Below, piece by piece: positions 1-64,000 of a DNA stretch of 64,000 nucleotides; position 1 is the first letter of the stretch; each line of letters opens with the position of its first letter. The notes beneath the pieces are model-generated. The model searched no databases and was not told the origin of the DNA. It saw only the letters and a list, made by a program, of their open reading frames with translations. The DNA lies in contig CAIYNU010000020.1 of NCBI GenBank assembly GCA_903927615.1, forward strand, positions 1-64,000, in the 5' to 3' direction. The position numbers and the translations under genes are program-made. Source of the DNA: an uncultured Rhodospirillales bacterium. GTDB taxonomy: Bacteria; Pseudomonadota; Alphaproteobacteria; Azospirillales; Azospirillaceae.

Positions 1-100
1 CTCCAGACTGATGGTGAAGCTTTGCATCCAGAGCCTCCAAGTCTTGCTTCAGGTCAAAGTAAAGCTGCCTAGCTAAGTTCCTTCGCCGGCATGGCTTTCG
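1..100. other. Left-edge junction upstream of a truncated radical SAM gene
   Basis: About the first 70 bases are less GC-rich than the gene that follows. The minus strand is open across them and off the window, reading ARQLYFDLKQDLEALDAKL, which looks helical and coding but which I cannot assign. The radical SAM frame is open only back to base 63, where a TAA stops it. The B12-binding fold normally begins well before this point, so a rearrangement, an insertion or an assembly break probably lies near bases 60-80. Confidence 0.35.
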
Positions 101-101
101 G

Positions 102-1454
102 GTGGCCATGCTCGACGCCGAGGCCGAGGGCCTCGACGCCGACGCCACCGCCCGCCGCATCGCCGCCGCCGCGCCACTGCTGGCGGTGTTCATGATTTAC
201 GGCCAGCAGCCCTCCGCATCGACCCAGTGCCTGCCGGGCGCCGCCAAGACGGCGGCGCGCCTGAACGCCCTCACCGGGGATGCGCTGCCGACCCTGGCGG
301 TGGGAACCCACCCCTCCGCCCTGCCCCGGCGGACGCTCAGCGAAGAACCCTACACCTATGTCTGTCAGGGGGAAGGCCCCCACACCGTCGCGGGTCTGGT
401 GGAAGCCCTGCGCGGTGAGCGATCGTTCCCGGCGGTGCCCGGGTTGTGGTACCACGAAAACGGTCACGCCACCGGCAATCCGCCGGCGGCCCTGATCGAC
501 GACCTCGACCGCACCCTGCCCCGCCAGGCTTGGGATCTGTTGGACATGACCCGCTACCGTGCCCACAACTGGCACTGTTTTTCCGACTTGGACAGCCGCG
601 GTTCCTACGCTTCGATCCAAACCAGTCTTGGTTGTCCGTTCAACTGCACCTTCTGCTGCATCAACGCGCCCTTCGGCGTCCACCGGCTCAGGACCTGGAG
701 CGCCGACGCGATCATGGCCCAGATCGACGAGTTGGTGCAGGTCCACGGCGTCCGCAACATCAAAATCCCCGATGAAATGTTCGTGCTCAACCGGCGCCAT
801 GTCCTGACGCTGGCCAACCGCCTGATCGAGCGCGATTATCGCCTCAACCTGTGGGCCTATGCCCGGATCGATACGGTTGAAGACACCCACATGCTCGACC
901 GGTTGAAGCGGGCGGGCGTCAACTGGCTGGCGCTCGGCATCGAGTCCGGCTCCCGCCATGTCCGCGACGGCGTCGCCAAGGGCCGCTTCGGCAATACCCA
1001 TGTCCGGGCGGCGGTGGCCCGGGTCCGCGCCCACGGCATCCATGTGGTGGCCAATTACATCTTCGGCCTGCCCGACGATGACCGGACCAGCCTCCAGGAG
1101 ACCCTTGATCTGGCCCTGGACCTCAACACCGAATGGGCCAACTTCTACACCGCCATGGCCTATCCCGGGTCCCCGCTGTACGGCATCGCCCGGTCCCGGG
1201 GCTGGCCGCTGCCCGACGATCCCGGCGGCCCCGGTTGGATCGGTTATGCGCAGCACGCGGTCAACTGCCGGCCGCTCCCCACCGAACACCTTTCGGCACA
1301 CCAAGTGCTGGATTTCCGCGACGCCGCCTTCGACCGCTACTTCACCAATCCGGCCTACCTGGCCATGATCGAGCAAACCTTCGGGGTCAAGGCCGTGGCA
1401 CACATCCAGGCAATGACCGTCCACCGGCTCAAACGGCAACACCATCCGGGATAA
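102..1454 (+). CDS. B12-binding-type radical SAM protein, 5'-truncated
   Basis: Residues 178, 182 and 185 form the CxxxCxxC triad (CPFNCTFC) that binds the 4Fe-4S cluster of radical SAM enzymes. The N-terminal ~150 residues resemble the second half of a cobalamin-binding domain (the VAMLDAEAEG segment, then a GTHPSALP-like stretch). Full family members usually carry about 50 more residues before this, and the open frame ends at base 63, so the natural start is missing. The GTG at 102 and the ATG at 108 are only the first available starts and have no good ribosome site. The C-terminal half has the usual TIM-barrel features, for example the LGIESGS segment. Substrate unknown; related enzymes methylate or rearrange lipids, antibiotics and cofactors. 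The product may be inactive. Confidence 0.75.
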   Translation: MAMLDAEAEGLDADATARRIAAAAPLLAVFMIYGQQPSASTQCLPGAAKTAARLNALTGDALPTLAVGTHPSALPRRTLSEEPYTYVCQGEGPHTVAGLVEALRGERSFPAVPGLWYHENGHATGNPPAALIDDLDRTLPRQAWDLLDMTRYRAHNWHCFSDLDSRGSYASIQTSLGCPFNCTFCCINAPFGVHRLRTWSADAIMAQIDELVQVHGVRNIKIPDEMFVLNRRHVLTLANRLIERDYRLNLWAYARIDTVEDTHMLDRLKRAGVNWLALGIESGSRHVRDGVAKGRFGNTHVRAAVARVRAHGIHVVANYIFGLPDDDRTSLQETLDLALDLNTEWANFYTAMAYPGSPLYGIARSRGWPLPDDPGGPGWIGYAQHAVNCRPLPTEHLSAHQVLDFRDAAFDRYFTNPAYLAMIEQTFGVKAVAHIQAMTVHRLKRQHHPG

Positions 1455-1469
1455 GCGCCGCGTCGGCGC
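1455..1469. terminator. Short GC hairpin between convergent genes
   Basis: GCGCCG-CGT-CGGCGC is a perfect 6-bp stem directly after the radical SAM stop codon and before the 3' end of the msbA-like gene. It has no T-run, so it is a weak terminator candidate serving one or both convergent transcripts. Confidence 0.35.
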
Positions 1470-1490
1470 AATCCCCGGCCCCCGGCGGCG

Positions 1491-3269
1491 TCAACGACCG
1501 CCTTGCAGCCCATACAACCGACCATACAAGCCATTCTGGCGCAGCAAGTCCCGGTGAGTGCCGGATTCGACCACCTGCCCGTGTTCCATGGCATAGATGC
1601 GGTCGGCGTCCACCACCGTGGACAGACGGTGGGCGATCACCAGCGTGGTGCGGCCATGCTGAAGCGTCCGAAGCGCGTCCTGGACCGCGCGCTCCGACTC
1701 GGTGTCGAGCGACGAGGTGGCTTCGTCCAGCAACAGGATCGGCGCGTCCCGCAGCATCGCGCGGGCAATGGCGATCCGCTGGCGCTGGCCGCCGGACAGC
1801 TTGACCCCGTGCTCGCCGACCAAGGTGTCGTAGCCCTGGGGCAGATTGACGATAAACTCGTGTGCCGCCGCCGCCCGGGCCGCTTCGACGATCTCGGCTT
1901 CAGTGGCGTCCGGCCGGCCGTAGGCGATGTTGGCGCGAATCGACTGATCGAACAACGCCACTTCCTGGCTCACCAGCGCGATATGGCGGCGGAGCGACGA
2001 CAGAGTCATGTCGCGCACATCAATGCCGCCGATGGTCACGGCGCCCTGGACCGGATCATAAAACCGCGGAATCAGGTTCAGCACCGTGGACTTGCCGGCG
2101 CCCGACGGCCCGACCAGGGCCACGGTCTGGCCTTGCTCCACGGTCAGCGTGATGCCGCGCAGCGCCGGAGCATCGTCCCGGTAAGAAAAATGAACGTTTT
2201 CAAAACGAATATCGGTGTGCGCAACCGTCATCGGCTGTGCATGGGGCCGATCGACCACCGTTGCATGAACATCCAGCAGCTCGAACACCCGTTCAGCGGC
2301 CGCAAGACCGGACTGCAATTGTGCGTTGATCTTCGACAGCCGCTTCATCGGCTCATAGGCCAGCAGGAACGCCGCGATGAAAGACATCAGCGCCCCCACG
2401 GTGCTGGTGCCGTCGATCACCCGAAAGCCGCCATAGATGATCACCGCGACGATGGCGAGGCCGCTCAGGACCTCGGTCACCGGCGTGGTCAGCGCCGAAA
2501 CCCGAAACGCTTTGCAGACCAGGACGAACAGGCGATCGATAATCGCCGAAACCCGTTCGCGTTCATGCTGTTCCTGGCCATAGGCCTTGACGTGGCGGAC
2601 GCCTTGAAAGGTCTGGTTGAGCACGGTGGCGAAGTCGCCCAATTCGGCCTGGGTGTTGGAGGTCACCCGGCGCATCCGCTTACCCATGCGCGCCACGAAC
2701 ACCCCCGCCGCGGGAAAGGCCAGGAAGGCGCCCGCAGCCAGCAACCAGTCATTGTAGAACATCACGCCGACCAGAAACACCAGCGTCAGGGAACTCTTGC
2801 CCAGGCTGGTGAGGCATTCGGCCATGGCGCCGCGCATGACCATTACGTCGTTGATCACCCGCGAGATCAGGTTACCGGTGGCGGTGGCGTGGAAGAACGA
2901 CAGGTCGGCGCCCAACAGATGGCCGTACAGTTCCTTCTGGATGTCCGCCACCACATGCTGACCGACCCGGTTCATCATCACCGAGTGGAAATAGTCCGAG
3001 AATCCGCGCACCACAAAGGCGATGAACACCAGAGTGGCCACCGGAATGACCATGGTGCGATCCCGCTGTTCGAACACCCCATCCATCACCGGCTGCATCA
3101 ACCGGGCCATGGCGCCCGTGGTCGCCGCGTTGATGGCCATGAAGATCATGGCCACCCCGAGCGCCCCGCGATGAGGCCAGAGGTAATTTCCGAACAGACG
3201 GCGCACCAGCGGCCAGGTCGCGGCGTGGCCATCCGGGGTTCGCGAGACAGGAGCGGTCACGGCAGTCAA
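1491..3269 (-). CDS. msbA: MsbA-like lipid exporter: ABC transporter permease/ATPase
   Basis: This is a 592-aa half-transporter of the length usual for MsbA. Residues ~20-330 form the six-helix membrane domain. The nucleotide-binding domain has Walker A GPSGAGKST (about residue 388), the signature LSGGQRQR, Walker B ILLLDEATSSLD and the H-loop VIAHRLS. MsbA homodimers flip lipid A-core or related amphiphiles across the inner membrane. The gene is monocistronic here and convergent with the radical SAM gene. The first codon appears to be TTG with no clear ribosome site, and a GTG three codons in is an alternative. A general multidrug or lipid exporter of the same family cannot be excluded. Confidence 0.85.
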   Translation of the reverse strand: MTAVTAPVSRTPDGHAATWPLVRRLFGNYLWPHRGALGVAMIFMAINAATTGAMARLMQPVMDGVFEQRDRTMVIPVATLVFIAFVVRGFSDYFHSVMMNRVGQHVVADIQKELYGHLLGADLSFFHATATGNLISRVINDVMVMRGAMAECLTSLGKSSLTLVFLVGVMFYNDWLLAAGAFLAFPAAGVFVARMGKRMRRVTSNTQAELGDFATVLNQTFQGVRHVKAYGQEQHERERVSAIIDRLFVLVCKAFRVSALTTPVTEVLSGLAIVAVIIYGGFRVIDGTSTVGALMSFIAAFLLAYEPMKRLSKINAQLQSGLAAAERVFELLDVHATVVDRPHAQPMTVAHTDIRFENVHFSYRDDAPALRGITLTVEQGQTVALVGPSGAGKSTVLNLIPRFYDPVQGAVTIGGIDVRDMTLSSLRRHIALVSQEVALFDQSIRANIAYGRPDATEAEIVEAARAAAAHEFIVNLPQGYDTLVGEHGVKLSGGQRQRIAIARAMLRDAPILLLDEATSSLDTESERAVQDALRTLQHGRTTLVIAHRLSTVVDADRIYAMEHGQVVESGTHRDLLRQNGLYGRLYGLQGGR

Positions 3270-3587
3270 GAGCGGAAACCAACGGGTTGGACGGTCAGCG
3301 GCGGCATCGCGAAACCCCTTCTCCGACGCCTACGGTCGGCACCATGGCAGAGAACCCACCGATACCACAATCGGCGACCTTTCACAGCCCTCCCGACCAG
3401 CGGCAAACCACCGCCGCTCGGGACTCTCCGGGGGCCCCGGAGGACGGTGAGCGCCGCGCCTTCCGCCTTCATCCGCGACTTGAAGGGATGGCCGTTGCCG
3501 AACCCTGCCCGATGGATCAAATTAGGGTTGGCAGGGGTGTCGACTTATGCCTCCTGAAGATCGTTCCCAGCCCGGTCGAGGACAGCC
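3270..3587. other. Divergent intergenic region, msbA/patatin
   Basis: This 318-bp gap separates the divergent msbA and patatin genes and must hold both promoters, but I see no convincing -35/-10 pair. A minus-strand open frame of 84 codons (3266-3520) overlaps the msbA start codon. Its Arg/Gly-rich composition looks like a GC-rich chance frame and it is not called. Confidence 0.4.
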
Positions 3588-4574
3588 ATGGCGATGATCG
3601 ACGACGGTATTGCACCGCGAAATCGACCCAGAATCGGGTTGGCCCTGGGCGGCGGCGTGGCGCGGGGCTGGGCTCACATTGGGGCGGTTCGGGCCTTGCG
3701 TCGCTATGGCATCGAACCCGACATCATCGCCGGTTCCTCGGTCGGCGCCCTGGTGGGCGGGGTCCATCTGGCCGGACGGCTGGCCGAACTGGAGGACTGG
3801 GCCAAACGACTGACCAAACTCAAGATCGTCAGCCTACTGGACCTGCGTCTGAGTTCCGGCGGTCTGATCGGCGGAACTCATCTGGTGGCGGAAATGCGCC
3901 GTCATCTGGGCGATACCCGGATCGAGGCGCTGCGCCTGCCCTTCGTGGCGGTCGCGACCGATCTGGTCACGGGCCACGAGGTCTGGTTGCGGGAGGGCTC
4001 GCTGGTCGAATCGCTGCGCGCCTCGTTTTCCCTGCCGGGCGTCTTTCCGCCCGTAGACATCGATCACCGCTGGCTGGTCGATGGCGCGCTGGTCAATCCG
4101 GTCCCGGTTTCCGTGTGCCGGGCACTGGGGGCGCAGATGGTGATCGCGGTCAATCTCAGCGCCGATCTGATCGGCAAGGCGCGCCGCCCGGGCTCACTGG
4201 TGCCGACGGCCGCGGGCTTCGACTTGCTGAAGCTGCTGGAAGAGGCGCGACCGGCGTCCGGGGTCCCAGCCCCGTCGACCCTGAACGCCCTGACCCGGCG
4301 CATTTTCCGCCGGGATTACGAAGGGCCGAGCCTGTTCGGCGTCATGGTGTCATCGTTCGGCATCATCACCGACCGGATCACACGCTCGCGCTTGGCCGGC
4401 GAACCCCCGGACGTCCACATTGCCCCCCGGCTCGGCCATATCGGCCTGCTGGAATTCGACCGCGCCGAAGAGGCCATCAGCGAAGGCGAGGCCGCGGTCG
4501 AACGGGCCTTGCCCGAACTGTGCGACGCCCTATCGGTGTTCGGCAATGGCGGACGAGAGGGCCTTCGTGGATAA
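3588..4574 (+). CDS. Patatin-like phospholipase (RssA/NTE type)
   Basis: This 328-aa protein carries the patatin catalytic signature. There is an oxyanion loop GGGVARG (residues 21-27), the nucleophile elbow GSSVG (Ser51 within residues 49-53) and the catalytic Asp in VDGALVNPVP (around residue 165). Patatins are Ser-Asp dyad acyl hydrolases acting on phospholipids or lysophospholipids. No signal peptide is seen, so a cytoplasmic or membrane-surface location is likely. The ATG is preceded by GAGGACA at good spacing. It sits divergently from the msbA-like lipid exporter, which fits a role in membrane-lipid turnover; that link is inference. Confidence 0.85.
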   Translation: MAMIDDGIAPRNRPRIGLALGGGVARGWAHIGAVRALRRYGIEPDIIAGSSVGALVGGVHLAGRLAELEDWAKRLTKLKIVSLLDLRLSSGGLIGGTHLVAEMRRHLGDTRIEALRLPFVAVATDLVTGHEVWLREGSLVESLRASFSLPGVFPPVDIDHRWLVDGALVNPVPVSVCRALGAQMVIAVNLSADLIGKARRPGSLVPTAAGFDLLKLLEEARPASGVPAPSTLNALTRRIFRRDYEGPSLFGVMVSSFGIITDRITRSRLAGEPPDVHIAPRLGHIGLLEFDRAEEAISEGEAAVERALPELCDALSVFGNGGREGLRG

Positions 4575-4583
4575 GGGCCGGCG

Positions 4584-4895
4584 TTATTGAGGGATATCCT
4601 GCCAGTTCAGGACCTTTGACATCTCCGACGCGACAAACACCCGGCGAACCTGTCCGGTCGCGCCCCGAACCGTCAACGACACCCCCAGCCGCTTCGCTTC
4701 GTCCTGGAGAATCAGCAACATCCCCAGCCCCGCGGAATCGATGAACGATACCGACGCCAGCGCCAGAACCATATCCCTGACACCGTCGCCGAACAGCTCT
4801 CTGAGTTTCCTGAACCCTTCATGGTCCCGGTAAGTCATCTTGCCGTTTAACTTGATGACCACATCATTGCCTTGCCGAGTGACTTCATAATCCAT
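4584..4895 (-). CDS. STAS-domain anti-sigma-factor antagonist-like protein
   Basis: This is a 103-aa single STAS domain. It has the characteristic FIDSAGLGML loop whose Ser (residue 54 from the chosen start) is the residue phosphorylated in SpoIIAA/RsbV-type proteins. Such proteins act in partner-switching cascades controlling sigma factors, or in lipid asymmetry (MlaB) and chemotaxis-linked systems. I chose the ATG at 4895, which follows GAGGG with correct spacing; an upstream in-frame TTG at 4907 lacks such a site. It lies just downstream of the HD-GYP/hemerythrin gene in the same direction, so co-transcription is likely. No cognate kinase or phosphatase is nearby, so the partner is unknown. 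Confidence 0.8.
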   Translation of the reverse strand: MDYEVTRQGNDVVIKLNGKMTYRDHEGFRKLRELFGDGVRDMVLALASVSFIDSAGLGMLLILQDEAKRLGVSLTVRGATGQVRRVFVASEMSKVLNWQDIPQ

Positions 4896-4946
4896 AGGAA
4901 CCCTCAAAACAAGCGAAGATGGGAGAGAAAACGTCGGGGAGAATCG

Positions 4947-6947
4947 TCAAGCACTGGGCACAGATTGCTCTGATCGCTGGGATACATTGGGACTTCGGCC
5001 GTCAAGCCGCGCCACCGCCAAATGATATTGCATATCCTCGATCAGAATATGGCTGACCAGCCAACGGCTAAAAAAACCAATCAGGTCATTGTTAAGGCGA
5101 CCGGGCAATCCGTTCAAGAAGCGTTGTCGAAGAGTCGCCAGTTGTTCGGCCAGAAAAATGTGTTTAACCTGATGTTCGGCCAGCCGGAAGAATCCGATGC
5201 AGCGCATATGGCGTTCCTCCCGGGAAAAGTGTAAATCTGTAGAGTGAATCAGCTCATCAAGAACCGACTCCGCGACCGTCCCGTCGCCATGGGCATTGGC
5301 CACGGCAAGTTGATTGATCAGTTTGAAGAGGCGGCGATGGTCTTCATCCATTTGCGGATGGCCGACGCTGAGGTCCTGGGTCCAACGAATGGACACTTCC
5401 ACCAACCAATTCGCCATCACCGTCTGGAAGGCTTCCACCACCGCCGGATCGAACTGCCGCCCGGCGCCGTCGATGATGTACGCGATGGCATCTTCAAAGC
5501 GCCAAGCCGGTTTGAAGAGTTGTAGACTGGTCAATGTATCGAAAACATCGGCGACTGCCGCGATCCGGGCCGATAGGGGAATGTCTTCGCCCTTAAGGCG
5601 ATCCGGGTAGCCGCTACCGTCGAACCATTCATGATGTCTAAGGGCGATTTCCCAGCCCAGATCAAGATGGCGGTTGGCAATCGCCAAACGCCGGGCCTTG
5701 TCCAGCGCCTGTGCCCCCATCCGGGCATGCCTCTCCATCAGGACCCGTTCGTCACCGTTCAGGGCCCCGGTCTTGTTCAGAATATGATCGGGCACACCGA
5801 TCTTGCCGATGTCATGGAGCATGCTGGCCCAACCCATCGCATCCAGAAATGAATCGTCGATGCGGTCGGCGCAGACGCCACTTCGCTTCAGTTCGCGGGC
5901 GATTTCCGATGACAAGCGGGCGACCCGAAAGACGTGCTCACCAGCCTCAACCCCCCGTTGTTCTGCCAACTCGGCCAGAGTCACCACCGTTGCCTTGTTG
6001 GAGCGCCGCAATTCCAACAGACGATAGAAATTTTCCAGTGCCGTTGTCGTGATTGCACCAAATGAGTCGACAAGCTTCCGCATAGCCGAGGTCTCGGGCA
6101 GGCCGGCGGCGATCATCAGGGCGCCAGACCAGCGATCAACCAATTGAATAGGGATAATGGTTCGATCACGATCCAACATGGATTGCTGCCCGGCAATCAC
6201 CGCCTCAATCGCCGCAGCGTCTTCGGCACTTGCCGCCTGCTGTATGCTTTTGCTCAGGTCGCCCGCATAACGGCCGAAACCGCTGACCACGACAGTCTCG
6301 TCATCCAGCGTGACATGATCACGCTGACGGGCACAGAACAGCGCGTCGGCAACGCCCCCATCGCCAAACAATTCAAGCCATTGAACCAGTAACACTTTGA
6401 ACAACTCTGGTAAATCGCTTGCCCTGAACATCCCCACCGCGGCCTCAACCAGATGAGACAGGGCGGCGCTGGCATCCTCCTGCCTGCGCCGTTGCTGGTA
6501 GGCGCGCAGGGCCAGAACAACGCGGGCCGTCAACCGTTCTTCGGTCAGTTCGCCTTCAGCGTAACAATCATTGATGTCATAATCGGCAACAGCCCGCATA
6601 ACCGATACGGCACCGGTCTGCCGGCTGCGCAATATGAAGCGCACGGCATGATTGCCGAGCCCGTCGCGAACCGTGCGCACCAACCCCAGCCCGGGGTTGT
6701 TCGGCTCCATGACAACATCGAGCAAAATCAGGGCAATATCAGGAAATCGGCGAAGGATTGGTTCCGCATCAAGGGCGGATCGTGCCGCCATGACTTCGGC
6801 CGGCCGGCCATGGAAGCAACACCCCTCCAGCGCCAACCGGGTTGCCCGAAGAGCATCCCGGTTGTCATCGACCACCAGAACGCGCCACGGGGCAGCCCCC
6901 GCGTCAGGCCTGGTTTCGCCCTCAGCGTTGCTTCCCCTGGCGGTCAT
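4947..6947 (-). CDS. REC-DUF3369-HD-GYP-bacteriohemerythrin c-di-GMP phosphodiesterase
   Basis: This 666-aa fusion starts with a receiver domain (acidic pair D27-D28, phospho-acceptor D77 in LLDVVM), followed by a DUF3369 sensor-like region (about 150-320). The HD-GYP domain has H378-D379 (MLHDIGKIGVPD) and GYP at residues 446-448. A hemerythrin domain fills the C-terminus (about 520-640), with H537 in the MDEDHRRLF segment, an HFSREE helix, an HQVKH pair and HILIED. HD-GYP domains hydrolyse c-di-GMP using a metal pair, and bacteriohemerythrins bind O2 at a di-iron site. The protein should therefore lower c-di-GMP in response to phosphorylation and to oxygen or redox state. The start has GAGG just upstream. 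Its histidine kinase is not adjacent. Domain calls are firm; the regulatory logic is inferred. Confidence 0.9.
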   Translation of the reverse strand: MTARGSNAEGETRPDAGAAPWRVLVVDDNRDALRATRLALEGCCFHGRPAEVMAARSALDAEPILRRFPDIALILLDVVMEPNNPGLGLVRTVRDGLGNHAVRFILRSRQTGAVSVMRAVADYDINDCYAEGELTEERLTARVVLALRAYQQRRRQEDASAALSHLVEAAVGMFRASDLPELFKVLLVQWLELFGDGGVADALFCARQRDHVTLDDETVVVSGFGRYAGDLSKSIQQAASAEDAAAIEAVIAGQQSMLDRDRTIIPIQLVDRWSGALMIAAGLPETSAMRKLVDSFGAITTTALENFYRLLELRRSNKATVVTLAELAEQRGVEAGEHVFRVARLSSEIARELKRSGVCADRIDDSFLDAMGWASMLHDIGKIGVPDHILNKTGALNGDERVLMERHARMGAQALDKARRLAIANRHLDLGWEIALRHHEWFDGSGYPDRLKGEDIPLSARIAAVADVFDTLTSLQLFKPAWRFEDAIAYIIDGAGRQFDPAVVEAFQTVMANWLVEVSIRWTQDLSVGHPQMDEDHRRLFKLINQLAVANAHGDGTVAESVLDELIHSTDLHFSREERHMRCIGFFRLAEHQVKHIFLAEQLATLRQRFLNGLPGRLNNDLIGFFSRWLVSHILIEDMQYHLAVARLDGRSPNVSQRSEQSVPSA

Positions 6948-7793
6948 CCGATCCTCGCTCCCCCTTTGACACCGGCGCGCCAGACCATGGACCCCATCAC
7001 CGGGATTCGGCCGGGACGGCGGTCGCCCGCCCCGAAGGGCGCGAAGTCAAGGGTGCAGATGCGGCGGCCCGGCATTTGAGGGAAGCTTTGATGAGTCATC
7101 ATCCAAGCCCGATGGTATGAGCTTGTCCGGGCCGTTGAAACGAACTCATTTCCGGTCCAGCGTTCTGGCATGGTCCGCCCTTCTGGATAACCATACAGCA
7201 TAGAACTATCGAATTCAGGCTTGCAGCCGTGAAAACCATGGGATAGACGCCCAAATTGTCGGCAATAATGGCTGGGATGGAACTGACATCGATTTGATTA
7301 TCCTCAGATTGTCTGCTCACGACATTTGAGCCCGCCAATACGCGATGAATTTCCGTCTCGCCGACCATCTATAGATAGATAATCAGGTTTTAAAAACTAT
7401 AATTAACAAATTGTTACCGAACCAAGGGTCGGCCCGAAGAGGGCCAAGGCGCCGCTAATACATTGATTTTATTGAAGGCTTTATGGCGCTTCAACGCCCA
7501 ATGAGCCTCCGGCATCCGGCCACGCCATTTTTCCGTTGATACGGTCGTCGTCAGGTGTCGGCCGTCAATACCGCCAAAACACGCTATAGGTATTGCTCGT
7601 CTCATCTAATAGGGAGCATTTAGGGTATTTCAGCATCGCCATGGCGTTAACGTTCGGAAATCCATCTCCTGAAATCGCCCCCGGCAAAGCCGACTCGGTA
7701 GCAACTGAACCGAAGACCGCGGGGTTCCCGCTTCGACCTCCGCGCCACGTCTCCGGCGTCCTCCCACCGACGGGCCAAAAGCCTCGCGATGGA
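6948..7793. other. Long intergenic region upstream of the HD-GYP gene
   Basis: This 846-bp stretch lies between two leftward genes. It includes an AT-rich core around 7370-7425, unlike the flanks, which may hold the promoter of the HD-GYP/STAS pair. Minus-strand open frames of 85 codons (6944-7201, overlapping the HD-GYP start), 89 codons (7099-7368) and 63 codons (7414-7605) occur, but none has a recognisable domain or convincing coding bias. They could be decayed genes. Nothing else is identified. Confidence 0.4.
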
Positions 7794-8336
7794 TCAATGA
7801 TGGCTTTCGTGATGCTCCGCGGCCAGGGAATGGTGCGTGGTTTTTTCCACCACTTCGCCCGAAAATTCCGAAAACTTCGTCACCCCCACCGTCCCGGTGA
7901 CGGCCTGACCGACCTGGCTCAACCATTCAATTGTCGGCTGCAACTCAACCATGAACAACTCGGCAAAGCCCAACGCTTCAATCAGGTACAGCGCCACCCC
8001 ATACTCGGTGACGGTCCCGATGCCGGTGGCCACGGCAGTCGCGTCGTCGCCCTTGTTATGGGCGGCCATCACGCTTCTGACCTTGGGGGCGAGTTCAAAG
8101 AATTTCAGGAACCCGCCGGCGATGGTGCTTTCTGCCGCCTCGGACATCGCTTCGAAGACCGAAACCACCTCGCCCGGCGCCGCTTCTCCCGGGTGTTCAA
8201 CCGGCTTTCCTTGGCCGTGGTGGTGTTCGTCCTCTCCTCCGGCGGCGAAAGCCGTGATGGTCCCGGCGGCGATCAGCACAAACACCCCCCCCAGCGTCCC
8301 CAACAGCGTCCGGAGCCCGTATCCTTGGCGGTTCAC
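7794..8336 (-). CDS. His-rich exported hypothetical protein coupled to an A-type Fe-S carrier
   Basis: This 180-aa protein has an N-terminal hydrophobic segment ending in ITAFAAGG, a plausible signal peptide or anchor. A His-rich patch follows (EDEHHHGQGK), then an amphipathic helical body, and a second His-rich end (EHHESHH). The His clusters suggest metal binding, but no family is recognised. Its GTG start overlaps the stop of the Fe-S carrier gene (GTGA), so the two are translationally coupled. The C-terminal half is rich in Thr, Val and Gly with weakly hydrophobic helices and could associate with the membrane. Gene call good; function unknown. Confidence 0.7.
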   Translation of the reverse strand: MNRQGYGLRTLLGTLGGVFVLIAAGTITAFAAGGEDEHHHGQGKPVEHPGEAAPGEVVSVFEAMSEAAESTIAGGFLKFFELAPKVRSVMAAHNKGDDATAVATGIGTVTEYGVALYLIEALGFAELFMVELQPTIEWLSQVGQAVTGTVGVTKFSEFSGEVVEKTTHHSLAAEHHESHH

Positions 8337-8671
8337 ACGCTGAAACTCTCACCACAACCACAGCGAGCTTTTTCGTTGGGATTGCGGAACACAAAGCCAG
8401 CCTGAAGCCGATCGTCCACATAATCCATTTCGGTGCCGATCAGGAACAGAGTCGCGCTCGGGTCGACCAGGATGGTGACGCCCTTGTCCTCCACCACGTC
8501 TTCGAAGCTCTTTTTCTCTTCGGCATATTCCATGGTGTAGCTCAGACCCGAGCAGCCCCGCGGCTTGACGCCGATGCGCAGGCCGAGGGTCGGCGTGTCC
8601 CGCTTGGCCATGATCTCCTTGACCCGCGCCGCCGCGGCGTCGGTGATGCGGATCACATTGGGCGATGCCAT
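8333..8671 (-). CDS. A-type iron-sulfur carrier (IscA/ErpA/SufA family)
   Basis: This 112-aa HesB-fold protein has all three conserved cysteines: C40 (PRGCSGLSY), C104 and C106 (RCGCGESF). A-type carriers receive Fe-S clusters from IscU or SufU scaffolds and pass them to apo-enzymes in the cytoplasm. The ATG is preceded by AAGGAGA. No other isc or suf gene is nearby, so whether it is IscA, ErpA or SufA cannot be decided. Class II NrdJ and the many radical SAM proteins in the window do not establish a specific client. Downstream it is fused by a GTGA overlap to the His-rich exported protein. Confidence 0.93.
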   Translation of the reverse strand: MASPNVIRITDAAAARVKEIMAKRDTPTLGLRIGVKPRGCSGLSYTMEYAEEKKSFEDVVEDKGVTILVDPSATLFLIGTEMDYVDDRLQAGFVFRNPNEKARCGCGESFSV

Positions 8672-8848
8672 GGGCTCTCCTTATTGATCTTCGTTCGCTA
8701 CTTAGTTCGCGGATTTCGCGGATTTCGATTTCGACCGGGTCCGCCGTCGGACCGGCCCCGTGTCTTACTAATGTGACGATCAGGCGCCCATTGTCCAGAG
8801 GGCGCGCCGTCGACGACGGGCGCAACCGTGATATTCCGGCCACAGGAA

Positions 8849-11182
8849 TTATCCGCAACTCGAATGGCCGCAACTGGTGCATTGCGTACAACCATCTTGC
8901 CGGAAAAGGGTCGGACTGTCGCATTTGGGGCAAAGATCGCCGCCACCTTGGGCGGTGGGGTGTTTGAACGACGGTTGGTGTTTGTTCACCAGCAACCCCA
9001 ACTCTTCCAGGTGGCGGCGCATGACTCCGGCGATCAGCGCCACCACGCCCGGAACATAGCGTCCATTGACCCAGGCGCCTTGGGCGGCGCGCACCCGCTC
9101 CAGGTCCTCAACCAAAAAGGCCGGGTTCTCCGAGCGCCGCATCACCGCCGACAGGGTCAGGGTCAGCGCCGACATCAGCTCGGCATGTTCCGCCGAGCGG
9201 GAAGCGATGAAGATTTCAAACGGACGCCGCCGCCCGTATTCCTCGATATCATTGATCGTGACATAGAGGTTTTCGTCGGTGAGCGGCCATTTAATCTTAT
9301 AGGTCTTGCCGACCAGGGCCTCGGGCCGCCGGGCGGGAACGGTCATGGTCGCCCCCCCACCCGGCGGATCGGTGACATCGCGCCCACCCTCTTCGTCAAC
9401 CCGCAGCACCGAACCGCGAACCCCGCTCGGCCGGTAGGTGGTGCATCCCTTGCATCCCAGGTCATAAGCCATCCGATAGACCGCCTGAAACTGGTCATAG
9501 CTGATGTCGGCCGGGCAGTTGATGGTCTTGGAAATTGAGGCATCCACATAGCGCTGGCAGACCGCCTGCATGCGGACATGGTCTTCCACGCTCAGCTCGA
9601 GGGCCGTCACCATCGAATCCGGCAAGCCCTGAACCGGAGCAGTGGCGGGGTCCAGCCCCCGGTGACGGCAATAGGCATCGAATCCCGCATCAAGCACCGC
9701 GAACTCGCGCCAACTGCCGTCGGGTTGCAACACTTTGCGGAAATGGCGCCAGGCAAAGGTCGGTTCCAGACCCGAAGACACGTTGTGGTAATAGATGGCG
9801 GTGGTCCCGGTGGGCGCCACCGTCATCAGGACCCCGTTGCGGATGCCGGCCTCCCGAATGCCGGCCCGCAGCCGCTCGGGCAGGCCCCGGACGAACGGCC
9901 GGGCCAGGAAACGATCGGGATCGAACAACGGGAACGCCCCCCGTTCCCGGGCCAGATCGATGGACGCCTGATACGCGGCATCGCGCAACGTCTCCATGAT
10001 CCGGCCGGTGACATCTTCGGCCGCCACGCTGCCATAACGGGCCCCCAGCATCTGCAAGGCATTGCCCAGCCCCATGATGCCCAGTCCGGTGCGCCGCTTG
10101 GCTTCTGCCTCGGCCTTTTGCTCGGGAACCGGAAACGCCGTCAGATCGATGACATTGTCGAGAAAGCGGATCCCCAGCCCCGCCACCTCGGCCAGACGCG
10201 GGAAGTCCACATGGGCATGGCTGGTAAACGGCTCGCGCACCAACACCGCCAGATTGACGCACCCCAGATTGCAGGCGCCGTTGGGCGGCAACGGCTGCTC
10301 TCCGCAGGGGTTGGTACAGCGGATCTCCTCGACATAACCCAAATTATTGGAGTCATTGACCCGGTCAATGAAAATGACGCCGGGTTCGGCCCAATCGTAA
10401 GAATTGCGGGTAATGGCCTGCCATACCTCGCGAGCTTGAAGCCGCTTATACACGTACCAGGGGCGATTATTGCGTTCGCGCACCGCCACCATCCCGGCCG
10501 GATCCATGGGGGGCACGCCGAAACCCAGCTCCCACGGTTCGTCGGCTTCCACCGCCCGCATGAAGGCGTCGCTGATCAGCACTGAAAGGTTGAAATTGGT
10601 CAGCCGTCCTTTGTCTCGCTTGGCCTGAACAAACGCGGGCAGGTCCGGATGATCGCACGCCAGAGTCGCCATCATGGCCCCGCGGCGCGAACCGCCGCTC
10701 ATGATCGTGCCGCAGGTCGCGTTCCAAATTTCCATGAACGAGAGCGGACCCGAGGCCACCGACGACACCCCGGCGACCACGGCCCCTTTGGGGCGCAGGT
10801 TCGAAAAATCGGTGCCGATCCCCCCTCCTTGCTGCATGGTCAGGGCGGCTCGAGTATTGCCGGCCATGATCGACGGCATCGAGTCTTCGACGGTCTGGTT
10901 GACGAAGCAGTTGATCAGGGTCACCCGACGTCCGCTGCCGGCCCCGGCATGGATGCGACCGCCCGGACACCATTCCCGCCGGATCATCGCCCGGACCACC
11001 AGGGGTTCGAACACGTCCCGGCGCGGGTCGGCGGCAAACACCGCGGCGGCGACCCGTCGATGGCTGTCGTCCGGTCCGCTCTCCAACGAACGCCCGTCGG
11101 GTTGGACCAGCCGGTATTTTTCCCGCCAAACCGTTTCAACGATCGACGGTAACACCCCATCGCTGTCGCCAGGGTCGCTCAA
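8849..11182 (-). CDS. nrdJ: Adenosylcobalamin-dependent ribonucleotide reductase, class II
   Basis: This 777-aa protein converts ribonucleotides to deoxyribonucleotides using coenzyme B12, independently of oxygen. It has the barrel Cys in TLINCFVNQT (about residue 92), the NPCGEQPLPPNGACNLGC active-site loop (about residue 286 onward) and PTGTTAIYYHNVSSG. A TSCPD domain follows (about 610-720), then a C-terminal zinc-ribbon and redox tail with LCPKCDSP and CTQCTSCGHSSCG. The family in many alphaproteobacteria is longer, near 1,200 aa; this is the shorter type. The start is TTG, supported by AAGGAG seven bases upstream. It is a single gene, and no B12 riboswitch is evident in the short leader. 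Confidence 0.95.
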   Translation of the reverse strand: MSDPGDSDGVLPSIVETVWREKYRLVQPDGRSLESGPDDSHRRVAAAVFAADPRRDVFEPLVVRAMIRREWCPGGRIHAGAGSGRRVTLINCFVNQTVEDSMPSIMAGNTRAALTMQQGGGIGTDFSNLRPKGAVVAGVSSVASGPLSFMEIWNATCGTIMSGGSRRGAMMATLACDHPDLPAFVQAKRDKGRLTNFNLSVLISDAFMRAVEADEPWELGFGVPPMDPAGMVAVRERNNRPWYVYKRLQAREVWQAITRNSYDWAEPGVIFIDRVNDSNNLGYVEEIRCTNPCGEQPLPPNGACNLGCVNLAVLVREPFTSHAHVDFPRLAEVAGLGIRFLDNVIDLTAFPVPEQKAEAEAKRRTGLGIMGLGNALQMLGARYGSVAAEDVTGRIMETLRDAAYQASIDLARERGAFPLFDPDRFLARPFVRGLPERLRAGIREAGIRNGVLMTVAPTGTTAIYYHNVSSGLEPTFAWRHFRKVLQPDGSWREFAVLDAGFDAYCRHRGLDPATAPVQGLPDSMVTALELSVEDHVRMQAVCQRYVDASISKTINCPADISYDQFQAVYRMAYDLGCKGCTTYRPSGVRGSVLRVDEEGGRDVTDPPGGGATMTVPARRPEALVGKTYKIKWPLTDENLYVTINDIEEYGRRRPFEIFIASRSAEHAELMSALTLTLSAVMRRSENPAFLVEDLERVRAAQGAWVNGRYVPGVVALIAGVMRRHLEELGLLVNKHQPSFKHPTAQGGGDLCPKCDSPTLFRQDGCTQCTSCGHSSCG

Positions 11183-11330
11183 GGGTCAACTCCTTCCAAT
11201 CTCCTGTTCGCCCGGGTGTTATACCAGTGTACGAATAAATCAGCATGGCCTTCGGCGATCGGGGATGTTGCAACCTTCCGACCACGAGCGATATGATTAA
11301 CCGGCACCGAGAAGCGCCGAAAGGTCCAAG

Positions 11331-11777
11331 ATGTTATTTCTATGGGATGATTCCCTTACCATCGATGACGGGGACATTGACCGCGATCACAAATTTCTGT
11401 TCGCGCTGACCAACCGGATTCTATCAGCCGCCGAAATAAATGTTGATAAACAAGTCCTAGCAAAATTACTCAATGAGTACATCGACTATACCGCAATTCA
11501 TTTCGATCACGAAGAACGCCTGATGAACAAATTATCTTACCCGGATAAAGACAGCCATATTCTTGCCCATAATTCTTTCTTTGACCGTTTATGCCTGCTG
11601 AAAACCGCTTTCGAACGAAACGACGTCAGTATCCGGAACAAAATTAACGCTTTCTTTGCTACTTATGCCTTCAACCACATCGCCACCTGCGACCGCGCTT
11701 TGGCCGAGTGGTGTGGCCAGCACCGTTCCCACGACGGCGCCCTCCCCTGCCCCCCCCCTGACCGGGCCGCCGGATGA
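11331..11777 (+). CDS. Single-domain bacteriohemerythrin
   Basis: This 148-aa O2-binding di-iron protein shows the family pattern: the GDIDRDHKFLF helix, HFDHEERLM (HxxxE), a HxxxH-like pair in SHILAHNSFF, and NHIATCDRAL. Bacteriohemerythrins store, deliver or sense O2 in the cytoplasm. The first ~125 codons are clearly AT-richer than the flanking genes. The last ~20 residues (after the WCGQH segment) are GC-rich and Pro-rich and extend beyond the usual fold, suggesting replacement or read-through of the native end. AAGG precedes the ATG. It is divergent from nrdJ. Confidence 0.88.
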   Translation: MLFLWDDSLTIDDGDIDRDHKFLFALTNRILSAAEINVDKQVLAKLLNEYIDYTAIHFDHEERLMNKLSYPDKDSHILAHNSFFDRLCLLKTAFERNDVSIRNKINAFFATYAFNHIATCDRALAEWCGQHRSHDGALPCPPPDRAAG

Positions 11778-11869
11778 CCGGGAGCTGCAACGCCCCATAT
11801 TGCTGTTAGCGGCGCTTCGTGTTGACGACGCCTTGGTGACGACAAACCCCGATGGGCGGCCGGCAAAAA

Positions 11870-11912
11870 GGGGGCAGGCTGTAAGCCTGTGGTCAGGGGA
11901 CCGCCCTATTTT
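11870..11912 (+). terminator. Structured intergenic RNA or terminator after the hemerythrin gene
   Basis: Two adjacent perfect hairpins, CAGGCT-GTA-AGCCTG (11875-11889) and GGTC-AGGG-GACC (11891-11902), are enclosed by GGG and CCC arms and followed by TATTTT. This reads as a branched terminator or a small structured RNA. It lies ~100 bp after the hemerythrin stop and ~120 bp before the next start. Confidence 0.3.
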
Positions 11913-12033
11913 GCCCTAGTCCGAGCCAAGACCATGAATTCCCCCGACGGCGTGCGGCCTGGGGCGTCACCGGTCCCCGGCATGGCGGAGAGTCAGTCCA
12001 ACTGAAGCGGCAATCGATGGGGATGGTGTCGAC

Positions 12034-12642
12034 ATGAAATCAAGGGTACGATCACAACTGCCATCGATGATCGTTGCTGGACTATTGCTGGTCCAGGCCA
12101 TGATCGGGGTAACCGGTGCCCTCGCCGCCGAACAGGTGGCGATTCAGGCCTCGGTGGAGGGAAATGGGGTGGTCATCAACGCCACCGCCATCGTGAACGC
12201 CCCCTATAATGTGATCTGGCAAACCCTGACCGACTACGATCATCTGTCGGATTTCGTTCCCGGCATGGACCACAGTCAGGTGATCGGACGACACGGCACG
12301 GCGGTGACCGTCCAACAGTCCGGTCACGCCGGACTTTCGTTTCTCCGGTATCCGATCAACGTGGTCGTCGAATCGGACGAGCACCCGCCCTCCGCCATTA
12401 CCATCAGGGTTTTGAGTGGAAATCTCCGCCGACTCACCGGCGGCTACACCCTCGCGGCGGTCCCCGGCCAACCCCACCAATTCGTCCTGAGTTGGAACGG
12501 GCTGATCGAACCGGAGATCGCCCTTCCGGATTTCATCGCCGTCCCCGTTCTGAAATCCAACATCGAAGACCAATTTCTGGCCATGGTTCGGGAAATTGAA
12601 CGCAAGGCCGCCTTGCACGTTTCCGTTTTTGTCGAAAAGTAA
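12034..12642 (+). CDS. Exported SRPBCC (START-like) family protein
   Basis: This 202-aa protein has a signal peptide (hydrophobic core to about residue 32, ending GALAAEQ). A START/polyketide-cyclase-like domain follows: INATAIVNAPYNVIWQTLTD is the typical opening helix and strand, with DYDHLSDFVPGM after it. SRPBCC folds bind hydrophobic ligands in a deep cavity. A periplasmic member would be a lipid or small-molecule binder. It is the first of seven same-strand genes and sits 8 bp before the lipoprotein gene, so one transcript is likely. Ligand unknown. Confidence 0.8.
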   Translation: MKSRVRSQLPSMIVAGLLLVQAMIGVTGALAAEQVAIQASVEGNGVVINATAIVNAPYNVIWQTLTDYDHLSDFVPGMDHSQVIGRHGTAVTVQQSGHAGLSFLRYPINVVVESDEHPPSAITIRVLSGNLRRLTGGYTLAAVPGQPHQFVLSWNGLIEPEIALPDFIAVPVLKSNIEDQFLAMVREIERKAALHVSVFVEK

Positions 12643-12650
12643 GGGAACCC

Positions 12651-14174
12651 ATGACATCGAATTCCGTTCGTTCCGGTTGTCTTGCCGCAATCCTGGTGTC
12701 CCTTGGTTTGATGACCGGTTGCGCAAGCTCCGAACCCACGCTCGACTCGAAGGCGAATGCAGCATCCGCAACGGCCGAGGCCTGCACCCAATGGCTCGGC
12801 ACGCTTGACGAGGCGATCGACCGGGCGGGCGTCCGCGAGGCGGGGCCGACCCGCATCGCCGGCTTTCCCTATCTCCGGGTTGATCGCTTCCTGGCCTCCT
12901 TCGCCCCCGCCGTGACCGACCGGCCCAGCTTATTTGCCGACTGGATCGCGGGCCTGAGGGACCTTGATCACACGGCGCGCACCGTCGAATTGCGCAATCT
13001 GGGCGACGCCGGGATGCAATCCCTGGGCGTTCGCGATGCCACGGAAGCGGCGCAACGGACCGACACCTGCGCCGGACTCCTCCAACGCCATGACCTCGCC
13101 ACCCCCGAACAACGCCGACAGTTGGCGGACCACGCGCAGGTACCCGACGATTATCACACGGTCAACCGGGTCTTGGGGCTCTATCCGCTGACCAGCATCC
13201 CGTTCGCTCACGGCATTGAAAGCTGGCACCAGGAGGCCGCCGCGCAATTCATCCAGGCCTCAACGGTCACACCGGCCTCGGCGACCTCGGGCGATCCTCT
13301 CGCCCACCGTTTCGAGCCGGCCGGCCGGCCGGCCAGTGCCCGGGACATCGCCGCCCTGTTTGCCCGCACCCCGCCCGATGCTCTCGGCATTCCCCACTTC
13401 ACTGCCAGTGATCGCGCCCTCCTGTTGCAAACCTTCGCACCGGTGTTCGACATCGGCACCACCGGACCCGATGACCGGTTCGGCCCCCTGGTCTGGCGGG
13501 GCGGCCCCGCGCCGGAGGTTGATTCGCAACGGCCTGCGGCCTATCAGCGCCTCGCCTTGACCCGCTATCATGATCGCGTTCTGGTCCAACTGGTTTATAC
13601 GGTTTGGTTCCCGCAGCGCCCCCGCGACAAATGGCTCGATATGCTGTCGGGTCAGTTGGACGGCGTGGTGTTCCGGGTCACGCTGGATGCCCAGGGTCGC
13701 CCGCTGATCTATGACTCGATCCATCCGTGTGGTTGCTATCACATGTTCTTCCCGACCGCCCTGGCTGCCCTGAAGCCGGCGCCCGACGGTGAAGCGGAAT
13801 GGGCCTTCGTCCCGGCGACGGCGCCGACGCTGACGCCACCCCAGCGCATCACCATCCGCACCGAAAGCCGGACCCACTACGTCATCGGCATCGGTTCCAG
13901 CGATGGCCGGCAGGGCACGCCCTACCGTCTGATCGAGGACCAGGACTTGCGGACGCTGCCGACTCCGGACGGCGGCACCCGCAGTGTCTTTGGGCCCGAT
14001 GGCCTGGTTCCGGGCACCGAGCGTGGCGAGCGCCTGGTGTTCTGGCCCATGGGGATTTCCAGCGCCGGGGCCATGCGGGAATGGGGCCACCACGCCACGG
14101 CCTTTACCAGCGAGCGTCACTTTGACGATCCTGATCTGTTCGAGCGTCGTTTTTCCATTCCATCCATGCTGTGA
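12651..14174 (+). CDS. Lipoprotein of unknown function
   Basis: This 507-aa protein starts with a lipoprotein signal; the lipobox LMTGC places the lipidated Cys at residue 24. The mature part has no domain I can name. It contains conserved-looking segments such as RYHDRVLVQLVYTVWFPQRP, IHPCGCYHMFFPT and FWPMGISSAGAMREWGHHAT, with several His and two close Cys residues that could bind metal. It is spaced 8 bp after the SRPBCC gene and 12 bp before the DUF547 gene. Envelope localisation is firm; the function is unknown and probably shared with its operon partners. Confidence 0.8.
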   Translation: MTSNSVRSGCLAAILVSLGLMTGCASSEPTLDSKANAASATAEACTQWLGTLDEAIDRAGVREAGPTRIAGFPYLRVDRFLASFAPAVTDRPSLFADWIAGLRDLDHTARTVELRNLGDAGMQSLGVRDATEAAQRTDTCAGLLQRHDLATPEQRRQLADHAQVPDDYHTVNRVLGLYPLTSIPFAHGIESWHQEAAAQFIQASTVTPASATSGDPLAHRFEPAGRPASARDIAALFARTPPDALGIPHFTASDRALLLQTFAPVFDIGTTGPDDRFGPLVWRGGPAPEVDSQRPAAYQRLALTRYHDRVLVQLVYTVWFPQRPRDKWLDMLSGQLDGVVFRVTLDAQGRPLIYDSIHPCGCYHMFFPTALAALKPAPDGEAEWAFVPATAPTLTPPQRITIRTESRTHYVIGIGSSDGRQGTPYRLIEDQDLRTLPTPDGGTRSVFGPDGLVPGTERGERLVFWPMGISSAGAMREWGHHATAFTSERHFDDPDLFERRFSIPSML

Positions 14175-14186
14175 GGACATTGTTCC

Positions 14187-15005
14187 ATGAGACGACAGAT
14201 TCTCGGCGCCGTTCTGGTGCTATGGCTGGCAACGCCGGCATGGGCCGCGCCTTTTGACCAACAGCACACCGCCTGGGACACACTTTTAAAGGCCCATGTG
14301 GTGGTGGCGGCCGACGGGCATTCCTCGCGGGTCGATTACGCCGGCTTCAAGGCCGATCACGCCGCTCTGACCGCCTATCTGGCCGGATTATCCGCGGTCA
14401 CCGACAGCGCGTATACCGGTTGGACCGCGCCGCAACGCCTGGCCTTCCTGATCAATGCCTACAACGCCTTCACGGTCTCCCTGATCCTGACCCAATACCC
14501 CGATGTGAAATCCATCAAAGACCTGGGGGCCCTGTTCAGTTCGCCCTGGCGCAAGGTATTCTTTACGTTACGGGACCAACAACACAGTCTCGATGACATC
14601 GAGCACAGGATGATTCGGGCGCCCGACGCCTTCAACGAGCCGCGCATTCATTTTGCCGTGGTCTGTGCCTCGATCGGCTGCCCGATGCTGCGGAACGAAG
14701 CCTATGTCGCCGACCGGCTGGACGCCCAGCTTGAAGACGGCATGCGTCGTTTCCTGGCCGACCGCTCCCGCAATCGCTTCGACGCCGCTTCCGGCACTTT
14801 GCAAGTTTCGCGTCTGTTCGACTGGTACGACGGCGACTTCACCAAAGGCCTGCACGGCTTCAACTCGGTTGCCGGCACCCTGGCAAAATTTGCCGATGAG
14901 CTGGCCGACGATGCCGCCGCCCGGGCCGCGATCAAGGCCGGCACCGTGCCGATCACGTTTCTTGACTACAATTGGAATCTGAACGACACCGCCGCGGCTC
15001 CGTGA
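14187..15005 (+). CDS. Exported DUF547 protein
   Basis: This 272-aa protein has a signal peptide ending around TPAWAAPFD. It carries the DUF547 hallmark RLAFLINAYNAFTVSLIL, a further conserved CASIGCPMLRNEAY segment and the RLFDWYDGDF stretch near the end. DUF547 proteins are widespread periplasmic proteins with no established biochemical role, proposed by some to resemble papain-like folds. GAGGA precedes the ATG. In many genomes DUF547 genes sit next to TVP38/TMEM64 and flavin-reductase genes, as here; I recall this from general knowledge and could not check it. Confidence 0.88.
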   Translation: MRRQILGAVLVLWLATPAWAAPFDQQHTAWDTLLKAHVVVAADGHSSRVDYAGFKADHAALTAYLAGLSAVTDSAYTGWTAPQRLAFLINAYNAFTVSLILTQYPDVKSIKDLGALFSSPWRKVFFTLRDQQHSLDDIEHRMIRAPDAFNEPRIHFAVVCASIGCPMLRNEAYVADRLDAQLEDGMRRFLADRSRNRFDAASGTLQVSRLFDWYDGDFTKGLHGFNSVAGTLAKFADELADDAAARAAIKAGTVPITFLDYNWNLNDTAAAP

Positions 15006-15051
15006 CCCTGCCGTCCCGGGGTCTTCATCAGGTTGTGTACAAGAGGTTAGA

Positions 15052-15729
15052 ATGGCAATAAGACGGTATTTGCCGGTCATTCTTCTGCTGGCGCTGATTA
15101 TTGCGGCGTTGGTGTTCCGGCTCGACCACTATCTCAGCCTCGATACCCTGCGCACCAACCGCGCCGCCCTGCAAGCCTTCGTCGCCGCCAACGGCGCCTT
15201 GGGCGGTCTCGGCTTCCTGGCGCTTTACGCCGTCGTGGTCGCATTGTCGTTACCGGGCGGCGCCGTCATGACTCTCAGTGGCGGCTTCCTGTTCGGAACC
15301 TGGCTCGGTGGCGGTCTGAGCATGATCGGCGCCACCATCGGCGCCACCCTGCTGTTCATCACCGCACGATCCGCGGTCGGTGACGGCCTGCGGCGGCGGG
15401 GCGGACCATTCCTGGACCGCATGGCCGCCGGCTTCCAGCGCAATGCCTTCAACTATCTGCTGTTTTTGCGACTGGTGCCGGCCTTTCCGTTCTGGGCGGT
15501 CAATCTGGTGCCGGGCTTGCTGAATGTCGGCCTGGTTCCCTTCGTGGTGGCCACCGCCATCGGCATCATCCCCGGTTCTCTCGCCTATGCCGCGCTTGGG
15601 GCCGGTCTGGGGCAGGTGTTCGACAGCGGCGCGGCGGTCAGTCTGGCCGGCGTCTTCAGTCCGACGCTGCTGGCGGCGCTGATTGGGCTCGGTGTCCTGG
15701 CCCTGGTTCCGGTGGTGATCAGGAAATGA
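15052..15729 (+). CDS. TVP38/TMEM64 family (SNARE-associated, DedA-like) membrane protein
   Basis: This 225-aa integral membrane protein has an N-terminal anchor (LPVILLLALIIAALVF) followed by the family's re-entrant and helix pattern. It carries the two conserved blocks GGAVMTLSGGFLFG and LFLRLVPAFPFWAVN. Members of this superfamily (DedA, VTT domain) act in lipid scrambling or undecaprenyl-phosphate and phosphatidylethanolamine flipping, though the TVP38 branch is poorly defined. AGAGG precedes the ATG. Its stop overlaps the DUF3047 start (ATGA). Confidence 0.9.
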   Translation: MAIRRYLPVILLLALIIAALVFRLDHYLSLDTLRTNRAALQAFVAANGALGGLGFLALYAVVVALSLPGGAVMTLSGGFLFGTWLGGGLSMIGATIGATLLFITARSAVGDGLRRRGGPFLDRMAAGFQRNAFNYLLFLRLVPAFPFWAVNLVPGLLNVGLVPFVVATAIGIIPGSLAYAALGAGLGQVFDSGAAVSLAGVFSPTLLAALIGLGVLALVPVVIRK

Positions 15730-16391
15730 CCGGGGACGCCCGCCCGGGTTCCCGCAGGAGTCCGGGTCCCCGGGGTCCGGCATGGGCCTTCGCGGTGGTT
15801 CTGGTCAATCCCAGCCTGCCCATTGACCAGGGCTGGGAGCGTCATGATTATGTCGGACATTCGCACTTCATCAACACCGCGCTTGATGGCATCCCGGTCA
15901 TCGAAGCGACCCCGGACGGGGCATCGGGCCTTTATACCCGCGTCGATATCGATCCCCTGAGCTGTCCGACCGTCACCTGGCACTGGCGGTCCGACCGGCT
16001 GCAACCTTCGGCCGATTTGCGCAAAACCGAAACCGAAGACTTTTCCGGGGTGTTGTTTTTCGTATTCGGGGACCCCAGCTTGCTGAATCCCCACGTCCCG
16101 ACCCTGGCCTATGCCTGGACTGCCACCCCGGTTCCGGTCGGCAGTTTGATCCGCAACCCCCGCCATCCCCAGAGCCTGGTCACCATCAAGCTGGAAGGGA
16201 CTTCGACCGTCGGCACCTGGCGCGAAGAAATCCGCAATCTTCGCGCCGACTATCGGGCCGCCTTCGGTCATGAACCCCAAACGCGCCTGCACTATGTGGC
16301 ATTGTTCAGCGATGATGACCAAACCCACGAGGCCGCCGTCACCTATTACGGCGCGGTCGTGGCGTCAGACTGCAAGGCGAACGCCCAATGA
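15726..16391 (+). CDS. DUF3047 domain protein
   Basis: This 221-aa protein matches the DUF3047 pattern: VTWHWRSDRLQPSADLRKTE, the acidic-aromatic DFSGVLFFVFGDP segment and ALFSDDDQTHEAAVTYYGAV at the end. The family is probably an all-beta periplasmic sugar-lectin-like fold, function unknown. The start overlaps the TVP38 stop and the stop overlaps the radical SAM start, both ATGA, so expression is tightly coupled. The N-terminus has only a weak hydrophobic stretch (AWAFAVVLV), so export is uncertain. Confidence 0.82.
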   Translation: MTGDARPGSRRSPGPRGPAWAFAVVLVNPSLPIDQGWERHDYVGHSHFINTALDGIPVIEATPDGASGLYTRVDIDPLSCPTVTWHWRSDRLQPSADLRKTETEDFSGVLFFVFGDPSLLNPHVPTLAYAWTATPVPVGSLIRNPRHPQSLVTIKLEGTSTVGTWREEIRNLRADYRAAFGHEPQTRLHYVALFSDDDQTHEAAVTYYGAVVASDCKANAQ

Positions 16392-17341
16392 CGACGATCT
16401 TCTCACGACCACCCGGAAAATTTGAACATCCCACCGTCACCGCCAGCGGCGAAGCGCGGGCGGTGGTGCCCTTGCGACGGCTGGAAACCCTGTGGCTGAA
16501 CACCGGAACAGTCTGCAATATCACCTGCGATAATTGTTATATCCAATCCGGTCCCCACAACGACCGTCTGGCCTATCTGAGCCGGACCGAAGCGCGGCGG
16601 TTTCTGGACGAGGCCGCCCGGCACCGGGTCACGGAAATCGGCTTTACCGGCGGCGAGCCGTTCATGAACCCCGAGATCCTGGACATGGTCGAAGACAGCC
16701 TCGCGGCCGGTTTCCGGGTGCTGGTGCTGACCAATGCCATGCGGCCCATGCAACGGCTGGAGACGCCGCTGACCGCCTTGAACCGGCGATATCCGGGGCA
16801 ATTGACGTTGCGGGTCTCGCTCGACCATTACCAGGCCGAGGCCCACGAACGGTTGCGCGGCCAGCGGACCTGGCAACCCGCCATCGATGGCCTGACCTGG
16901 CTGGTCCGCGAGGGCTTCACGGTCGCGGTTGCCGCCCGGATGGTCTGGGGCCTGAGCGATGCGGTCATGCGCATCTGCTTCCGAGAGCTGTTTTCCATCC
17001 TGGATCTGGCCATTGACGCCCAGGACCCGACCCAACTGGTGTTGTTTCCCGAAATGAGGGATGACGCGGACGTCCCGGAAATCACCGAGCGTTGCTGGGA
17101 CATCCTCGGTAAAAGCCCGGATTCGGTGATGTGCGCCTCATCCCGCATGGTGGTCAAGCGCAAGGGCGCCGAGCACCCGGTGGTGCTGGCCTGCACCCTG
17201 ATTCCCTACGATGAGGCCTTCGAATTGGGCGCCACTCTGAGCGCGGCATCCGGCCCGGTGGCTTTGAAACACCGACACTGCGCCAGTTTCTGCGTTCTTG
17301 GCGGCGCCTCCTGCAATCCTCACGGAGATCAAACGGGATGA
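16388..17341 (+). CDS. Radical SAM protein of the envelope/redox operon
   Basis: This 317-aa enzyme has C43, C47 and C50 (CNITCDNC) for the SAM cluster and the GFTGGEPFMNPE motif that binds SAM. A Cys-rich C-terminus (HRHCASFCVLGGASC) probably holds an auxiliary cluster or substrate-binding thiols. That layout resembles small-molecule or peptide-modifying members rather than B12-type enzymes. It is linked by ATGA overlaps to DUF3047 upstream and the flavin reductase downstream. Substrate unknown; arsenic or sulfur chemistry is possible given the MerA-like partner, but nothing in the sequence proves it. Confidence 0.88.
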   Translation: MTTIFSRPPGKFEHPTVTASGEARAVVPLRRLETLWLNTGTVCNITCDNCYIQSGPHNDRLAYLSRTEARRFLDEAARHRVTEIGFTGGEPFMNPEILDMVEDSLAAGFRVLVLTNAMRPMQRLETPLTALNRRYPGQLTLRVSLDHYQAEAHERLRGQRTWQPAIDGLTWLVREGFTVAVAARMVWGLSDAVMRICFRELFSILDLAIDAQDPTQLVLFPEMRDDADVPEITERCWDILGKSPDSVMCASSRMVVKRKGAEHPVVLACTLIPYDEAFELGATLSAASGPVALKHRHCASFCVLGGASCNPHGDQTG

Positions 17342-18765
17342 GCCCTGTCCTCACCGCAGATATCTGCGTACTTGGCGCCGGTTCAGCCGGCTTGTCGATC
17401 GCCGCCGGCGCCGCCCAGATGGGCGCGCGAACCGTGCTGATCGAGTCTCATCGCATGGGCGGCGACTGTCTCAATACCGGTTGCGTACCATCGAAATCCC
17501 TGCTGGCCGCCGCCAAAGCCGCCGCCGCGGCCCGGGGCGGCCGCCCGTTCGGCGTTACCGGCAGCGAACCCGCCGTCGACTTCGCCGCGGTCAACCGCCG
17601 CGTCCACGCCGTCATCGCCGCCATTGCGCCCCACGATTCCGTCGAGCGGTTTACCGGTCTTGGATGCACCGTGATCCAGGCTCCGGGACACTTCGTGGAC
17701 GAACACACCGTCGAAGCCGGCGAACACCGCATCCGCGCCCGGCGTTTCGTCATCGCCACCGGCAGTCGGGCGGCGATCCCACCGATTCCCGGCCTGGATG
17801 GCGGGCCTTTTTTCACCAACGAAACCCTGTTCGACAATGCCGTTTTGCCGGCTCGCCTGGTGGTGATCGGCGCAGGTCCCATCGGTTGCGAAATGGCCCA
17901 GGCCCATCGCCGATTGGGGGCCGCGGTCACGGTGCTTGACCAGGGACCTGTGTTGCCCAGAGACGATCCCGAAGCCGCGGACGTGATCCGCCGGAGCTTC
18001 GCCCGGGACGACATCGCGTTGATCGAGGGCGTCAGCATCCGGCGCATCGAGCACACCGCGCAGGGTCCGGTGGCGGTGATCATCCAGGGAAACCAGGAAC
18101 GCCGGGTCGAAGGGTCACACCTTTTAATCGCCGCGGGACGCAAACCGAACCTGGAGACTCTGGGCCTGGACGCCGCCGGCATCCGTCACAGCCCCCGGGG
18201 CCTTGACGTCGATGCCCGCCTGCGCACCAGCAATCGGCGGGTTTTCGGCGCCGGCGATGTGATCGGCGGGTTTCAATTCACCCATCTGGCGGGCTACCAC
18301 GCGGGCATCGTGTTGCGCAACGCCCTGTTCCGGCTACCGGCCAAGGTGAACGTCCGGGCGTTGCCCTGGGTCACCTACACCGATCCCGAACTGGCTCAGG
18401 TCGGCCTGACCGAAGCCGCGGCCCGTGCCCAACACGGCGACGCCGTGCGCGTACTGCGCGCCGACTTCGCCGGCAACGACCGCGCAGTTGCCGATGACTC
18501 GGCAACGGGTTTCGTCAAGGCCATGGTCACGGCCAGGGGCGCGATTCTCGGCTGCACCATCGTAGGCCCACACGCCGGAGAGTTAATTCAGCCGTGGGTT
18601 CTCGCCATGTCGGCAAACCTCAAAGTCGGCGCCCTGGCCGGCATGATCGCACCCTATCCGACCCTGGGCGAAATCAACAAACGGGTTGCCGGCAGTTTCT
18701 ACACGCCCACCCTGTTCAGCCCACGAACCCGCGCCCTGGTCCGCTTCCTGGGGCGATTCGGCTGA
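17338..18765 (+). CDS. MerA-like FAD/NAD(P)-dependent disulfide oxidoreductase
   Basis: This 475-aa flavoprotein has the FAD loop LGAGSAGLS (residues 12-20) and the redox disulfide C44-C49 in GGDCLNTGCVPSKSLL. The second nucleotide-binding loop is VIGAGPIGCE, and AGDVIGG and a dimerisation domain follow. The C-terminal His-Pro-Thr-x-x-Glu motif of lipoamide dehydrogenase is replaced by YPTLGE, as in mercuric-reductase-like branches, so it is not Lpd. The N-terminal heavy-metal domain and C-terminal Cys pair of true MerA are absent. It closes the seven-gene operon and starts with an ATGA overlap. Its disulfide substrate is unknown. Confidence 0.9.
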   Translation: MSPVLTADICVLGAGSAGLSIAAGAAQMGARTVLIESHRMGGDCLNTGCVPSKSLLAAAKAAAAARGGRPFGVTGSEPAVDFAAVNRRVHAVIAAIAPHDSVERFTGLGCTVIQAPGHFVDEHTVEAGEHRIRARRFVIATGSRAAIPPIPGLDGGPFFTNETLFDNAVLPARLVVIGAGPIGCEMAQAHRRLGAAVTVLDQGPVLPRDDPEAADVIRRSFARDDIALIEGVSIRRIEHTAQGPVAVIIQGNQERRVEGSHLLIAAGRKPNLETLGLDAAGIRHSPRGLDVDARLRTSNRRVFGAGDVIGGFQFTHLAGYHAGIVLRNALFRLPAKVNVRALPWVTYTDPELAQVGLTEAAARAQHGDAVRVLRADFAGNDRAVADDSATGFVKAMVTARGAILGCTIVGPHAGELIQPWVLAMSANLKVGALAGMIAPYPTLGEINKRVAGSFYTPTLFSPRTRALVRFLGRFG

Positions 18766-18791
18766 CGCGGGCACCGCCTCTTGCAACCCCG

Positions 18792-18820
18792 TTGCAGGCC
18801 CTGAAGACCCTTGCTATAGG
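18792..18820 (+). promoter_or_regulatory. Predicted sigma-70 promoter of the collar-protein cassette
   Basis: TTGCAG (18792-18797) and TATAGG (18815-18820) are separated by exactly 17 bp, starting 26 bp after the flavin reductase stop. Transcription would begin near 18827, about 60 bp before the DUF6916-like gene. A small TGCAAC-CCC-GTTGCA hairpin overlaps the -35 region. Confidence 0.5.
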
Positions 18821-18887
18821 CTGGGTTGAAACGGGCATGGGGTCTGTCTTGCCGTCATGCTCGTGACTCTTGTCATGGGGACACAGT

Positions 18888-19211
18888 ATGGACACCGCCC
18901 TGTCGCTGGCTGAGTTGACGCTGGCTCATTTTACGCCGACTGTGAACACCACCTTTGACGTTCCGTGGAACGATCAGGTGGTGAAGCTGACCCTGGTTCT
19001 GGCCGCTGCCCTGCCGTTCCGAGGCGGGCCGCCGAGCGCCAAGATGCGGACCGAACCGTTTCAACTCCAATTTCTCGAGTCCCAGTGGTCCCTACCCCAG
19101 CACACCCACCAACTGAGCCATCCAGTGCTGGGCACCCTGCCGATTTTCCTGGTCCCGATCGGTCCCAGTAAGGATCGGGCGGGATTTCTGTATCAGGCGG
19201 CCTTTACCTGA
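18888..19211 (+). CDS. DUF6916-like small protein
   Basis: This 107-aa protein opens with LTLAHFTPTVNTTFDV and ends with HPVLGTLPIFLVPIGP, the pattern of the DUF6916 family as I remember it, which is often found beside tail-collar genes. It has no signal peptide. I chose the ATG at 18888, with GGGGACA just upstream; an in-frame TTG at 18870 would add six unlikely residues. It is followed at once by a strong hairpin, which separates it from the first collar gene. The fold is probably beta-rich and the function is unknown. Confidence 0.7.
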   Translation: MDTALSLAELTLAHFTPTVNTTFDVPWNDQVVKLTLVLAAALPFRGGPPSAKMRTEPFQLQFLESQWSLPQHTHQLSHPVLGTLPIFLVPIGPSKDRAGFLYQAAFT

Positions 19212-19220
19212 TCGGCGCGT

Positions 19221-19257
19221 GGCGGGCGGGAGCGCGGCCACCGCGGCACCGCCCGCC
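19221..19257 (+). terminator. Strong hairpin after the DUF6916-like gene
   Basis: GGCGGGCGG (19221-19229) pairs perfectly with CCGCCCGCC (19249-19257), with an inner CGCGG/CCGCG stem around a 3-nt loop. There is no U-run. A perfect TATAAT follows at 19266-19271 but without a -35 at the right distance. The pair may act as a terminator or attenuator plus restart for the collar genes. Confidence 0.45.
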
Positions 19258-19400
19258 GTCCAACATATAATTGTATGCACCTCTTTCTACACACTGATTT
19301 AGCCGATGCGGAGTGGACAGTCACCCGTTTTTATGGTCCCTTCTTGTCGCTGGCCGGATGGTTCCGGCCGCAAGACGTGACCTTGAAGGCGGAGGAAGAC

Positions 19401-19916
19401 GTGACAGACAGTTTCCTCGGTGAAATTCGGATGTTCAGCTTCAATTGGGCGCCGGAAACGTGGGCGCTCTGCAATGGAACAATCCTACAGATAGCACAAA
19501 ATCAAGCCCTGTACTCCCTGATTGGCGCTTATTATGGGGGTGATAACAAAACAACGTTCGCGTTGCCCGATTTGCGTGGACGGGCAATCTCTGGCAGGGC
19601 GCCCAAGGACAAACTTGGAACAACCTATGGCACGGAGACGGTCACCCTCACCGCCAACACCGCGCCGCTCCACACCCATTTGGTCAGAGCCGCCGCCGCG
19701 CCGGCAACCGCCTATAATGTGGCTCATGGCGACGTGCTTTTTGCCGAGCCGCCGGCGGGCAGTAACATCTATGCCCCCTTCAGTGGGACACCCCAACCCA
19801 TCAATCCCGCGTCCGTGGCACACACTGGAGCCGGTTCGGCGCATAATAATATGCAGCCCTATGCCGTCGTCAATTTCTGCATCTGCACCCAGGGTGTCTA
19901 TCCGACCCGGCCGTGA
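19401..19916 (+). CDS. Phage tail-collar domain protein (MdpB type), copy 1
   Basis: This 171-aa protein has the collar signature: FLGEIRMFSFNWAPETWALC, then NQALYSLIGAYYGG, TTFALPDLRGR and a Thr/His-rich region (TAPLHTH), ending in a Cys/aromatic stretch, CICTQGVYPTRP. I chose the GTG at 19401, which follows GGAGGAAGAC, over frames starting further upstream that lack support. These 'microcystin-dependent protein B' relatives share the short tail-fibre collar fold but are often chromosomal in non-phage settings. It is the first of three paralogues. Function unknown. Confidence 0.88.
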   Translation: MTDSFLGEIRMFSFNWAPETWALCNGTILQIAQNQALYSLIGAYYGGDNKTTFALPDLRGRAISGRAPKDKLGTTYGTETVTLTANTAPLHTHLVRAAAAPATAYNVAHGDVLFAEPPAGSNIYAPFSGTPQPINPASVAHTGAGSAHNNMQPYAVVNFCICTQGVYPTRP

Positions 19917-19961
19917 TGGCAGAGGTGTTCACACGCTCATTGGATCAGGGAGCAGCAAGTC

Positions 19962-20492
19962 ATGTCTGACTATTTCGTGGGTGAAATTCGATTGTTCGCC
20001 GGCAACTATGCGCCGTTGAACTTTCTACCCTGTGACGGCCGAACGCTGTCGGTGTCTGATAATAACGCATTGTTCGCCCTTCTTGGGACTACCTGGGGCG
20101 GTGATGGCGTAAATACCTTCGCCATTCCAGATTTGCGCGGCCGGGTTCCGGTCGGCCAGGGAACCGGAACCGGGTTGAGTGCGCACACCCTCGGCCAGAC
20201 CGGCGGAACAGAGACCGTTACGCTGACCGTCGCCAACCTGCCGGTCCATACCCATCCCTGGAACACCCAGGCCTCCCCGGCAACCTCCAACGTGCCGACC
20301 AATACCCTGCTGGCACAACAGCCCGCCCAGACCGTCGGCTATGTCCCACAGGCGAAGGACCCCACGGCCTTCGCCTTCGCCAGCACGATGGTCGAAATTG
20401 CCGGTGAGAATCAACCCCATGACAATATAATGCCCAGTATCGCCCTCAGCTATATCATCTGTATTTTCGGGCTGTACCCCACAAGACCGTGA
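19962..20492 (+). CDS. Phage tail-collar domain protein (MdpB type), copy 2
   Basis: This 176-aa paralogue reads FVGEIRLFAGNYAPLNFLPC, NNALFALLGTTWGGDG, NTFAIPDLRGRVPVGQGTG, then the Thr-rich TVANLPVHTHPW region and the ending IFGLYPTRP. Unlike copy 1 it has the standard GQGTG glycine run. GGGAG lies upstream of the ATG. It is 45 bp after copy 1. There is no signal peptide, so if it reaches the surface it needs a dedicated exporter or release by lysis. Confidence 0.9.
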   Translation: MSDYFVGEIRLFAGNYAPLNFLPCDGRTLSVSDNNALFALLGTTWGGDGVNTFAIPDLRGRVPVGQGTGTGLSAHTLGQTGGTETVTLTVANLPVHTHPWNTQASPATSNVPTNTLLAQQPAQTVGYVPQAKDPTAFAFASTMVEIAGENQPHDNIMPSIALSYIICIFGLYPTRP

Positions 20493-20508
20493 ATGGAGGA
20501 AACGTACT

Positions 20509-21075
20509 ATGGCTGATGCATTTATTGGGGAAATCCGCGCCTTTTCCTTTGGTTGGGCGCCCTCTGACTGGATGATCTGCGACGGCTCGCTGGTCAGCCT
20601 GGCTCAGTATCAGGCACTCTACGCGGTGATTGGCACTACCTTTGGTGGCGACGGCAAAAGCACCTTTGGCCTGCCCAATCTGACCAGCCGCGCGCCGATC
20701 GGCTCAGGTCAGGGACCCGGTCTGTCTCGTCACATCATTGGCCAAACACTGGGCGAGCTAGCGGTCACCTTAAATGAAAACACGATGCCGGCCCACACTC
20801 ATCCACTCCTTGGCGGAACTGCCACCTCTGCGACCAGCGAAACGGGCATACCGGACGCCACGTCCTATGTCTCACGGTTTTCCAACACCTCAACGACCCC
20901 GGCAAAGGTGATTAACGCCTACGTCAACGCGGCCGTCACGCCGATCAATACCACCATGGCGCCAAGCATGCTCGGTCCGTATGGCGGCGGCCTTGGACAC
21001 GAAAACCGCCAACCGGTGCTGACCATGACGTTCTGCATCTGCATGATCGGTTGGTTCCCCGCACGGCAAGACTGA
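20509..21075 (+). CDS. Phage tail-collar domain protein (MdpB type), copy 3
   Basis: This 188-aa third paralogue reads FIGEIRAFSFGWAPSDWMIC, STFGLPNLTSRAPIGSGQGP and TMPAHTHPLLGG, ending CICMIGWFPARQD. TGGAGGA sits 8 bp before the ATG, the best ribosome site of the three. The spacing of 16 bp from copy 2 indicates one mRNA. The three copies differ in the central variable region, which fits subunits with distinct roles or a repertoire of binding surfaces. A strong hairpin follows. Confidence 0.9.
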   Translation: MADAFIGEIRAFSFGWAPSDWMICDGSLVSLAQYQALYAVIGTTFGGDGKSTFGLPNLTSRAPIGSGQGPGLSRHIIGQTLGELAVTLNENTMPAHTHPLLGGTATSATSETGIPDATSYVSRFSNTSTTPAKVINAYVNAAVTPINTTMAPSMLGPYGGGLGHENRQPVLTMTFCICMIGWFPARQD

Positions 21076-21103
21076 ACCAGGGGCTTTTACTGAATGTTAT
21101 CGG

Positions 21104-21127
21104 GATGGCCGGACAGGTCCGGCCATC
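21104..21127 (+). terminator. Hairpin terminator after the collar genes
   Basis: GATGGCCGGAC (21104-21114) and GTCCGGCCATC (21117-21127) form a perfect 11-bp stem with a minimal AG loop. No T-run follows. It lies 28 bp past the third collar gene and before the GNAT gene. Confidence 0.55.
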
Positions 21128-21244
21128 AACCGGGCGGAAGGTTGGGTCCACAACCAAGTTCCGGCGGGAACACGTGGGAACAACCGCCAATGAGTCAAGC
21201 ACAAGGCACGCCGATCGCGAAACTTCAACAAGACGGGGCTAGCC

Positions 21245-21793
21245 ATGCCGAACTTCGGGCGGACCCTGACCCTGCCCGCCCCATTGGCGGAACAAGGCTA
21301 TGTGTTGCGGGGCGAGACGGACGCCGACCGTCCGTTCCTGGAACGGCTTTACCTGATCGTCCGTTGGGACGAACTGGCTCCTTCCGGTTGGTCCGACGAC
21401 CAGAAACGCAGATTTCTGTCCTGGCAGTTCGCCCTACAACACCGGCATTATACCGAGCACTATCATGATGCTGATTTCGGTATCGTGGAACAGTCCGGGC
21501 TACCCGCGGGGCGGCTCTACCTGTTCCGCGGGGCCGACGACACCCGCATCGTCGACATTTCCCTGCTGCCCGAGCAGCGCGGCCGCGGCGTCGGGACCGC
21601 CTTACTGACCGCGGTATTCGCCGAATCGGTGCCGGCCGGACGAAGCGTCAGCATCCATGTGGAACTGTTCAATCCAGCCCGACGTCTTTATGAACGCCTG
21701 GGGTTCCGGGAACTGAGCCGGAATGGCGTCTACGCGCTGATGGAATGGCCGGGGACGAAGGCCACGGCGACCGCAGTCGCGCCGGACCGCTGA
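21245..21793 (+). CDS. GNAT-family N-acetyltransferase next to the collar genes
   Basis: This 182-aa GNAT has the acetyl-CoA pyrophosphate-binding motif EQRGRGVGTALL and the late helix and strand RRLYERLGFREL. It would transfer an acetyl group from acetyl-CoA to an amine; the substrate is not evident. It follows the third collar gene by 169 bp, with a hairpin between, so it may be expressed separately or by read-through. As far as I recall, GNAT genes accompany collar trios in other bacteria, so a role in modifying those proteins is a possibility, not shown here. Confidence 0.85.
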   Translation: MPNFGRTLTLPAPLAEQGYVLRGETDADRPFLERLYLIVRWDELAPSGWSDDQKRRFLSWQFALQHRHYTEHYHDADFGIVEQSGLPAGRLYLFRGADDTRIVDISLLPEQRGRGVGTALLTAVFAESVPAGRSVSIHVELFNPARRLYERLGFRELSRNGVYALMEWPGTKATATAVAPDR

Positions 21794-21844
21794 CGACATC
21801 ACTACCCGTGACCGGTGCCCGCGCAAGCGGTTTCCGATCCAGTC

Positions 21845-21922
21845 GGACGCCGTTCGGACGCGGGCGTCTTGCCCCCTCCCCGTTGCGGCCGGGACGGCCG
21901 CGCTCCAGACTCCCTGTTCGGA
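21845..21922. repeat. Interspersed palindromic repeat, copy A
   Basis: Contains GGACGCCGTTCGG (21845-21857) and a 36-bp block at 21887-21922 that begins GGCCGGGACGGCCGCGCTCC and ends CCTGTTCGGA. Both blocks recur at 60929-61038, in the opposite order. The GGCCG-GGA-CGGCC core can form a hairpin. It lies between convergent gene ends, a typical site for REP-like elements. Confidence 0.6.
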
Positions 21923-21929
21923 AAACGCG

Positions 21930-22964
21930 CTAACGCCAGGGCCGGCGATCGATCCGATCGGTTGGCGTAAAGTTGATATACTGAACCATCCGAGGACGGG
22001 TCCCCCGATTGGGCGACGCGCCGTGGGGCAACGCCGCATGCCAGATAATAAAGTCGCCGGCCTTTCCGGCAAGGGGCACCGCTTCGGCCGAAAAATCATG
22101 GGCTCGGGGATCGACCCCGGCCGGCAATCCGGCTAGCCACGTGTCCAGACGCCGGTGAAAGCCCGGCACACACCGAAACGCGCCCTGATCGGCCGGCGTG
22201 TCGGTCAGATAAAGAATCCCTTGAACCTGCAAGGGCATTGGTGGCGCGATACTGGTATCCCAATGCAAATCCGACCCGGGAAATCGCCAGTTCGATCGTT
22301 CGGGGGGATTGAACCCGCCGCGATCCACCGTCACCTGTAGCTCATGGGTCCCCAAAAGCTGGGCGAAAGCCGCGCGGATCCGCGGCGACCGGCGGTTTTC
22401 ATCGAAGGCTGGGTGACGGACCAGCGTCACCGTGATGCCTTCGCGCCCGGTTCCATCGTACCAACTGTCGGGCGCGTTGGGATCCGCGCCCAGATAATCC
22501 CAAATGGCCCGCTCGGCGGCCTGACAGGCTGCGCGCGGCACCGAATCAGGGATCACGACGTAGCCCCGCTCGGACCAGCAGGCCAAATCAGACTCGTCAA
22601 GCACCGGCACACCGTCGGCCGGCCATCCGGAAGTCGGCGACGCTTCAGGGGCCAAGGCACGGGCGACCGCGGCATTGACCCGGGCGATCCGCGCCGGTTC
22701 CACCACGCCGCCATGGCTTTCGAGAATCCAGGCCTGGAACGCCGGGAAACTGGGCCGCCGGGACAACAGGAACTGCAAGGTCTCGTGAAGCCCGAGTCCC
22801 AGCCCGAAAATCACCAACCGGTCGAGCGCCCAATCCAGAGCCTCCGTGACCGGGTCCGGCGGCGTCCGGTTCCCATCCGGGCCAACCCGACGCGCCCAAA
22901 GACGATGAAGATGCGACACGTCGAGCCCACCCGCCGCGGACATTATCGGATACTCCGTCATCAT
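21930..22964 (-). CDS. Phytanoyl-CoA dioxygenase (PhyH) family protein
   Basis: This 344-aa Fe(II)/2-oxoglutarate-dependent oxygenase has the metal triad H234-x-D236 (DLHWDTS) and H314 (LPHGASPN). An Arg nearby (TRPRMVQYI) should bind 2-oxoglutarate. The first ~130 residues are an extra helical extension not seen in minimal PhyH proteins. The gene begins 7 bp after the ABC exporter gene, with GAGGTGA upstream, so it is the last gene of the leftward polysaccharide operon. It probably hydroxylates a lipid, sugar or small molecule made or exported by the locus. Substrate unknown. Confidence 0.85.
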   Translation of the reverse strand: MMTEYPIMSAAGGLDVSHLHRLWARRVGPDGNRTPPDPVTEALDWALDRLVIFGLGLGLHETLQFLLSRRPSFPAFQAWILESHGGVVEPARIARVNAAVARALAPEASPTSGWPADGVPVLDESDLACWSERGYVVIPDSVPRAACQAAERAIWDYLGADPNAPDSWYDGTGREGITVTLVRHPAFDENRRSPRIRAAFAQLLGTHELQVTVDRGGFNPPERSNWRFPGSDLHWDTSIAPPMPLQVQGILYLTDTPADQGAFRCVPGFHRRLDTWLAGLPAGVDPRAHDFSAEAVPLAGKAGDFIIWHAALPHGASPNRGTRPRMVQYINFTPTDRIDRRPWR

Positions 22965-22971
22965 TCACCTC

Positions 22972-24792
22972 TTATGAGTTTCGGCCAGGGAGTCCGGCCG
23001 GTGGTTGCTCGATCATGTCCAGTCTGGCTAGCACAGAAGCGGCGCAACTTTCCACGACTGCTCGCCCACCGGCTGCAACAATCCGACCGGCCTCCAGCAC
23101 GATGACGTGATCGGCCCCCCGAACCGTCGACGGCCGGTGCGCAATGATGATAACGGTCAGCGTGCCGCGCAGAGCCCTCAGGGTCGCCAGAACATGGCGT
23201 TCGCCCTCGGCGTCCAGCGCACTCGTGGCTTCATCCAGGATCAGCAGATCAGGGCCGGCCAACAGCGCCCGGGCCAGAACCAGACGCTGACGCTGGCCAC
23301 CGGACAACAACCCGCCGCGGTCGCCCACCACCGTCTCCAGTCCCGCCGGCAGGGCGCGCACGAACCCGGCCGCCGCCACACACTCCAGCGCCGCCCACAA
23401 CGCCCCCTCGTCGGCACCGGGCGCGGCCATGGTCAGGTTAGCGCGAATGGTGTCGTGAAACAGGAATGCATCCTGGGGAACATAGCCCACCCGTTGCCGC
23501 CAGACCCGCCCCCACGACGCAGTGAGCGGCCGACCGTCCACCAGCACCCGGCCCTGATCGGGCGCGGTCAGGCCCAACACCAGATCGATCAGCGTCGACT
23601 TGCCCGCGCCGGAAGGTCCCACCAGGGCGGTGACGGCCCGGGCGGGGATTTCCACATCGATGTTCGACAACGCCGCCGGGTTGCCGGGGGCGTAGTGGAA
23701 GCTGACATCCTCCAACCGGACTCCGTGGCGGAGAAGGGGCGCCACCGCCCCTTCGGTCGCGATCGGTGGTGGTTCGGGCGCCCACCGGCAGCGAGCCAAC
23801 AACGCCTGAACCGCACCATGGGCCGGCAGGGCGTGCAAAACAGTGCGCCAGGCATCCTGAATGGCGAGGGAGGCCGTCAGCAAGCGGGCAAACGCCACCA
23901 TCAGCACCAGGGTATCGGCCAACGCCATGCCCAGGATGCGAAGCGCGAACCAGACCGCCAGAGCCGCCGCCGCCGCCGCCAGGGCGCGTTGAACCGCAGA
24001 CGCCAAGCCCGCCATGCGCTGCTGATCCAGACGACCCGCTTGCAGATCGGCCATCCGCCCCTGAAAGCGCCGTCGCCGTTGGTCTTCCAAACCCAAACTG
24101 CGCACAACCCGCATCCCGGCCAGATCGTCGGTGAGGTCGGCATGCAAGGCCCGCCCGGCCTGCCCCAGCTTATGGCCAAGCGCGTGGCTCCGTTGGTCCA
24201 GCGGGCGGGTCAGCACCAGGCAAACCCCGGCCAGGGCCAGCGATGCTGCGGTCAGGGCCGGCGACAATCGCAGCGCCACCGCCAACAGCACGGGAATCTC
24301 CACCGCCCAGCCGGCAAAACGCAGCAGAACCTCGACGCCGTGCCCGGCGTGAACGACCTCGGCGATGACGGTATGGACCAGATGAGCGCCGTGCAGGCGA
24401 ATGAACGCCCGCCATTCCAAGCCCATCAGCCCCTGATGCAGACGCCGGCGCAAATCATCGACATAGGCGAATTTAAACGCCGTCACCGCCATGCCCCGGG
24501 CCGCCACCACCACCGCCGCAACCGCCACCAGCAGCACATACAACGCCAGTGCGCTTTCCAGCCCGATGGCACCGTTACCGACCCCGCCACCCCGGTCAGC
24601 GGCCGGCGACGTCCCGCCGATCCCGGCCAGCTTCAGGATCGGAATCAGCAGCAGCAGCCCCCCGGCCTCTGCCGCGACCGCAAGCACCGTCAGCACGGCC
24701 AACCCCAGCAACCGCCCCCGCGCAAACTGCATGATATCGCGAGCCAACGCGACAAAGCAGCCCGAGGGCCGACGGTCAGGGGTGCCGATCAC
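22972..24792 (-). CDS. ABC exporter (permease-ATPase fusion) in the polysaccharide operon
   Basis: This 606-aa half-transporter has a membrane domain in residues ~20-330. The ATPase has Walker A GPSGAGKST, the signature LLSGGQRQRL, Walker B LLILDEATSALD and the H-loop IIAHRPS. It resembles lipid-linked or peptide exporters of the MsbA/LipidA type but lacks a peptidase domain. The GTG start overlaps the stop of the upstream TPR-like gene (GTGA). Its place between a Wzc-type kinase and a PhyH oxygenase suggests export of an intermediate or modifier of the surface polymer; cargo unknown. Confidence 0.88.
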   Translation of the reverse strand: MIGTPDRRPSGCFVALARDIMQFARGRLLGLAVLTVLAVAAEAGGLLLLIPILKLAGIGGTSPAADRGGGVGNGAIGLESALALYVLLVAVAAVVVAARGMAVTAFKFAYVDDLRRRLHQGLMGLEWRAFIRLHGAHLVHTVIAEVVHAGHGVEVLLRFAGWAVEIPVLLAVALRLSPALTAASLALAGVCLVLTRPLDQRSHALGHKLGQAGRALHADLTDDLAGMRVVRSLGLEDQRRRRFQGRMADLQAGRLDQQRMAGLASAVQRALAAAAAALAVWFALRILGMALADTLVLMVAFARLLTASLAIQDAWRTVLHALPAHGAVQALLARCRWAPEPPPIATEGAVAPLLRHGVRLEDVSFHYAPGNPAALSNIDVEIPARAVTALVGPSGAGKSTLIDLVLGLTAPDQGRVLVDGRPLTASWGRVWRQRVGYVPQDAFLFHDTIRANLTMAAPGADEGALWAALECVAAAGFVRALPAGLETVVGDRGGLLSGGQRQRLVLARALLAGPDLLILDEATSALDAEGERHVLATLRALRGTLTVIIIAHRPSTVRGADHVIVLEAGRIVAAGGRAVVESCAASVLARLDMIEQPPAGLPGRNS

Positions 24793-25481
24793 GGCGCGGT
24801 TCCATGCACCCTTTGAAATTGCTTGAGTTCCGAGTCATTCAGCTCGGCCAGCGCCTCCCGCACCAACGGACCGCCATCGGGTCTGGCACTGATCGCCACC
24901 ACGAAGGCGGGATTGGCCACCCAAGTCAGCCGGAGTTGCCGCTTCAAAAGCTCGCGGGTGTCCCGATCCAGGGCGGGAAGCAACCGCAGCCCCTGCTCGA
25001 TCCGCGGCACCATCAGTGCCGGAACGAACGAACCGGACAGCATCGACATCCGTAGCGCGGCCACCGCCCCCTCCCGATTGCCCCGCCGCTCGCGCACCTC
25101 CGCCAAGCGCGCCCAAACGCCCGGCTGTCCCGGCGCCACACTCAACGCCGAAACCGCTGCGGCCTCGGCGGCCTCCCACAATGGCGCCTGTTCCGCCGGT
25201 GTCGCCGCCAGCAGCGCCTGATGGACCAGCAACAGGCTGATATCCCCGGCCCGTTCGCCGTCACGGACCCAGGCATCGGCCGTCACCAACCCCGTCACAG
25301 CCTGCCCCAAGGTCTCCGACGAGACCTTGACACCGGCATAGACCGACCACACCACCGACCGTGCGTCCAGAGATTGCACCGCGGCGACCAACCGGGGCAC
25401 GCCCAGAGCCAGCAGCAGACACCCCATCAGTCCGGCCACCAGTGCGGCCCCCCAGTCCGAGCCTGGCCGGTCACTCCCCAT
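24789..25481 (-). CDS. Membrane-anchored TPR-like protein
   Basis: This 230-aa protein starts at an ATG at 25481, inside the last bases of the Wzc-type gene (11-bp overlap). A longer frame starting upstream would overlap that gene by ~150 bp and is rejected. It has one N-terminal membrane helix (ALVAGLMGCLLLALGV) and an Ala/Leu-rich helical body with a TPR-like block (VWARLAEVRERRGNREGAVA). A C-terminal region that resembles no named domain follows. Coupled translation with the kinase and the ABC exporter indicates a scaffold or assembly role at the inner membrane. No function is known. Confidence 0.7.
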   Translation of the reverse strand: MGSDRPGSDWGAALVAGLMGCLLLALGVPRLVAAVQSLDARSVVWSVYAGVKVSSETLGQAVTGLVTADAWVRDGERAGDISLLLVHQALLAATPAEQAPLWEAAEAAAVSALSVAPGQPGVWARLAEVRERRGNREGAVAALRMSMLSGSFVPALMVPRIEQGLRLLPALDRDTRELLKRQLRLTWVANPAFVVAISARPDGGPLVREALAELNDSELKQFQRVHGTAP

Positions 25482-27720
25482 AATAGTCACGGTAGCGTCC
25501 ATAATATTGCCCATAATCGCGATAACCGTAGCGGCTATGCTTGCGCTGATCAACTTGGGACAGCACCACGCCGTAAACATTCCCCCCCGTTGCCCGCAAC
25601 AACTTGATACCGTTACGAACGACATCACGCCCGGTGCTATTCCATTTCACCAGATAGACCACGCGCTCGGCCAGCCGCGCCAGAATCCGGACATCTGCCA
25701 CCGCCAGCACCGGCGGCGAATCGATGATGATCCGGGTGTATCGGGTCAACAACTCGGCAAACAGCCCCTCAAGTCGGGGAGCCTGGAGAATTTCGGTCAG
25801 GTTGGCGTGGCGCCCGGCCGGAAGGAAGTCGAGCGACCCCCGAACGCCGCGCTGCACCACATCGTCAAAGGTGCGCTCGCCGACCAGCACCTGGGCCAAG
25901 CCCTGATCACCGTCCAGGTCGAGCGCGGTATGCAAGCGCGCACGATAAACGTCGCTGTCGATCAGAAGGACCCGCTCCTCGACTTTGGCGACCATCAGCG
26001 CGAGACAGAGCGAGACGAAGGTCTTGCCCTCCTTGGGCTCCGAGGACGTCACCAGGATAATACGCCCGGGATCGGCCGCGTCACCGGTGAGCAGCGCCGT
26101 GCGCAGACTGCGCACACCATCGGCCAACGCCGCGCGCGGCTGTTGCAGGACCGCGTCGATCGGACGAACGCCCGCACCACGATAGACCGGAATCATCGCG
26201 AGCATCGGAAATCCGGTCAGTTCCTCGGCCTCGTCTGCGGACCGCACGGCATTATCAATGCGATCAAGCAGAAACACTATGGCCATCCCGACGATGAGCG
26301 CGGCCAGCATCACCACCAACAGAATCTGGCGCGTTTTGGGGAATGAATGGGAGACCGGGATGATCGCCGCAGAGACCACACGGGCATTTGCCCGCCGCAT
26401 ATGGCCTTGCTCGGCTTCGTTCTTGAATCGCGTCAGAAAAGTTTCGTAAAGTGTCTTGCTGGCTTCAGCCTCGCGTTCCAGTTCCCGCAGCCGCACCATG
26501 ACCTCCCCGGCCGCGTTACCCTGACGGCGTAATTGGTACAACTCCCGCTCCAGGGTGTTGACGCCAACCCGGCCGATCTCCACTTCATTAGCGATTGATG
26601 CCGCAACCTTATCGATCTCGCCGGAAATCTTGTCCCGCAAATCGGCCAGATCGGCCCGAAGACCAATGATCCGAGGATGACGTTCACCGTAAGTCTTGAT
26701 CCCCAACGATATTTCCTGCGACTTGGTCGCTTCTTCCTCGCGCAGTTTTTGGATCAATTGAGATTGCAGAACATCCGAGGACGTATCGACGCTGCCGTGC
26801 CCATGAGCGAGATTACGGACTTGCCCCAGTCTCGCTTGTTTCTGCGCAAGGTCGGCCCGTGCAATCACAAGTCGTGAATTTAACTCCGATAATTGCTGGT
26901 CGCTGATCGTGACCGGGCGCTCGCCGGTTTGTCTCAAATTATGTTCCGAACGAAAATGCTCCACCGCGTTCTCGGCCTCGGCCACATCCTTTTGCAGCGT
27001 TCCCAACCGTTCGCCAAGCCAGTCGGTGATCCGGTGCGCTTCTTCAAAGCTGGCCTCCAACCGATCCAAGACATACATATCCGCAAAGGTATTGGCGATC
27101 AACGCGGCCTTCTCGGGATCCTCGGAGGTAAATCTCACCGACACAATGTAGGATCGGCGTTCGGCCGCAACCTTCAGGCCCATCATGACCCTTCCGGTAA
27201 TTCTGTCGTGCTCGGTCGCCTCGCGCGCCGCGGGACTCAGGGCTTGAACCACATCGCCATGGGAACCGACCGAATCCGGCAACCAGGATAACGGATTAAG
27301 AGACGCGAAAAAGACATCGAAGGCCTTACGTTTGGCCAGCTTCCGGTTGAATTCGGGATCCTCTTCGAGCTTCAGTTTGGCAATGACCCGGCGCGCAATC
27401 GTCTGGGAACTGATCAGTTCGACCTCGGTGGCCATGACGCTCTCATTCATCATGCCCCTGGTGACGTTCATCGGATTGTTGGTCAGAACGTCATTGGTTT
27501 CTGGCGCCTGAATCATGATCTTGGCTTCGGCGGTATACCGCGGCGTCGCCTGTTGCAGAAACAACACCGTCGGAACCACCGCCAGCAGCATACAGGCGAT
27601 GATCAGATGCTTGCCACGCCAAACCAGTCGCCACGCCCAGCGGGCGCTCTGGCGCGGATCGCGGAAAGTATCGGGCGTAACGGCGAGCGGGGTCGAAGAG
27701 ATCGGTGCGCGGTCAGTCAT
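25471..27720 (-). CDS. Wzc/ExoP-type polysaccharide co-polymerase and tyrosine autokinase
   Basis: This 749-aa bitopic protein has an N-terminal Wzz chain-length domain between two membrane helices and long periplasmic coiled coils (about 200-430). The cytoplasmic BY-kinase has Walker A SSEPKEGKT (Lys566), Walker A' VLLIDSDVYR and Walker B RIIIDSPP. It ends in a Tyr cluster (YGQYYGRYRDYYGE) that is the expected autophosphorylation site. Such proteins control polymer length and drive export with Wza and Wzy. It lies 52 bp downstream of the outer-membrane barrel gene and overlaps the TPR-like gene. No cognate low-molecular-weight phosphatase is adjacent, but a metallophosphatase lies upstream. 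Confidence 0.93.
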   Translation of the reverse strand: MTDRAPISSTPLAVTPDTFRDPRQSARWAWRLVWRGKHLIIACMLLAVVPTVLFLQQATPRYTAEAKIMIQAPETNDVLTNNPMNVTRGMMNESVMATEVELISSQTIARRVIAKLKLEEDPEFNRKLAKRKAFDVFFASLNPLSWLPDSVGSHGDVVQALSPAAREATEHDRITGRVMMGLKVAAERRSYIVSVRFTSEDPEKAALIANTFADMYVLDRLEASFEEAHRITDWLGERLGTLQKDVAEAENAVEHFRSEHNLRQTGERPVTISDQQLSELNSRLVIARADLAQKQARLGQVRNLAHGHGSVDTSSDVLQSQLIQKLREEEATKSQEISLGIKTYGERHPRIIGLRADLADLRDKISGEIDKVAASIANEVEIGRVGVNTLERELYQLRRQGNAAGEVMVRLRELEREAEASKTLYETFLTRFKNEAEQGHMRRANARVVSAAIIPVSHSFPKTRQILLVVMLAALIVGMAIVFLLDRIDNAVRSADEAEELTGFPMLAMIPVYRGAGVRPIDAVLQQPRAALADGVRSLRTALLTGDAADPGRIILVTSSEPKEGKTFVSLCLALMVAKVEERVLLIDSDVYRARLHTALDLDGDQGLAQVLVGERTFDDVVQRGVRGSLDFLPAGRHANLTEILQAPRLEGLFAELLTRYTRIIIDSPPVLAVADVRILARLAERVVYLVKWNSTGRDVVRNGIKLLRATGGNVYGVVLSQVDQRKHSRYGYRDYGQYYGRYRDYYGE

Positions 27721-27772
27721 CGCCCAGACATACTTTCCTGGCGTTTAACAAGCAATGTTACAACTCGATCGG

Positions 27773-29164
27773 TCAATATTGAACGCCAAGCTTAAGCATG
27801 GTGGTCAACTGATCAAAGCTGCCAAGCTGTGCTTCAGAACGCTTGGATTGGAAGCCAACCTCACCGCCGACATAGAGTTCAGACGTGAAAGCATAAGTCA
27901 ACCGGGCGGTCGCCTGATAAGTCATATCGTTTTGACGTTGCACGCCGGTCAGTTGATCGTAGTATACACCGCCGAACCCGGTCAGGATGATATTACGCTC
28001 GAGTTCATGGCGCACCGTCAACGTCAGCGCGCTCCGGTCCAAAGCCGACGCCTGCGCCGTCGTGGTATCCGTCACGGTCCGGTCAATGCTCGGAATGACA
28101 ATGGTCAGCTTGGTCGGCGTCCAGTTGAAAACCACGCGCGAGGTTAATCCTTCGGCGTTCGGAAGCCTGGAATCCTTGTAGTATTGTTGAAAATATCCTA
28201 ACAGGAAATCGCCGCGGATGAGCTTGCTGATGTCCACGGCGACGCCGGCCTCGGCCCGGTAACCCGAACTCTCGCGGTCAAAGCCCGACCGATCCAGGGT
28301 CTTGTCGAAGATATGGCTATTTTCCGTAACCTGAAGCACCGCGGCGTAACCAGGAAACATTTCGTAAGCGCCACGCTCGCGGACCGACAATTCCCACCGA
28401 TTCTGGTCCGTATTGAGAATGAGGCCGCCGTTTGAGGTCTTGACATCATCAAAAGTCAGGCGATCTGCCTTGATCTCACCCAGAAACGAGAAGCGGTCAA
28501 ATTGTGCCTTGATGTTGGCCGTGTTCAACACCCCCTGAATCGGGGTCGGCACGACTCCCTGCACGGCGTCAGGGGTGGAGCGATCCTGATGGCTACTGTA
28601 AGCAATACCAAGATAATTCATTTGAACGTCTCTACCGATATCGTAACGCCCGAGAATATCAGCTTCGACATTGGTCTGGTCGTCATGGCTATAGTTCTTA
28701 TAAAGTTGCTGGTCACCTTTTATCGCAAAATCAAGTTCGTGCTCGGTGAACTCCGAGCGAAGATTTAATTCTGGATTAATTTTGGTCATAACGTCGTCTT
28801 TGACGTTCGTCTGCGTCGCGAAAACATTCGAGTTATACATTTCGGAAGTTTCTATTTTAGGCTCGAACAAAAAAACCCCCAGATCGATCCCTTTGGGCTG
28901 GTAACTATCTTCGGTCCGTTCCGCGTCACTTCTGGTGGTTTCTTTTCCCGCCGGGTCGGTTTCCAACGTCACCTTCGACTCCGACTGGGCGCTTCGCGCG
29001 TTTGGCGTGGTTTCGGATGCTCCTGCGTCGGCACGCGCCGGTTGGCCCTGGATCATCGCCAGGCCCACCAGCACCGCCAGACCAACGCCGGGAAGCAACC
29101 CGATCAGGGACATTCGCCATGAGGGCGACAGATCATATTCGTCGGTGTCATGATGGTCTGACAT
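27773..29164 (-). CDS. Outer-membrane beta-barrel protein of the polysaccharide locus
   Basis: This 463-aa protein has an N-terminal signal or anchor (LIGLLPGVGLAVLVGLAMI). A charged linker precedes alternating aromatic strands, such as LYVGGEVGFQSKRSE, ending LTTMLKLGVQY, a typical outer-membrane barrel with a terminal aromatic. It resembles BBP2/'porin 2' proteins found with exopolysaccharide export systems and may pass the polymer across the outer membrane or bind it. The strands are AT-richer than the neighbouring genes. It heads the leftward operon, with GGGGA before the ATG. Confidence 0.82.
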   Translation of the reverse strand: MSDHHDTDEYDLSPSWRMSLIGLLPGVGLAVLVGLAMIQGQPARADAGASETTPNARSAQSESKVTLETDPAGKETTRSDAERTEDSYQPKGIDLGVFLFEPKIETSEMYNSNVFATQTNVKDDVMTKINPELNLRSEFTEHELDFAIKGDQQLYKNYSHDDQTNVEADILGRYDIGRDVQMNYLGIAYSSHQDRSTPDAVQGVVPTPIQGVLNTANIKAQFDRFSFLGEIKADRLTFDDVKTSNGGLILNTDQNRWELSVRERGAYEMFPGYAAVLQVTENSHIFDKTLDRSGFDRESSGYRAEAGVAVDISKLIRGDFLLGYFQQYYKDSRLPNAEGLTSRVVFNWTPTKLTIVIPSIDRTVTDTTTAQASALDRSALTLTVRHELERNIILTGFGGVYYDQLTGVQRQNDMTYQATARLTYAFTSELYVGGEVGFQSKRSEAQLGSFDQLTTMLKLGVQY

Positions 29165-29263
29165 AATCCCCTGCCCCCAGACCTTAATCCACGAGTCATG
29201 GCCCTCCTACCATCGCCCTATAGCTTAGGCCACCGAAATCTTCGCGATACACACTAAGGGCTG

Positions 29264-30076
29264 TTACCGGGTGACCGTTAAGACACGGCTTGCGGTCCCA
29301 TAAAGCCTGACCGCCCCCAGCATACCCGTAGCATATGCGCCAGTGTCAATCGCGATGCGATTCGGGTGTATTTGCGGTTCATCCACCGGGGTATGGCCAT
29401 GCACCACCACCTTGCCGTGGTAGCGCCGGGATGACAGGAACGGTTCACGAATCCACTGAATATCTTCGAGACGTTGGCGTTCGAGCGGCACGCCTGGCCG
29501 AACACCGGCATGCACGAAAATATAGTCACCGAACGTGACCATCGGTTCGAGAGTGCCAAGAAAGGCCCGGTGCGCATCCGGCAGGCGTTCGTCCAGGCTA
29601 TCCCGCAGTGTCCGGCATCGCCCCGAGTCGAAAATGCCCGTTGAAGCGCGAATGCCGTAACTAGCCAGGGTTTCGGCACCGCCAAAGCTCAGCCATTCGG
29701 CCCCGGCGACCGGGTCGGCCAGGAAGTCGAGCATCGCGGATTCATGATTGCCCGACAAGAAACGGTAAGTCGGCCCGCTTCCGTCCGCCGGCGCCGAAGC
29801 CAGCCGGCACAAGATGTCCAACACACCCCGGCTGTCCGGACCCCGATCCACATAATCCCCAAGAAAAATAATCATGGATCGCTCGCCCTGTCGGTGATCC
29901 AAGGGCGGCTGTTGCGCCGCGATCTCGGCCAGCATGTTTTCCAGACACCGGCTTTCACCGTGAACATCGCCGATCGCGTACAGACACCAGCCGTCCGGCA
30001 CCGCCGGGCGCGGCTCTCCCGTCTGCCCCAAAGAAACCCCGATTAACCCAAATGCCCGATTCAGGAGCGATTTCAT
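29264..30076 (-). CDS. Calcineurin-like metallophosphoesterase (PrpA-like)
   Basis: This 270-aa phosphatase shows all motifs in order: IGDVHG, GDYVDRGP, GNHES and VHGHTPVDEP. These bind two metals and hydrolyse phosphomonoesters of proteins or small molecules. GAGGTCGGGT precedes the ATG. It is placed between the barrel gene (same strand, 99 bp downstream) and the divergent Wza-type gene. It could dephosphorylate the BY-kinase or regulate the locus, as PrpA-type enzymes dephosphorylate Ser, Thr and some Tyr; inference only. Confidence 0.88.
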   Translation of the reverse strand: MKSLLNRAFGLIGVSLGQTGEPRPAVPDGWCLYAIGDVHGESRCLENMLAEIAAQQPPLDHRQGERSMIIFLGDYVDRGPDSRGVLDILCRLASAPADGSGPTYRFLSGNHESAMLDFLADPVAGAEWLSFGGAETLASYGIRASTGIFDSGRCRTLRDSLDERLPDAHRAFLGTLEPMVTFGDYIFVHAGVRPGVPLERQRLEDIQWIREPFLSSRRYHGKVVVHGHTPVDEPQIHPNRIAIDTGAYATGMLGAVRLYGTASRVLTVTR

Positions 30077-30233
30077 ACCCGACCTCAGGAGCTACGATAC
30101 CGATCGTGCATATCAATATATGTGGAAATCGAGCCGTTGCGGTCCCACAGGAATTCCTTTCTCTGTCCACGCACCATACGGCTACCCGTCAACAACAGCC
30201 GTTTTCGTCGACACATCAGGAGTCGTTTGCCCT

Positions 30234-30845
30234 ATGCCAGATTGTTTTGTTCAGCGGTGCTCCGGCATGGCGAGGCAATGTGCCGTTGCGGTCGCGATTC
30301 TGTTCTTAATTTTGGTCGGAGGGTGTTCATTCTTTCCCAGTTTCCCGACCGAGGACGCTCCATCCAAGATCGCCAGCCCTGCCGACGGCTACCTTCTCGA
30401 ACCCGGAAACCAAGTTCGCCTGACCGTGTTCGATCAGGACAACCTTTCGGGCACGTTTTCTCTGGACGCAGCCGGCAACATCGCTCTGCCACTGTTGGGG
30501 AATGTGCCGGCCAACGGTATCACCGCCACGGCACTCGCGGCCAGGGTAGAATCCATCCTGCGTAAGGACTCTTACATGCAGGATCCGAAAGTGTCCGTGC
30601 AAGTCCAGACCTTTCGGCCCTTCTACGTGCTCGGCGAGGTCCGCAACCCCGGCGAATTTCCCTACATCACCGGCATGACGGTGTTGAGCGCGGTCGCACG
30701 GGCCGGCGGCTACGACTACCGGGCCCGGGAGGGCGAGGTTTTGTTGGTCCGCCAGGAAGGTGATGTTCAGAAACAATATCGGGCTGTCGAGCAAACGCCG
30801 ATCCTTCCGGGTGACATTATCAAGGTGCTGGAACGGCGATTCTAG
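30234..30845 (+). CDS. Wza/GumB-type polysaccharide export lipoprotein
   Basis: This is a 203-aa protein from the chosen ATG, which follows CAGGAG; a frame from 30120 would add ~38 unlikely residues, and an ATG at 30267 is an alternative. The lipobox LVGGC puts the lipid Cys at residue 31. The Poly_export domain (YLLEPGNQVRLTVFDQDNLS) and a SLBB-like repeat (FYVLGEVRNPGEFPY) are clear. The protein forms the periplasmic or outer-membrane exit channel with the Wzc-type kinase. It is short, with a single SLBB repeat, and so of the GumB rather than the long Wza class. It begins the rightward arm. Confidence 0.9.
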   Translation: MPDCFVQRCSGMARQCAVAVAILFLILVGGCSFFPSFPTEDAPSKIASPADGYLLEPGNQVRLTVFDQDNLSGTFSLDAAGNIALPLLGNVPANGITATALAARVESILRKDSYMQDPKVSVQVQTFRPFYVLGEVRNPGEFPYITGMTVLSAVARAGGYDYRAREGEVLLVRQEGDVQKQYRAVEQTPILPGDIIKVLERRF

Positions 30846-30878
30846 TTGGTTGGTGGTCTGTGAGATCGGAGACCTGAA

Positions 30879-31943
30879 ATGAGACCTGTTTTTCTCCTTC
30901 TGGCGGCGGCGCTGTTGACATCCACTCTGGCGCTGTCTTCGACCGGCGTTGCCCAGACCACGCCACCGGGCAACGCCGTCGCACTCCCGCCGGCGCTGAA
31001 GGCGGCCGTTGCGTCCGGTCATGGCGATGCCGTGAAGCAAGCCATCGCCATCCTGGCCGGAAATAATGTCCAACAGGAAGCGCAACTTTTGGTTGCAGTA
31101 ATCCAGGCGGCCGAACGCCTGCTGGCCACCAACCCTCAGGGCGCGGTGGACGTCGCCGCCGCCGCCGTTGCGACCATCGGCGTGGCCAACAGCCAACAGG
31201 CGGTGCAACCACAGACCTCAATTGTCCTCACCACCGCCGCCCGGATCTTCGTCAACCCCACCGCCGAGCAGGCGGTCCCCACCGGCACCGCCCAGCTTGC
31301 GCTCGCGACCGTGCAAACCGCAGTCGCCACCGGAAATTCCACCTTGACGGGCAGCATCGCGGCGTCGGCGGTCAGTAGCGCCGAAAAAACACTGGCCGCT
31401 TCACCCTCGGCGGCGATGACGTTGGCTTCCGCCGCGGTGGACGCCGTCAATACCGCCAAGGTCTTGCAACAGGCCCCGGCCAGTTCCCTTCAGGTTGCCG
31501 TGACCGCCGCGCGCATTATGGTGACGCCGGAGGCCCAGCAGGCCTCGCCGACGGGTGTTGCCACCATGGCCATCTCAACCGCCCAGATCGCCACCACACC
31601 AAGCGTCTATCAGACGTCGCCGTCTTCGGCCCTTTCCGTCATGGCAGGCGCCTATTCCGCCGCCAACAGCCAGGTCGTGACCGCGGCGATGGCGACCGTT
31701 ACCGCTTCGGTCAGAACCACTCTTCAAGGGGCCGAGCAGACCCCGACGCTGGTCTCGGCCAACCCCAACAACAGCGCGGCCATCAACACCATTCTGGCCA
31801 CCAAGCCACCGGATGTTCAATCACTGCCCCAGACATCGCAGGGACAACAGCAGCAACAACAGCACCAGGAACGACAACAGGAACGGCAGAGCATGCCTTT
31901 CCTGAATGGCGATAACAAACTTTTCATAGGCAGTCCCAGTTAG
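30879..31943 (+). CDS. Ala-rich secreted helical-repeat protein with a Gln-rich tail
   Basis: This 354-aa protein has a signal peptide (ending GVAQTT) and a body of four or five ~45-residue helical repeats. Segments TAARIFVNPTAEQAVPTG (about residue 118) and TAARIMVTPEAQQASPTG (about 208) are clear copies, offset by 90 residues, with SAEKTLAASPSAAMTLAS between. The C-terminal ~45 residues are Gln-rich. No family is recognised. It is located between the export lipoprotein and the polymerase, so it may be a scaffold, surface or matrix protein of the polymer machinery. GGAGACC precedes the ATG. Confidence 0.75.
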   Translation: MRPVFLLLAAALLTSTLALSSTGVAQTTPPGNAVALPPALKAAVASGHGDAVKQAIAILAGNNVQQEAQLLVAVIQAAERLLATNPQGAVDVAAAAVATIGVANSQQAVQPQTSIVLTTAARIFVNPTAEQAVPTGTAQLALATVQTAVATGNSTLTGSIAASAVSSAEKTLAASPSAAMTLASAAVDAVNTAKVLQQAPASSLQVAVTAARIMVTPEAQQASPTGVATMAISTAQIATTPSVYQTSPSSALSVMAGAYSAANSQVVTAAMATVTASVRTTLQGAEQTPTLVSANPNNSAAINTILATKPPDVQSLPQTSQGQQQQQQHQERQQERQSMPFLNGDNKLFIGSPS

Positions 31944-31947
31944 CGGT

Positions 31948-33435
31948 ATGGCCAGAGCAACCGACATGGCCATGCGTTTTTTGACAAACTCGACCGTCTT
32001 CCGCTTGTTGCTGGCCGTGGTGCTGCTGTCACCTTTGCCTTTGGGCGGCAATCGCCCTTGGGCGTGGTCGTTGTTCGCGGTCGCAATCGGTGTGTTGCTG
32101 ATCTTGTGGACTGCCCTGGTGTTATCGGGCCGGACCCGAACCGCCGTGCCGATGGACCGTCTGGGGGCCGTGGTGTTGCCCTTCGCCGCCGTATTGGCCT
32201 GGGCGTTCGTGCAAACCCTGTCGTCGGTGCCCATCGACTGGATTCACCCGCTGTGGCCCGAAGCCGCACGCGCGCTTGGGGTGCCGGTTATGGCCGGCAT
32301 TTCCGTGGACCCCGAATTGACTCACACCGCCATCCTCCGTCTTGCCAGTTATGGCGGCGTGTTCCTGCTGGCGGTGCAATTCGGGCGCGACCGGGCGCGG
32401 GCGCGCGAAACCCTGGTGGCCTGTGCGGTTGCCGGCACGCTCTATGCCGTCTATGGGCTGATTGATCACTTCGCCGGCTGGGAACGCATCCTGTGGCTGG
32501 ACAAATGGGCGTACCAGGGCGACCTGACCGCAACCTTCGTCAACCGGAACGCTTACGGCGCCTATGCCGGGCTGGGCCTGCTGTGCTGCATGGGGTTGTT
32601 TTTGCATACGCTGCGACCGTCGCGCCAGGCGTCCCCGCGCGGAGCCTACGACCTTGCCGAAACCATGTTGGTGCGGGCGATGCCCTTCCTGGCCGGGGCC
32701 ATCATCATCGGCACCGCGTTGCTGTTGACCCATTCCCGGGGCGCTTTTCTCAGCACCGGTTTAGGCCTGCTGATGTTGATGGCGGCGGCGGTCACCTGCC
32801 GTCTGATCCGCCCCACCGCGGCCTTTGTCGTCGGCGGGCTGGTCATGGCCGGCATTGGGTTGGCGGTCATTGCGCTCAGCGGCGAGGTGACCTTCGAACG
32901 TCTGGCCAGCACACCGGCCCAAGCTGCCGCCGACGAATCCCGCAAAGACCTTTACCGCCTGACCGGCGACGCCATCGCCGTCGCGCCGTTGACCGGGCAT
33001 GGCTTCGGAGCCTTTCTGCCGGCCTTTCGCATGTATCGCGACACCTCGCTGGCTCTGCCGGTGGTCTGGGACTTCGCCCACAACGTCCATCTGGAAGCCG
33101 TCATGGACCTGGGATTGCCCGCAGCCGCCCTGCTGTATTTGTCCCTGGCCATTATAACCATAAGCTGTCTGCGTGGCTTGATGCGCCGCCGCCGCGACCA
33201 CGTCTATCCCGCGGTTGCGCTCTCGGCGGCCACGCTGATCGGCAGCCACGGCATCGTTGACTTCAGCGCCCAGATGCCGGCCGTGGCGGCGACCTTGGCT
33301 TTGCTGCTGGGTGTGGGGTTCGCGCAGTCGTGGAGCACCAGCACCGACAGTTCCTCAAGCTCAGCCTCGGATGCGCGGCCAGGGGTTAAGGAAACCGCCA
33401 AGGCTGAGATGCCCCCACCCGCCCGCCGGTCTTAA
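31948..33435 (+). CDS. O-antigen ligase/Wzy-type polymerase
   Basis: This 495-aa membrane protein has about ten to twelve hydrophobic helices. A large periplasmic loop contains the DESRKDLYRLTGDAIAVAPL segment, the conserved GHGFGAF motif and AHNVHLEAVMDLG, typical of the Wzy_C/O-antigen ligase family. It would polymerise lipid-linked repeat units or ligate them. The start is 5 bp after the repeat-protein stop. The last ~40 residues are Ser-rich and outside the fold. A second family member lies at 43122-44357. Confidence 0.88.
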   Translation: MARATDMAMRFLTNSTVFRLLLAVVLLSPLPLGGNRPWAWSLFAVAIGVLLILWTALVLSGRTRTAVPMDRLGAVVLPFAAVLAWAFVQTLSSVPIDWIHPLWPEAARALGVPVMAGISVDPELTHTAILRLASYGGVFLLAVQFGRDRARARETLVACAVAGTLYAVYGLIDHFAGWERILWLDKWAYQGDLTATFVNRNAYGAYAGLGLLCCMGLFLHTLRPSRQASPRGAYDLAETMLVRAMPFLAGAIIIGTALLLTHSRGAFLSTGLGLLMLMAAAVTCRLIRPTAAFVVGGLVMAGIGLAVIALSGEVTFERLASTPAQAAADESRKDLYRLTGDAIAVAPLTGHGFGAFLPAFRMYRDTSLALPVVWDFAHNVHLEAVMDLGLPAAALLYLSLAIITISCLRGLMRRRRDHVYPAVALSAATLIGSHGIVDFSAQMPAVAATLALLLGVGFAQSWSTSTDSSSSSASDARPGVKETAKAEMPPPARRS

Positions 33436-33453
33436 GGAACCGGGCCGGGACCG

Positions 33454-34539
33454 ATGATGATGCTCCGCGAGTCCTTCGGGTTACAGATCAGCGACACTCT
33501 GAGACTTCTGCTCGCTTGCGCCGTCGGCAGCGTCGGACCGGGCGATGGCGCGCCCGATTGGGATCATTTCCTGACCCTGGTGCGTTATCACCGCCTGACG
33601 CCCCAAGCGGCGGACGCCCTGTCGGGTCGTTCCGACGTCCCGGCCCCGATTACCCGGGCGCTGACGCGCGAGGTACGGTCGGCGGCGGTGAGCGGACTGC
33701 AACAAGCGGCCGAACTGGCACAGGTCGCCGAAGTTCTGGACGCGGCCGGCATTCCCCTGCTCGCCCTCAAGGGGCCGGTGGAATCCATCCTATGCCGCGG
33801 CGCCCTGGGACACCGCCCCGCGGTGGACATCGACGTGTTCGTGCCGCCCGAGGCTGCGACTCGCACTTTACTTGCATTGCGGCAGTCAGGATGGGATATT
33901 TTACCGAATAGCGACACGAACCGCGCATTGCATGCTCGGAGAGATTATCACTGCGAACTTCGCCGTGGCACCCACGGCCCGCGGGTCGAGTTGCACTGGC
34001 GGTTACTGCGCATTCACGCCGACTATCCGTTGACCGTTGTGGACGCACTGGCCATCGCGGAACCCTTGGAGCTGGCCGGTCGTGTGGTGCGGACCCTGCC
34101 GCTGGCTCACCGCATCCTGTATCTTTGCGCCCACGGCTCCCACCATTTCTGGGACCGAGCATCACGATTACTCGATATCAGCCTTTATTTGCGCCATGGA
34201 CTGCCGCCCGAAGTGGAACCGCTCGCGCTCCGCATGGGGCTGGAGCGCCCATTGCTGCTGTCGGTTCATCTGGCCCATCACCTGCTGGGCGCTCCGGTGC
34301 CAGCCTGGCTGGAGCGCGCTCGAACCCCGGGAACCGGCGTAACCAAGCTCGCGGCACGGGCCCTGGCGCGCTGGGACAGGGTTTCCCCTTCACCGGGTAA
34401 CAGCTTCGCTCGATGGGAACGGCTGTCCTACGCGCTGGCTTTGCACCCGCCGGGCGTGGGCCGGTTCAACGCCCTGGGCGAACGGTTGTGGCGAAAGCTG
34501 GCACCCGGACAAGCCCTGGGTGAGGAGATGGCCGTATGA
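33454..34539 (+). CDS. NTP_transf_5-type putative nucleotidyltransferase
   Basis: This 361-aa protein has the family pattern ALKGP followed by HRPAVDIDVFVP, where the D-x-D pair would bind metal. The distal helical part has PLAHRILYLCAHGSHHFWDR. Such proteins appear in polysaccharide and lipid-modification loci; no activity has been proven, though a sugar or phosphate nucleotidyl transfer is assumed. Its stop overlaps the next glycosyltransferase start (ATGA). A short AT-rich patch near 33870-33960 hints at local recombination. Confidence 0.82.
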   Translation: MMMLRESFGLQISDTLRLLLACAVGSVGPGDGAPDWDHFLTLVRYHRLTPQAADALSGRSDVPAPITRALTREVRSAAVSGLQQAAELAQVAEVLDAAGIPLLALKGPVESILCRGALGHRPAVDIDVFVPPEAATRTLLALRQSGWDILPNSDTNRALHARRDYHCELRRGTHGPRVELHWRLLRIHADYPLTVVDALAIAEPLELAGRVVRTLPLAHRILYLCAHGSHHFWDRASRLLDISLYLRHGLPPEVEPLALRMGLERPLLLSVHLAHHLLGAPVPAWLERARTPGTGVTKLAARALARWDRVSPSPGNSFARWERLSYALALHPPGVGRFNALGERLWRKLAPGQALGEEMAV

Positions 34540-35828
34540 CCGCGCCCCCCCCATCCGTCGCACGCATCCTGATCCTGTCGCTGAACTTCCCCCCGGACCT
34601 GATTGGTGCCGCCCGCTACAGCGGCGAGTTGGCCGCATGGCTGGTCGAGCGCGGCTACGAGGTCGAGGTCATCACCGCACCGCCCTATTACCCGGCATGG
34701 CGGCTCGCGCACCAGGATCACGGCTGGCGTTACCGCCGGGATGTCATCGCCGGTGCGTCTGTAACCCGCTGCCCGCTGTGGGTCCGCCCCGGTTTGGGCG
34801 GCTGTGGACGGTTGCTGCACCTGGCTTCATTTGCGGTGAGTTCCGGCCTCCCGATGGTGCGGCGGGCCTGGTCATGGCGCCCTCAGGTGGTCTTTGCTGT
34901 TTGCCCGACCCTGTTTGCCTTACCGGCGGCGCTGATCGCCGCGCGCCTGTCCGGGGCACGGACTTGGCTCCATGTCCAGGACTTTGAAGTTGATGCCGCC
35001 TTCGCATTGGGTTTGCTGGCGACTCCCCAGCTCCGCAGCCTGGCCCTGGGTGCGGAAAGGGCGCTGATGGCCGCCTGTGACATGGTGTCGAGCCTGACTC
35101 CCGGCATGGTCGGGCGATTAACCACCAAGGGTGTCCCCGCCCATCGCACGCACCTGCTGCCCAATTGGGTCGACCCCGCCGAGATTCGCTGCCTGACCGA
35201 ACCCAGCAGCCTGCGGACCGAAATGGGGTACGGTGCCGGGGACATTCTCGCGCTGTATGCCGGCAACATGGGCAACAAGCAGGGACTGGAGACCGTGATC
35301 AACGCGGCGCGACTGACCGCCGATCTGCCGCACCTCCACTATCTTCTGGTTGGCGACGGGTCCGAGCGGACGGTCCTGGAGACCGCGGCGCAAGGTCTGG
35401 CAACGGTGCGGTTCGCACCCCTGGTGCCCGCCGGGCAGTTGAACGCCTTGATGAATGCCGCCGACATCCATGTCCTGCCCCAACGGGCGGACGCCGACGG
35501 TCTGATGATGCCGTCCAAGTTGAGCGTCATGATGGCCAGCGGCAAGCCGGTGGTGGCGGGGGCCTCGATGGGCAGCGAGGTTGCCAAGGCCATGATGGGC
35601 TGCGGTGTGGTGGTGCCACCGGGATCGGGTGCGGCCTTCGCCGAAGCTTTGCGTCAACTGGCCGGGGAATCGGAACGACGCTCGGCTCTGGGGCTTGAAG
35701 CGCGCCGGCGCGCGATCACTTTGTGGAACCGGCAGGACGTCCTGTCCAATTTTGAGAGGCGGCTTCGGGCTCTGGCGGAGCAGCCACAGGATGTTACGGC
35801 CGGTTCCAGAGGGGATCACCCGTCATGA
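34536..35828 (+). CDS. Glycosyltransferase family 4 (WcaI-like)
   Basis: This 430-aa GT-B enzyme reads ILILSLNFPPDLIGAARYSG at the N-terminus and AMPYYP-like 'APPYYPAW' afterwards, the WcaI/colanic-acid pattern. The C-terminal half has LLVGDGSER, MMPSKLSVMMASGKPVVAG and the E-rich switch region. It would add a sugar to the lipid-linked repeat unit in the cytoplasm. It is coupled by ATGA overlaps to the genes on both sides. The donor sugar is not evident. Confidence 0.88.
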   Translation: MTAPPPSVARILILSLNFPPDLIGAARYSGELAAWLVERGYEVEVITAPPYYPAWRLAHQDHGWRYRRDVIAGASVTRCPLWVRPGLGGCGRLLHLASFAVSSGLPMVRRAWSWRPQVVFAVCPTLFALPAALIAARLSGARTWLHVQDFEVDAAFALGLLATPQLRSLALGAERALMAACDMVSSLTPGMVGRLTTKGVPAHRTHLLPNWVDPAEIRCLTEPSSLRTEMGYGAGDILALYAGNMGNKQGLETVINAARLTADLPHLHYLLVGDGSERTVLETAAQGLATVRFAPLVPAGQLNALMNAADIHVLPQRADADGLMMPSKLSVMMASGKPVVAGASMGSEVAKAMMGCGVVVPPGSGAAFAEALRQLAGESERRSALGLEARRRAITLWNRQDVLSNFERRLRALAEQPQDVTAGSRGDHPS

Positions 35829-37318
35829 AACCCAGAGACTTTTACGGAAAAGATGCCCAGCCGGGGGTTTTTCACCCAAGAATTTTCCTGGTGGTTCCAC
35901 CGGTCAGTCATTACCTCCAGGCCAATGTCGCCGAAACCATCGAAATCGGTCGGGAGTTCCGGCAGAAATTAGGGTTGTTGATGGTCGCCGCCCATCTGCG
36001 GGACCTGGGCGGCGTCACGCCCCGAATCATCGACTGTCCCGCGGACGCCCTGTCCCTGGATGACCTGGAAACGCTGCTGGCCCGGGAGCAGCCGGACATG
36101 GTCGGCTTCAGCGTTCTGACCTTTACGCTGTTGGACTGCCTGGAAGTCGTCGCCCGCCTCAAGCGGCGCTGCGCCAACAGCCGGGTGTGTTTCGGGGGCT
36201 TCCACCCGACCCTTTACCCGGCCGAAACGCTGGCGTTGCCGGGCGTCGACTACGTCGTCTTCGGGGAAGGCGAGGTCACCTTCACGGAACTGGTGGCGGC
36301 GCTGGGCCAACCGGTGGACCGGCAACCGGCCGCGATGGCGGCCATCCCCGGACTGGGATGGACTGATTCCCACGGCGCCCGGCACCTGAACCGGCCCCGC
36401 CCGATCATGTCCCGAGAGGCCTTCAACGCGCTGCCCCTGCCCGCCCATGATCTGCTGGACATCACCAAATACGGCGTGGTCATGGCCAGCGCGACACGGG
36501 TGGCGTCGATCCAAACATCCCGGGGATGCCCGGCGCGCTGCACCTTCTGCGATATCCGCAGCACGCCTTATCGCTATCGGGACCCGGAAGCCATTCTGCG
36601 CGAAATCCGCATGCTCAAAAGCCTGGGGGTGGAGGAGCTGTTTTTTATCGACGACACCTTCACCATCAATCGCCACCGTGTGCTGGCCTTGTGCGATACC
36701 CTGATCGCCGAAAAAATCGGTATGCGCTTCAAAATCAGCGCCCGCGTGGACACCGTGGACCCCGAAATGTTGGACCGGCTGCACCTGGCCGGCTGCTACC
36801 GCATCCACTACGGTGTCGAATCCGGCGTGCAACGTCTGCTTGATTACCTGGACAAGGGGGTCAGCCTGGCTCAGATCCGCAAGGCCTTTGCCATGACCCG
36901 GCAGGCCGGTATCGAAACCTATGCCTATATCATGTTCGGCATTCCGACCGAGACCCTGGACGATATCCGGGCCACCCGTCGCTTTGTCGACGAACTCCGG
37001 CCGAACCACGTCAATTTCGCGGTGTGCACGCCGTTTCCCAAGACCCGGCTCTACGAAATGCAGTTGGAAGCATCGCCGGACACCACAGACTACTGGGCCG
37101 AGTTCGCGCGGGCCCCCCATCCCGGGTTCTTTATCCCAACCATGCATGGTCAGCTTCCGATCGCGTGCGTGCGCCAGCAACAGGACCGGGCGCTCCGCCG
37201 CTTCTATGGCCGACCCGACCGCATCTGGCGGGAATTCTGGCGCATTCGCTCTTTCCGTCAGCTCTCCCTCAAAGTCGCCTTGGGCGCCCGCATCCTGTTG
37301 CCCAGAGGACTCCTGTAG
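35825..37318 (+). CDS. B12-binding radical SAM protein in the polysaccharide locus
   Basis: This 497-aa enzyme has an N-terminal cobalamin-binding-like domain (DMVGFSVLTFTLLD region, about 60-140) and the SAM triad C235, C239 and C242 (SRGCPARCTFCD). The GVESGVQRLLDYLDKG segment and a C-terminal domain follow. Such enzymes methylate inactive carbons or rearrange hydrocarbon skeletons. It starts with an ATGA overlap and ends 2 bp before the FkbM-GT fusion, so it is part of one operon with glycosyltransferases. It probably modifies a sugar or lipid carrier; substrate unknown. Confidence 0.88.
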   Translation: MKPRDFYGKDAQPGVFHPRIFLVVPPVSHYLQANVAETIEIGREFRQKLGLLMVAAHLRDLGGVTPRIIDCPADALSLDDLETLLAREQPDMVGFSVLTFTLLDCLEVVARLKRRCANSRVCFGGFHPTLYPAETLALPGVDYVVFGEGEVTFTELVAALGQPVDRQPAAMAAIPGLGWTDSHGARHLNRPRPIMSREAFNALPLPAHDLLDITKYGVVMASATRVASIQTSRGCPARCTFCDIRSTPYRYRDPEAILREIRMLKSLGVEELFFIDDTFTINRHRVLALCDTLIAEKIGMRFKISARVDTVDPEMLDRLHLAGCYRIHYGVESGVQRLLDYLDKGVSLAQIRKAFAMTRQAGIETYAYIMFGIPTETLDDIRATRRFVDELRPNHVNFAVCTPFPKTRLYEMQLEASPDTTDYWAEFARAPHPGFFIPTMHGQLPIACVRQQQDRALRRFYGRPDRIWREFWRIRSFRQLSLKVALGARILLPRGLL

Positions 37319-37319
37319 C

Positions 37320-39140
37320 ATGCGTTTGAGCAGGCTCGGCATCCGGCTGGGTAAGCTGGTCACCACCGTGCGGCACCGCGCCCTCCGACAGGCCCTCGGG
37401 TACGGGTGTCTCGCGGCGGTTGAGCATGTGCCGTTGTTGCGACGCCTGCGGCCCGCAACCGTGGTCGATGTCGGCGCCAATGTCGGACAATTCGCCCTGG
37501 CCGCGCGCCACGCCCTGCCGTCCGCGGTGATCCGATCCTTTGAGCCGCTGCCGCGACCGGCTGCGGTGTTCAGACGGGTGTTTGCGGGGGATCAGGCCAC
37601 CCACCTGATGCAGATCGCGCTCGGCGCGCAGGCCTGCCAAGCCGAAATGTACATTTCCGCCCGGGACGACAGTTCGTCACTGCTGCCGATCGGACCGGAA
37701 CAGCTTTCCATATTCCCGGGAACCGAGACCGTCGGCCGTCAACGGATCACCGTGGGCCGACTGGATTGCGTGGTCGACGCCGCCGATCTGCCGGCGCCGG
37801 CCTTGCTGAAGATCGATGTGCAGGGCACGGAACTGGAGGTCCTGCGCGGGTGCGGTGACCGTCTGGCCGCCTTTGACTATTTGCTGATCGAGGCCTCGTT
37901 CATCCCCCTCTATGTGGGCCAATCCCTGGCCGCCGAGGTCATTGCCTACGCGGCCGAACACGGTTTCGTTCTGGACGGCGTCCATAATCCGGTCACAACC
38001 CGACACGGACAGTCGGTCCAGGCCGATCTGCTGTTCCGGCGTCGCACGGCGCCGTCCCAACCCCCAAGCGCGCCGACGGTGCTGGTGCTGGTCGCCCCGC
38101 TGCCACCGCCGGTTCACGGGGCTTCGTTGTGCGCTGCGCAGTTGCAGACGACGCTCTCAAAGCATTGCCGGCTGATACCGGCCGACGTCTCGCCCCCGTG
38201 CCCGGTCGACAGCCCCTTCCGCCATGGACCCCGCATGATGGCCTATCTGCGGGCGCTCGCCCATCTGGTTCGCCATGCCGGCAACGAACGGCGCCACCTG
38301 TATGTCCTGGCTGCCGGTGGCTTGGGCAATCTCTACAATGCCGTGTGCCTCGCCGCCGGCCGGCTGCTCGGTTATCGCCTGTTCATCGACCATCATTCCT
38401 TCTCCTACCTCGACCGCTACGACCCGGTGTTCGGGGTGCTGGTCCGGCTTGCCGGCCCGACCGCGGTTCACTTCGTGCGCTGTCGCCGGATGGCCCGACA
38501 ACTGGGCGACCTGTATCACCGTGTCGGCCCGATCGAGATCGCCCCGAATCTTGGCCCGGCCCCCGAGCCTCCGCCCGACAGGGCCGGTGACCCTGAACGA
38601 CCGCTGGTGCTGGGACATCTGGGCAACCTGAGCCACAACAAGGGGCTCGATCTGGTGCTGGCGGTGGCCTGTCGGGCGCGGCGGGAAGGGCTGCCGGTGC
38701 GCCTGGTCCTGGCCGGTCCCGCCAAGCCCGCCGACATGCCGCTTATTCTCGGTGCCGATGGCGTCGACTATCGCGGCCCGGTCATCGGCGACGACAAATT
38801 ACGTTTCTTCAAAGAAATCGATGTCTTCCTCTTTCCCAGCCGTTATCGGATCGAAACCCAGCCGTTGGTGCTCGTGGAGGCGACGGCTTACGGCGTTCCG
38901 GTGATTGCCACCGGGCGCGGCTGCATCACCGACGATTTTTCCCCAGGCGCCCATGTCATCGTCGCCCCTGACGACGACTTCGTGGCCATCGCCCTGGAAC
39001 GGTTGCGGAACTGGACGTCGGACCGGTCGGCTCTGACAGCGGCACGTCGCGCCGCCTGGCAACAAGCATGCGTCGGACACACCGCCGCCTTGGCGGCCAA
39101 CGCTGACATGATTGCCCGATTGACCGGAGAAACGCCGTGA
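37320..39140 (+). CDS. FkbM methyltransferase-glycosyltransferase fusion
   Basis: This 606-aa two-domain protein has an FkbM-type SAM methyltransferase in residues ~40-240, with VVDVGANVGQFALAA as the SAM loop and LLKIDVQGTELEVLRG in the catalytic region. A family-4 glycosyltransferase follows (about 250-600), with PPPVHGASLC, LGHLGNLSHNKGLDLVL and LFPSRYRIETQPLVLVEA. The fusion would both transfer a sugar and O-methylate a product, or act on successive steps. The ATG lies one base after the previous stop, and its end overlaps the next start (GTGA). Coupling of the two activities is inference. Confidence 0.88.
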   Translation: MRLSRLGIRLGKLVTTVRHRALRQALGYGCLAAVEHVPLLRRLRPATVVDVGANVGQFALAARHALPSAVIRSFEPLPRPAAVFRRVFAGDQATHLMQIALGAQACQAEMYISARDDSSSLLPIGPEQLSIFPGTETVGRQRITVGRLDCVVDAADLPAPALLKIDVQGTELEVLRGCGDRLAAFDYLLIEASFIPLYVGQSLAAEVIAYAAEHGFVLDGVHNPVTTRHGQSVQADLLFRRRTAPSQPPSAPTVLVLVAPLPPPVHGASLCAAQLQTTLSKHCRLIPADVSPPCPVDSPFRHGPRMMAYLRALAHLVRHAGNERRHLYVLAAGGLGNLYNAVCLAAGRLLGYRLFIDHHSFSYLDRYDPVFGVLVRLAGPTAVHFVRCRRMARQLGDLYHRVGPIEIAPNLGPAPEPPPDRAGDPERPLVLGHLGNLSHNKGLDLVLAVACRARREGLPVRLVLAGPAKPADMPLILGADGVDYRGPVIGDDKLRFFKEIDVFLFPSRYRIETQPLVLVEATAYGVPVIATGRGCITDDFSPGAHVIVAPDDDFVAIALERLRNWTSDRSALTAARRAAWQQACVGHTAALAANADMIARLTGETP

Positions 39141-40354
39141 CGGTCTCCATCCGTGGCTTTCGGCTTGGGGCTCCCGATCGGTCCCCGGCGATGCCTCCAT
39201 CAAACAAACCTACGCGAGTCGATGTTTGGCATAACCTGCTCTGGTCCCGGTATAAAGGAGAAGTTTTTTCGGAACTTCATAAAATTAATAATAGAAAAGA
39301 GTTTTTAATTAACTTTATACAAATAGCAGAAACCGATGATGAACGCACCTCACTTACTGCTGTTAACGAACACCATCATCGTTATCCATATACACTGCTA
39401 TTTACGGGATCTTATAACGATATTTCTTTGTTTCGGCGCGTTGCGAGGATTATCCGCACCTCTTGGAACTCCGATGCCGAAATGATCATTCTTGCTGGAT
39501 ACGCCAAGATCGACTACTGGTTGCAGCTCGCTTTATTAATGCTGAAACAAAAACAGGTCCTGGTCTGGTGCGACTCGACCATTCACGACAACCCGCAAAC
39601 ATGGTTCCGGGGGGTGCTTAAGACAATCTTCTTTCGTAGCGTCGAAGCTCTTTTCTGTTACGGAACCCGCAGTAAAGAGTATGTCGTACATTACGGCGCC
39701 AACCCCGCCCGTGCGATTCAACCTTGTCACGCCGCCGCACTGCCGCCGGATTATTCGTCCGCCGGGGCCTTTGCCGACCGTTTGGCGCTGGCCCCCTCGC
39801 CCACCAGGCCGCGTTATCTTTATGTCGGACGGCTCGCTCCGGAAAAGGGGCTGAACACCTTGCTGAACGCCTTTGCCCGGGTCAGAAGGCAACAGCCGCA
39901 CGCCACATTGACCCTGGTCGGAAGCGGCACCGCCTATGACGCACTGGTCGCGCAGACCTTGCAGCTCGGTCTTCACGACGCTGTGATCTTCAGCGGCAGC
40001 AAAAGTGGATTTGATCTGGTTCGGGACTATCTGACATCAACCTGCCTGATCCTGCCCAGCACCAGCGAACCCTGGGGACTGGTCGTGAATGAGGCTTTGT
40101 CTTACGGCTGCCCTGCCATCGTCAGCCAAATTTGCGGATGTGTGCCCGACCTGATTGTCGAGGGGCAGACCGGCACCTCCCATATCACCGGCGATGCCGA
40201 TGATCTGGCCCAGAAGATGATCGCCGCTCCGTCCCAATTCGCCGATACGCGGATCACCGCCCGACACTGCCTGGATTTGATCGGGCATTATACGCCCGAG
40301 GCCGCCGCCCGGCAGATTTTAGGGGGACTGAGACTGGTCCGGTCACGCTCATGA
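39137..40354 (+). CDS. Glycosyltransferase family 4 with an atypical AT-rich N-terminal half
   Basis: This 405-aa GT-B protein has a canonical C-terminal part: YLYVGRLAPEKGLNTLLNAF, TLVGSGTAYD and STSEPWGLVVNEALSYGCPA. The first third is unusual: from 39240 to about 39440 the DNA is near one-third GC, far below its surroundings, then GC rises towards 39720. The encoded acceptor-binding domain is Lys/Asn/Ile-rich (KINNRKEFLINFIQIAE). A GTG start overlaps the fusion gene's stop. This looks like a recombinant gene with a foreign acceptor domain. It ends the rightward run and is convergent with the flippase. Confidence 0.85.
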   Translation: MTVSIRGFRLGAPDRSPAMPPSNKPTRVDVWHNLLWSRYKGEVFSELHKINNRKEFLINFIQIAETDDERTSLTAVNEHHHRYPYTLLFTGSYNDISLFRRVARIIRTSWNSDAEMIILAGYAKIDYWLQLALLMLKQKQVLVWCDSTIHDNPQTWFRGVLKTIFFRSVEALFCYGTRSKEYVVHYGANPARAIQPCHAAALPPDYSSAGAFADRLALAPSPTRPRYLYVGRLAPEKGLNTLLNAFARVRRQQPHATLTLVGSGTAYDALVAQTLQLGLHDAVIFSGSKSGFDLVRDYLTSTCLILPSTSEPWGLVVNEALSYGCPAIVSQICGCVPDLIVEGQTGTSHITGDADDLAQKMIAAPSQFADTRITARHCLDLIGHYTPEAAARQILGGLRLVRSRS

Positions 40355-40391
40355 CGCGCGTCGCCGGTCGATATCGGTTGACGCGGCCCCC

Positions 40392-41969
40392 TCACCCCTT
40401 CCGTCCGGCCCCGGGGCCCACCGTGGCGATCAGGCGGCCCAAGGCCGGCCGGACGCCCGGCAGATCGACGGCCCAGGCCGCCGCCGTCACCGACAGGACA
40501 CTGACGATCCCGGCACCCGCGAGTTGAACAAAGCCTGCCGGCAGCAAGGCCAGTCCCGGCTGCGCCAACACCAGGCTCAGTTCGCCCGCGACGGCAATCA
40601 GGGCCAAGCGACCGTAAGGCAAGCCGAGCAAACCCCAGCCGAGCCGGTTGGCGGCAGCAACGCTGACAGCCAGCGAGATCAGCGTCAACGTCAGGCCATA
40701 AGCAATCGCGAGACCGATGAGACCCAACCAGGCGGTCCAGGCCAAAGCCATCGGCACGTAGACCGCCAGCCCCGCCAAATTCAGCAGAACGCTGCGGGTG
40801 TCCAGGCGCACCAGTTGGCAGACTCGCTGGAGCGAACCCCCAAGCACAAAATGCAGCCAGCCGACGCCGAAGGCCAGAGCGATCTGACTGACGACCACGG
40901 TGTCCTCGGGTCCAAAGCGACCGTGTTGGAAGAAGACCGCCATCACCGTCGAGGTCTCGCCAAACATCACGACGGCGATGGGAATCGCGGTCAACAGGCT
41001 CGCATACAGGATCAGGCGCGACGACGCCAGGGGATCTCCTGCGGCGCTTCCCAGAGCGTCCAGGAAACCGGCGTTCCCAACGGCAGCGGGCACCGCCCCC
41101 AGCAACGGCGCAACGGTCCGGCCGATGGCCAGCACGGTGACGGCACCCGGACCCAATGTGGTAGCGATCGCGCGTTCGATCAGCAGGATCACGGCATGGG
41201 TTACATTGGGGCACGCCGCCAGCAGCGCGGCCCGGATCACCGGCCAATCGCCGCCGCCGGGAGCGCGACTCAAGAGATGGAAAGTATGATGGCCTTTACA
41301 GCGGATCACCAGCGATAACAACCCCGCCGCCACCAGTAAGGGGGATGCGACCGACACCCCCAACAGACTTTCGACGCTTGGCCCCAGACAGAGGCTGACC
41401 GGAACCGCGGCGGCGACGGCCGTCAAACTGATCAGGGGGGCGCGGGCCGCGCCCGTCGCCACCTGACCGGACGCCAACAGGATGGTGCCGAGCACCGTGG
41501 CCAGGCCGTAGCCCGGTAACAGCAGGGCCGCCCACGCCAACAGCGGCACAGCCCGGGCCACCTGGGCCGGCGCCAGCCCGGGCGCCAGCAGGGTCACCAG
41601 CGGCGCGGCGGCAACGGCGATGGCCACCGCCGGCACCCCGTACAGCAAGGCAAACACCCGGACCGCGCGACCAGCCACCGCCCAGCGTTCGGCCTCACCG
41701 TCGGCCCGCGCCATGGCCCGGGTCATCACCACAAAACAGACGTCACTCAACAAGGTCACCAGGGTCATCGGCAACAAGGTGACGATGAAAAACAGGTCGG
41801 CGTCGCCGCTAACCCCAAGGCCCCAGGCCAACACCACCAGGAACCCGGCGTACGCCAGACGATCGGCGACGGTGACCCCGACGAAGATGGCGCCAAGGTG
41901 CCGCAATCCCCGACGACCGGTGGGCACGTCCCCGGGCGGATGCACATCCGGCGTCCCTGCCATGCCCAC
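40392..41969 (-). CDS. MurJ/Wzx-type lipid-linked oligosaccharide flippase
   Basis: This 525-aa, roughly 14-helix protein belongs to the MVF (MurJ) branch of the MOP superfamily; TVADRLAYAGFLVVLAWGLG begins it and typical motifs follow through ALGSAAGDPLASSRL. Such proteins flip lipid-linked precursors across the inner membrane. Because it lies in a polysaccharide locus with Wzc, Wza and Wzy homologues, it is more likely the polymer flippase than the cell-wall MurJ, but the sequence alone does not decide. The start is uncertain: GTG at 41969 or ATG at 41963. Confidence 0.82.
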   Translation of the reverse strand: MGMAGTPDVHPPGDVPTGRRGLRHLGAIFVGVTVADRLAYAGFLVVLAWGLGVSGDADLFFIVTLLPMTLVTLLSDVCFVVMTRAMARADGEAERWAVAGRAVRVFALLYGVPAVAIAVAAAPLVTLLAPGLAPAQVARAVPLLAWAALLLPGYGLATVLGTILLASGQVATGAARAPLISLTAVAAAVPVSLCLGPSVESLLGVSVASPLLVAAGLLSLVIRCKGHHTFHLLSRAPGGGDWPVIRAALLAACPNVTHAVILLIERAIATTLGPGAVTVLAIGRTVAPLLGAVPAAVGNAGFLDALGSAAGDPLASSRLILYASLLTAIPIAVVMFGETSTVMAVFFQHGRFGPEDTVVVSQIALAFGVGWLHFVLGGSLQRVCQLVRLDTRSVLLNLAGLAVYVPMALAWTAWLGLIGLAIAYGLTLTLISLAVSVAAANRLGWGLLGLPYGRLALIAVAGELSLVLAQPGLALLPAGFVQLAGAGIVSVLSVTAAAWAVDLPGVRPALGRLIATVGPGAGRKG

Positions 41970-42088
41970 TGTCCAGCCCCGTGCCTGTGATATTCGCCCT
42001 GGATGGCAAGCCGCCTGCGGCCGCCCGCAACACCGAACGTATCACCAAAAGTATCGATTCCTAAGGGAGTCGCGGATAAGATAGCGCC

Positions 42089-43171
42089 ATGTCAGTCGTC
42101 CGCCTCATTCTCAGCAAGATCGCCGCCGAACTGGACAATGTCTCGGCTCATGTGCGGATTCCCTTTGTCGCCAAAAGCCTGACCCAGGCCATGGTGGTGC
42201 GCCCGGTCCGGCTTCAGATTGAAACCACCAATGTCTGCAACGCCAACTGTGTGTTCTGCTGGTATCAGTATCAGGAACGCCCGACAGGAGTCATGGCTCA
42301 GACGCTTTATGACAAGGCTCTGGCCGATTTTGCCCTTATTGGCGGTGGAAGCCTGGATCTGACACCGTCCGCCGGCGATCCGTTGGTGGACCCCGGTATC
42401 ATCGGGCGCATCCGCGCCGCCCGACGGATTCCCGCGATCGGCGATCTCAGCCTGTACACCAACATGATCCTGGCCGACCGGCGCGGCATCGCCGATCTGG
42501 TGAGGAGCGGATTGACTCGCCTGACCGTCTCGGTTCCCGGCTTTGACGAGGAAACCTACCAGCGTGTCTACCGTTCGCCCCATTATCGCCGCATGTTGGC
42601 CAACGTGCTGGCGTTATTGGAAGAAAACCGCGGCGCGGGCAACCCGCTCGATATCAGGCTCGGTCTTCGCAGCGACCGCCCGCTCGCCGAGTTGGTGGCG
42701 TGCCCCGACATGCAGCGGGTGATTGAGATGCTGGGTTGGCACAAGGTCGAGGTCATCTACCGCTTCAAGAATTGGGGTGGACGCATCACCGGAACAGACC
42801 TGCTGCCGGGCATGCGCCTCAAGAGTCACAGCCGGTGGCGCCATCCGCGCCTCGGGCCCTGCATCCAACCTTATGTCGGCGCCATGGTGTTTTGGGATGG
42901 TGCCGTGGGGGCTTGTTCGTGCGTGGACGGCGACGCCCGCGCCTTAATTGTCGGCAATCTCCATCAGAACTCTTTGAAAGAAATCTGGCAGGGCGACCCA
43001 TTACGTGATTTCCGGGCTTCGTTCGGGCGTGAGTCCGAGCCCCAAACCTGCCGGAGCTGTAACGACTACACCAATCTATCGCAGATTCTCCGCCGTCACT
43101 TCCGGGCCGAGCGTGAAAGGCTTATGGCCGCCCCGACGTCTGCCGGGCAATGCCGCAACTGGCAAAAGTGA
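42089..43171 (+). CDS. Radical SAM/SPASM-type protein
   Basis: This 360-aa protein has C50, C54 and C57 (CNANCVFC) for the SAM cluster. Its Cys-rich C-terminus (LGPCIQPY, GACSCVDGD, TCRSCNDY) matches a SPASM-like auxiliary-cluster domain. SPASM proteins modify peptides, sugars or anaerobic enzymes. It sits alone on the plus strand between two minus-strand polysaccharide genes. Its last 50 bp overlap the 3' end of the convergent polymerase gene. Substrate unknown; within this locus a sugar- or peptide-modifying role is the simplest idea. Confidence 0.87.
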   Translation: MSVVRLILSKIAAELDNVSAHVRIPFVAKSLTQAMVVRPVRLQIETTNVCNANCVFCWYQYQERPTGVMAQTLYDKALADFALIGGGSLDLTPSAGDPLVDPGIIGRIRAARRIPAIGDLSLYTNMILADRRGIADLVRSGLTRLTVSVPGFDEETYQRVYRSPHYRRMLANVLALLEENRGAGNPLDIRLGLRSDRPLAELVACPDMQRVIEMLGWHKVEVIYRFKNWGGRITGTDLLPGMRLKSHSRWRHPRLGPCIQPYVGAMVFWDGAVGACSCVDGDARALIVGNLHQNSLKEIWQGDPLRDFRASFGRESEPQTCRSCNDYTNLSQILRRHFRAERERLMAAPTSAGQCRNWQK

Positions 43172-44357
43172 CCAGGAAGAATGTCGCCGACAGCGGATTC
43201 CCGGCATTAACCGCCCGCCCTTCGAACACGCCATAGACATAATAGACGACCAGCATGGTCGCGACGTAAGCCGCCGCCAGGCGTTGGCCACTGCGCCACA
43301 AGGCGTGCGCGTTCCAAACCGCCACGGCCGTAAACAACAGAAAGCAAACCAGACCAAACAAGCCCAAATCACCCAGAATCACCAGGATCATATTGTGGGC
43401 GTAGAGGCCAAAACCAATATAAGAGGAGCTTTGTTGATAACCGACGCCAAACAGCGGATTATTCAACCACAGCTCGAAAGCGGCCTGCCAGATTTCGAGA
43501 CGTCCGGTGGCGCCGGTTCCCAAACCCCGCTGACCATCACCGACCAGCAGGATTTTATCGAGGACGAAGTGAAAGATCTCGTCCGGATGAAACCAATAGA
43601 AAATACCGGCCAGCAGCACCAGCATGGCCATGCCGCTCCGGGTCGCCAGGCCGGTCAACCGACGCCAACGGCCACTGCCGATCAGCCAGTAGATTTCGGA
43701 ACATCCGTAAGCGGTGACGACCCCCAGCATACCGCTCCGCGACGACACCGCGGCACACAAGAACAAACCCAGAGCAACAGCAACGGCACGCTGGGTCATG
43801 CTCTTAAGGCCCAAAGTCCCGAAGACCATCACGACACAGATCAAGCCGATGAAGTTCGGGTGCATGCTTTCTTCGAACTCAAAAGCCGCCCGGGAGGCCC
43901 CCTGATCAAACAAATCAACAAAATTATCGGAATCAATAAGCACAATATTGAGAGTCAGCAGCGCCGCGACCCCTTGAGTGAACGCCACCAAGAGAAAAAA
44001 GCGAGCGTAGACGTGGTCTCGCGGTTCCACGAACATCACGCTGGCGAGAATGGCGTAACAGATCAGCACACCAATATTTTCAGCATGGGAATATTCCGGC
44101 TGATTCACCAGGATGCTGGCCACAATCGGGACGATCAGCAACAGCAACATGCCGAGCAGGCGCCCGCCTTCGACCAGAGTCAGGCGCCAGGGCAGCGCCA
44201 TGGCCGCGACCACGGTAACGGCAAGGATAATGCCGCCATAAATCGTTTGCCAGTCCTCGGTGGCAACCATCAGCAGCGGAATCGCCGCCGCAGCCACGGC
44301 AACCGCACCCTGAACCAGCTCGGTAAACGGGTTCAGTCTCATCCCAACAGAGGTCAT
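43122..44357 (-). CDS. Second O-antigen ligase/polymerase family protein
   Basis: This 411-aa multi-spanning protein has about ten membrane helices, a large periplasmic loop with WQAAFELWLNNPLFGVGYQQ and a following YAHNMILVILGDLG helix, the Wzy/WaaL pattern. I chose the ATG at 44357, which overlaps the PAP2 stop (ATGA); an upstream TTG at 44363 is weaker. Its 3' end overlaps the convergent radical SAM gene. Having two such proteins (see 31948-33435) suggests separate polymerase and ligase roles, or two polymers. Confidence 0.85.
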   Translation of the reverse strand: MTSVGMRLNPFTELVQGAVAVAAAAIPLLMVATEDWQTIYGGIILAVTVVAAMALPWRLTLVEGGRLLGMLLLLIVPIVASILVNQPEYSHAENIGVLICYAILASVMFVEPRDHVYARFFLLVAFTQGVAALLTLNIVLIDSDNFVDLFDQGASRAAFEFEESMHPNFIGLICVVMVFGTLGLKSMTQRAVAVALGLFLCAAVSSRSGMLGVVTAYGCSEIYWLIGSGRWRRLTGLATRSGMAMLVLLAGIFYWFHPDEIFHFVLDKILLVGDGQRGLGTGATGRLEIWQAAFELWLNNPLFGVGYQQSSSYIGFGLYAHNMILVILGDLGLFGLVCFLLFTAVAVWNAHALWRSGQRLAAAYVATMLVVYYVYGVFEGRAVNAGNPLSATFFLVTFASCGIARQTSGRP

Positions 44358-44968
44358 TGACAAAGACCGGGCGTGGCGCTCAACAGATCCGCTACCTGCC
44401 GCAAACCAGCGGTCGCGTCAAGACTGGTGCCGTATAATAAACCGACGGGAACCACCAACAAAACCAGCAACGCCCTAAGGCTGATGACAGCCGGTCGTTG
44501 GTGCCGACAAGCCGTCAGAAACAAACCAAGGCCGACCCCCCCGACAACCAGGCCGGTCACCACCTCCAGAGGCGAATGCGCCAGCAAGGCAATCCGAGTC
44601 CAGGCGACCAGTCCAATCACCAAAGCCGTCGCCACCAGCAACCCCCCCTGCCACCACCGGCTCCGGCCCCGGGCGCCCAAAATAGCCAGTGAGCCGTAAA
44701 CCTGGGTGGTCAAGGCGACATGCCCACTTGGGCAGAAGGCCGCAACGTCCGGATGACACGTCAAGGAGATCATCTTGAGCACCGCAATAACCGTCGCGCT
44801 CGCCAGGGCAGCTAACACCCAAACGCACGCCTCCCGCCGGGCCCCGACAACCCACAACCAAAAAGTCACCCCCACACCGATGGCTAGCAGCAGTGCGCTA
44901 TCGCCTAGATAGGTTAGCGCAACCAGATCCTCTACCGAAAATAAAGCGGCTGCGGAATCGGTCGGCAT
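44354..44968 (-). CDS. PAP2-family phosphatase
   Basis: This 204-aa integral membrane protein has six predicted helices and the PAP2 motifs: an initial Lys-containing segment, CPSGHVALTT and the final RIALLAHSPLEVVTG, where the third-motif Asp is replaced by Glu. Such enzymes dephosphorylate undecaprenyl pyrophosphate or lipid phosphates at the periplasmic face, recycling the carrier for polymer synthesis. It is the first gene of the two-gene minus-strand unit with the second polymerase. Confidence 0.85.
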   Translation of the reverse strand: MPTDSAAALFSVEDLVALTYLGDSALLLAIGVGVTFWLWVVGARREACVWVLAALASATVIAVLKMISLTCHPDVAAFCPSGHVALTTQVYGSLAILGARGRSRWWQGGLLVATALVIGLVAWTRIALLAHSPLEVVTGLVVGGVGLGLFLTACRHQRPAVISLRALLVLLVVPVGLLYGTSLDATAGLRQVADLLSATPGLCQ

Positions 44969-45046
44969 CAGCGATCTCTGTCAAGGCCGCGGGTTCGGCC
45001 ATGGCACCCAGCAGGTCCGGGGGGATCCCCTGTCGCACACACGCCG

Positions 45047-45823
45047 TTACCCCAAATTAAACCGGGTAATCACCGACGCCACGTCTTCGGAAAAGTCCGG
45101 GCCGAGTCGGATCAGGCCGACCCCTTGGGGGATTTCCCTCAACACGATATTGTCCAGGTCCAGGCTGGTCAGCAGGGCCATCGGTACCTTGCGGGTCACG
45201 GAGATGGCCTGAAGGCCGCGAATCAGGTCGAGCCCCGACAGTCCATCCATCACCATGGACGCAATCAGCATGTCCGGCGGCATCCGCACCGCCAAGCTGA
45301 TGGACTCGATGGGGTCCTGGACCCGAATCGGCCGGAAGCCGCACGCCGCCAGTTCCATCGAGACCTTCCGCGCCACCACCTTGGACGGTGTGACCAGCAT
45401 CACCTCGACATTGCGGACCTCAACATCCTTGACCTCGAAGATGTAGCGGACCGGCAGTGACCGCAGAATCCGGTTGGTTTCGGCCAGATCGGGCTGTTCA
45501 AATCGCTCCACCAGCGCCGCCGCGCGATCGAGATAGGTATCGATATCGACAATGTGCCGGGCGTTCAGCGAGGTCAGGCCGGTGATATAGTCTTCAAGGC
45601 GGTGGGCCACCAAACTCACGGCCGGATAGCCAAAGGCGGTGCCGCAGCCCTTGAGATTGTGGGCCTCGGTCGACAGCGCGGCAATCCCCTGAAGAAACGG
45701 GATTATCCCCTTACCGACCCGCTCGACGGTTTCATACATTCGCTGGAGTCGATCGCGCGCGTCGTCGACGAACTCGAGACGCAGGCGATCTTCCATATCA
45801 TCTTCGGAATGCTTGGCGACCAT
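45047..45823 (-). CDS. Hpt domain fused to a degenerate receiver
   Basis: This is a 258-aa protein from the ATG at 45823; a longer frame to 46003 has only Arg/Gly-rich, non-conserved residues, and an ATG at 45796 is also possible. The Hpt motif EAHNLKGCGTAFG gives phospho-accepting H55. The C-terminal half has the receiver fold (VEVMLVTPSKVVARKV, then the MVMDGLSGLDLIRGL loop) but lacks the phospho-acceptor Asp, the site reading SMVMD. It may shuttle phosphate or titrate a kinase without a canonical output. It is 149 bp downstream of the PadR-like gene on the same strand. Confidence 0.75.
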   Translation of the reverse strand: MVAKHSEDDMEDRLRLEFVDDARDRLQRMYETVERVGKGIIPFLQGIAALSTEAHNLKGCGTAFGYPAVSLVAHRLEDYITGLTSLNARHIVDIDTYLDRAAALVERFEQPDLAETNRILRSLPVRYIFEVKDVEVRNVEVMLVTPSKVVARKVSMELAACGFRPIRVQDPIESISLAVRMPPDMLIASMVMDGLSGLDLIRGLQAISVTRKVPMALLTSLDLDNIVLREIPQGVGLIRLGPDFSEDVASVITRFNLG

Positions 45824-45972
45824 GGCAAACGGCAACGCTGTGAGTTGGTTGCACCCACTGTACACGACGGAACGCGATTCCCGTCGGCTTTTTTGGCCCC
45901 TTTTCAACGGAACCCGACGATGAGCCATCCCGGCCGGACCACCCACCACACGCCCGCCGCCGGCGCCTCCCC

Positions 45973-46521
45973 CTAAAGCCGCCGGGCAACCATGCCGAAC
46001 CAAGCCAGGCGGGCTTCGACTTGGGCGATATCATGCTCCAACCACGCGATCAGCAAGCCCGGATCATCGGCATGGTGACTCGCCAGGTCGTTGAGCCGCG
46101 CCAGTTCCGTCTCGTACAGTCCGATCAGCGCGTCAATCTGCTCCCGCTGCGCCGACGGCTCCAGCAGATGCAGAAACCGAAGCTTCAAGGCCACCACCAG
46201 CTTATTGACGCCATCCGAAGACGGGGCCCGAACACTGGCGCGCATCAAGGTTTCGAACGCCTGCCGTCCGTCCGTGGTGATGCCGAGCCGGCTGTTTTCT
46301 TCCAACCCGACGGCCCCGTCCAGAGCGTCGATCAACCCTTCCAGACGCAACACTTCCAGGGAGGTCCCCATCAGGTCCAGTGAGGGACCGACAATGCGTC
46401 CGGTGAAGTGCCGGACCGCCGACGCCAGATCACCGTAGAGTCGAGGGCCGCCATCCATCAGGATGCCCAGCGCGGTCAGGCGCACCGCCTCCTTGGGCAT
46501 CAGTGAATTGTCCCGGTACAT
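45973..46521 (-). CDS. PadR-like winged-helix regulator (probable)
   Basis: This 182-aa protein begins at an ATG with GGGAG upstream; the frame extends upstream to 46683 but that part looks non-coding. The N-terminal ~90 residues read as a winged helix (KEAVRLTALGILMDGGPRLY and LEVLRLEGLIDALDG). The C-terminal helices (QIDALIGLYETELARLNDLA) match the PadR C-terminal dimerisation pattern. Such proteins repress operons in response to small molecules. Target unknown; the Hpt-like gene downstream is one candidate. A PadR assignment from memory is moderate. Confidence 0.62.
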   Translation of the reverse strand: MYRDNSLMPKEAVRLTALGILMDGGPRLYGDLASAVRHFTGRIVGPSLDLMGTSLEVLRLEGLIDALDGAVGLEENSRLGITTDGRQAFETLMRASVRAPSSDGVNKLVVALKLRFLHLLEPSAQREQIDALIGLYETELARLNDLASHHADDPGLLIAWLEHDIAQVEARLAWFGMVARRL

Positions 46522-46706
46522 CTTGGGCTCCCGCTTGCGGTTGACCCTGTTTCCAGGATAAGCATTCCTCTGGCCTTTGTCGAGCGTCACCCGGGGGCTC
46601 CCGTTCAGTGGACTTTCGCCGGGCCTGGGACGGTGCCCGGATGCCCCAGCCAAGGCCGCAAGCACGTCATCGGGCCGGTTCAACTGTCTCCCAAGGAGAG
46701 CGCGCC

Positions 46707-46859
46707 ATGGAACTCGCCGGAAAAATTCAGCCGATCGTTGCCCTGATCGCCGGCATCCTGATCCTGATCAGACCCGAACTTCTGAGCTTCATCGTCGCCG
46801 TCTACCTGATTTATATCGGCGTCATCGGCGTGGTTCATTCCGGACTGCTGCCGTTGTAG
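46707..46859 (+). CDS. Small DUF3096 membrane protein
   Basis: This 50-aa protein reads IQPIVALIAGILILIRPELL and then a second hydrophobic helix, LSFIVAVYLIYIGVIGVVH, matching DUF3096. AAGGAGA sits 6 bp before the ATG, which supports it as a real small gene. Function unknown. It lies between the divergent PadR-like gene and the convergent chemoreceptor gene. Confidence 0.8.
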   Translation: MELAGKIQPIVALIAGILILIRPELLSFIVAVYLIYIGVIGVVHSGLLPL

Positions 46860-46898
46860 CCCTGACCGTCCGGGATTCCCTGATGCCCGACCGCCAGG

Positions 46899-48848
46899 TC
46901 AACCCGAGCGCAGGGTGGTGAGGACCTCGTCCAACTCGCTGGTCATCGACTCCACGGGACCGGTAATATCCTTCGCCGCCCACAACATGCGGATCAGGGC
47001 GGCGTTGGAACCGGCCGAAGCGCGGGCGACATCGCTAAAGCGTTTGGTAAACAGCGCGGTGTCGTCCGCCACCAGATCGACGATGTCGTGGATGGTCGCG
47101 GTTGCTTTGTCCTGGGCCTCGACCGCGTGCGACACCGCATTTGCAATAATGCTCAACCGCTCAATGACCGTGCAAATGTGACCGATGGCCTCGACGGCTT
47201 GCTGGGTGGCTTCTTGGATGCCGTCGACTTGGGTCGCGATATCCTGCGTCGCCCTGGCGGTCTGGCCGGCCAGACTCTTCACCTCGGTCGCGACCACGGC
47301 AAAGCCCTTCCCGGCATCCCCGGCCCGGGCCGCCTCGATGGTCGCATTGAGCGCCAATAGATTGGTTTGACTGGCGATCGAGTTGATCAGATTGACCACC
47401 GCGCCGATCTTCTCGGCCGCTTGGGCCAACCCCCGTACGATCTCGCTGGTGACCCTGGCCTGTCCCATCGCCTCACCGGAAATCGTGGCGGTTTCCGTCA
47501 CCTTCCGATTAACCTCCCAGATGGCATTTCTCAGCTCGTCCCGGGACAAACCCAACCGCGAAACATGTTCGGCGGTGCGTTGGGTGGCCTCGACCGCATC
47601 AAGGGACTTTTGCGAGGTTCGGTTGACGCCCTGCCCTAACCCCGAAGCCGTGGTGATAATCGCCCGGACCTTCGACTGAACCGTGTTGACCGCCACGTGA
47701 ACCTTGTTTTCAAACACGTCGGCCAGGCCTCTGGTGAATTCCCGCCGCTCGTCCTGGGACCTGCGCTGAATAGCATCACTTTCTTCACTGATTCGCTGCA
47801 TCGCTATTGCATTCTCTTTGAATACAACAATGGCACTCGCCATTTCACCAAGCTCGTCGCTCCGGTCCAAGGCCGGAACCACGATATCCCGGTCACCTTT
47901 GGCCAATGAACGCATGGTCTGGGTCATGGCCTGGACCGGCCGAATCACGCCATGAACCACCTGAAAACCTCCGAAAGCGAAGATGACCAGGAACATCGCC
48001 AAGGTCACGCCGAACTTGGTCCAACGGTCGTCCATGAATCCGTCGACACGGTTCTTCAACAGCCGTTCCAGATCGGCGGCAGCAGCCACATTAAGGTCGT
48101 GCAGTGCAACCAGGGTGTCATGTTCCAGCCCGACGACCGCCGCGGCATCGCTTTTCCCGGTCTTGGCCAACACCACGGTATCGGCCACGGCCAGCAGCCG
48201 GGTGGTCAATTCACCAAGTTTGTTGTAAAAACTGTCAAGGTGAGCCTTGACCGTGCCATCGACACTTCCTTTATAAGCATGGGTATAGTCAGACTGAAGA
48301 TTGGCGGCGGTGGTCGCAAGCCCACCTTTTTCAATAAGATATTCAGTCTTGTCATCGGCCGCCAGGGTATCCTTGGCCGAAATCTCGGTCGCCAGAGTCA
48401 CGATGGTATGGATACGATCAACCAGATCCGGCATATTAACGACGACTGAATCCATCACATAATAGCTGTCCAGGTCGGGATCCAGGATCAACTGACTGGT
48501 GTCTCCGATTTTCGAAATCAGATCGCGCAGGGCGGATCGGGCGTCATCCCCTTTGCCGAGACCGGCAATAACCTTGCGGGCTTCTTCGGCGCTGTCCAGG
48601 CCTGCGCCGTAGTCGGTTTCGGCCTGCCGCAACACCGCCTCGCCCGCCGCAGCCTTGGGCACCACCCCCAGAAGGGCGAATTGCGCCTCGCGAAGGATTT
48701 GGATGTAGGCGTTGCCTTGCCGCTCTTGGTTGGCGCTGTCGATCGCAACATTCTGGGTTACGATCAGTGAATAGATAAGATAGGCAACAGGCGCCATGAA
48801 CAGGACGAAGACCGCATAGAGTCGCGGTCCGACCTTCAGCCTTAACAT
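46899..48848 (-). CDS. Methyl-accepting chemotaxis protein
   Basis: This 649-aa receptor starts at an ATG with GGAAGAG upstream; a TTG six codons earlier (48866) is less likely. It has a first membrane helix ([18 protein letters not shown]), a ~250-residue helical periplasmic region and a second helix ([16 protein letters not shown]). HAMP and the signalling domain follow, with the conserved tip [18 protein letters not shown]. The signalling region shows the usual heptad pattern. Ligand unknown. No che genes are adjacent. It indicates a motile cell. Confidence 0.92.
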
Positions 48849-49130
48849 CGACTCTTCCCTTCCCAAACCCCCAAGAAGCGCCCGGCACCACGAACGACGT
48901 CAGCGTCGTCGTCCGCCCTTCGCTGGTGAACGCCCCCCTCATGCAACATCGATACCGCTTGCGACGATCGGGGCCGGAGTGATGAAACGTCAGGCAACAT
49001 CGCCCGCTGACGGTCGCGTCACCGGTTCCGATGCCTGAATCACAGGCGCCGGCACCCTTTTTTTGTGCAGATTGTGGCGACGGCCAGCGGGCGCGAGATA
49101 TCAGGACCGGGTCGGTTTTTCTTGAATCCT

Positions 49131-49562
49131 TCATCCCAAAACATTTCCGGCCTGCGGCGTGGGTGCCGTTTGTCGGGCGCTGTGGGTGCGGATGGCCTCG
49201 GCGAGCGGTTGGTCGAACCTACGGATATGATTGGTCCGCCAGGCCTTGATCAAAACATCGAATTCCTGGATCACCGGTCGTTGATCCACCTGATAATCAA
49301 CGATCAGGGCACTCAACATGAAGATAAAATGATTATGGTCATGCCGATGTGCGGCACTATTCTTATAGTGACTCGAGCGCATGAGCAGCGTTTCAAGGTT
49401 GTTGTGATCACACATCCCGTCGATCAGCTCGTTCATTCTGCTGATCACCGTCACTCGATCGGCCCGTTGTACCAATGCCCGGCGCAGCGATTCGGCAACC
49501 GCCGCCAGTTTCTGGTGATCCGCATCAATGACCGGAACGCCCACTTTTTCCAGATCAATCAC
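49131..49562 (-). CDS. Bacteriohemerythrin-like protein coupled to a sensor kinase
   Basis: This is a 143-aa protein from a GTG at 49562 that follows GGAG by 8 bp and overlaps the kinase stop by 8 bp; the upstream extension in frame is the kinase's own sequence in another frame. The hemerythrin ligands are mostly present: VIDADHQKL, DHNNLETLL (HxxxE), a His-rich AAHRHDHNHF and NHIRRFD (HxxxxD). The spacing is atypical, so a di-iron site is probable but not certain. Coupled translation suggests an O2-sensing partner of the CHASE-PAS kinase. Confidence 0.75.
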   Translation of the reverse strand: MIDLEKVGVPVIDADHQKLAAVAESLRRALVQRADRVTVISRMNELIDGMCDHNNLETLLMRSSHYKNSAAHRHDHNHFIFMLSALIVDYQVDQRPVIQEFDVLIKAWRTNHIRRFDQPLAEAIRTHSARQTAPTPQAGNVLG

Positions 49563-52332
49563 CGGCTTTACTCCGTGTGCCCGGTTGCTGATCGTCGTTG
49601 GGCCCCAGGACGTTGTCGAGGGCTTCCCAATCGAATTTGGCGGCAAGGCGACGCAAGCCGAACGCCAGTCCCGCCGGTTCGGCCGGCAACTGGTCGATCA
49701 GCGCCGTCAGTCGTTGATCATCGGACCGAAACACGGCCCGCCTCATGGCCTCGAGCAGGTCCGGGGAAATACTGTCGATCATCTCCCGCTGAAGCGGGGT
49801 AAACGGGCGCTCGGAAAAATGATCGTCCGCCTCAGGCTCATCGGCACCGGCATACTCGACCTTGAGGTGCTGCCGGATCACCGTCAGCAGATTTTCCACA
49901 GCCACCGGCTTGCGCAACAAGACATTTGCGCCCGTGGCCATCACCGCCGCCCGATCTTCGTCAAAGGCACGGGCGCTCAAAGCGACAATCACCACCTCGG
50001 CCCCGTCAGGCGTGGCCCTGATACGCCGGGTGGCCTCGCCGCCGTCCATGACCGGCAGGACGACGTCCATAATGATCAGATGAGGCCGCCACGTCTGCCA
50101 CAGGTCAAGGGCTTCGCACCCGTTCGCGGCCTCCCGCAGGGCAAAACCATAGGGTTCCAACAGGCGGATCAGAGAGGCTCGATGATCCGCTTGGTCGTCC
50201 ACCACCATGACGCGGTCTTTTTCAGGATATATCGCCTGGTTTTGTCCGTTTGAATAGGATTCCATAACCTTACAGTCAGCAGCCGTCGCCTTTTGCAACG
50301 GCAGATCTAAGCGGAAAATACTGCCTTGACCTTCGACGCTCACGACCGTGATGTCACCGCCCATCAATCGCGCGTGTCGGCGACTGATCGCCAAGTCAAG
50401 ACCGCTGCCGCCCGATTCGGTCCCCCTCGTGGACTGCCGGAAAGGTTCGAACAACCCGCCGATCTCCGCGGTTGACATCCCGCCTCCGCTATCCTCGAAC
50501 TCGAACACCAGTCTTCCGTCGTTGTCATCACGATCCGCAACCCGTAGCGCCACGCTCCCGTTATCGGTGCATTTTAGAGTATTTTTGCTCAGATTGATCA
50601 GGATTTGTCGAAGCTTGACGCCGTCCATGACAATATAACGGGGCAACTCTGATGACCATACAACCTCAGACAACAGCTTTTTGGCGCTGGCCCGCCTTTG
50701 AAACAACTCTCCCACCTCCTTGAGCAGCTTGTGCAGATCCAGAGGCTTAGGCGAGACGACCACCCGGGACGCCTCAATCTTGGACATTTCAATCACTTCG
50801 TTGATCAGCGCCAACAGGGCACGCCCGCTCCGATGGATCACCGCCACGATCTCGCGATCATTCGGATCGAGTGTCGGGCTCCCCAGCATAATGTGGCTGA
50901 AGCCCAGGACGGCGTTCAGAGGGGTGCGAATTTCATGACTGATGTTGGCAAGGAACGTGCTTTTGGCCCGATTGGCGTCGTCAGCGCGGTCCCTGGCCTC
51001 GGCCAGCGCCGCGGTCCGTTCGGCAACCAAACTCTCCAGGTGATCCCGATAGCGGCTGATTTCCGCCTCGGCACGCCGACGTTCGGAAATGTCGCGGGAT
51101 GAGGCGTAGAGGTATCGCGTTCCCGCCAGTTCTATGCCGCCGGCACTGATCTCAACGTCGAATTCCGAGCCATCGCGGCGACGGTGCCTGGTCTGAAACA
51201 CCCCGGGTTCCGCGAGCAACGCCATAATGCGCGCCCCGATCGCCTCACGAGGAAAGACCGCATCCCAGTTGGCCACATGGAGCGTCGCCGCTTCGGCCTC
51301 GGAGTAGCCCAACATGCGAAGAAATGAGGCGCTCCAGATGACCAGATTGCCGTCCCTATCCAGAATATGGACACCGTCACAGGCAAATTGAAGCAGACAC
51401 CGGTATCGCTGTTCGGATATTTCGACCATATGGTGGAATCGTGAGCGCCCGACGATGTGATAGGCCGTACCGAAACTGATGAAAATCACAAAAATAAGCC
51501 CGCCGCCACCTAATAGCCGCGACATCAGCAAATTCTGATCCAAACTACCCCAACCGGCTTTGGGAATCGCCGCCAGCCTCCAGGTCCCATAGGGAAAGTG
51601 AACATCCATCTCCACGGGATGATGCAGAAATACCGATGGATCCCCTTTGATCAGGTCGCCCTTTTCTCCCAGCCCGTCCCGACCGCGGATGGCGACTTGA
51701 ATGGGAAGGTCTTCACGATCCAAACCCGCCTCGGCGTAGATGGTTCGAACATCCAGCGCAACACTGATCACCCCGAACAGCCGCCCTGCCCCGCTTGGGG
51801 ACTCTGGAAGCGTGACGGGATGGCGAACAAGCAAGTCACCATCACCATCGGTACCGACATCGGGACCTTCAATAGCAATCAACCCGTGATCGATGGCATG
51901 TTTGATCAACAGCCACGAAGGCCCAAGGTCCTGGTAATTGATGCCAAGGATGTGTTCATGGCCGGCGAGCGGATAAATCAGATCCACCAGCGTACCATGA
52001 CTGACCGAAAGATAGCGAATCGTGGAATGCCCACGCAGTAACACCTCGGCAATCTTGTTAAATTCTGGGGGGGCAACATCACCATGCGCGATAATTTGCG
52101 CTTCCATACCGCGCGTTCTGGCCATCGGGATGATCAAAGCGCGCTCTAAACGAGCACGAACAATCCCTAATTGATCCTGTATTTGGCTGCGTTCCGTATC
52201 GTCAGACGCCTGTCGTTCGGCCTGATCGGCCTTCACAACCACCAGAGCCGCGGCCAGCGACAAACAGAGGGCTAACAAAAACGGGGCAACACGCCCCACT
52301 ATCCAGTGGCTCGACGAATATCGCATGGCCAT
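49555..52332 (-). CDS. CHASE-PAS hybrid sensor histidine kinase/receiver
   Basis: This 925-aa protein has an N-terminal membrane helix (FLLALCLSLAAALVVV) and a CHASE-type periplasmic domain (about 50-300, PLAGHEHILGINYQDLGPSW segment). A second helix, a PAS domain with RYLYASSRDISERRRAE and HisKA with H466 (SHEIRTPLNAV) follow. The HATPase has the N-box-like INLSKNTLKCTD and the EDSGGGMS loop. A receiver has phospho-acceptor D756 (IIMDVVLPVMDGG). The ~80-residue C-terminus is unassigned. It is complete in catalytic parts and runs directly into the hemerythrin gene. Confidence 0.92.
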   Translation of the reverse strand: MAMRYSSSHWIVGRVAPFLLALCLSLAAALVVVKADQAERQASDDTERSQIQDQLGIVRARLERALIIPMARTRGMEAQIIAHGDVAPPEFNKIAEVLLRGHSTIRYLSVSHGTLVDLIYPLAGHEHILGINYQDLGPSWLLIKHAIDHGLIAIEGPDVGTDGDGDLLVRHPVTLPESPSGAGRLFGVISVALDVRTIYAEAGLDREDLPIQVAIRGRDGLGEKGDLIKGDPSVFLHHPVEMDVHFPYGTWRLAAIPKAGWGSLDQNLLMSRLLGGGGLIFVIFISFGTAYHIVGRSRFHHMVEISEQRYRCLLQFACDGVHILDRDGNLVIWSASFLRMLGYSEAEAATLHVANWDAVFPREAIGARIMALLAEPGVFQTRHRRRDGSEFDVEISAGGIELAGTRYLYASSRDISERRRAEAEISRYRDHLESLVAERTAALAEARDRADDANRAKSTFLANISHEIRTPLNAVLGFSHIMLGSPTLDPNDREIVAVIHRSGRALLALINEVIEMSKIEASRVVVSPKPLDLHKLLKEVGELFQRRASAKKLLSEVVWSSELPRYIVMDGVKLRQILINLSKNTLKCTDNGSVALRVADRDDNDGRLVFEFEDSGGGMSTAEIGGLFEPFRQSTRGTESGGSGLDLAISRRHARLMGGDITVVSVEGQGSIFRLDLPLQKATAADCKVMESYSNGQNQAIYPEKDRVMVVDDQADHRASLIRLLEPYGFALREAANGCEALDLWQTWRPHLIIMDVVLPVMDGGEATRRIRATPDGAEVVIVALSARAFDEDRAAVMATGANVLLRKPVAVENLLTVIRQHLKVEYAGADEPEADDHFSERPFTPLQREMIDSISPDLLEAMRRAVFRSDDQRLTALIDQLPAEPAGLAFGLRRLAAKFDWEALDNVLGPNDDQQPGTRSKAGD

Positions 52333-52345
52333 AGCGGCATTCTCT

Positions 52346-52375
52346 TTAATAACACTTTTCTATTTTCATAGACAA
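52346..52375 (-). promoter_or_regulatory. Candidate promoter for the CHASE-PAS kinase
   Basis: On the minus strand TTGTCT (52375-52370) and TATTAA (52351-52346) are 18 bp apart, just upstream of the kinase start. The fit to consensus is moderate. Confidence 0.3.
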
Positions 52376-52476
52376 AACGATTTACGCATGCCTTCACTGC
52401 CGGTCGGCGTTATATGGCCATGCGGTCGGGCATCGGGCGTCCAGGTTGGACACATGAGCCCTAAGTCTTCCTCTTT

Positions 52477-52500
52477 TTATCCGGATTTCGGATAATTTTT
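52477..52500 (+). terminator. Orphan intrinsic terminator, plus strand
   Basis: TTATCCG-GATTT-CGGATAA is a 7-bp perfect stem followed by TTTTT, the strongest intrinsic terminator shape in the window. It points rightward although both neighbouring genes run leftward, so it could end a small RNA transcribed from about 52380. Confidence 0.5.
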
Positions 52501-52660
52501 ACTTAACGGTTCCCGCCCTCGCATCGATGCGACCATTTGCCCCACTGACCAAGGGGAACGCCGCCGATACCGGCAAGCTCCGATCCACCCGTCCACCCGA
52601 TGATACGGAGTCCGGCGGTTCCGCAACGAACGATCGGCCACGGTAAAGCCTCGAGCCCGG

Positions 52661-54778
52661 TCAACGCAGAACGATCGTGGCCTTGGCGAGTTCCTCGTGG
52701 GTCCGCCGCAACAGACTGGCCATGAGCCTCGCTTCGTAGCCGTTCCCGTTGTCCAGGCATTTCTGAATATCGGCAGCCAACCGTCCGAGGCGAATCGCCC
52801 CGATGGATGCCGCGGCGACGGTCAACGCATGCACCGTGCGGGCTTCAGCGGCGCGATCATTCCGGTCGAAGGCACGATGAATCGCGTCCAGCAGTGCCGG
52901 CACATGATCCACCACCGAAACCAGGAATAGGCGCGCCTCGGCGCCAAAGGAGCCGAACGACTCCCTGAACCGTTCCACATCCAGGGTCTCCGGGTCAATC
53001 TCGAAACCCACGGGCTCTGGAACCGCGTCCGGCGTCTGCCGTAGACCCAAGGCTTGGGGCAACAGGGTCTCCAAGGTTCGCGCCAAGGCTGACCGGTCGA
53101 TGGGCTTGCTCAGCGAGAGGTCCATACCGGCATCCAGACAGTGCCGGTGGGTTTCAACCCGATCATCGGCGGTCAGTGCGACAATGGGCAGCCGCGCCCG
53201 TCCACTGGCTTCGGCGGCACGAATGGCGGCGGTCAGACCGAAACCGTCCATCTCGGGCATCTCGCAGTCCGTCAGCAACAGTCCGTACCCCGTTTCTTCC
53301 AACTGTGCCAACGCCTCGACGCCGTCGCCCACCACCCGATTGACGTAGCCCAATCGGGTCAACAAGAAACGAATGGTCAGTTGATCGGCGGCGTCATCCT
53401 CGGCCACCAGCACCGCGGCGCCAACCGCCCGCGCCTGATCTTCCGAAGGGGGCACCCAGACCGCTTCTTCTATCTCCGGGTCCTTCGGCGTCGGAGCCTC
53501 TGGCGTGGGGGCTTCCGGCGTCGGTTCCACCACCGGTCCCTCTCCTTCCGGCCGGTCGCTGGTCCTCCCGTCCTCACCATGGACATCGGCATCAGCCGCA
53601 CCTTCGGGATGTGGCATTTCTACGGTCGTCACCGCGGCCTCAACCCTCGGGGCCCGGGACGGGGCCAACTCCGGGTTAGGGGGCAGTGCGACCTGATCCT
53701 GACCGGCCTCGACCAGAACCGGGGACGGTTCGCCCGCGGGCGGATGCGGTTCCGGCGCGGGGATATCCAGGATGTCGTCGATCACGATGGCCAGCATGGC
53801 CGCAGAGCGGCGAATGGCCAGGGACAGACGGCGCTGATCACCGGTCAGGTCGGTTTGGTCCAGTCGCTCCGCGGTCAGGACCACCTCCTGCACCGGCGCC
53901 CGAATCTCTTCATGGATCACCGCCAGCAGCGACGACTTGATGCCGGTTGCTTCTTCCGCCTGTTCCCGGGCCTCGGCGAGTTCGGCGGCCAGCCGCGTCG
54001 CGCGTCGCGCGTTGTCCGGAAACCGGGCCAGCGCCCGGATCAGAGCATCCATCGGGCCTGGTTCGGGTTCGGGCCCGTCCACCGCCAGCGCGGCATTCAG
54101 CGCCAACAGCGGCGCAACCACACACCGGCGGATGGCCACAACCGCGACGACGACCGCAAACCCAACAATGGCGATAATGGCCCACAACACCACTTCCTGC
54201 ACATATATGGCATTTTTCGAAGCGGCATAGAGCTTGGTCCCCGCCAGTTCCTGTTGATCGGCCAACCGCGCCAGCACCGACAGCAGCGGGTTGATCGACG
54301 CATACATCAATTGGCCGGTGTAGGAGGCCAGACCGGCCGCGTCCTGCCCGGCCAGGATGTCGGCCAGTTCGTCCAACGCCACATTGGCGTCGGCCATGCG
54401 GGCTTCGGCCTCCTGGATCAACGGCTGTTCGGCCTGGCTGCCGACCTGGGACCGATACGCAGCCCAGGCCGGTCGCAGGCCGTCCCGAAGCCGACGGACC
54501 GCGGTCTCGCCATCGCCCCAGGCCAGATCGCCGTTCCGGACCTGCCCCGCCACCAGGAGCCCCGCCCGGGTATAGCCGTCGGAGACCGCCTTGAGGGCTA
54601 CGGTCGGCAGCACGGCGTGACCGTAGAGGCGCTTGACCAGAGTCTCGTCCGAACCCACGGCCAGGATGCCGCTCAACATCAGGGCCACGACCGGTACGAC
54701 GATCAGCGCCACCACCGCCAGGGAACGCCCCCTCAGTCCCGCCAGGGAACGCCAAAAAATGCTCATCCGACTGATCAT
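52661..54778 (-). CDS. Hybrid sensor with receiver and Hpt-like domains but no visible ATPase domain
   Basis: This 705-aa protein starts at an ATG with AAGGA 7 bp upstream. Another ATG at 54808 overlaps the solute-binding-protein stop and could be used instead. It has two membrane helices (VVALIVVPVVALMLSGIL; VLWAIIAIVGFAVVVAVV) around a ~140-residue sensor, then a dimerisation-like helix with H289 (VIHEEIRAPVQ). A long Pro/Glu-rich linker with repeated APTPE follows instead of the HATPase fold. The receiver has D504 (LLTDCEMPEMDG), and a C-terminal Hpt-like domain has H650 (VHALTVAAASIG, lacking the usual Lys). Without an ATP-binding domain it probably relays phosphate from another kinase. 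Confidence 0.8.
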   Translation of the reverse strand: MISRMSIFWRSLAGLRGRSLAVVALIVVPVVALMLSGILAVGSDETLVKRLYGHAVLPTVALKAVSDGYTRAGLLVAGQVRNGDLAWGDGETAVRRLRDGLRPAWAAYRSQVGSQAEQPLIQEAEARMADANVALDELADILAGQDAAGLASYTGQLMYASINPLLSVLARLADQQELAGTKLYAASKNAIYVQEVVLWAIIAIVGFAVVVAVVAIRRCVVAPLLALNAALAVDGPEPEPGPMDALIRALARFPDNARRATRLAAELAEAREQAEEATGIKSSLLAVIHEEIRAPVQEVVLTAERLDQTDLTGDQRRLSLAIRRSAAMLAIVIDDILDIPAPEPHPPAGEPSPVLVEAGQDQVALPPNPELAPSRAPRVEAAVTTVEMPHPEGAADADVHGEDGRTSDRPEGEGPVVEPTPEAPTPEAPTPKDPEIEEAVWVPPSEDQARAVGAAVLVAEDDAADQLTIRFLLTRLGYVNRVVGDGVEALAQLEETGYGLLLTDCEMPEMDGFGLTAAIRAAEASGRARLPIVALTADDRVETHRHCLDAGMDLSLSKPIDRSALARTLETLLPQALGLRQTPDAVPEPVGFEIDPETLDVERFRESFGSFGAEARLFLVSVVDHVPALLDAIHRAFDRNDRAAEARTVHALTVAAASIGAIRLGRLAADIQKCLDNGNGYEARLMASLLRRTHEELAKATIVLR

Positions 54779-54807
54779 CGGCCAGTCCTTCTCGGGAAAA
54801 CCCGACA

Positions 54808-55869
54808 TCACCGTAAGGGAAGGGCGAACATCAAGCCGCCGCGCGTCCACAAGTCATTCAGCCCGCGGTCCAGTTTGAGCGAACTGCCCCGTCCCAGATT
54901 GGCCTCGAAACTGTCGCCGTAATTGCCGACCCCGGCGACAATCCGATAGGCCCAACGGTCATCCAGGCCCAGAAACGGCCCCAAGCCGGGCGTGATCCCC
55001 AGCAGATACCGCACCCGGGGATTGTCACTGGTGCGCATGGCGTCGACGGTGGCCCGGGACACGCCCAGTTCTTCGGCCTCGATCATCGCCATCAGGGTCC
55101 AACGCGCGATTTCCAGCCAGTTATCGTCGCCCTTGCGCACCAGCGGCCCGAACGGTTCTTTGGAAATCCGCTGTCGAAGCAGAAGATATTGATCGGGGTC
55201 GGGCAAACCGAGTTGGATCGCCGCCAGCGCCGAAGCGTCCGCACTCAGGGCGTCGCACCCACCGTCCAGAAAAACCCGGATCAATTCCCGTTCCTTGCCG
55301 CCGCTGCGCGTGACCGGAATGTAAAGAATCCGTCTCGCCGTGAAGGCGTCCTTCAGGGCCTCCTCGGCGCTGGTCCCGCTCTGGAAACAGATCGAGCGGC
55401 CGGCCAGTTCATGCAAGGTTCGGATGCCGCTGCTGCGCCGAACCAGCAGGCCCTGACCATCAAAGAAGGCGACGCCAACCGGGTGAAGCCCCAGTTCATT
55501 GACCCGCCTCAAGGTGACGGTCATGTTGCGGTTAAGGATATCGATCTCCCCCCGGGCCAATGCCGCCATCCCCGGTTGGACCCCAAACGGCAGGAACGAC
55601 ACCCGGGTCGGGTCCCCCAGGACCGCGGCGGCCAGCGCCCGGCAATAATCGACGTTGAAACCGGTCCAGGCCCCGGCGGCATCCCGTTCCGAAAATCCGG
55701 TCAGGCCGGTCGCGACGCCACACCGAACCTGTCCGTGGGCCCGCACCGCCTGAAGCGTGGGTCCCGACGGCCCGGCCGGCGCCCCCGCCGCTCCGGCCGA
55801 GCCCGTTCCGGCCATCAGCATCCCAACAGCAAAGACAATCGCACTAACCCTGGTCATGAGCCGGATCAT
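54808..55869 (-). CDS. Periplasmic amino-acid-type solute-binding protein (AapJ/BztA-like)
   Basis: This is a 353-aa protein from the ATG at 55869 with GGAGG upstream; a longer frame is less likely. It has a signal peptide (ending GSAGAAG) and the family features VRCGVATGLTGFSERDAAG, DVDYCRA-like 'FNVDYCRALAAAV' and the distal IVAGVGNYGDSFEANLG. Such proteins bind general L-amino acids for ABC import. There are no permease or ATPase genes here. Its stop lies against the hybrid sensor's start region (TGATG), so it more likely feeds that sensor than a transporter. Confidence 0.9.
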   Translation of the reverse strand: MIRLMTRVSAIVFAVGMLMAGTGSAGAAGAPAGPSGPTLQAVRAHGQVRCGVATGLTGFSERDAAGAWTGFNVDYCRALAAAVLGDPTRVSFLPFGVQPGMAALARGEIDILNRNMTVTLRRVNELGLHPVGVAFFDGQGLLVRRSSGIRTLHELAGRSICFQSGTSAEEALKDAFTARRILYIPVTRSGGKERELIRVFLDGGCDALSADASALAAIQLGLPDPDQYLLLRQRISKEPFGPLVRKGDDNWLEIARWTLMAMIEAEELGVSRATVDAMRTSDNPRVRYLLGITPGLGPFLGLDDRWAYRIVAGVGNYGDSFEANLGRGSSLKLDRGLNDLWTRGGLMFALPLR

Positions 55870-56266
55870 GGTCGCACGTCCTCCGCGTCGATGGTCACCA
55901 TCCACCATCTGCCCCCCAACGCCTGCCCCCCGAACACCTGCCCAACCGACGCCGCCAGCATAGCCTGAACACCGTATCCCTGCAACGCCCGGAGGCGCTG
56001 TGCCCCGCGGATATCCCGCTCCGGTACGCCAGACAGACCGGGATCGCCACAGATCCTCGACGGTCCGCCCAGACTCCGGCTGGTTGCCTGCTCACGCCCC
56101 GCCCCTCACATCGACCGGGGCCAATCCCTCACTGACCCACCCTTGCAAGAGACGCACGCAGGCTTTTCGTTTGCAAGCGGCGTTACGGTCGGTTACTTAC
56201 CCGACGGTCGATGGTAAACCCGGCCGGCGGTTGCGCGCGGGCTCCGGCCATGCGGGGAGATCTGTC
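55870..56266. other. Divergent intergenic region, solute-binding protein/hisZ
   Basis: This 397-bp gap has no gene. A C-rich stretch of imperfect repeats (CTGCCCCCCAACGC, CTGCCCCCCGAACAC, CTGCCCAACC) occurs near 55909-55946. CTTGCAAG (56142) and TTTGCAAG (56170) are two related 8-mers 28 bp apart upstream of hisZ. No clear promoter was found. Confidence 0.4.
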
Positions 56267-57466
56267 ATGAGCATACCGCTGCGTCACCCACCGCATCACG
56301 CGCTGTTGCCCGTCGGTTTGCCGGATGTTCTGCCGCCCGATGCCGACCACGAGGCGGCTTTGGTTGAACGCCTCATGGCTGGTTTCGCCGATCACGGCTA
56401 CCAGCGGGTCAAGCCGCCCCTCTTGGAGTTTACCGACAGCCTGCTGGCCGGTACCGACGAGACGTTGGCACACCAGACCTTCCGGGTAATGGACCCGCTT
56501 TCCGGAAAAATGATGGGCATCCGCCCCGACTTCACACCCCAGGTTGCCCGGATCGCCGCGTCACGGCTGGTTCACGCCCCGCGGCCCTTGCGCCTGGCTT
56601 ATGCCGGCCAGGTGTTGCGGGTATCCGGTTCTCAGCTTCGTCCGGAACGCGAGTTCGGTCAGGTCGGCGTCGAACTGATCGGAACGGACCGGCCCGAGGC
56701 CGACGCCGAGATGATCCTGCTGGCGGCGCACAGTCTGGCCGACCTGGGCGTCGCTCACCTGTCGGTCGACCTGTGCGTGCCGACGCTGGTCCCGACGCTC
56801 TGCCGGGCCTGGGGACTGGACCCGGTGGTGACCGCCCGATTGCGGCAGGCCCTGGACCGCAAAGACGCGGCCGGCGTTGCCGCGGTGGGCGGCGAGGCGG
56901 CCCTGGTGCTGGGCCAGTTGATGGCCGCGGCGGGGCTTGCAACCGGGGCGCTGGCCACGCTGGAAGCGATCGCCCTGCCCGCAGCCGCCGAGTCCGACCG
57001 GCGGCATCTGGCCCAAGTGGTGCGGTTGGTCCATGACGGAGCCCCCGACCTGATGCTCACCATCGATCTGGTGGAGTATCGCGGCTTCGAGTACCAGGAT
57101 GGCGTCAGCTTTACCCTGTTCAGCCGAGGGGTCGGCGGCGAATTGGGGGTCGGCGGCCGGTATCGGGCCGGGGCGACCCGGGAGTCCGTCAGCACGGGGA
57201 TTGGCGGCGAACCCGCGACCGGTTTCACCCTTTATGCCGATACCGTGGTGAAGGCGGCGCCGCCCCCGGTGGTCCGCCCCCGGGTTTACCTGCCCCATGG
57301 CACCGACCCGGCAACGGCCGGGCGCTTGCGGGCGGAAGGACGGGTGACCGTCGCCGGCCTGGCCCCCATTGACGAAGCCGCGGCGGACGACGAAGCTAGG
57401 CGGCTGGGATGCGCCTTGATCCTGGCCTCCGGAACGGTTCGTCCGGTCGGCCGGGTGGGGGACTGA
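56267..57466 (+). CDS. hisZ: ATP phosphoribosyltransferase regulatory subunit
   Basis: This is a 399-aa HisRS-like protein without aminoacylation activity. From the start, GGGGAGA precedes the ATG. It reads [20 protein letters not shown] and [15 protein letters not shown], then the motif-2 block [15 protein letters not shown] and the [12 protein letters not shown] segment. HisZ pairs with short-form HisG, the first enzyme of histidine synthesis. The cell should therefore have a short HisG elsewhere. It is followed 167 bp later by purA on the same strand, linking two AMP/ATP-related pathways. Confidence 0.92.
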
Positions 57467-57633
57467 CGGGAGACGGGCGTCTTGATGACCATGCCCCGGA
57501 GCAAAGACAAGTTGCATTAATAATACATTGGGTGCAAGGCTCACCCGTTGCGATGGCTCTGTGCCCTGACGAGCACGGCCGTGCGGCGGTAAACATGCCA
57601 GCACGATGGTATGAAGGGACGGAGACGGAAACT

Positions 57634-58926
57634 ATGGCCAACGTGGCGGTGATCGGCGCCCAATGGGGCGACGAAGGCAAAGGCAAGATCGTGGACTGGC
57701 TCTCGAGTCGAGCCGATGTGGTGGTGCGATTCCAGGGCGGCCATAACGCTGGCCATACTTTGGTCATCGACGGGACCGAATACCGCCTGAGCCTGTTGCC
57801 CTCGGGGGTAGTGCGCTCGGGTAAGCTGTCGGTGATCGGCAACGGGGTGGTGGTTGATCCTTGGGCCCTGCTGCGCGAGATCGAGGGCATCGCGGCCAAG
57901 GGTGTCACGGTGACGCCCGAGACCTTGCTGGTGGCCGAGAATGCCTCGCTGATTTTACCGGTCCACAGTGCCTTGGACCGCATCCGCGAAGAAGCCCGCG
58001 GCAGCCGCAAGATCGGCACCACCGGTCGCGGCATCGGTCCGGCTTACGAGGACAAGGTCGGACGGCGTTCGATCCGGCTTTGCGATCTCGCGGATCCCGA
58101 CAGTCTGGGTGACAAGATCGCCGATCTGCTGTTCCATCATAATGCATTGCTGCGCGGGATGGGCGCACCCGAGGCGTCGGCTGCCGACCTGATGGCCGCC
58201 TTGCTCGACGTCGCGCCGAAAATCCTGCCCTATGCCGGGGTAGCCTGGTTGCGCCTGCACGAGTGGCGCCGGGCCGGCAAACGAATCCTGTTCGAGGGCG
58301 CCCAGGGCGCCATGCTCGATATCGACCACGGCACCTACCCGTTCGTGACCTCGTCCAACACGGTCGCCAGTCAGGCCGCCACCGGCAGCGGCATCGGTCC
58401 CGACGCCGTGGGCCGGGTGCTGGGGATCAGCAAGGCCTATTGCACTCGAGTCGGGGGCGGGCCGTTTCCAAGTGAACAGGATAACGACCTGGGCAGACTG
58501 ATCGGCGAGCGAGGCCGCGAGTTCGGCACCGTCACCGGCCGGCCCCGGCGCTGCGGCTGGTTCGACGCCGTGCTGGTCCGCCAGGCGATCAAGATCAACG
58601 GCATCAACGGCATCGCGCTGACCAAGCTTGATGTCCTCGACGGTTTCGAAGAGATCAAGGTCTGCACCGGCTACCGCTATCGGGGTGAAGAGATTTCCTA
58701 TCTGCCGTCAAGCCCAAGCGCCCAGGCGGCGGTCGAACCGATCTACGAAAGCTTCGAGGGCTGGCGTCAAAGCACCCGGGGCGCCCGCTCGTGGGGCCGC
58801 CTGCCCGCCACCGCCATCAAGTATATCCGCCGCATTGAGGAATTGATCTGCGCGCCCGTCACCCTGCTGTCCACCAGTCCCGAGCGTGACGATACCATCC
58901 TGATGCAAGACCCCTTCGCCGACTGA
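57634..58926 (+). CDS. purA: Adenylosuccinate synthetase
   Basis: This 430-aa enzyme joins IMP and aspartate using GTP on the route to AMP. The signature GDEGKGK (residues 12-18) with catalytic D13, and NAGHT with H41, are complete. So is the [14 protein letters not shown] loop. KLDVLDG and the C-terminal domain are normal, and the length is the family length. The ATG at 57634 fits the conserved beginning, with GGAGACGG upstream. Confidence 0.97.
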
Positions 58927-58950
58927 ACGTCGCCAACGGCAAAACAGAGA

Positions 58951-58976
58951 GCCGTCCTGACCCCGGTCGGGACGGC
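58951..58976. terminator. Bidirectional hairpin after purA
   Basis: GCCGTCCTGACC and GGTCGGGACGGC form an almost perfect stem (one G-T wobble on a 12-bp arm) around a CC turn. It is located between the convergent purA and hemerythrin genes. The following sequence lacks a long T-run. Confidence 0.5.
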
Positions 58977-59013
58977 CGTTCCCCGGGGCCGTGCCCGCCG
59001 GTCACCAGAGGTT

Positions 59014-59511
59014 TCACATCAACGCCCCGGACGACAGCGGGACGACTGCCGGCACCGGCCCAGGTCGCTCCGGTATCCCCACCCGGTCGAGGTGGTGAAT
59101 CAGGTCCTGATCGAATCGCTGGGCATGAGAGCGCAGCATCGCCTTGACGTGGGGCCAGACGTTCACATTCTGCTCCCCGTCGCCCCGAACCATCGTCTGA
59201 AGGCAGTCACTGACCTCGCCGATGATCAGGAGATGACTGCGGCGGTGCTCGACCAGGCCCTGATAATCCAAATCGGACATGATATTTTCTTCAATCACGA
59301 AGTGGAGTTGCAGAGACCGCCTTAACATCTCCAGCGCCCTGACCACCTCGGCCCGACAGTTCCCCAATCCCGAGATTACGGCACTGACCGAATCGCCGAT
59401 GGTCTCAATGTATTGATGATCGTCGGCGTTGGCTGTGGCATAGGCTGAGGTGGTGAACATGGCCGGACTCGATTCGAGAGGTTGAACATGCGTCGATGAA
59501 GTATGGATCAT
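59014..59511 (-). CDS. Bacteriohemerythrin with an FNR-like site upstream
   Basis: This 165-aa protein carries the ligand pattern DDHQYIETIG, LHFVIEENIM (HxxxE), EHRRSHLLII (HxxxH) and SHAQRFDQDL (HxxxxD). An ATG 17 codons in (MFTTSAY) is an alternative start that would drop a flexible leader. The C-terminal ~20 residues are Pro-rich. It binds O2 at a di-iron site and would act in O2 delivery or sensing. An FNR-type box lies ~120 bp upstream, so the gene is probably oxygen-controlled. Confidence 0.85.
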   Translation of the reverse strand: MIHTSSTHVQPLESSPAMFTTSAYATANADDHQYIETIGDSVSAVISGLGNCRAEVVRALEMLRRSLQLHFVIEENIMSDLDYQGLVEHRRSHLLIIGEVSDCLQTMVRGDGEQNVNVWPHVKAMLRSHAQRFDQDLIHHLDRVGIPERPGPVPAVVPLSSGALM

Positions 59512-59628
59512 TCCTGGGCCGAAGAATAGCTAGGCATTCGTTACCTTCTCCTCCGTCATCTGGATTAGGGGGGCAATTCCCGACTTTCCGGCCCCCTCCG
59601 GATTCCGGGCAACACACAACGTAACGTG

Positions 59629-59642
59629 TTGATAGAAATCAT
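59629..59642. promoter_or_regulatory. FNR/ANR-like binding site
   Basis: TTGAT-AGAA-ATCAT matches the FNR consensus TTGAT-N4-ATCAA at nine of ten fixed positions. The next bases are TATAATC, another AT-rich motif. It is 118 bp upstream of the hemerythrin start (minus strand), a plausible distance for regulation. Confidence 0.45.
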
Positions 59643-60022
59643 ATAATCAACCATCGGCGTTGCCCGGGTCGGTCGTTCGGCGTCACAACGCCGGGGCGGT
59701 CTGGAGTGGCCCTGCCGGTGGAACCGGCCCGGCGCCCGGGTGCGTGCAAGCCTGAAATCATGGTTCTGAGGGCCCCGAATCGACGGGCCGCGCCGATTCG
59801 GGACGATCGATGCGCTGCGACTCGATTCGTGCAACCCCGCACCCCAAAAACAGCATGACGCCGCGTGTGCAGCGCAGCATAAACTCCGCCCTGTGCCGTT
59901 TCCTGGCGGTAGGGACGCGGCAGAGCGGGCTGGCGGTTGGTCTTCAGTCGATGGAAGGATGGTGCCTGGGTCGTTTTTTCGACCCTGGGGTGTTTTGTCG
60001 TGCCCTAACCATGTGCGACCGC

Positions 60023-60051
60023 TTGACAGCTTGGGGCAGATCGGTGATACG
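60023..60051 (+). promoter_or_regulatory. Predicted promoter of satP
   Basis: A perfect -35 TTGACA (60023-60028) lies 17 bp from GATACG (60046-60051), a weak -10. The satP start is 82 bp downstream. The strong -35 with a poor -10 suggests an activated promoter. Confidence 0.4.
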
Positions 60052-60132
60052 GATGACTCATAGTGCGGTCCCAGGGGTTACGTCACCCCCAAGACTCAAA
60101 ATGACCGCACCAAACATGAGGAAACCAGCCCA

Positions 60133-60759
60133 ATGAGTTCCATCCCGCCCTCCGTCGGACAGACCCTGGCTATCCGGGACACCACTGGCAACCCCGCGCC
60201 ACTCGGACTGTGCTGCTTCGGTTTGACCACCGTTCTGCTTAATCTGCATAATGCCGGTGTGTTCGACCTTAACGCTTCGATCCTGGCCATGGGCCTGTTT
60301 TACGGCGGCATGACCCAGATCATTGCCGGCATGATGGAGTGGAAGAAGAACAACACGTTTGCCACCACGGCGTTCTGTTCGTATGGCGCCTTCTGGATCG
60401 TGCTGGTCGGGCTCCTGGTCCTGCCGAAGCTGGTCGCCGGAACCTCTGCCGCCGCGGCGTTCCCGCCCGCCAACGCCGTAACCCTCGCCTGGTTCATGAC
60501 CATCTGGGGCGCCTTCTCGGCCGTGCTGTTCGTCGGAACCTTCCGGCTCAACGTCGCCCTTCAGGTGGTTTTCGGTTCGCTCGTCATCCTGTTCGCCCTG
60601 CTCGCCGCCCATTTCTTCCTGGAAAGCCCGCAGCTTGGCACCATCGCCGGCTACGAAGGCATCTTCTGCGGCCTGAGCGCCATCTACACGGGCTTGGCCC
60701 AGGTTCTCAACGAAGTGTACAAGAGAGTGGTTCTGCCGATCGGCCCGGTTGCTGCCTGA
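60133..60759 (+). CDS. satP: Acetate/succinate transporter of the GPR1/FUN34/YaaH (SatP) family
   Basis: This 208-aa protein has six membrane helices and the family motif NPAPLGL (residues 20-26), followed by FYGGMTQIIAGMMEWKKNNT. SatP-type proteins carry acetate and succinate, or ammonium and acetate in related systems. GAGGAAACC precedes the ATG. It is a single gene, with a convergent repeat region and the deacetylase operon beyond. The gene symbol is by family resemblance. Confidence 0.9.
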   Translation: MSSIPPSVGQTLAIRDTTGNPAPLGLCCFGLTTVLLNLHNAGVFDLNASILAMGLFYGGMTQIIAGMMEWKKNNTFATTAFCSYGAFWIVLVGLLVLPKLVAGTSAAAAFPPANAVTLAWFMTIWGAFSAVLFVGTFRLNVALQVVFGSLVILFALLAAHFFLESPQLGTIAGYEGIFCGLSAIYTGLAQVLNEVYKRVVLPIGPVAA

Positions 60760-60851
60760 TCCGGGCTGACCCGACCTAACTGGCTTGCGATCGCCCCTCG
60801 TTTGCCCCCTGCCGCATCGGCGGTAGGGGTGCGGGCGGGGGGCTTTCCCAT

Positions 60852-60897
60852 GAGGGCAAGCGGATTGAGATCACGAGGGCAAGCGGACTCAGATCAC
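60852..60897 (+). repeat. Tandem 23-bp direct repeat
   Basis: Two head-to-tail copies of a 23-bp unit, GAGGGCAAGCGGATTGAGAT plus CAC and GAGGGCAAGCGGACTCAGAT plus CAC, differ at two positions. It lies in the non-coding gap downstream of satP. It could be a variable-number locus. Confidence 0.75.
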
Positions 60898-60928
60898 GTT
60901 GGATCGCCGTCGCGCGCGCCTTTGTGCC

Positions 60929-61038
60929 GGCCGGGGACGGCCGCGCTCCAGACTCTGCGCCCTGTTCGGAGCGGGCAGGATGCCCGCGCTCCAAGGAACG
61001 CTGTCCCGAGGAACGCCATCCCAGGGGACGCCGTTCGG
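60929..61038. repeat. Interspersed palindromic repeat, copy B
   Basis: The block at 60929-60970 (beginning GGCCGGGGACGGCCGCGCTC, ending CCTGTTCGGA) is the counterpart of 21887-21922, with a small internal insertion. GGACGCCGTTCGG at 61026-61038 matches 21845-21857. Between them are GCGGGCAGGATGCCCGCGC, itself a hairpin, and GGAACGC-type repeats of about 16 bp. It lies between the convergent ends of satP and the deacetylase gene. Confidence 0.6.
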
Positions 61039-61046
61039 GGTTTAGT

Positions 61047-61946
61047 CTAACGGGTCGCCTTGGGCGCTTCGCCCCCGCGGGGCGCCTCGGCGACTTTCGC
61101 CGGGTCGCCCGCAGGTGCCTTATGGTCGCCGGCCCGGCGTTCGGCACGTTCGGCGGCCAGCCGGAGCGAGATCGGATCGACCCGGATCATAATCTGCTTC
61201 CATTCGGATAACGTCACGAACCGGTACTTGTTGGCCTTGGCATAGGCCAGAATCTTCGGCAAGGCCGCCACGGTGTGGGTCTTGATGCTGTGCATCAGCA
61301 CCACCGCGCCCGGAGACAAATTCTCGATCACCCGGCGGGCGATGACGTCGGGTTCAGCACCCTTCCAGTCTTGCGAATCAACGCTCCACAAGATGGTTTC
61401 CAGCGCCTCGCTTTGGGCGATGGTGTGCGTCACCGTATCATAGGCGCCATAAGGCGGGCGGAACCACTTGACCGGAATGCCGTTGGCCGTCAGCAACTCA
61501 TCGGTCTGGTGCAGTTCCGCCAACTGCGCGTCGGCGCTCAGGGTGGTCATCATGGGGTGCTGCCACGAATGGTTCCCGATCTCGCACCCCGCCTTAATCA
61601 TCTGCTTCAGCAGGTCGATATGATGGCCAACCTTGTTGCCGATGACGAAGAAGGTCGCGACGGCATCATATTCCGCCAACAGCCGCAAAATCTCAGTGTC
61701 GTTGGCCGGTGACGGACCGTCGTCAAACGTCAGCGCCAGAACGTTTTCTCCGGCCTCCCGTAACGCCTGCTCGGAAAGGGTGAGCGGACTGCCGGGATAA
61801 AGATGGGCGGCATAGAACGGCGCATGACCGTGGGTGACGACGTAGTCGCTGCTTTCTCCGGCCCAACCAGGCGTCGGACGGGCCAGCAGACCGCCGAGCA
61901 TCAGACCGCCGGTCAATCGGGCGAACTCACGGCGATTCATCGTCAT
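61047..61946 (-). CDS. Exported polysaccharide deacetylase (Tat-type signal)
   Basis: This is a 299-aa protein from the ATG at 61946, which overlaps the GNAT stop (ATGA) and follows GGAGACTC. The N-terminus MNRREFARLTGGL is a twin-arginine-like signal. The NodB-homology domain has LTFDDGPSP (D75, D76) and GNHSWQHP (H126, H130), the metal and catalytic residues of family-4 deacetylases. It would deacetylate a polysaccharide or peptidoglycan in the periplasm. It is the last gene of an operon with MltA, supporting a cell-wall or surface-polymer role. Confidence 0.88.
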   Translation of the reverse strand: MTMNRREFARLTGGLMLGGLLARPTPGWAGESSDYVVTHGHAPFYAAHLYPGSPLTLSEQALREAGENVLALTFDDGPSPANDTEILRLLAEYDAVATFFVIGNKVGHHIDLLKQMIKAGCEIGNHSWQHPMMTTLSADAQLAELHQTDELLTANGIPVKWFRPPYGAYDTVTHTIAQSEALETILWSVDSQDWKGAEPDVIARRVIENLSPGAVVLMHSIKTHTVAALPKILAYAKANKYRFVTLSEWKQIMIRVDPISLRLAAERAERRAGDHKAPAGDPAKVAEAPRGGEAPKATR

Positions 61947-62506
61947 TCTCGAGTCTCCGCTAATAAACACCGTCCCATGAACAGCAGTGACCGGCCCCCG
62001 AACGGCCGGGGCAGCCTGACTGTGAAGCCAAGCCGTTGATAAAACCCGACATTGCGAGCCTCGGGGGCCGTCACCAGATGAACCCCGGCCAGCCCCAGCC
62101 GGCGGCAGTTTTCAACAAAACACTCGACCAGGCGGGCCCCAATCCCGCCACCACGCCGATCTGCCCGACAATTCACATGGAAATGCGCGGGAAAGTCGGC
62201 AAAGCAACTCTCGAACACGGCGTAGCCGGGAACATCGGCATAGAGCCGACGGGCCCCGGCACTCTCGCGACAGCCGGTAAGATACCCGACAACGCTCCCC
62301 CCGGACTCCCGCCAGAACCAGACATCGTCCGGACAGCATTCCAGGTAAAACGACGTCCACCGCCGGCAGAAATCCTGTCGCTCGGACGCCGAGGAGAACA
62401 CCGTGCGCGACGAGGATTCGAAGAAAATCTCTTGCAGCGCCGCCAGTGCCGGAGCGGTGTCGGCAAGATCGGACAACCTGACCGGAGCACCGCCGCCAGC
62501 CATCAT
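61943..62506 (-). CDS. GNAT-family N-acetyltransferase in the MltA operon
   Basis: This 187-aa GNAT has the acetyl-CoA binding segment DRRGGGIGARLVECFVENC and the later APEARNVGFYQRLGF block. Its start overlaps the MltA stop and its stop overlaps the deacetylase start, so it is tightly coupled. The acceptor is unknown; an amine on a wall-related sugar or peptide is possible. The acyl donor is assumed to be acetyl-CoA. Confidence 0.87.
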   Translation of the reverse strand: MMAGGGAPVRLSDLADTAPALAALQEIFFESSSRTVFSSASERQDFCRRWTSFYLECCPDDVWFWRESGGSVVGYLTGCRESAGARRLYADVPGYAVFESCFADFPAHFHVNCRADRRGGGIGARLVECFVENCRRLGLAGVHLVTAPEARNVGFYQRLGFTVRLPRPFGGRSLLFMGRCLLAETRE

Positions 62507-63642
62507 GTCCGATTGGCCGTTTGCAGTCGCTGGGCCACCGCTTGCGGCACCAGCATGAAGTAGCGGCCGCGGGCCTTCATCACGCCGGCGGCATTGGCGG
62601 CATCGTCGCCATGGCCCCAGAAATAATCGCCCCGGATCGGACCCTTGATGGCCCCGCCGGTATCCTGGGCCATCACCAGCGTCCGCAGCGTCCCCCCCGG
62701 CACCGGGGCGTCGTGAAGGTCAAGCCAGATCGGCACGCCCAGGGGAACGAAGTTCGGATCCACCGCCAGGCTCCGGCGCTCGGTCAGTTCGGTGGTCGCA
62801 CCGCGGGGATCGCCGGAGGACCGCAGCTTGAAGAACACCGCACTCGGGTTCAGGCTCATCACCGGCTGAGCCCGGTCAGGGTGTTCGCGCAACCAGCTCC
62901 GGATGATCTGCATGGTCATCTGATCGGCGGTGGCGACCCCCTGATCCACCAGATACCGCCCGATCGGATAGTATTTCTGACCGTTCTGCCCGGCATAATT
63001 CAGGCCGACCACCGAACCATCGGTCATCCGGACCCGTCCCGAGCCCTGAATCTCCATGATAAAGGCTTCGATGGGATCATCGACCCACAGCAGCTCCAGC
63101 CCGCGTCCGGCCAACGCGCCGTTAGCGATCTCGGCCCGGCTCGGCAGCGCATGGCCATTGCGCGCCGGCATGCGATAGACCGGAACCGTAAAACGCCCGG
63201 TCCGGGTCCAGCTCCCGTTCAGCTCACACTCGTAGTAGCCGGTAAACAGCCCTTCCTGTCCTTCGCCGCCATTCAACGGCACCGGCACGAACGACGTCTC
63301 GAAGAACCGGCGGGCGGCCATGCGGTCGCCCGGAGTCAGCGTGGCGGCTGCGGCACAGGCCGGTTGCCAGTCGGCCACCCGCCCGGCCTTGCCCGAGGCT
63401 CCCACCAAGTGATCAGCACCCATGCTTTGCAGATAACGGCAGGTCCGCAACAGGGACGGCACCGCTTCGGCGACATTGTCGAGGGTCCAGCCGGTCAGGA
63501 TGCGATAAGCCGGCGGCACCGGCCCGCCGTCATCCACCAGGGAAGGTCTTGGCCCGCCGGCACAGGCGCCCACCAACAGGATCAAGCCCAGCCAACCCAT
63601 TCGGGCTCCGCCGCGCGCCCACCCGGTCGTCCGTTTCAGCAT
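62503..63642 (-). CDS. mltA: Membrane-bound lytic murein transglycosylase A
   Basis: This 379-aa lipoprotein has the lipobox LVGAC (Cys27). The MltA domain shows GLFTGYYECELNG and the catalytic-end 3D domain VMAQDTGGAIKGPIRGDYF, with the active Asp. It cleaves peptidoglycan glycosidic bonds at the outer-membrane inner face, producing anhydromuropeptides. It is the first gene of the operon with the GNAT and deacetylase genes. Confidence 0.95.
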   Translation of the reverse strand: MLKRTTGWARGGARMGWLGLILLVGACAGGPRPSLVDDGGPVPPAYRILTGWTLDNVAEAVPSLLRTCRYLQSMGADHLVGASGKAGRVADWQPACAAAATLTPGDRMAARRFFETSFVPVPLNGGEGQEGLFTGYYECELNGSWTRTGRFTVPVYRMPARNGHALPSRAEIANGALAGRGLELLWVDDPIEAFIMEIQGSGRVRMTDGSVVGLNYAGQNGQKYYPIGRYLVDQGVATADQMTMQIIRSWLREHPDRAQPVMSLNPSAVFFKLRSSGDPRGATTELTERRSLAVDPNFVPLGVPIWLDLHDAPVPGGTLRTLVMAQDTGGAIKGPIRGDYFWGHGDDAANAAGVMKARGRYFMLVPQAVAQRLQTANRT

Positions 63643-63949
63643 CTTCGTCCCGATCCGTCAGGCCGCGCAACCCCGCGGCGCCCGCTCAATCAACCCGCAG
63701 GAGGCAGGCATCCGACGCCCCCCCGAGCCCATGCGGCGAAAGGGTTACCCCGGAGGCGGGGTTCGGGTCAACCGAATGTAGGGACGCGGGTCCCGGAAGC
63801 GGTGATGGCGGGCTGGGACCGCGGATCGCGAGGCGTTCGGTCGGGGACGGATCGGGTGCAGTGCCGACTCGAGGGAAACCCATCACGGCTGTGACAAGCC
63901 GGTCCAAAGGCGCTAGGATCACCTTTGACCCTCCTTTGCCGGACTTTCC
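63643..63949. other. Divergent intergenic region, mltA/rsmB-like
   Basis: This 307-bp gap contains a promoter candidate for the rightward gene: TGTGAC (63890-63895), an 18-bp spacer and TAGGAT (63914-63919). No gene is supported; the frames here are shadows. Confidence 0.4.
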
Positions 63950-64000
63950 ATGACCCCTGGTGCGCGCCTGCAAACGGCGATCGACTTACTCGCCGAGATT
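63950..64000 (+). CDS. RsmB-like 16S rRNA methyltransferase, start only
   Basis: The 17 visible codons read MTPGARLQTAIDLLAEI, which matches the NusB-like N-terminal helix that opens RsmB/NOP-family methyltransferases. The rest lies outside the window. A promoter candidate is upstream. Identification rests on a short segment. Confidence 0.55.
   Translation, partial: MTPGARLQTAIDLLAEI

Follow-up and report, generated by a model that had tools for sequence, protein, structure and literature searches.

A conserved gene block around an ArsS-like radical SAM protein and its possible place in an arsenosugar-type pathway

What could unite a radical SAM protein, a flavin reductase, a DedA-superfamily membrane protein and several exported proteins in one tightly packed operon? 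We asked this of seven genes in the window, by which we mean the whole 64-kb stretch of DNA analysed. Comparison of the proteins and their neighbourhoods makes it somewhat probable, in our judgement, that five of the genes belong to a pathway of arsenosugar type where the part of ArsS would be played by a distinct subfamily of radical SAM proteins.

Five conserved genes in a seven-gene operon

A codon-position gene caller selected the same seven plus-strand open reading frames, spanning 12034–18765, as the preliminary description, and the coordinates, the gaps (8, 12 and 46 bases) and the three 4-base ATGA overlaps that follow were all confirmed (Table 1). Pfam bore out the family names. The claim that at least four products are exported, lipidated or membrane-bound also held, as we identified by eye either a signal peptide or a lipobox, which has Met at -3, in the SRPBCC protein, the lipoprotein and the DUF547 protein, and the VTT protein is a membrane protein. 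The signal peptide of the DUF3047 protein, as called, is weak. A tRNA and Rfam scan of the window gave zero matches. Promoter-like matches were at chance level and terminator-like matches numbered 11 versus 6.3 expected, and none were informative.

Table 1. Genes of the operon and other features noted in the window and at related loci (rSAM, the family of the operon's radical SAM protein)
Feature	Position	Strand	Assignment or remark
A, SRPBCC/Polyketide_cyc exported protein, 202 aa	12034..12642	+	Pfam; first gene of the operon
B, lipoprotein, 507 aa	12651..14174	+	No Pfam or NCBIfam family
C, DUF547 exported protein, conserved block	14187..15005	+	Pfam, E 6e-26
D, VTT/TVP38 (DedA superfamily) membrane protein, conserved block	15052..15729	+	Pfam VTT_dom, 6e-21
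E, DUF3047 protein, conserved block	15726..16391	+	Pfam, 2e-28
F, ArsS-like radical SAM protein (rSAM), conserved block	16388..17341	+	Pfam Radical_SAM, 4e-15
G, MerA-like flavin reductase, conserved block	17338..18765	+	Pfam Pyr_redox_2 and dimerisation, 1e-53
HD-domain/DUF3369 response regulator with C-terminal hemerythrin domain	4947-6947		
Stand-alone bacteriohemerythrin	11331-11777		Just upstream of the operon
DUF6916 protein with three tandem phage tail collar-domain proteins	18870-21075		Directly downstream; genes of a kind known from microcystin-dependent-protein-like clusters
Second radical SAM protein, SPASM domain	42089-43171		By eye in a polysaccharide gene region
TIGR04283 gene of the window's genome	L115:9111-15705		Downstream of a lipid A acyltransferase-like gene and two unassigned genes
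Extra radical SAM gene	L187:5601-6980		Immediately precedes the ArsS-like gene; weak similarity to TrsS and tetraether lipid synthase
PhnD-like binding protein, with PhnE/PhnC-type genes and phosphoesterase	L187:7935-11003		Near an rSAM cluster
PhnD-like binding protein	L117:10285-12197		Near a true ArsS cluster; also near that of L174
VTT gene directly after rSAM	L161:8586-10171		Complete 1.2 Mb alphaproteobacterial genome; TIGR04283 not found in this genome

In a congeneric sister genome, the DUF547, VTT, DUF3047, rSAM and MerA-like genes lie in the same order and encode proteins 75–82% identical to those of the window, and in the 20 kb around this block neither the SRPBCC protein nor the lipoprotein had a match. 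A lipoprotein relative (67% identity) is found on another contig of the sister genome, and further relatives, one of 42% identity (G031) and one partial (L014), each lie beside another gene. Near the other rSAM loci examined, no SRPBCC relative was found, and the only trace of the lipoprotein was the partial relative in L014, at a distance of 4 kb. In more distant Alphaproteobacteria (L011 and L012), the rSAM, MerA-like and VTT genes remain together. The five-gene block is conserved, and its grouping is not due to chance. Since the SRPBCC and lipoprotein genes are rarely near other rSAM copies, we treat them as probable local additions to the block.

The preliminary description had taken the seven genes as one unit. 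Dispersal in relatives, the outcome named there as refuting, was not seen for the five genes; the SRPBCC and lipoprotein genes do not accompany them, and we therefore rejected a single functional unit of all seven. The accompanying model, in which the SRPBCC protein and lipoprotein bind the product of the radical enzyme and the reductase recycles a thiol, is in keeping with the single strand and short gaps, but is barely tenable given that neither proposed ligand binder travels with the block and that the reductase carries YPT rather than HPT.

This reductase resembles mercuric reductase MerA (TIGR02053) in its fold, its redox CxxxxC motif and the Tyr at the His position, but it scores 350 of 454 bits and lacks the NmerA domain. 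Its C terminus (...ALVRFLGRFG) is also without the Hg(II)-binding cysteine pair (CC), and for this reason we rejected its identification as a mercuric reductase. Unlike glutathione- or lipoamide-type disulfide reductases, it is missing the catalytic His of the HPT motif, which is replaced by YPT in the window protein and in 14 out of 14 cluster homologues, including those of the ArsS clusters L117, L174 and L189, which share the signature of the window protein. Loss of this His makes ordinary disulfide reductase activity unlikely in the disulfide reductase family, so a thiol-recycling role is not favoured. The enzyme may reduce a metal(loid).

The VTT protein has a VTT domain in common with COG0398-type DedA proteins. 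According to one study, proteins of that type often occur as fusions with pyridine nucleotide-disulfide oxidoreductase domains and are essential in some Alphaproteobacteria (PMC10127716); the flavin disulfide reductase partner is shared, as a fusion there and as adjacent genes here, and the passages of the study consulted do not mention an arsenosugar link. For the DUF proteins, structure predictions were too poor to be of use (DUF547, pLDDT 60 from 3 sequences; DUF3047, pLDDT 36 from 2). A fold search with the DUF547 model returned nothing at E<=0.001, and a PDB sequence search with the DUF547 protein, the DUF3047 protein and the lipoprotein gave no informative relative.

The radical SAM family and its neighbours

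The best named family for the radical SAM protein was the Rv1681 family (NF049973), with 110 bits against a cut-off of 380 and a match confined to residues 34–187; we know of no function for this family. The match to the ArsS model (TIGR04167) reached 71 of the 300 bits set as its cut-off, over residues 30–179, and with a score below the cut-off we rejected the protein as ArsS proper. Nine cysteines (43, 47, 50, 236, 249, 269, 298, 302 and 309) are invariant in all 55 rSAM family sequences; the first three form the CxxxCxxC core, which ArsS shares. The C-terminal pattern MC...C...HC..C...SC also recalls ArsS (MC...YDC...HC..C...SSC), and in a global profile alignment the last five cysteines are in or close to register with those of ArsS (a local alignment covers the core alone), but this match is not specific, because SPASM/twitch-type domains generally carry such C-terminal cysteines. 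Unlike ArsS, the rSAM protein has an additional invariant cysteine (Cys236) and no selenocysteine.

Two loci, L015 and L011, carry both TIGR04282 and TIGR04283, glycosyltransferase families named for arsenosugars in NCBIfam, and we therefore retrieved loci around rSAM relatives. We take the word "arsenosugar" in these names to derive from genomic context, and TIGR04282 has the status of "hypothetical equivalog". L015, from a Cocleimonas metagenome-assembled genome, contains VTT, rSAM, TIGR04282, TIGR04283, MTA phosphorylase, MerA-like and DUF547 genes, and L011 ends in TIGR04283 and TIGR04282. One or both glycosyltransferases lay within ~8 kb of the rSAM relative in 13 of 40 retrieved loci (a non-random set, chiefly top matches with some others spread more widely), compared with a rough chance expectation of less than one such neighbour if each 4 Mb genome has one gene of this kind. 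The same loci included MerA-like (5), VTT (3), MTA phosphorylase (2) and ArsM-like (4) neighbours. In a 200-genome sample, all five gammaproteobacterial rSAM relatives adjoined at least one of these partners; L200 packs TIGR04283-ArsM-rSAM-VTT-MerA-like into 3.9 kb, and L204 has ArsM-rSAM-MTA phosphorylase. A Roseomonas plasmid (L187) has, inside 15 kb, TIGR04282, DUF547, a further radical SAM gene, rSAM, genes for a PhnDEC transporter and a phosphoesterase, and another copy of DUF547 grouped with the MerA-like and VTT genes. The PhnD-like binding proteins seen near rSAM and true ArsS clusters (Table 1) are possible importers of an oxyanion or a methylarsenical.

Across loci, VTT genes are present in seven rSAM clusters (L011, L012, L015, L143, L149, L187 and L200), and DUF547 accompanies TIGR04282 or TIGR04283 in L015, L131, L175, L178-L180, L187 and L190. 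In six other genomes, no more than 1 kb separates DUF3047 from TIGR04283, and DUF547 joins this pair in four loci. MTA phosphorylase is linked in L015, L142, L158 and L204 as well as in ArsS clusters L117 and L174; within the window's operon, Pfam found no MTA-phosphorylase-type gene. In the rSAM tree, the window's copy clusters with those of L006, L011, L012 and L149, all five near VTT and MerA-like genes, and in L149 an ArsM gene sits between rSAM and VTT.

We also observed a PLP-type sulfhydrylase-like neighbour at 14 rSAM loci outside the arsenosugar-type loci. In L133, L141, L144, L145, L153-L157, L160, L162 and others, rSAM comes before the sulfhydrylase-like gene, which is followed by genes resembling ApaG and GTP cyclohydrolase, all named from sequence alone.

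The same partners surround true ArsS, which adenosylates arsenic in arsenosugar synthesis (PMC12159101, PMC8552651). In two alphaproteobacterial genomes (L117 and L174), the cluster reads TIGR04282-VTT-MerA-like-ArsS-MTA phosphorylase-TIGR04283, with DUF3047 upstream, inside the cluster, in the second (G168). A Pseudanabaena galeata plasmid (L189) carries TVP38, mercuric reductase, ArsM, TVP38 and ArsS, and Hymenobacter (L190) carries DUF547-TIGR04283-ArsS. The window is like these canonical clusters in its VTT and MerA-like neighbours (L117, L174 and L189), its DUF3047 (L174) and its DUF547 (L190). Its genome also has the glycosyltransferases, but on other contigs: contig 17 has TIGR04283 (203 bits, cut-off 182) and contig 73 has a TIGR04282-like gene (133.4 bits, just below the cut-off of 134), both unlinked to the operon. 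The window differs in that its radical SAM protein is of another subfamily, with ~26% identity to ArsS over the core. Because the partners recur beside both rSAM and true ArsS, each of genes C to G is tied independently to the arsenosugar-type set. Membership of the block in an arsenosugar-type pathway is therefore likely on comparative grounds, and rSAM seems to stand in for ArsS, the sole enzyme known to join arsenic to a sugar.

An envelope redox or lipid-maintenance operon, made up of a DedA-type scramblase with a flavin reductase, the radical SAM protein having a separate housekeeping role, would explain the VTT-reductase pair that occurs without an rSAM gene in L007, and the COG0398 fusions and essentiality described above fit it as well. 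We consider it quite improbable, however, as VTT and MerA-like genes recur by both rSAM and true ArsS together with ArsM, MTA phosphorylase and TIGR04282/TIGR04283, and genes D-E-F-G overlap translationally in the window.

To our knowledge, descriptions of bacterial arsenosugars come mainly from cyanobacteria, and ArsM and ArsS are the only proteins to which a step has been assigned. A partial literature search found no paper joining arsenosugar with ArsS and ArsM or mentioning TIGR04283, none pairing DUF547 with DUF3047, and no description of the rSAM subfamily or of its link to these two families.

Co-occurrence, ArsM and the nature of the substrate

Association with the glycosyltransferase extended to whole genomes. 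Of 385 alphaproteobacterial genomes that formed a single sample, 114, from 55 families, had rSAM (called at E<1e-80) and 140 had TIGR04283 (E<=1e-36). The cultured, non-pathogenic Marinicauda pacifica is one rSAM carrier. TIGR04283 occurred in 105 out of 114 genomes with rSAM versus 35 out of 271 without it (odds ratio 79, P 5e-52, a value made optimistic by shared ancestry among genomes). For DUF3047 and rSAM, the odds ratio was 3. ArsS was found in two of the 385 genomes, neither with rSAM, which is too few to prove exclusion between the two.

The window's genome differs from the canonical clusters in another respect, as no ArsM was found in it (NF008823, E<=1e-30); dimethylarsenic would therefore need to come from outside the cell. 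ArsM-like genes were detected in 16 of 62 panel genomes at E<=1e-30 (9 at E<=1e-49), leaving 46 without; nearly all panel genomes carry rSAM, and one (G012) is of unchecked rSAM status. Of 70 controls chosen as lacking rSAM, four were positive (P 0.0015), and for strong matches alone the comparison was 9 versus 4 (P 0.14); at least one control (G050) has TIGR04283, and genome size was uncontrolled. That no ArsM was found here or in about three quarters of the panel is the chief weakness of the arsenosugar reading: carriers may import dimethylarsenic as the substrate, or the substrate may contain no arsenic. Uptake by ArsM-free carriers would fit the circulation of methylated arsenic between plankton and bacteria (PMC6426599).

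The other option, the same pathway acting on a non-arsenical nucleophile, would yield a 5-deoxyribosyl lipid or glycoside, with ArsM-linked versions as a side branch adapted to arsenic. The rarity of ArsM among carriers suits it, as do the sulfhydrylase-like gene that often adjoins rSAM and the presence of rSAM in so many alphaproteobacterial genomes, which is wide for an arsenic speciality. We nevertheless judge it rather unlikely. ArsM-like genes, whose products score 163–203 bits where the arsenite methyltransferase family has a cut-off of 263, lie inside at least six rSAM clusters (L147, L149, L159, L169, L200 and L204) on distant branches of the rSAM tree, and the rSAM proteins of three of these (L147, L149 and L169) are 56–58% identical to the window's copy, as are the others.

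A proposed pathway

From gene order, linkage, co-occurrence and conserved residues, which we observe directly, we infer an arsenosugar-type scheme whose every chemical step, arsenic substrate and direction of transport are predictions. The MerA-like flavoprotein would reduce a pentavalent methylated arsenical to its trivalent form, and the radical SAM protein would add the 5'-deoxyadenosyl group of SAM to this trivalent arsenical, forming a C-As bond. An MTA-phosphorylase-type enzyme could then remove adenine, after which the TIGR04282 and TIGR04283 glycosyltransferases would join glycerol or a lipid head group to the deoxyribosyl-arsenical. The lipid-linked product may cross the membrane by way of the VTT protein, and on the outside the exported DUF547 protein, and perhaps the DUF3047 protein, would act on it or bind it. 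The general idea of the preliminary description, a small molecule made by radical chemistry with a TVP38 membrane step and a redox helper, fits this scheme, but the arsenosugar-type context had been missed.

We put forward one wider claim tentatively, as a possibility: that a second widespread radical SAM class forms the arsenosugar C-As bond in ~30% of alphaproteobacterial genomes and some Gammaproteobacteria, that those without ArsM often import dimethylarsenic, and that DUF547, DUF3047, VTT and MerA-like proteins are its partners. Should arsenic prove not to be involved, the data would still indicate a widespread pathway of deoxyadenosyl transfer and glycosylation with another product. If the arsenic reading holds, synthesis of arsenosugar-like compounds may extend to a large group of ordinary bacteria, many heterotrophic Alphaproteobacteria would have a candidate C-As bond-forming enzyme, and four orphan families (DUF547, DUF3047, the VTT subfamily and the MerA-like reductase) would be placed in one pathway.
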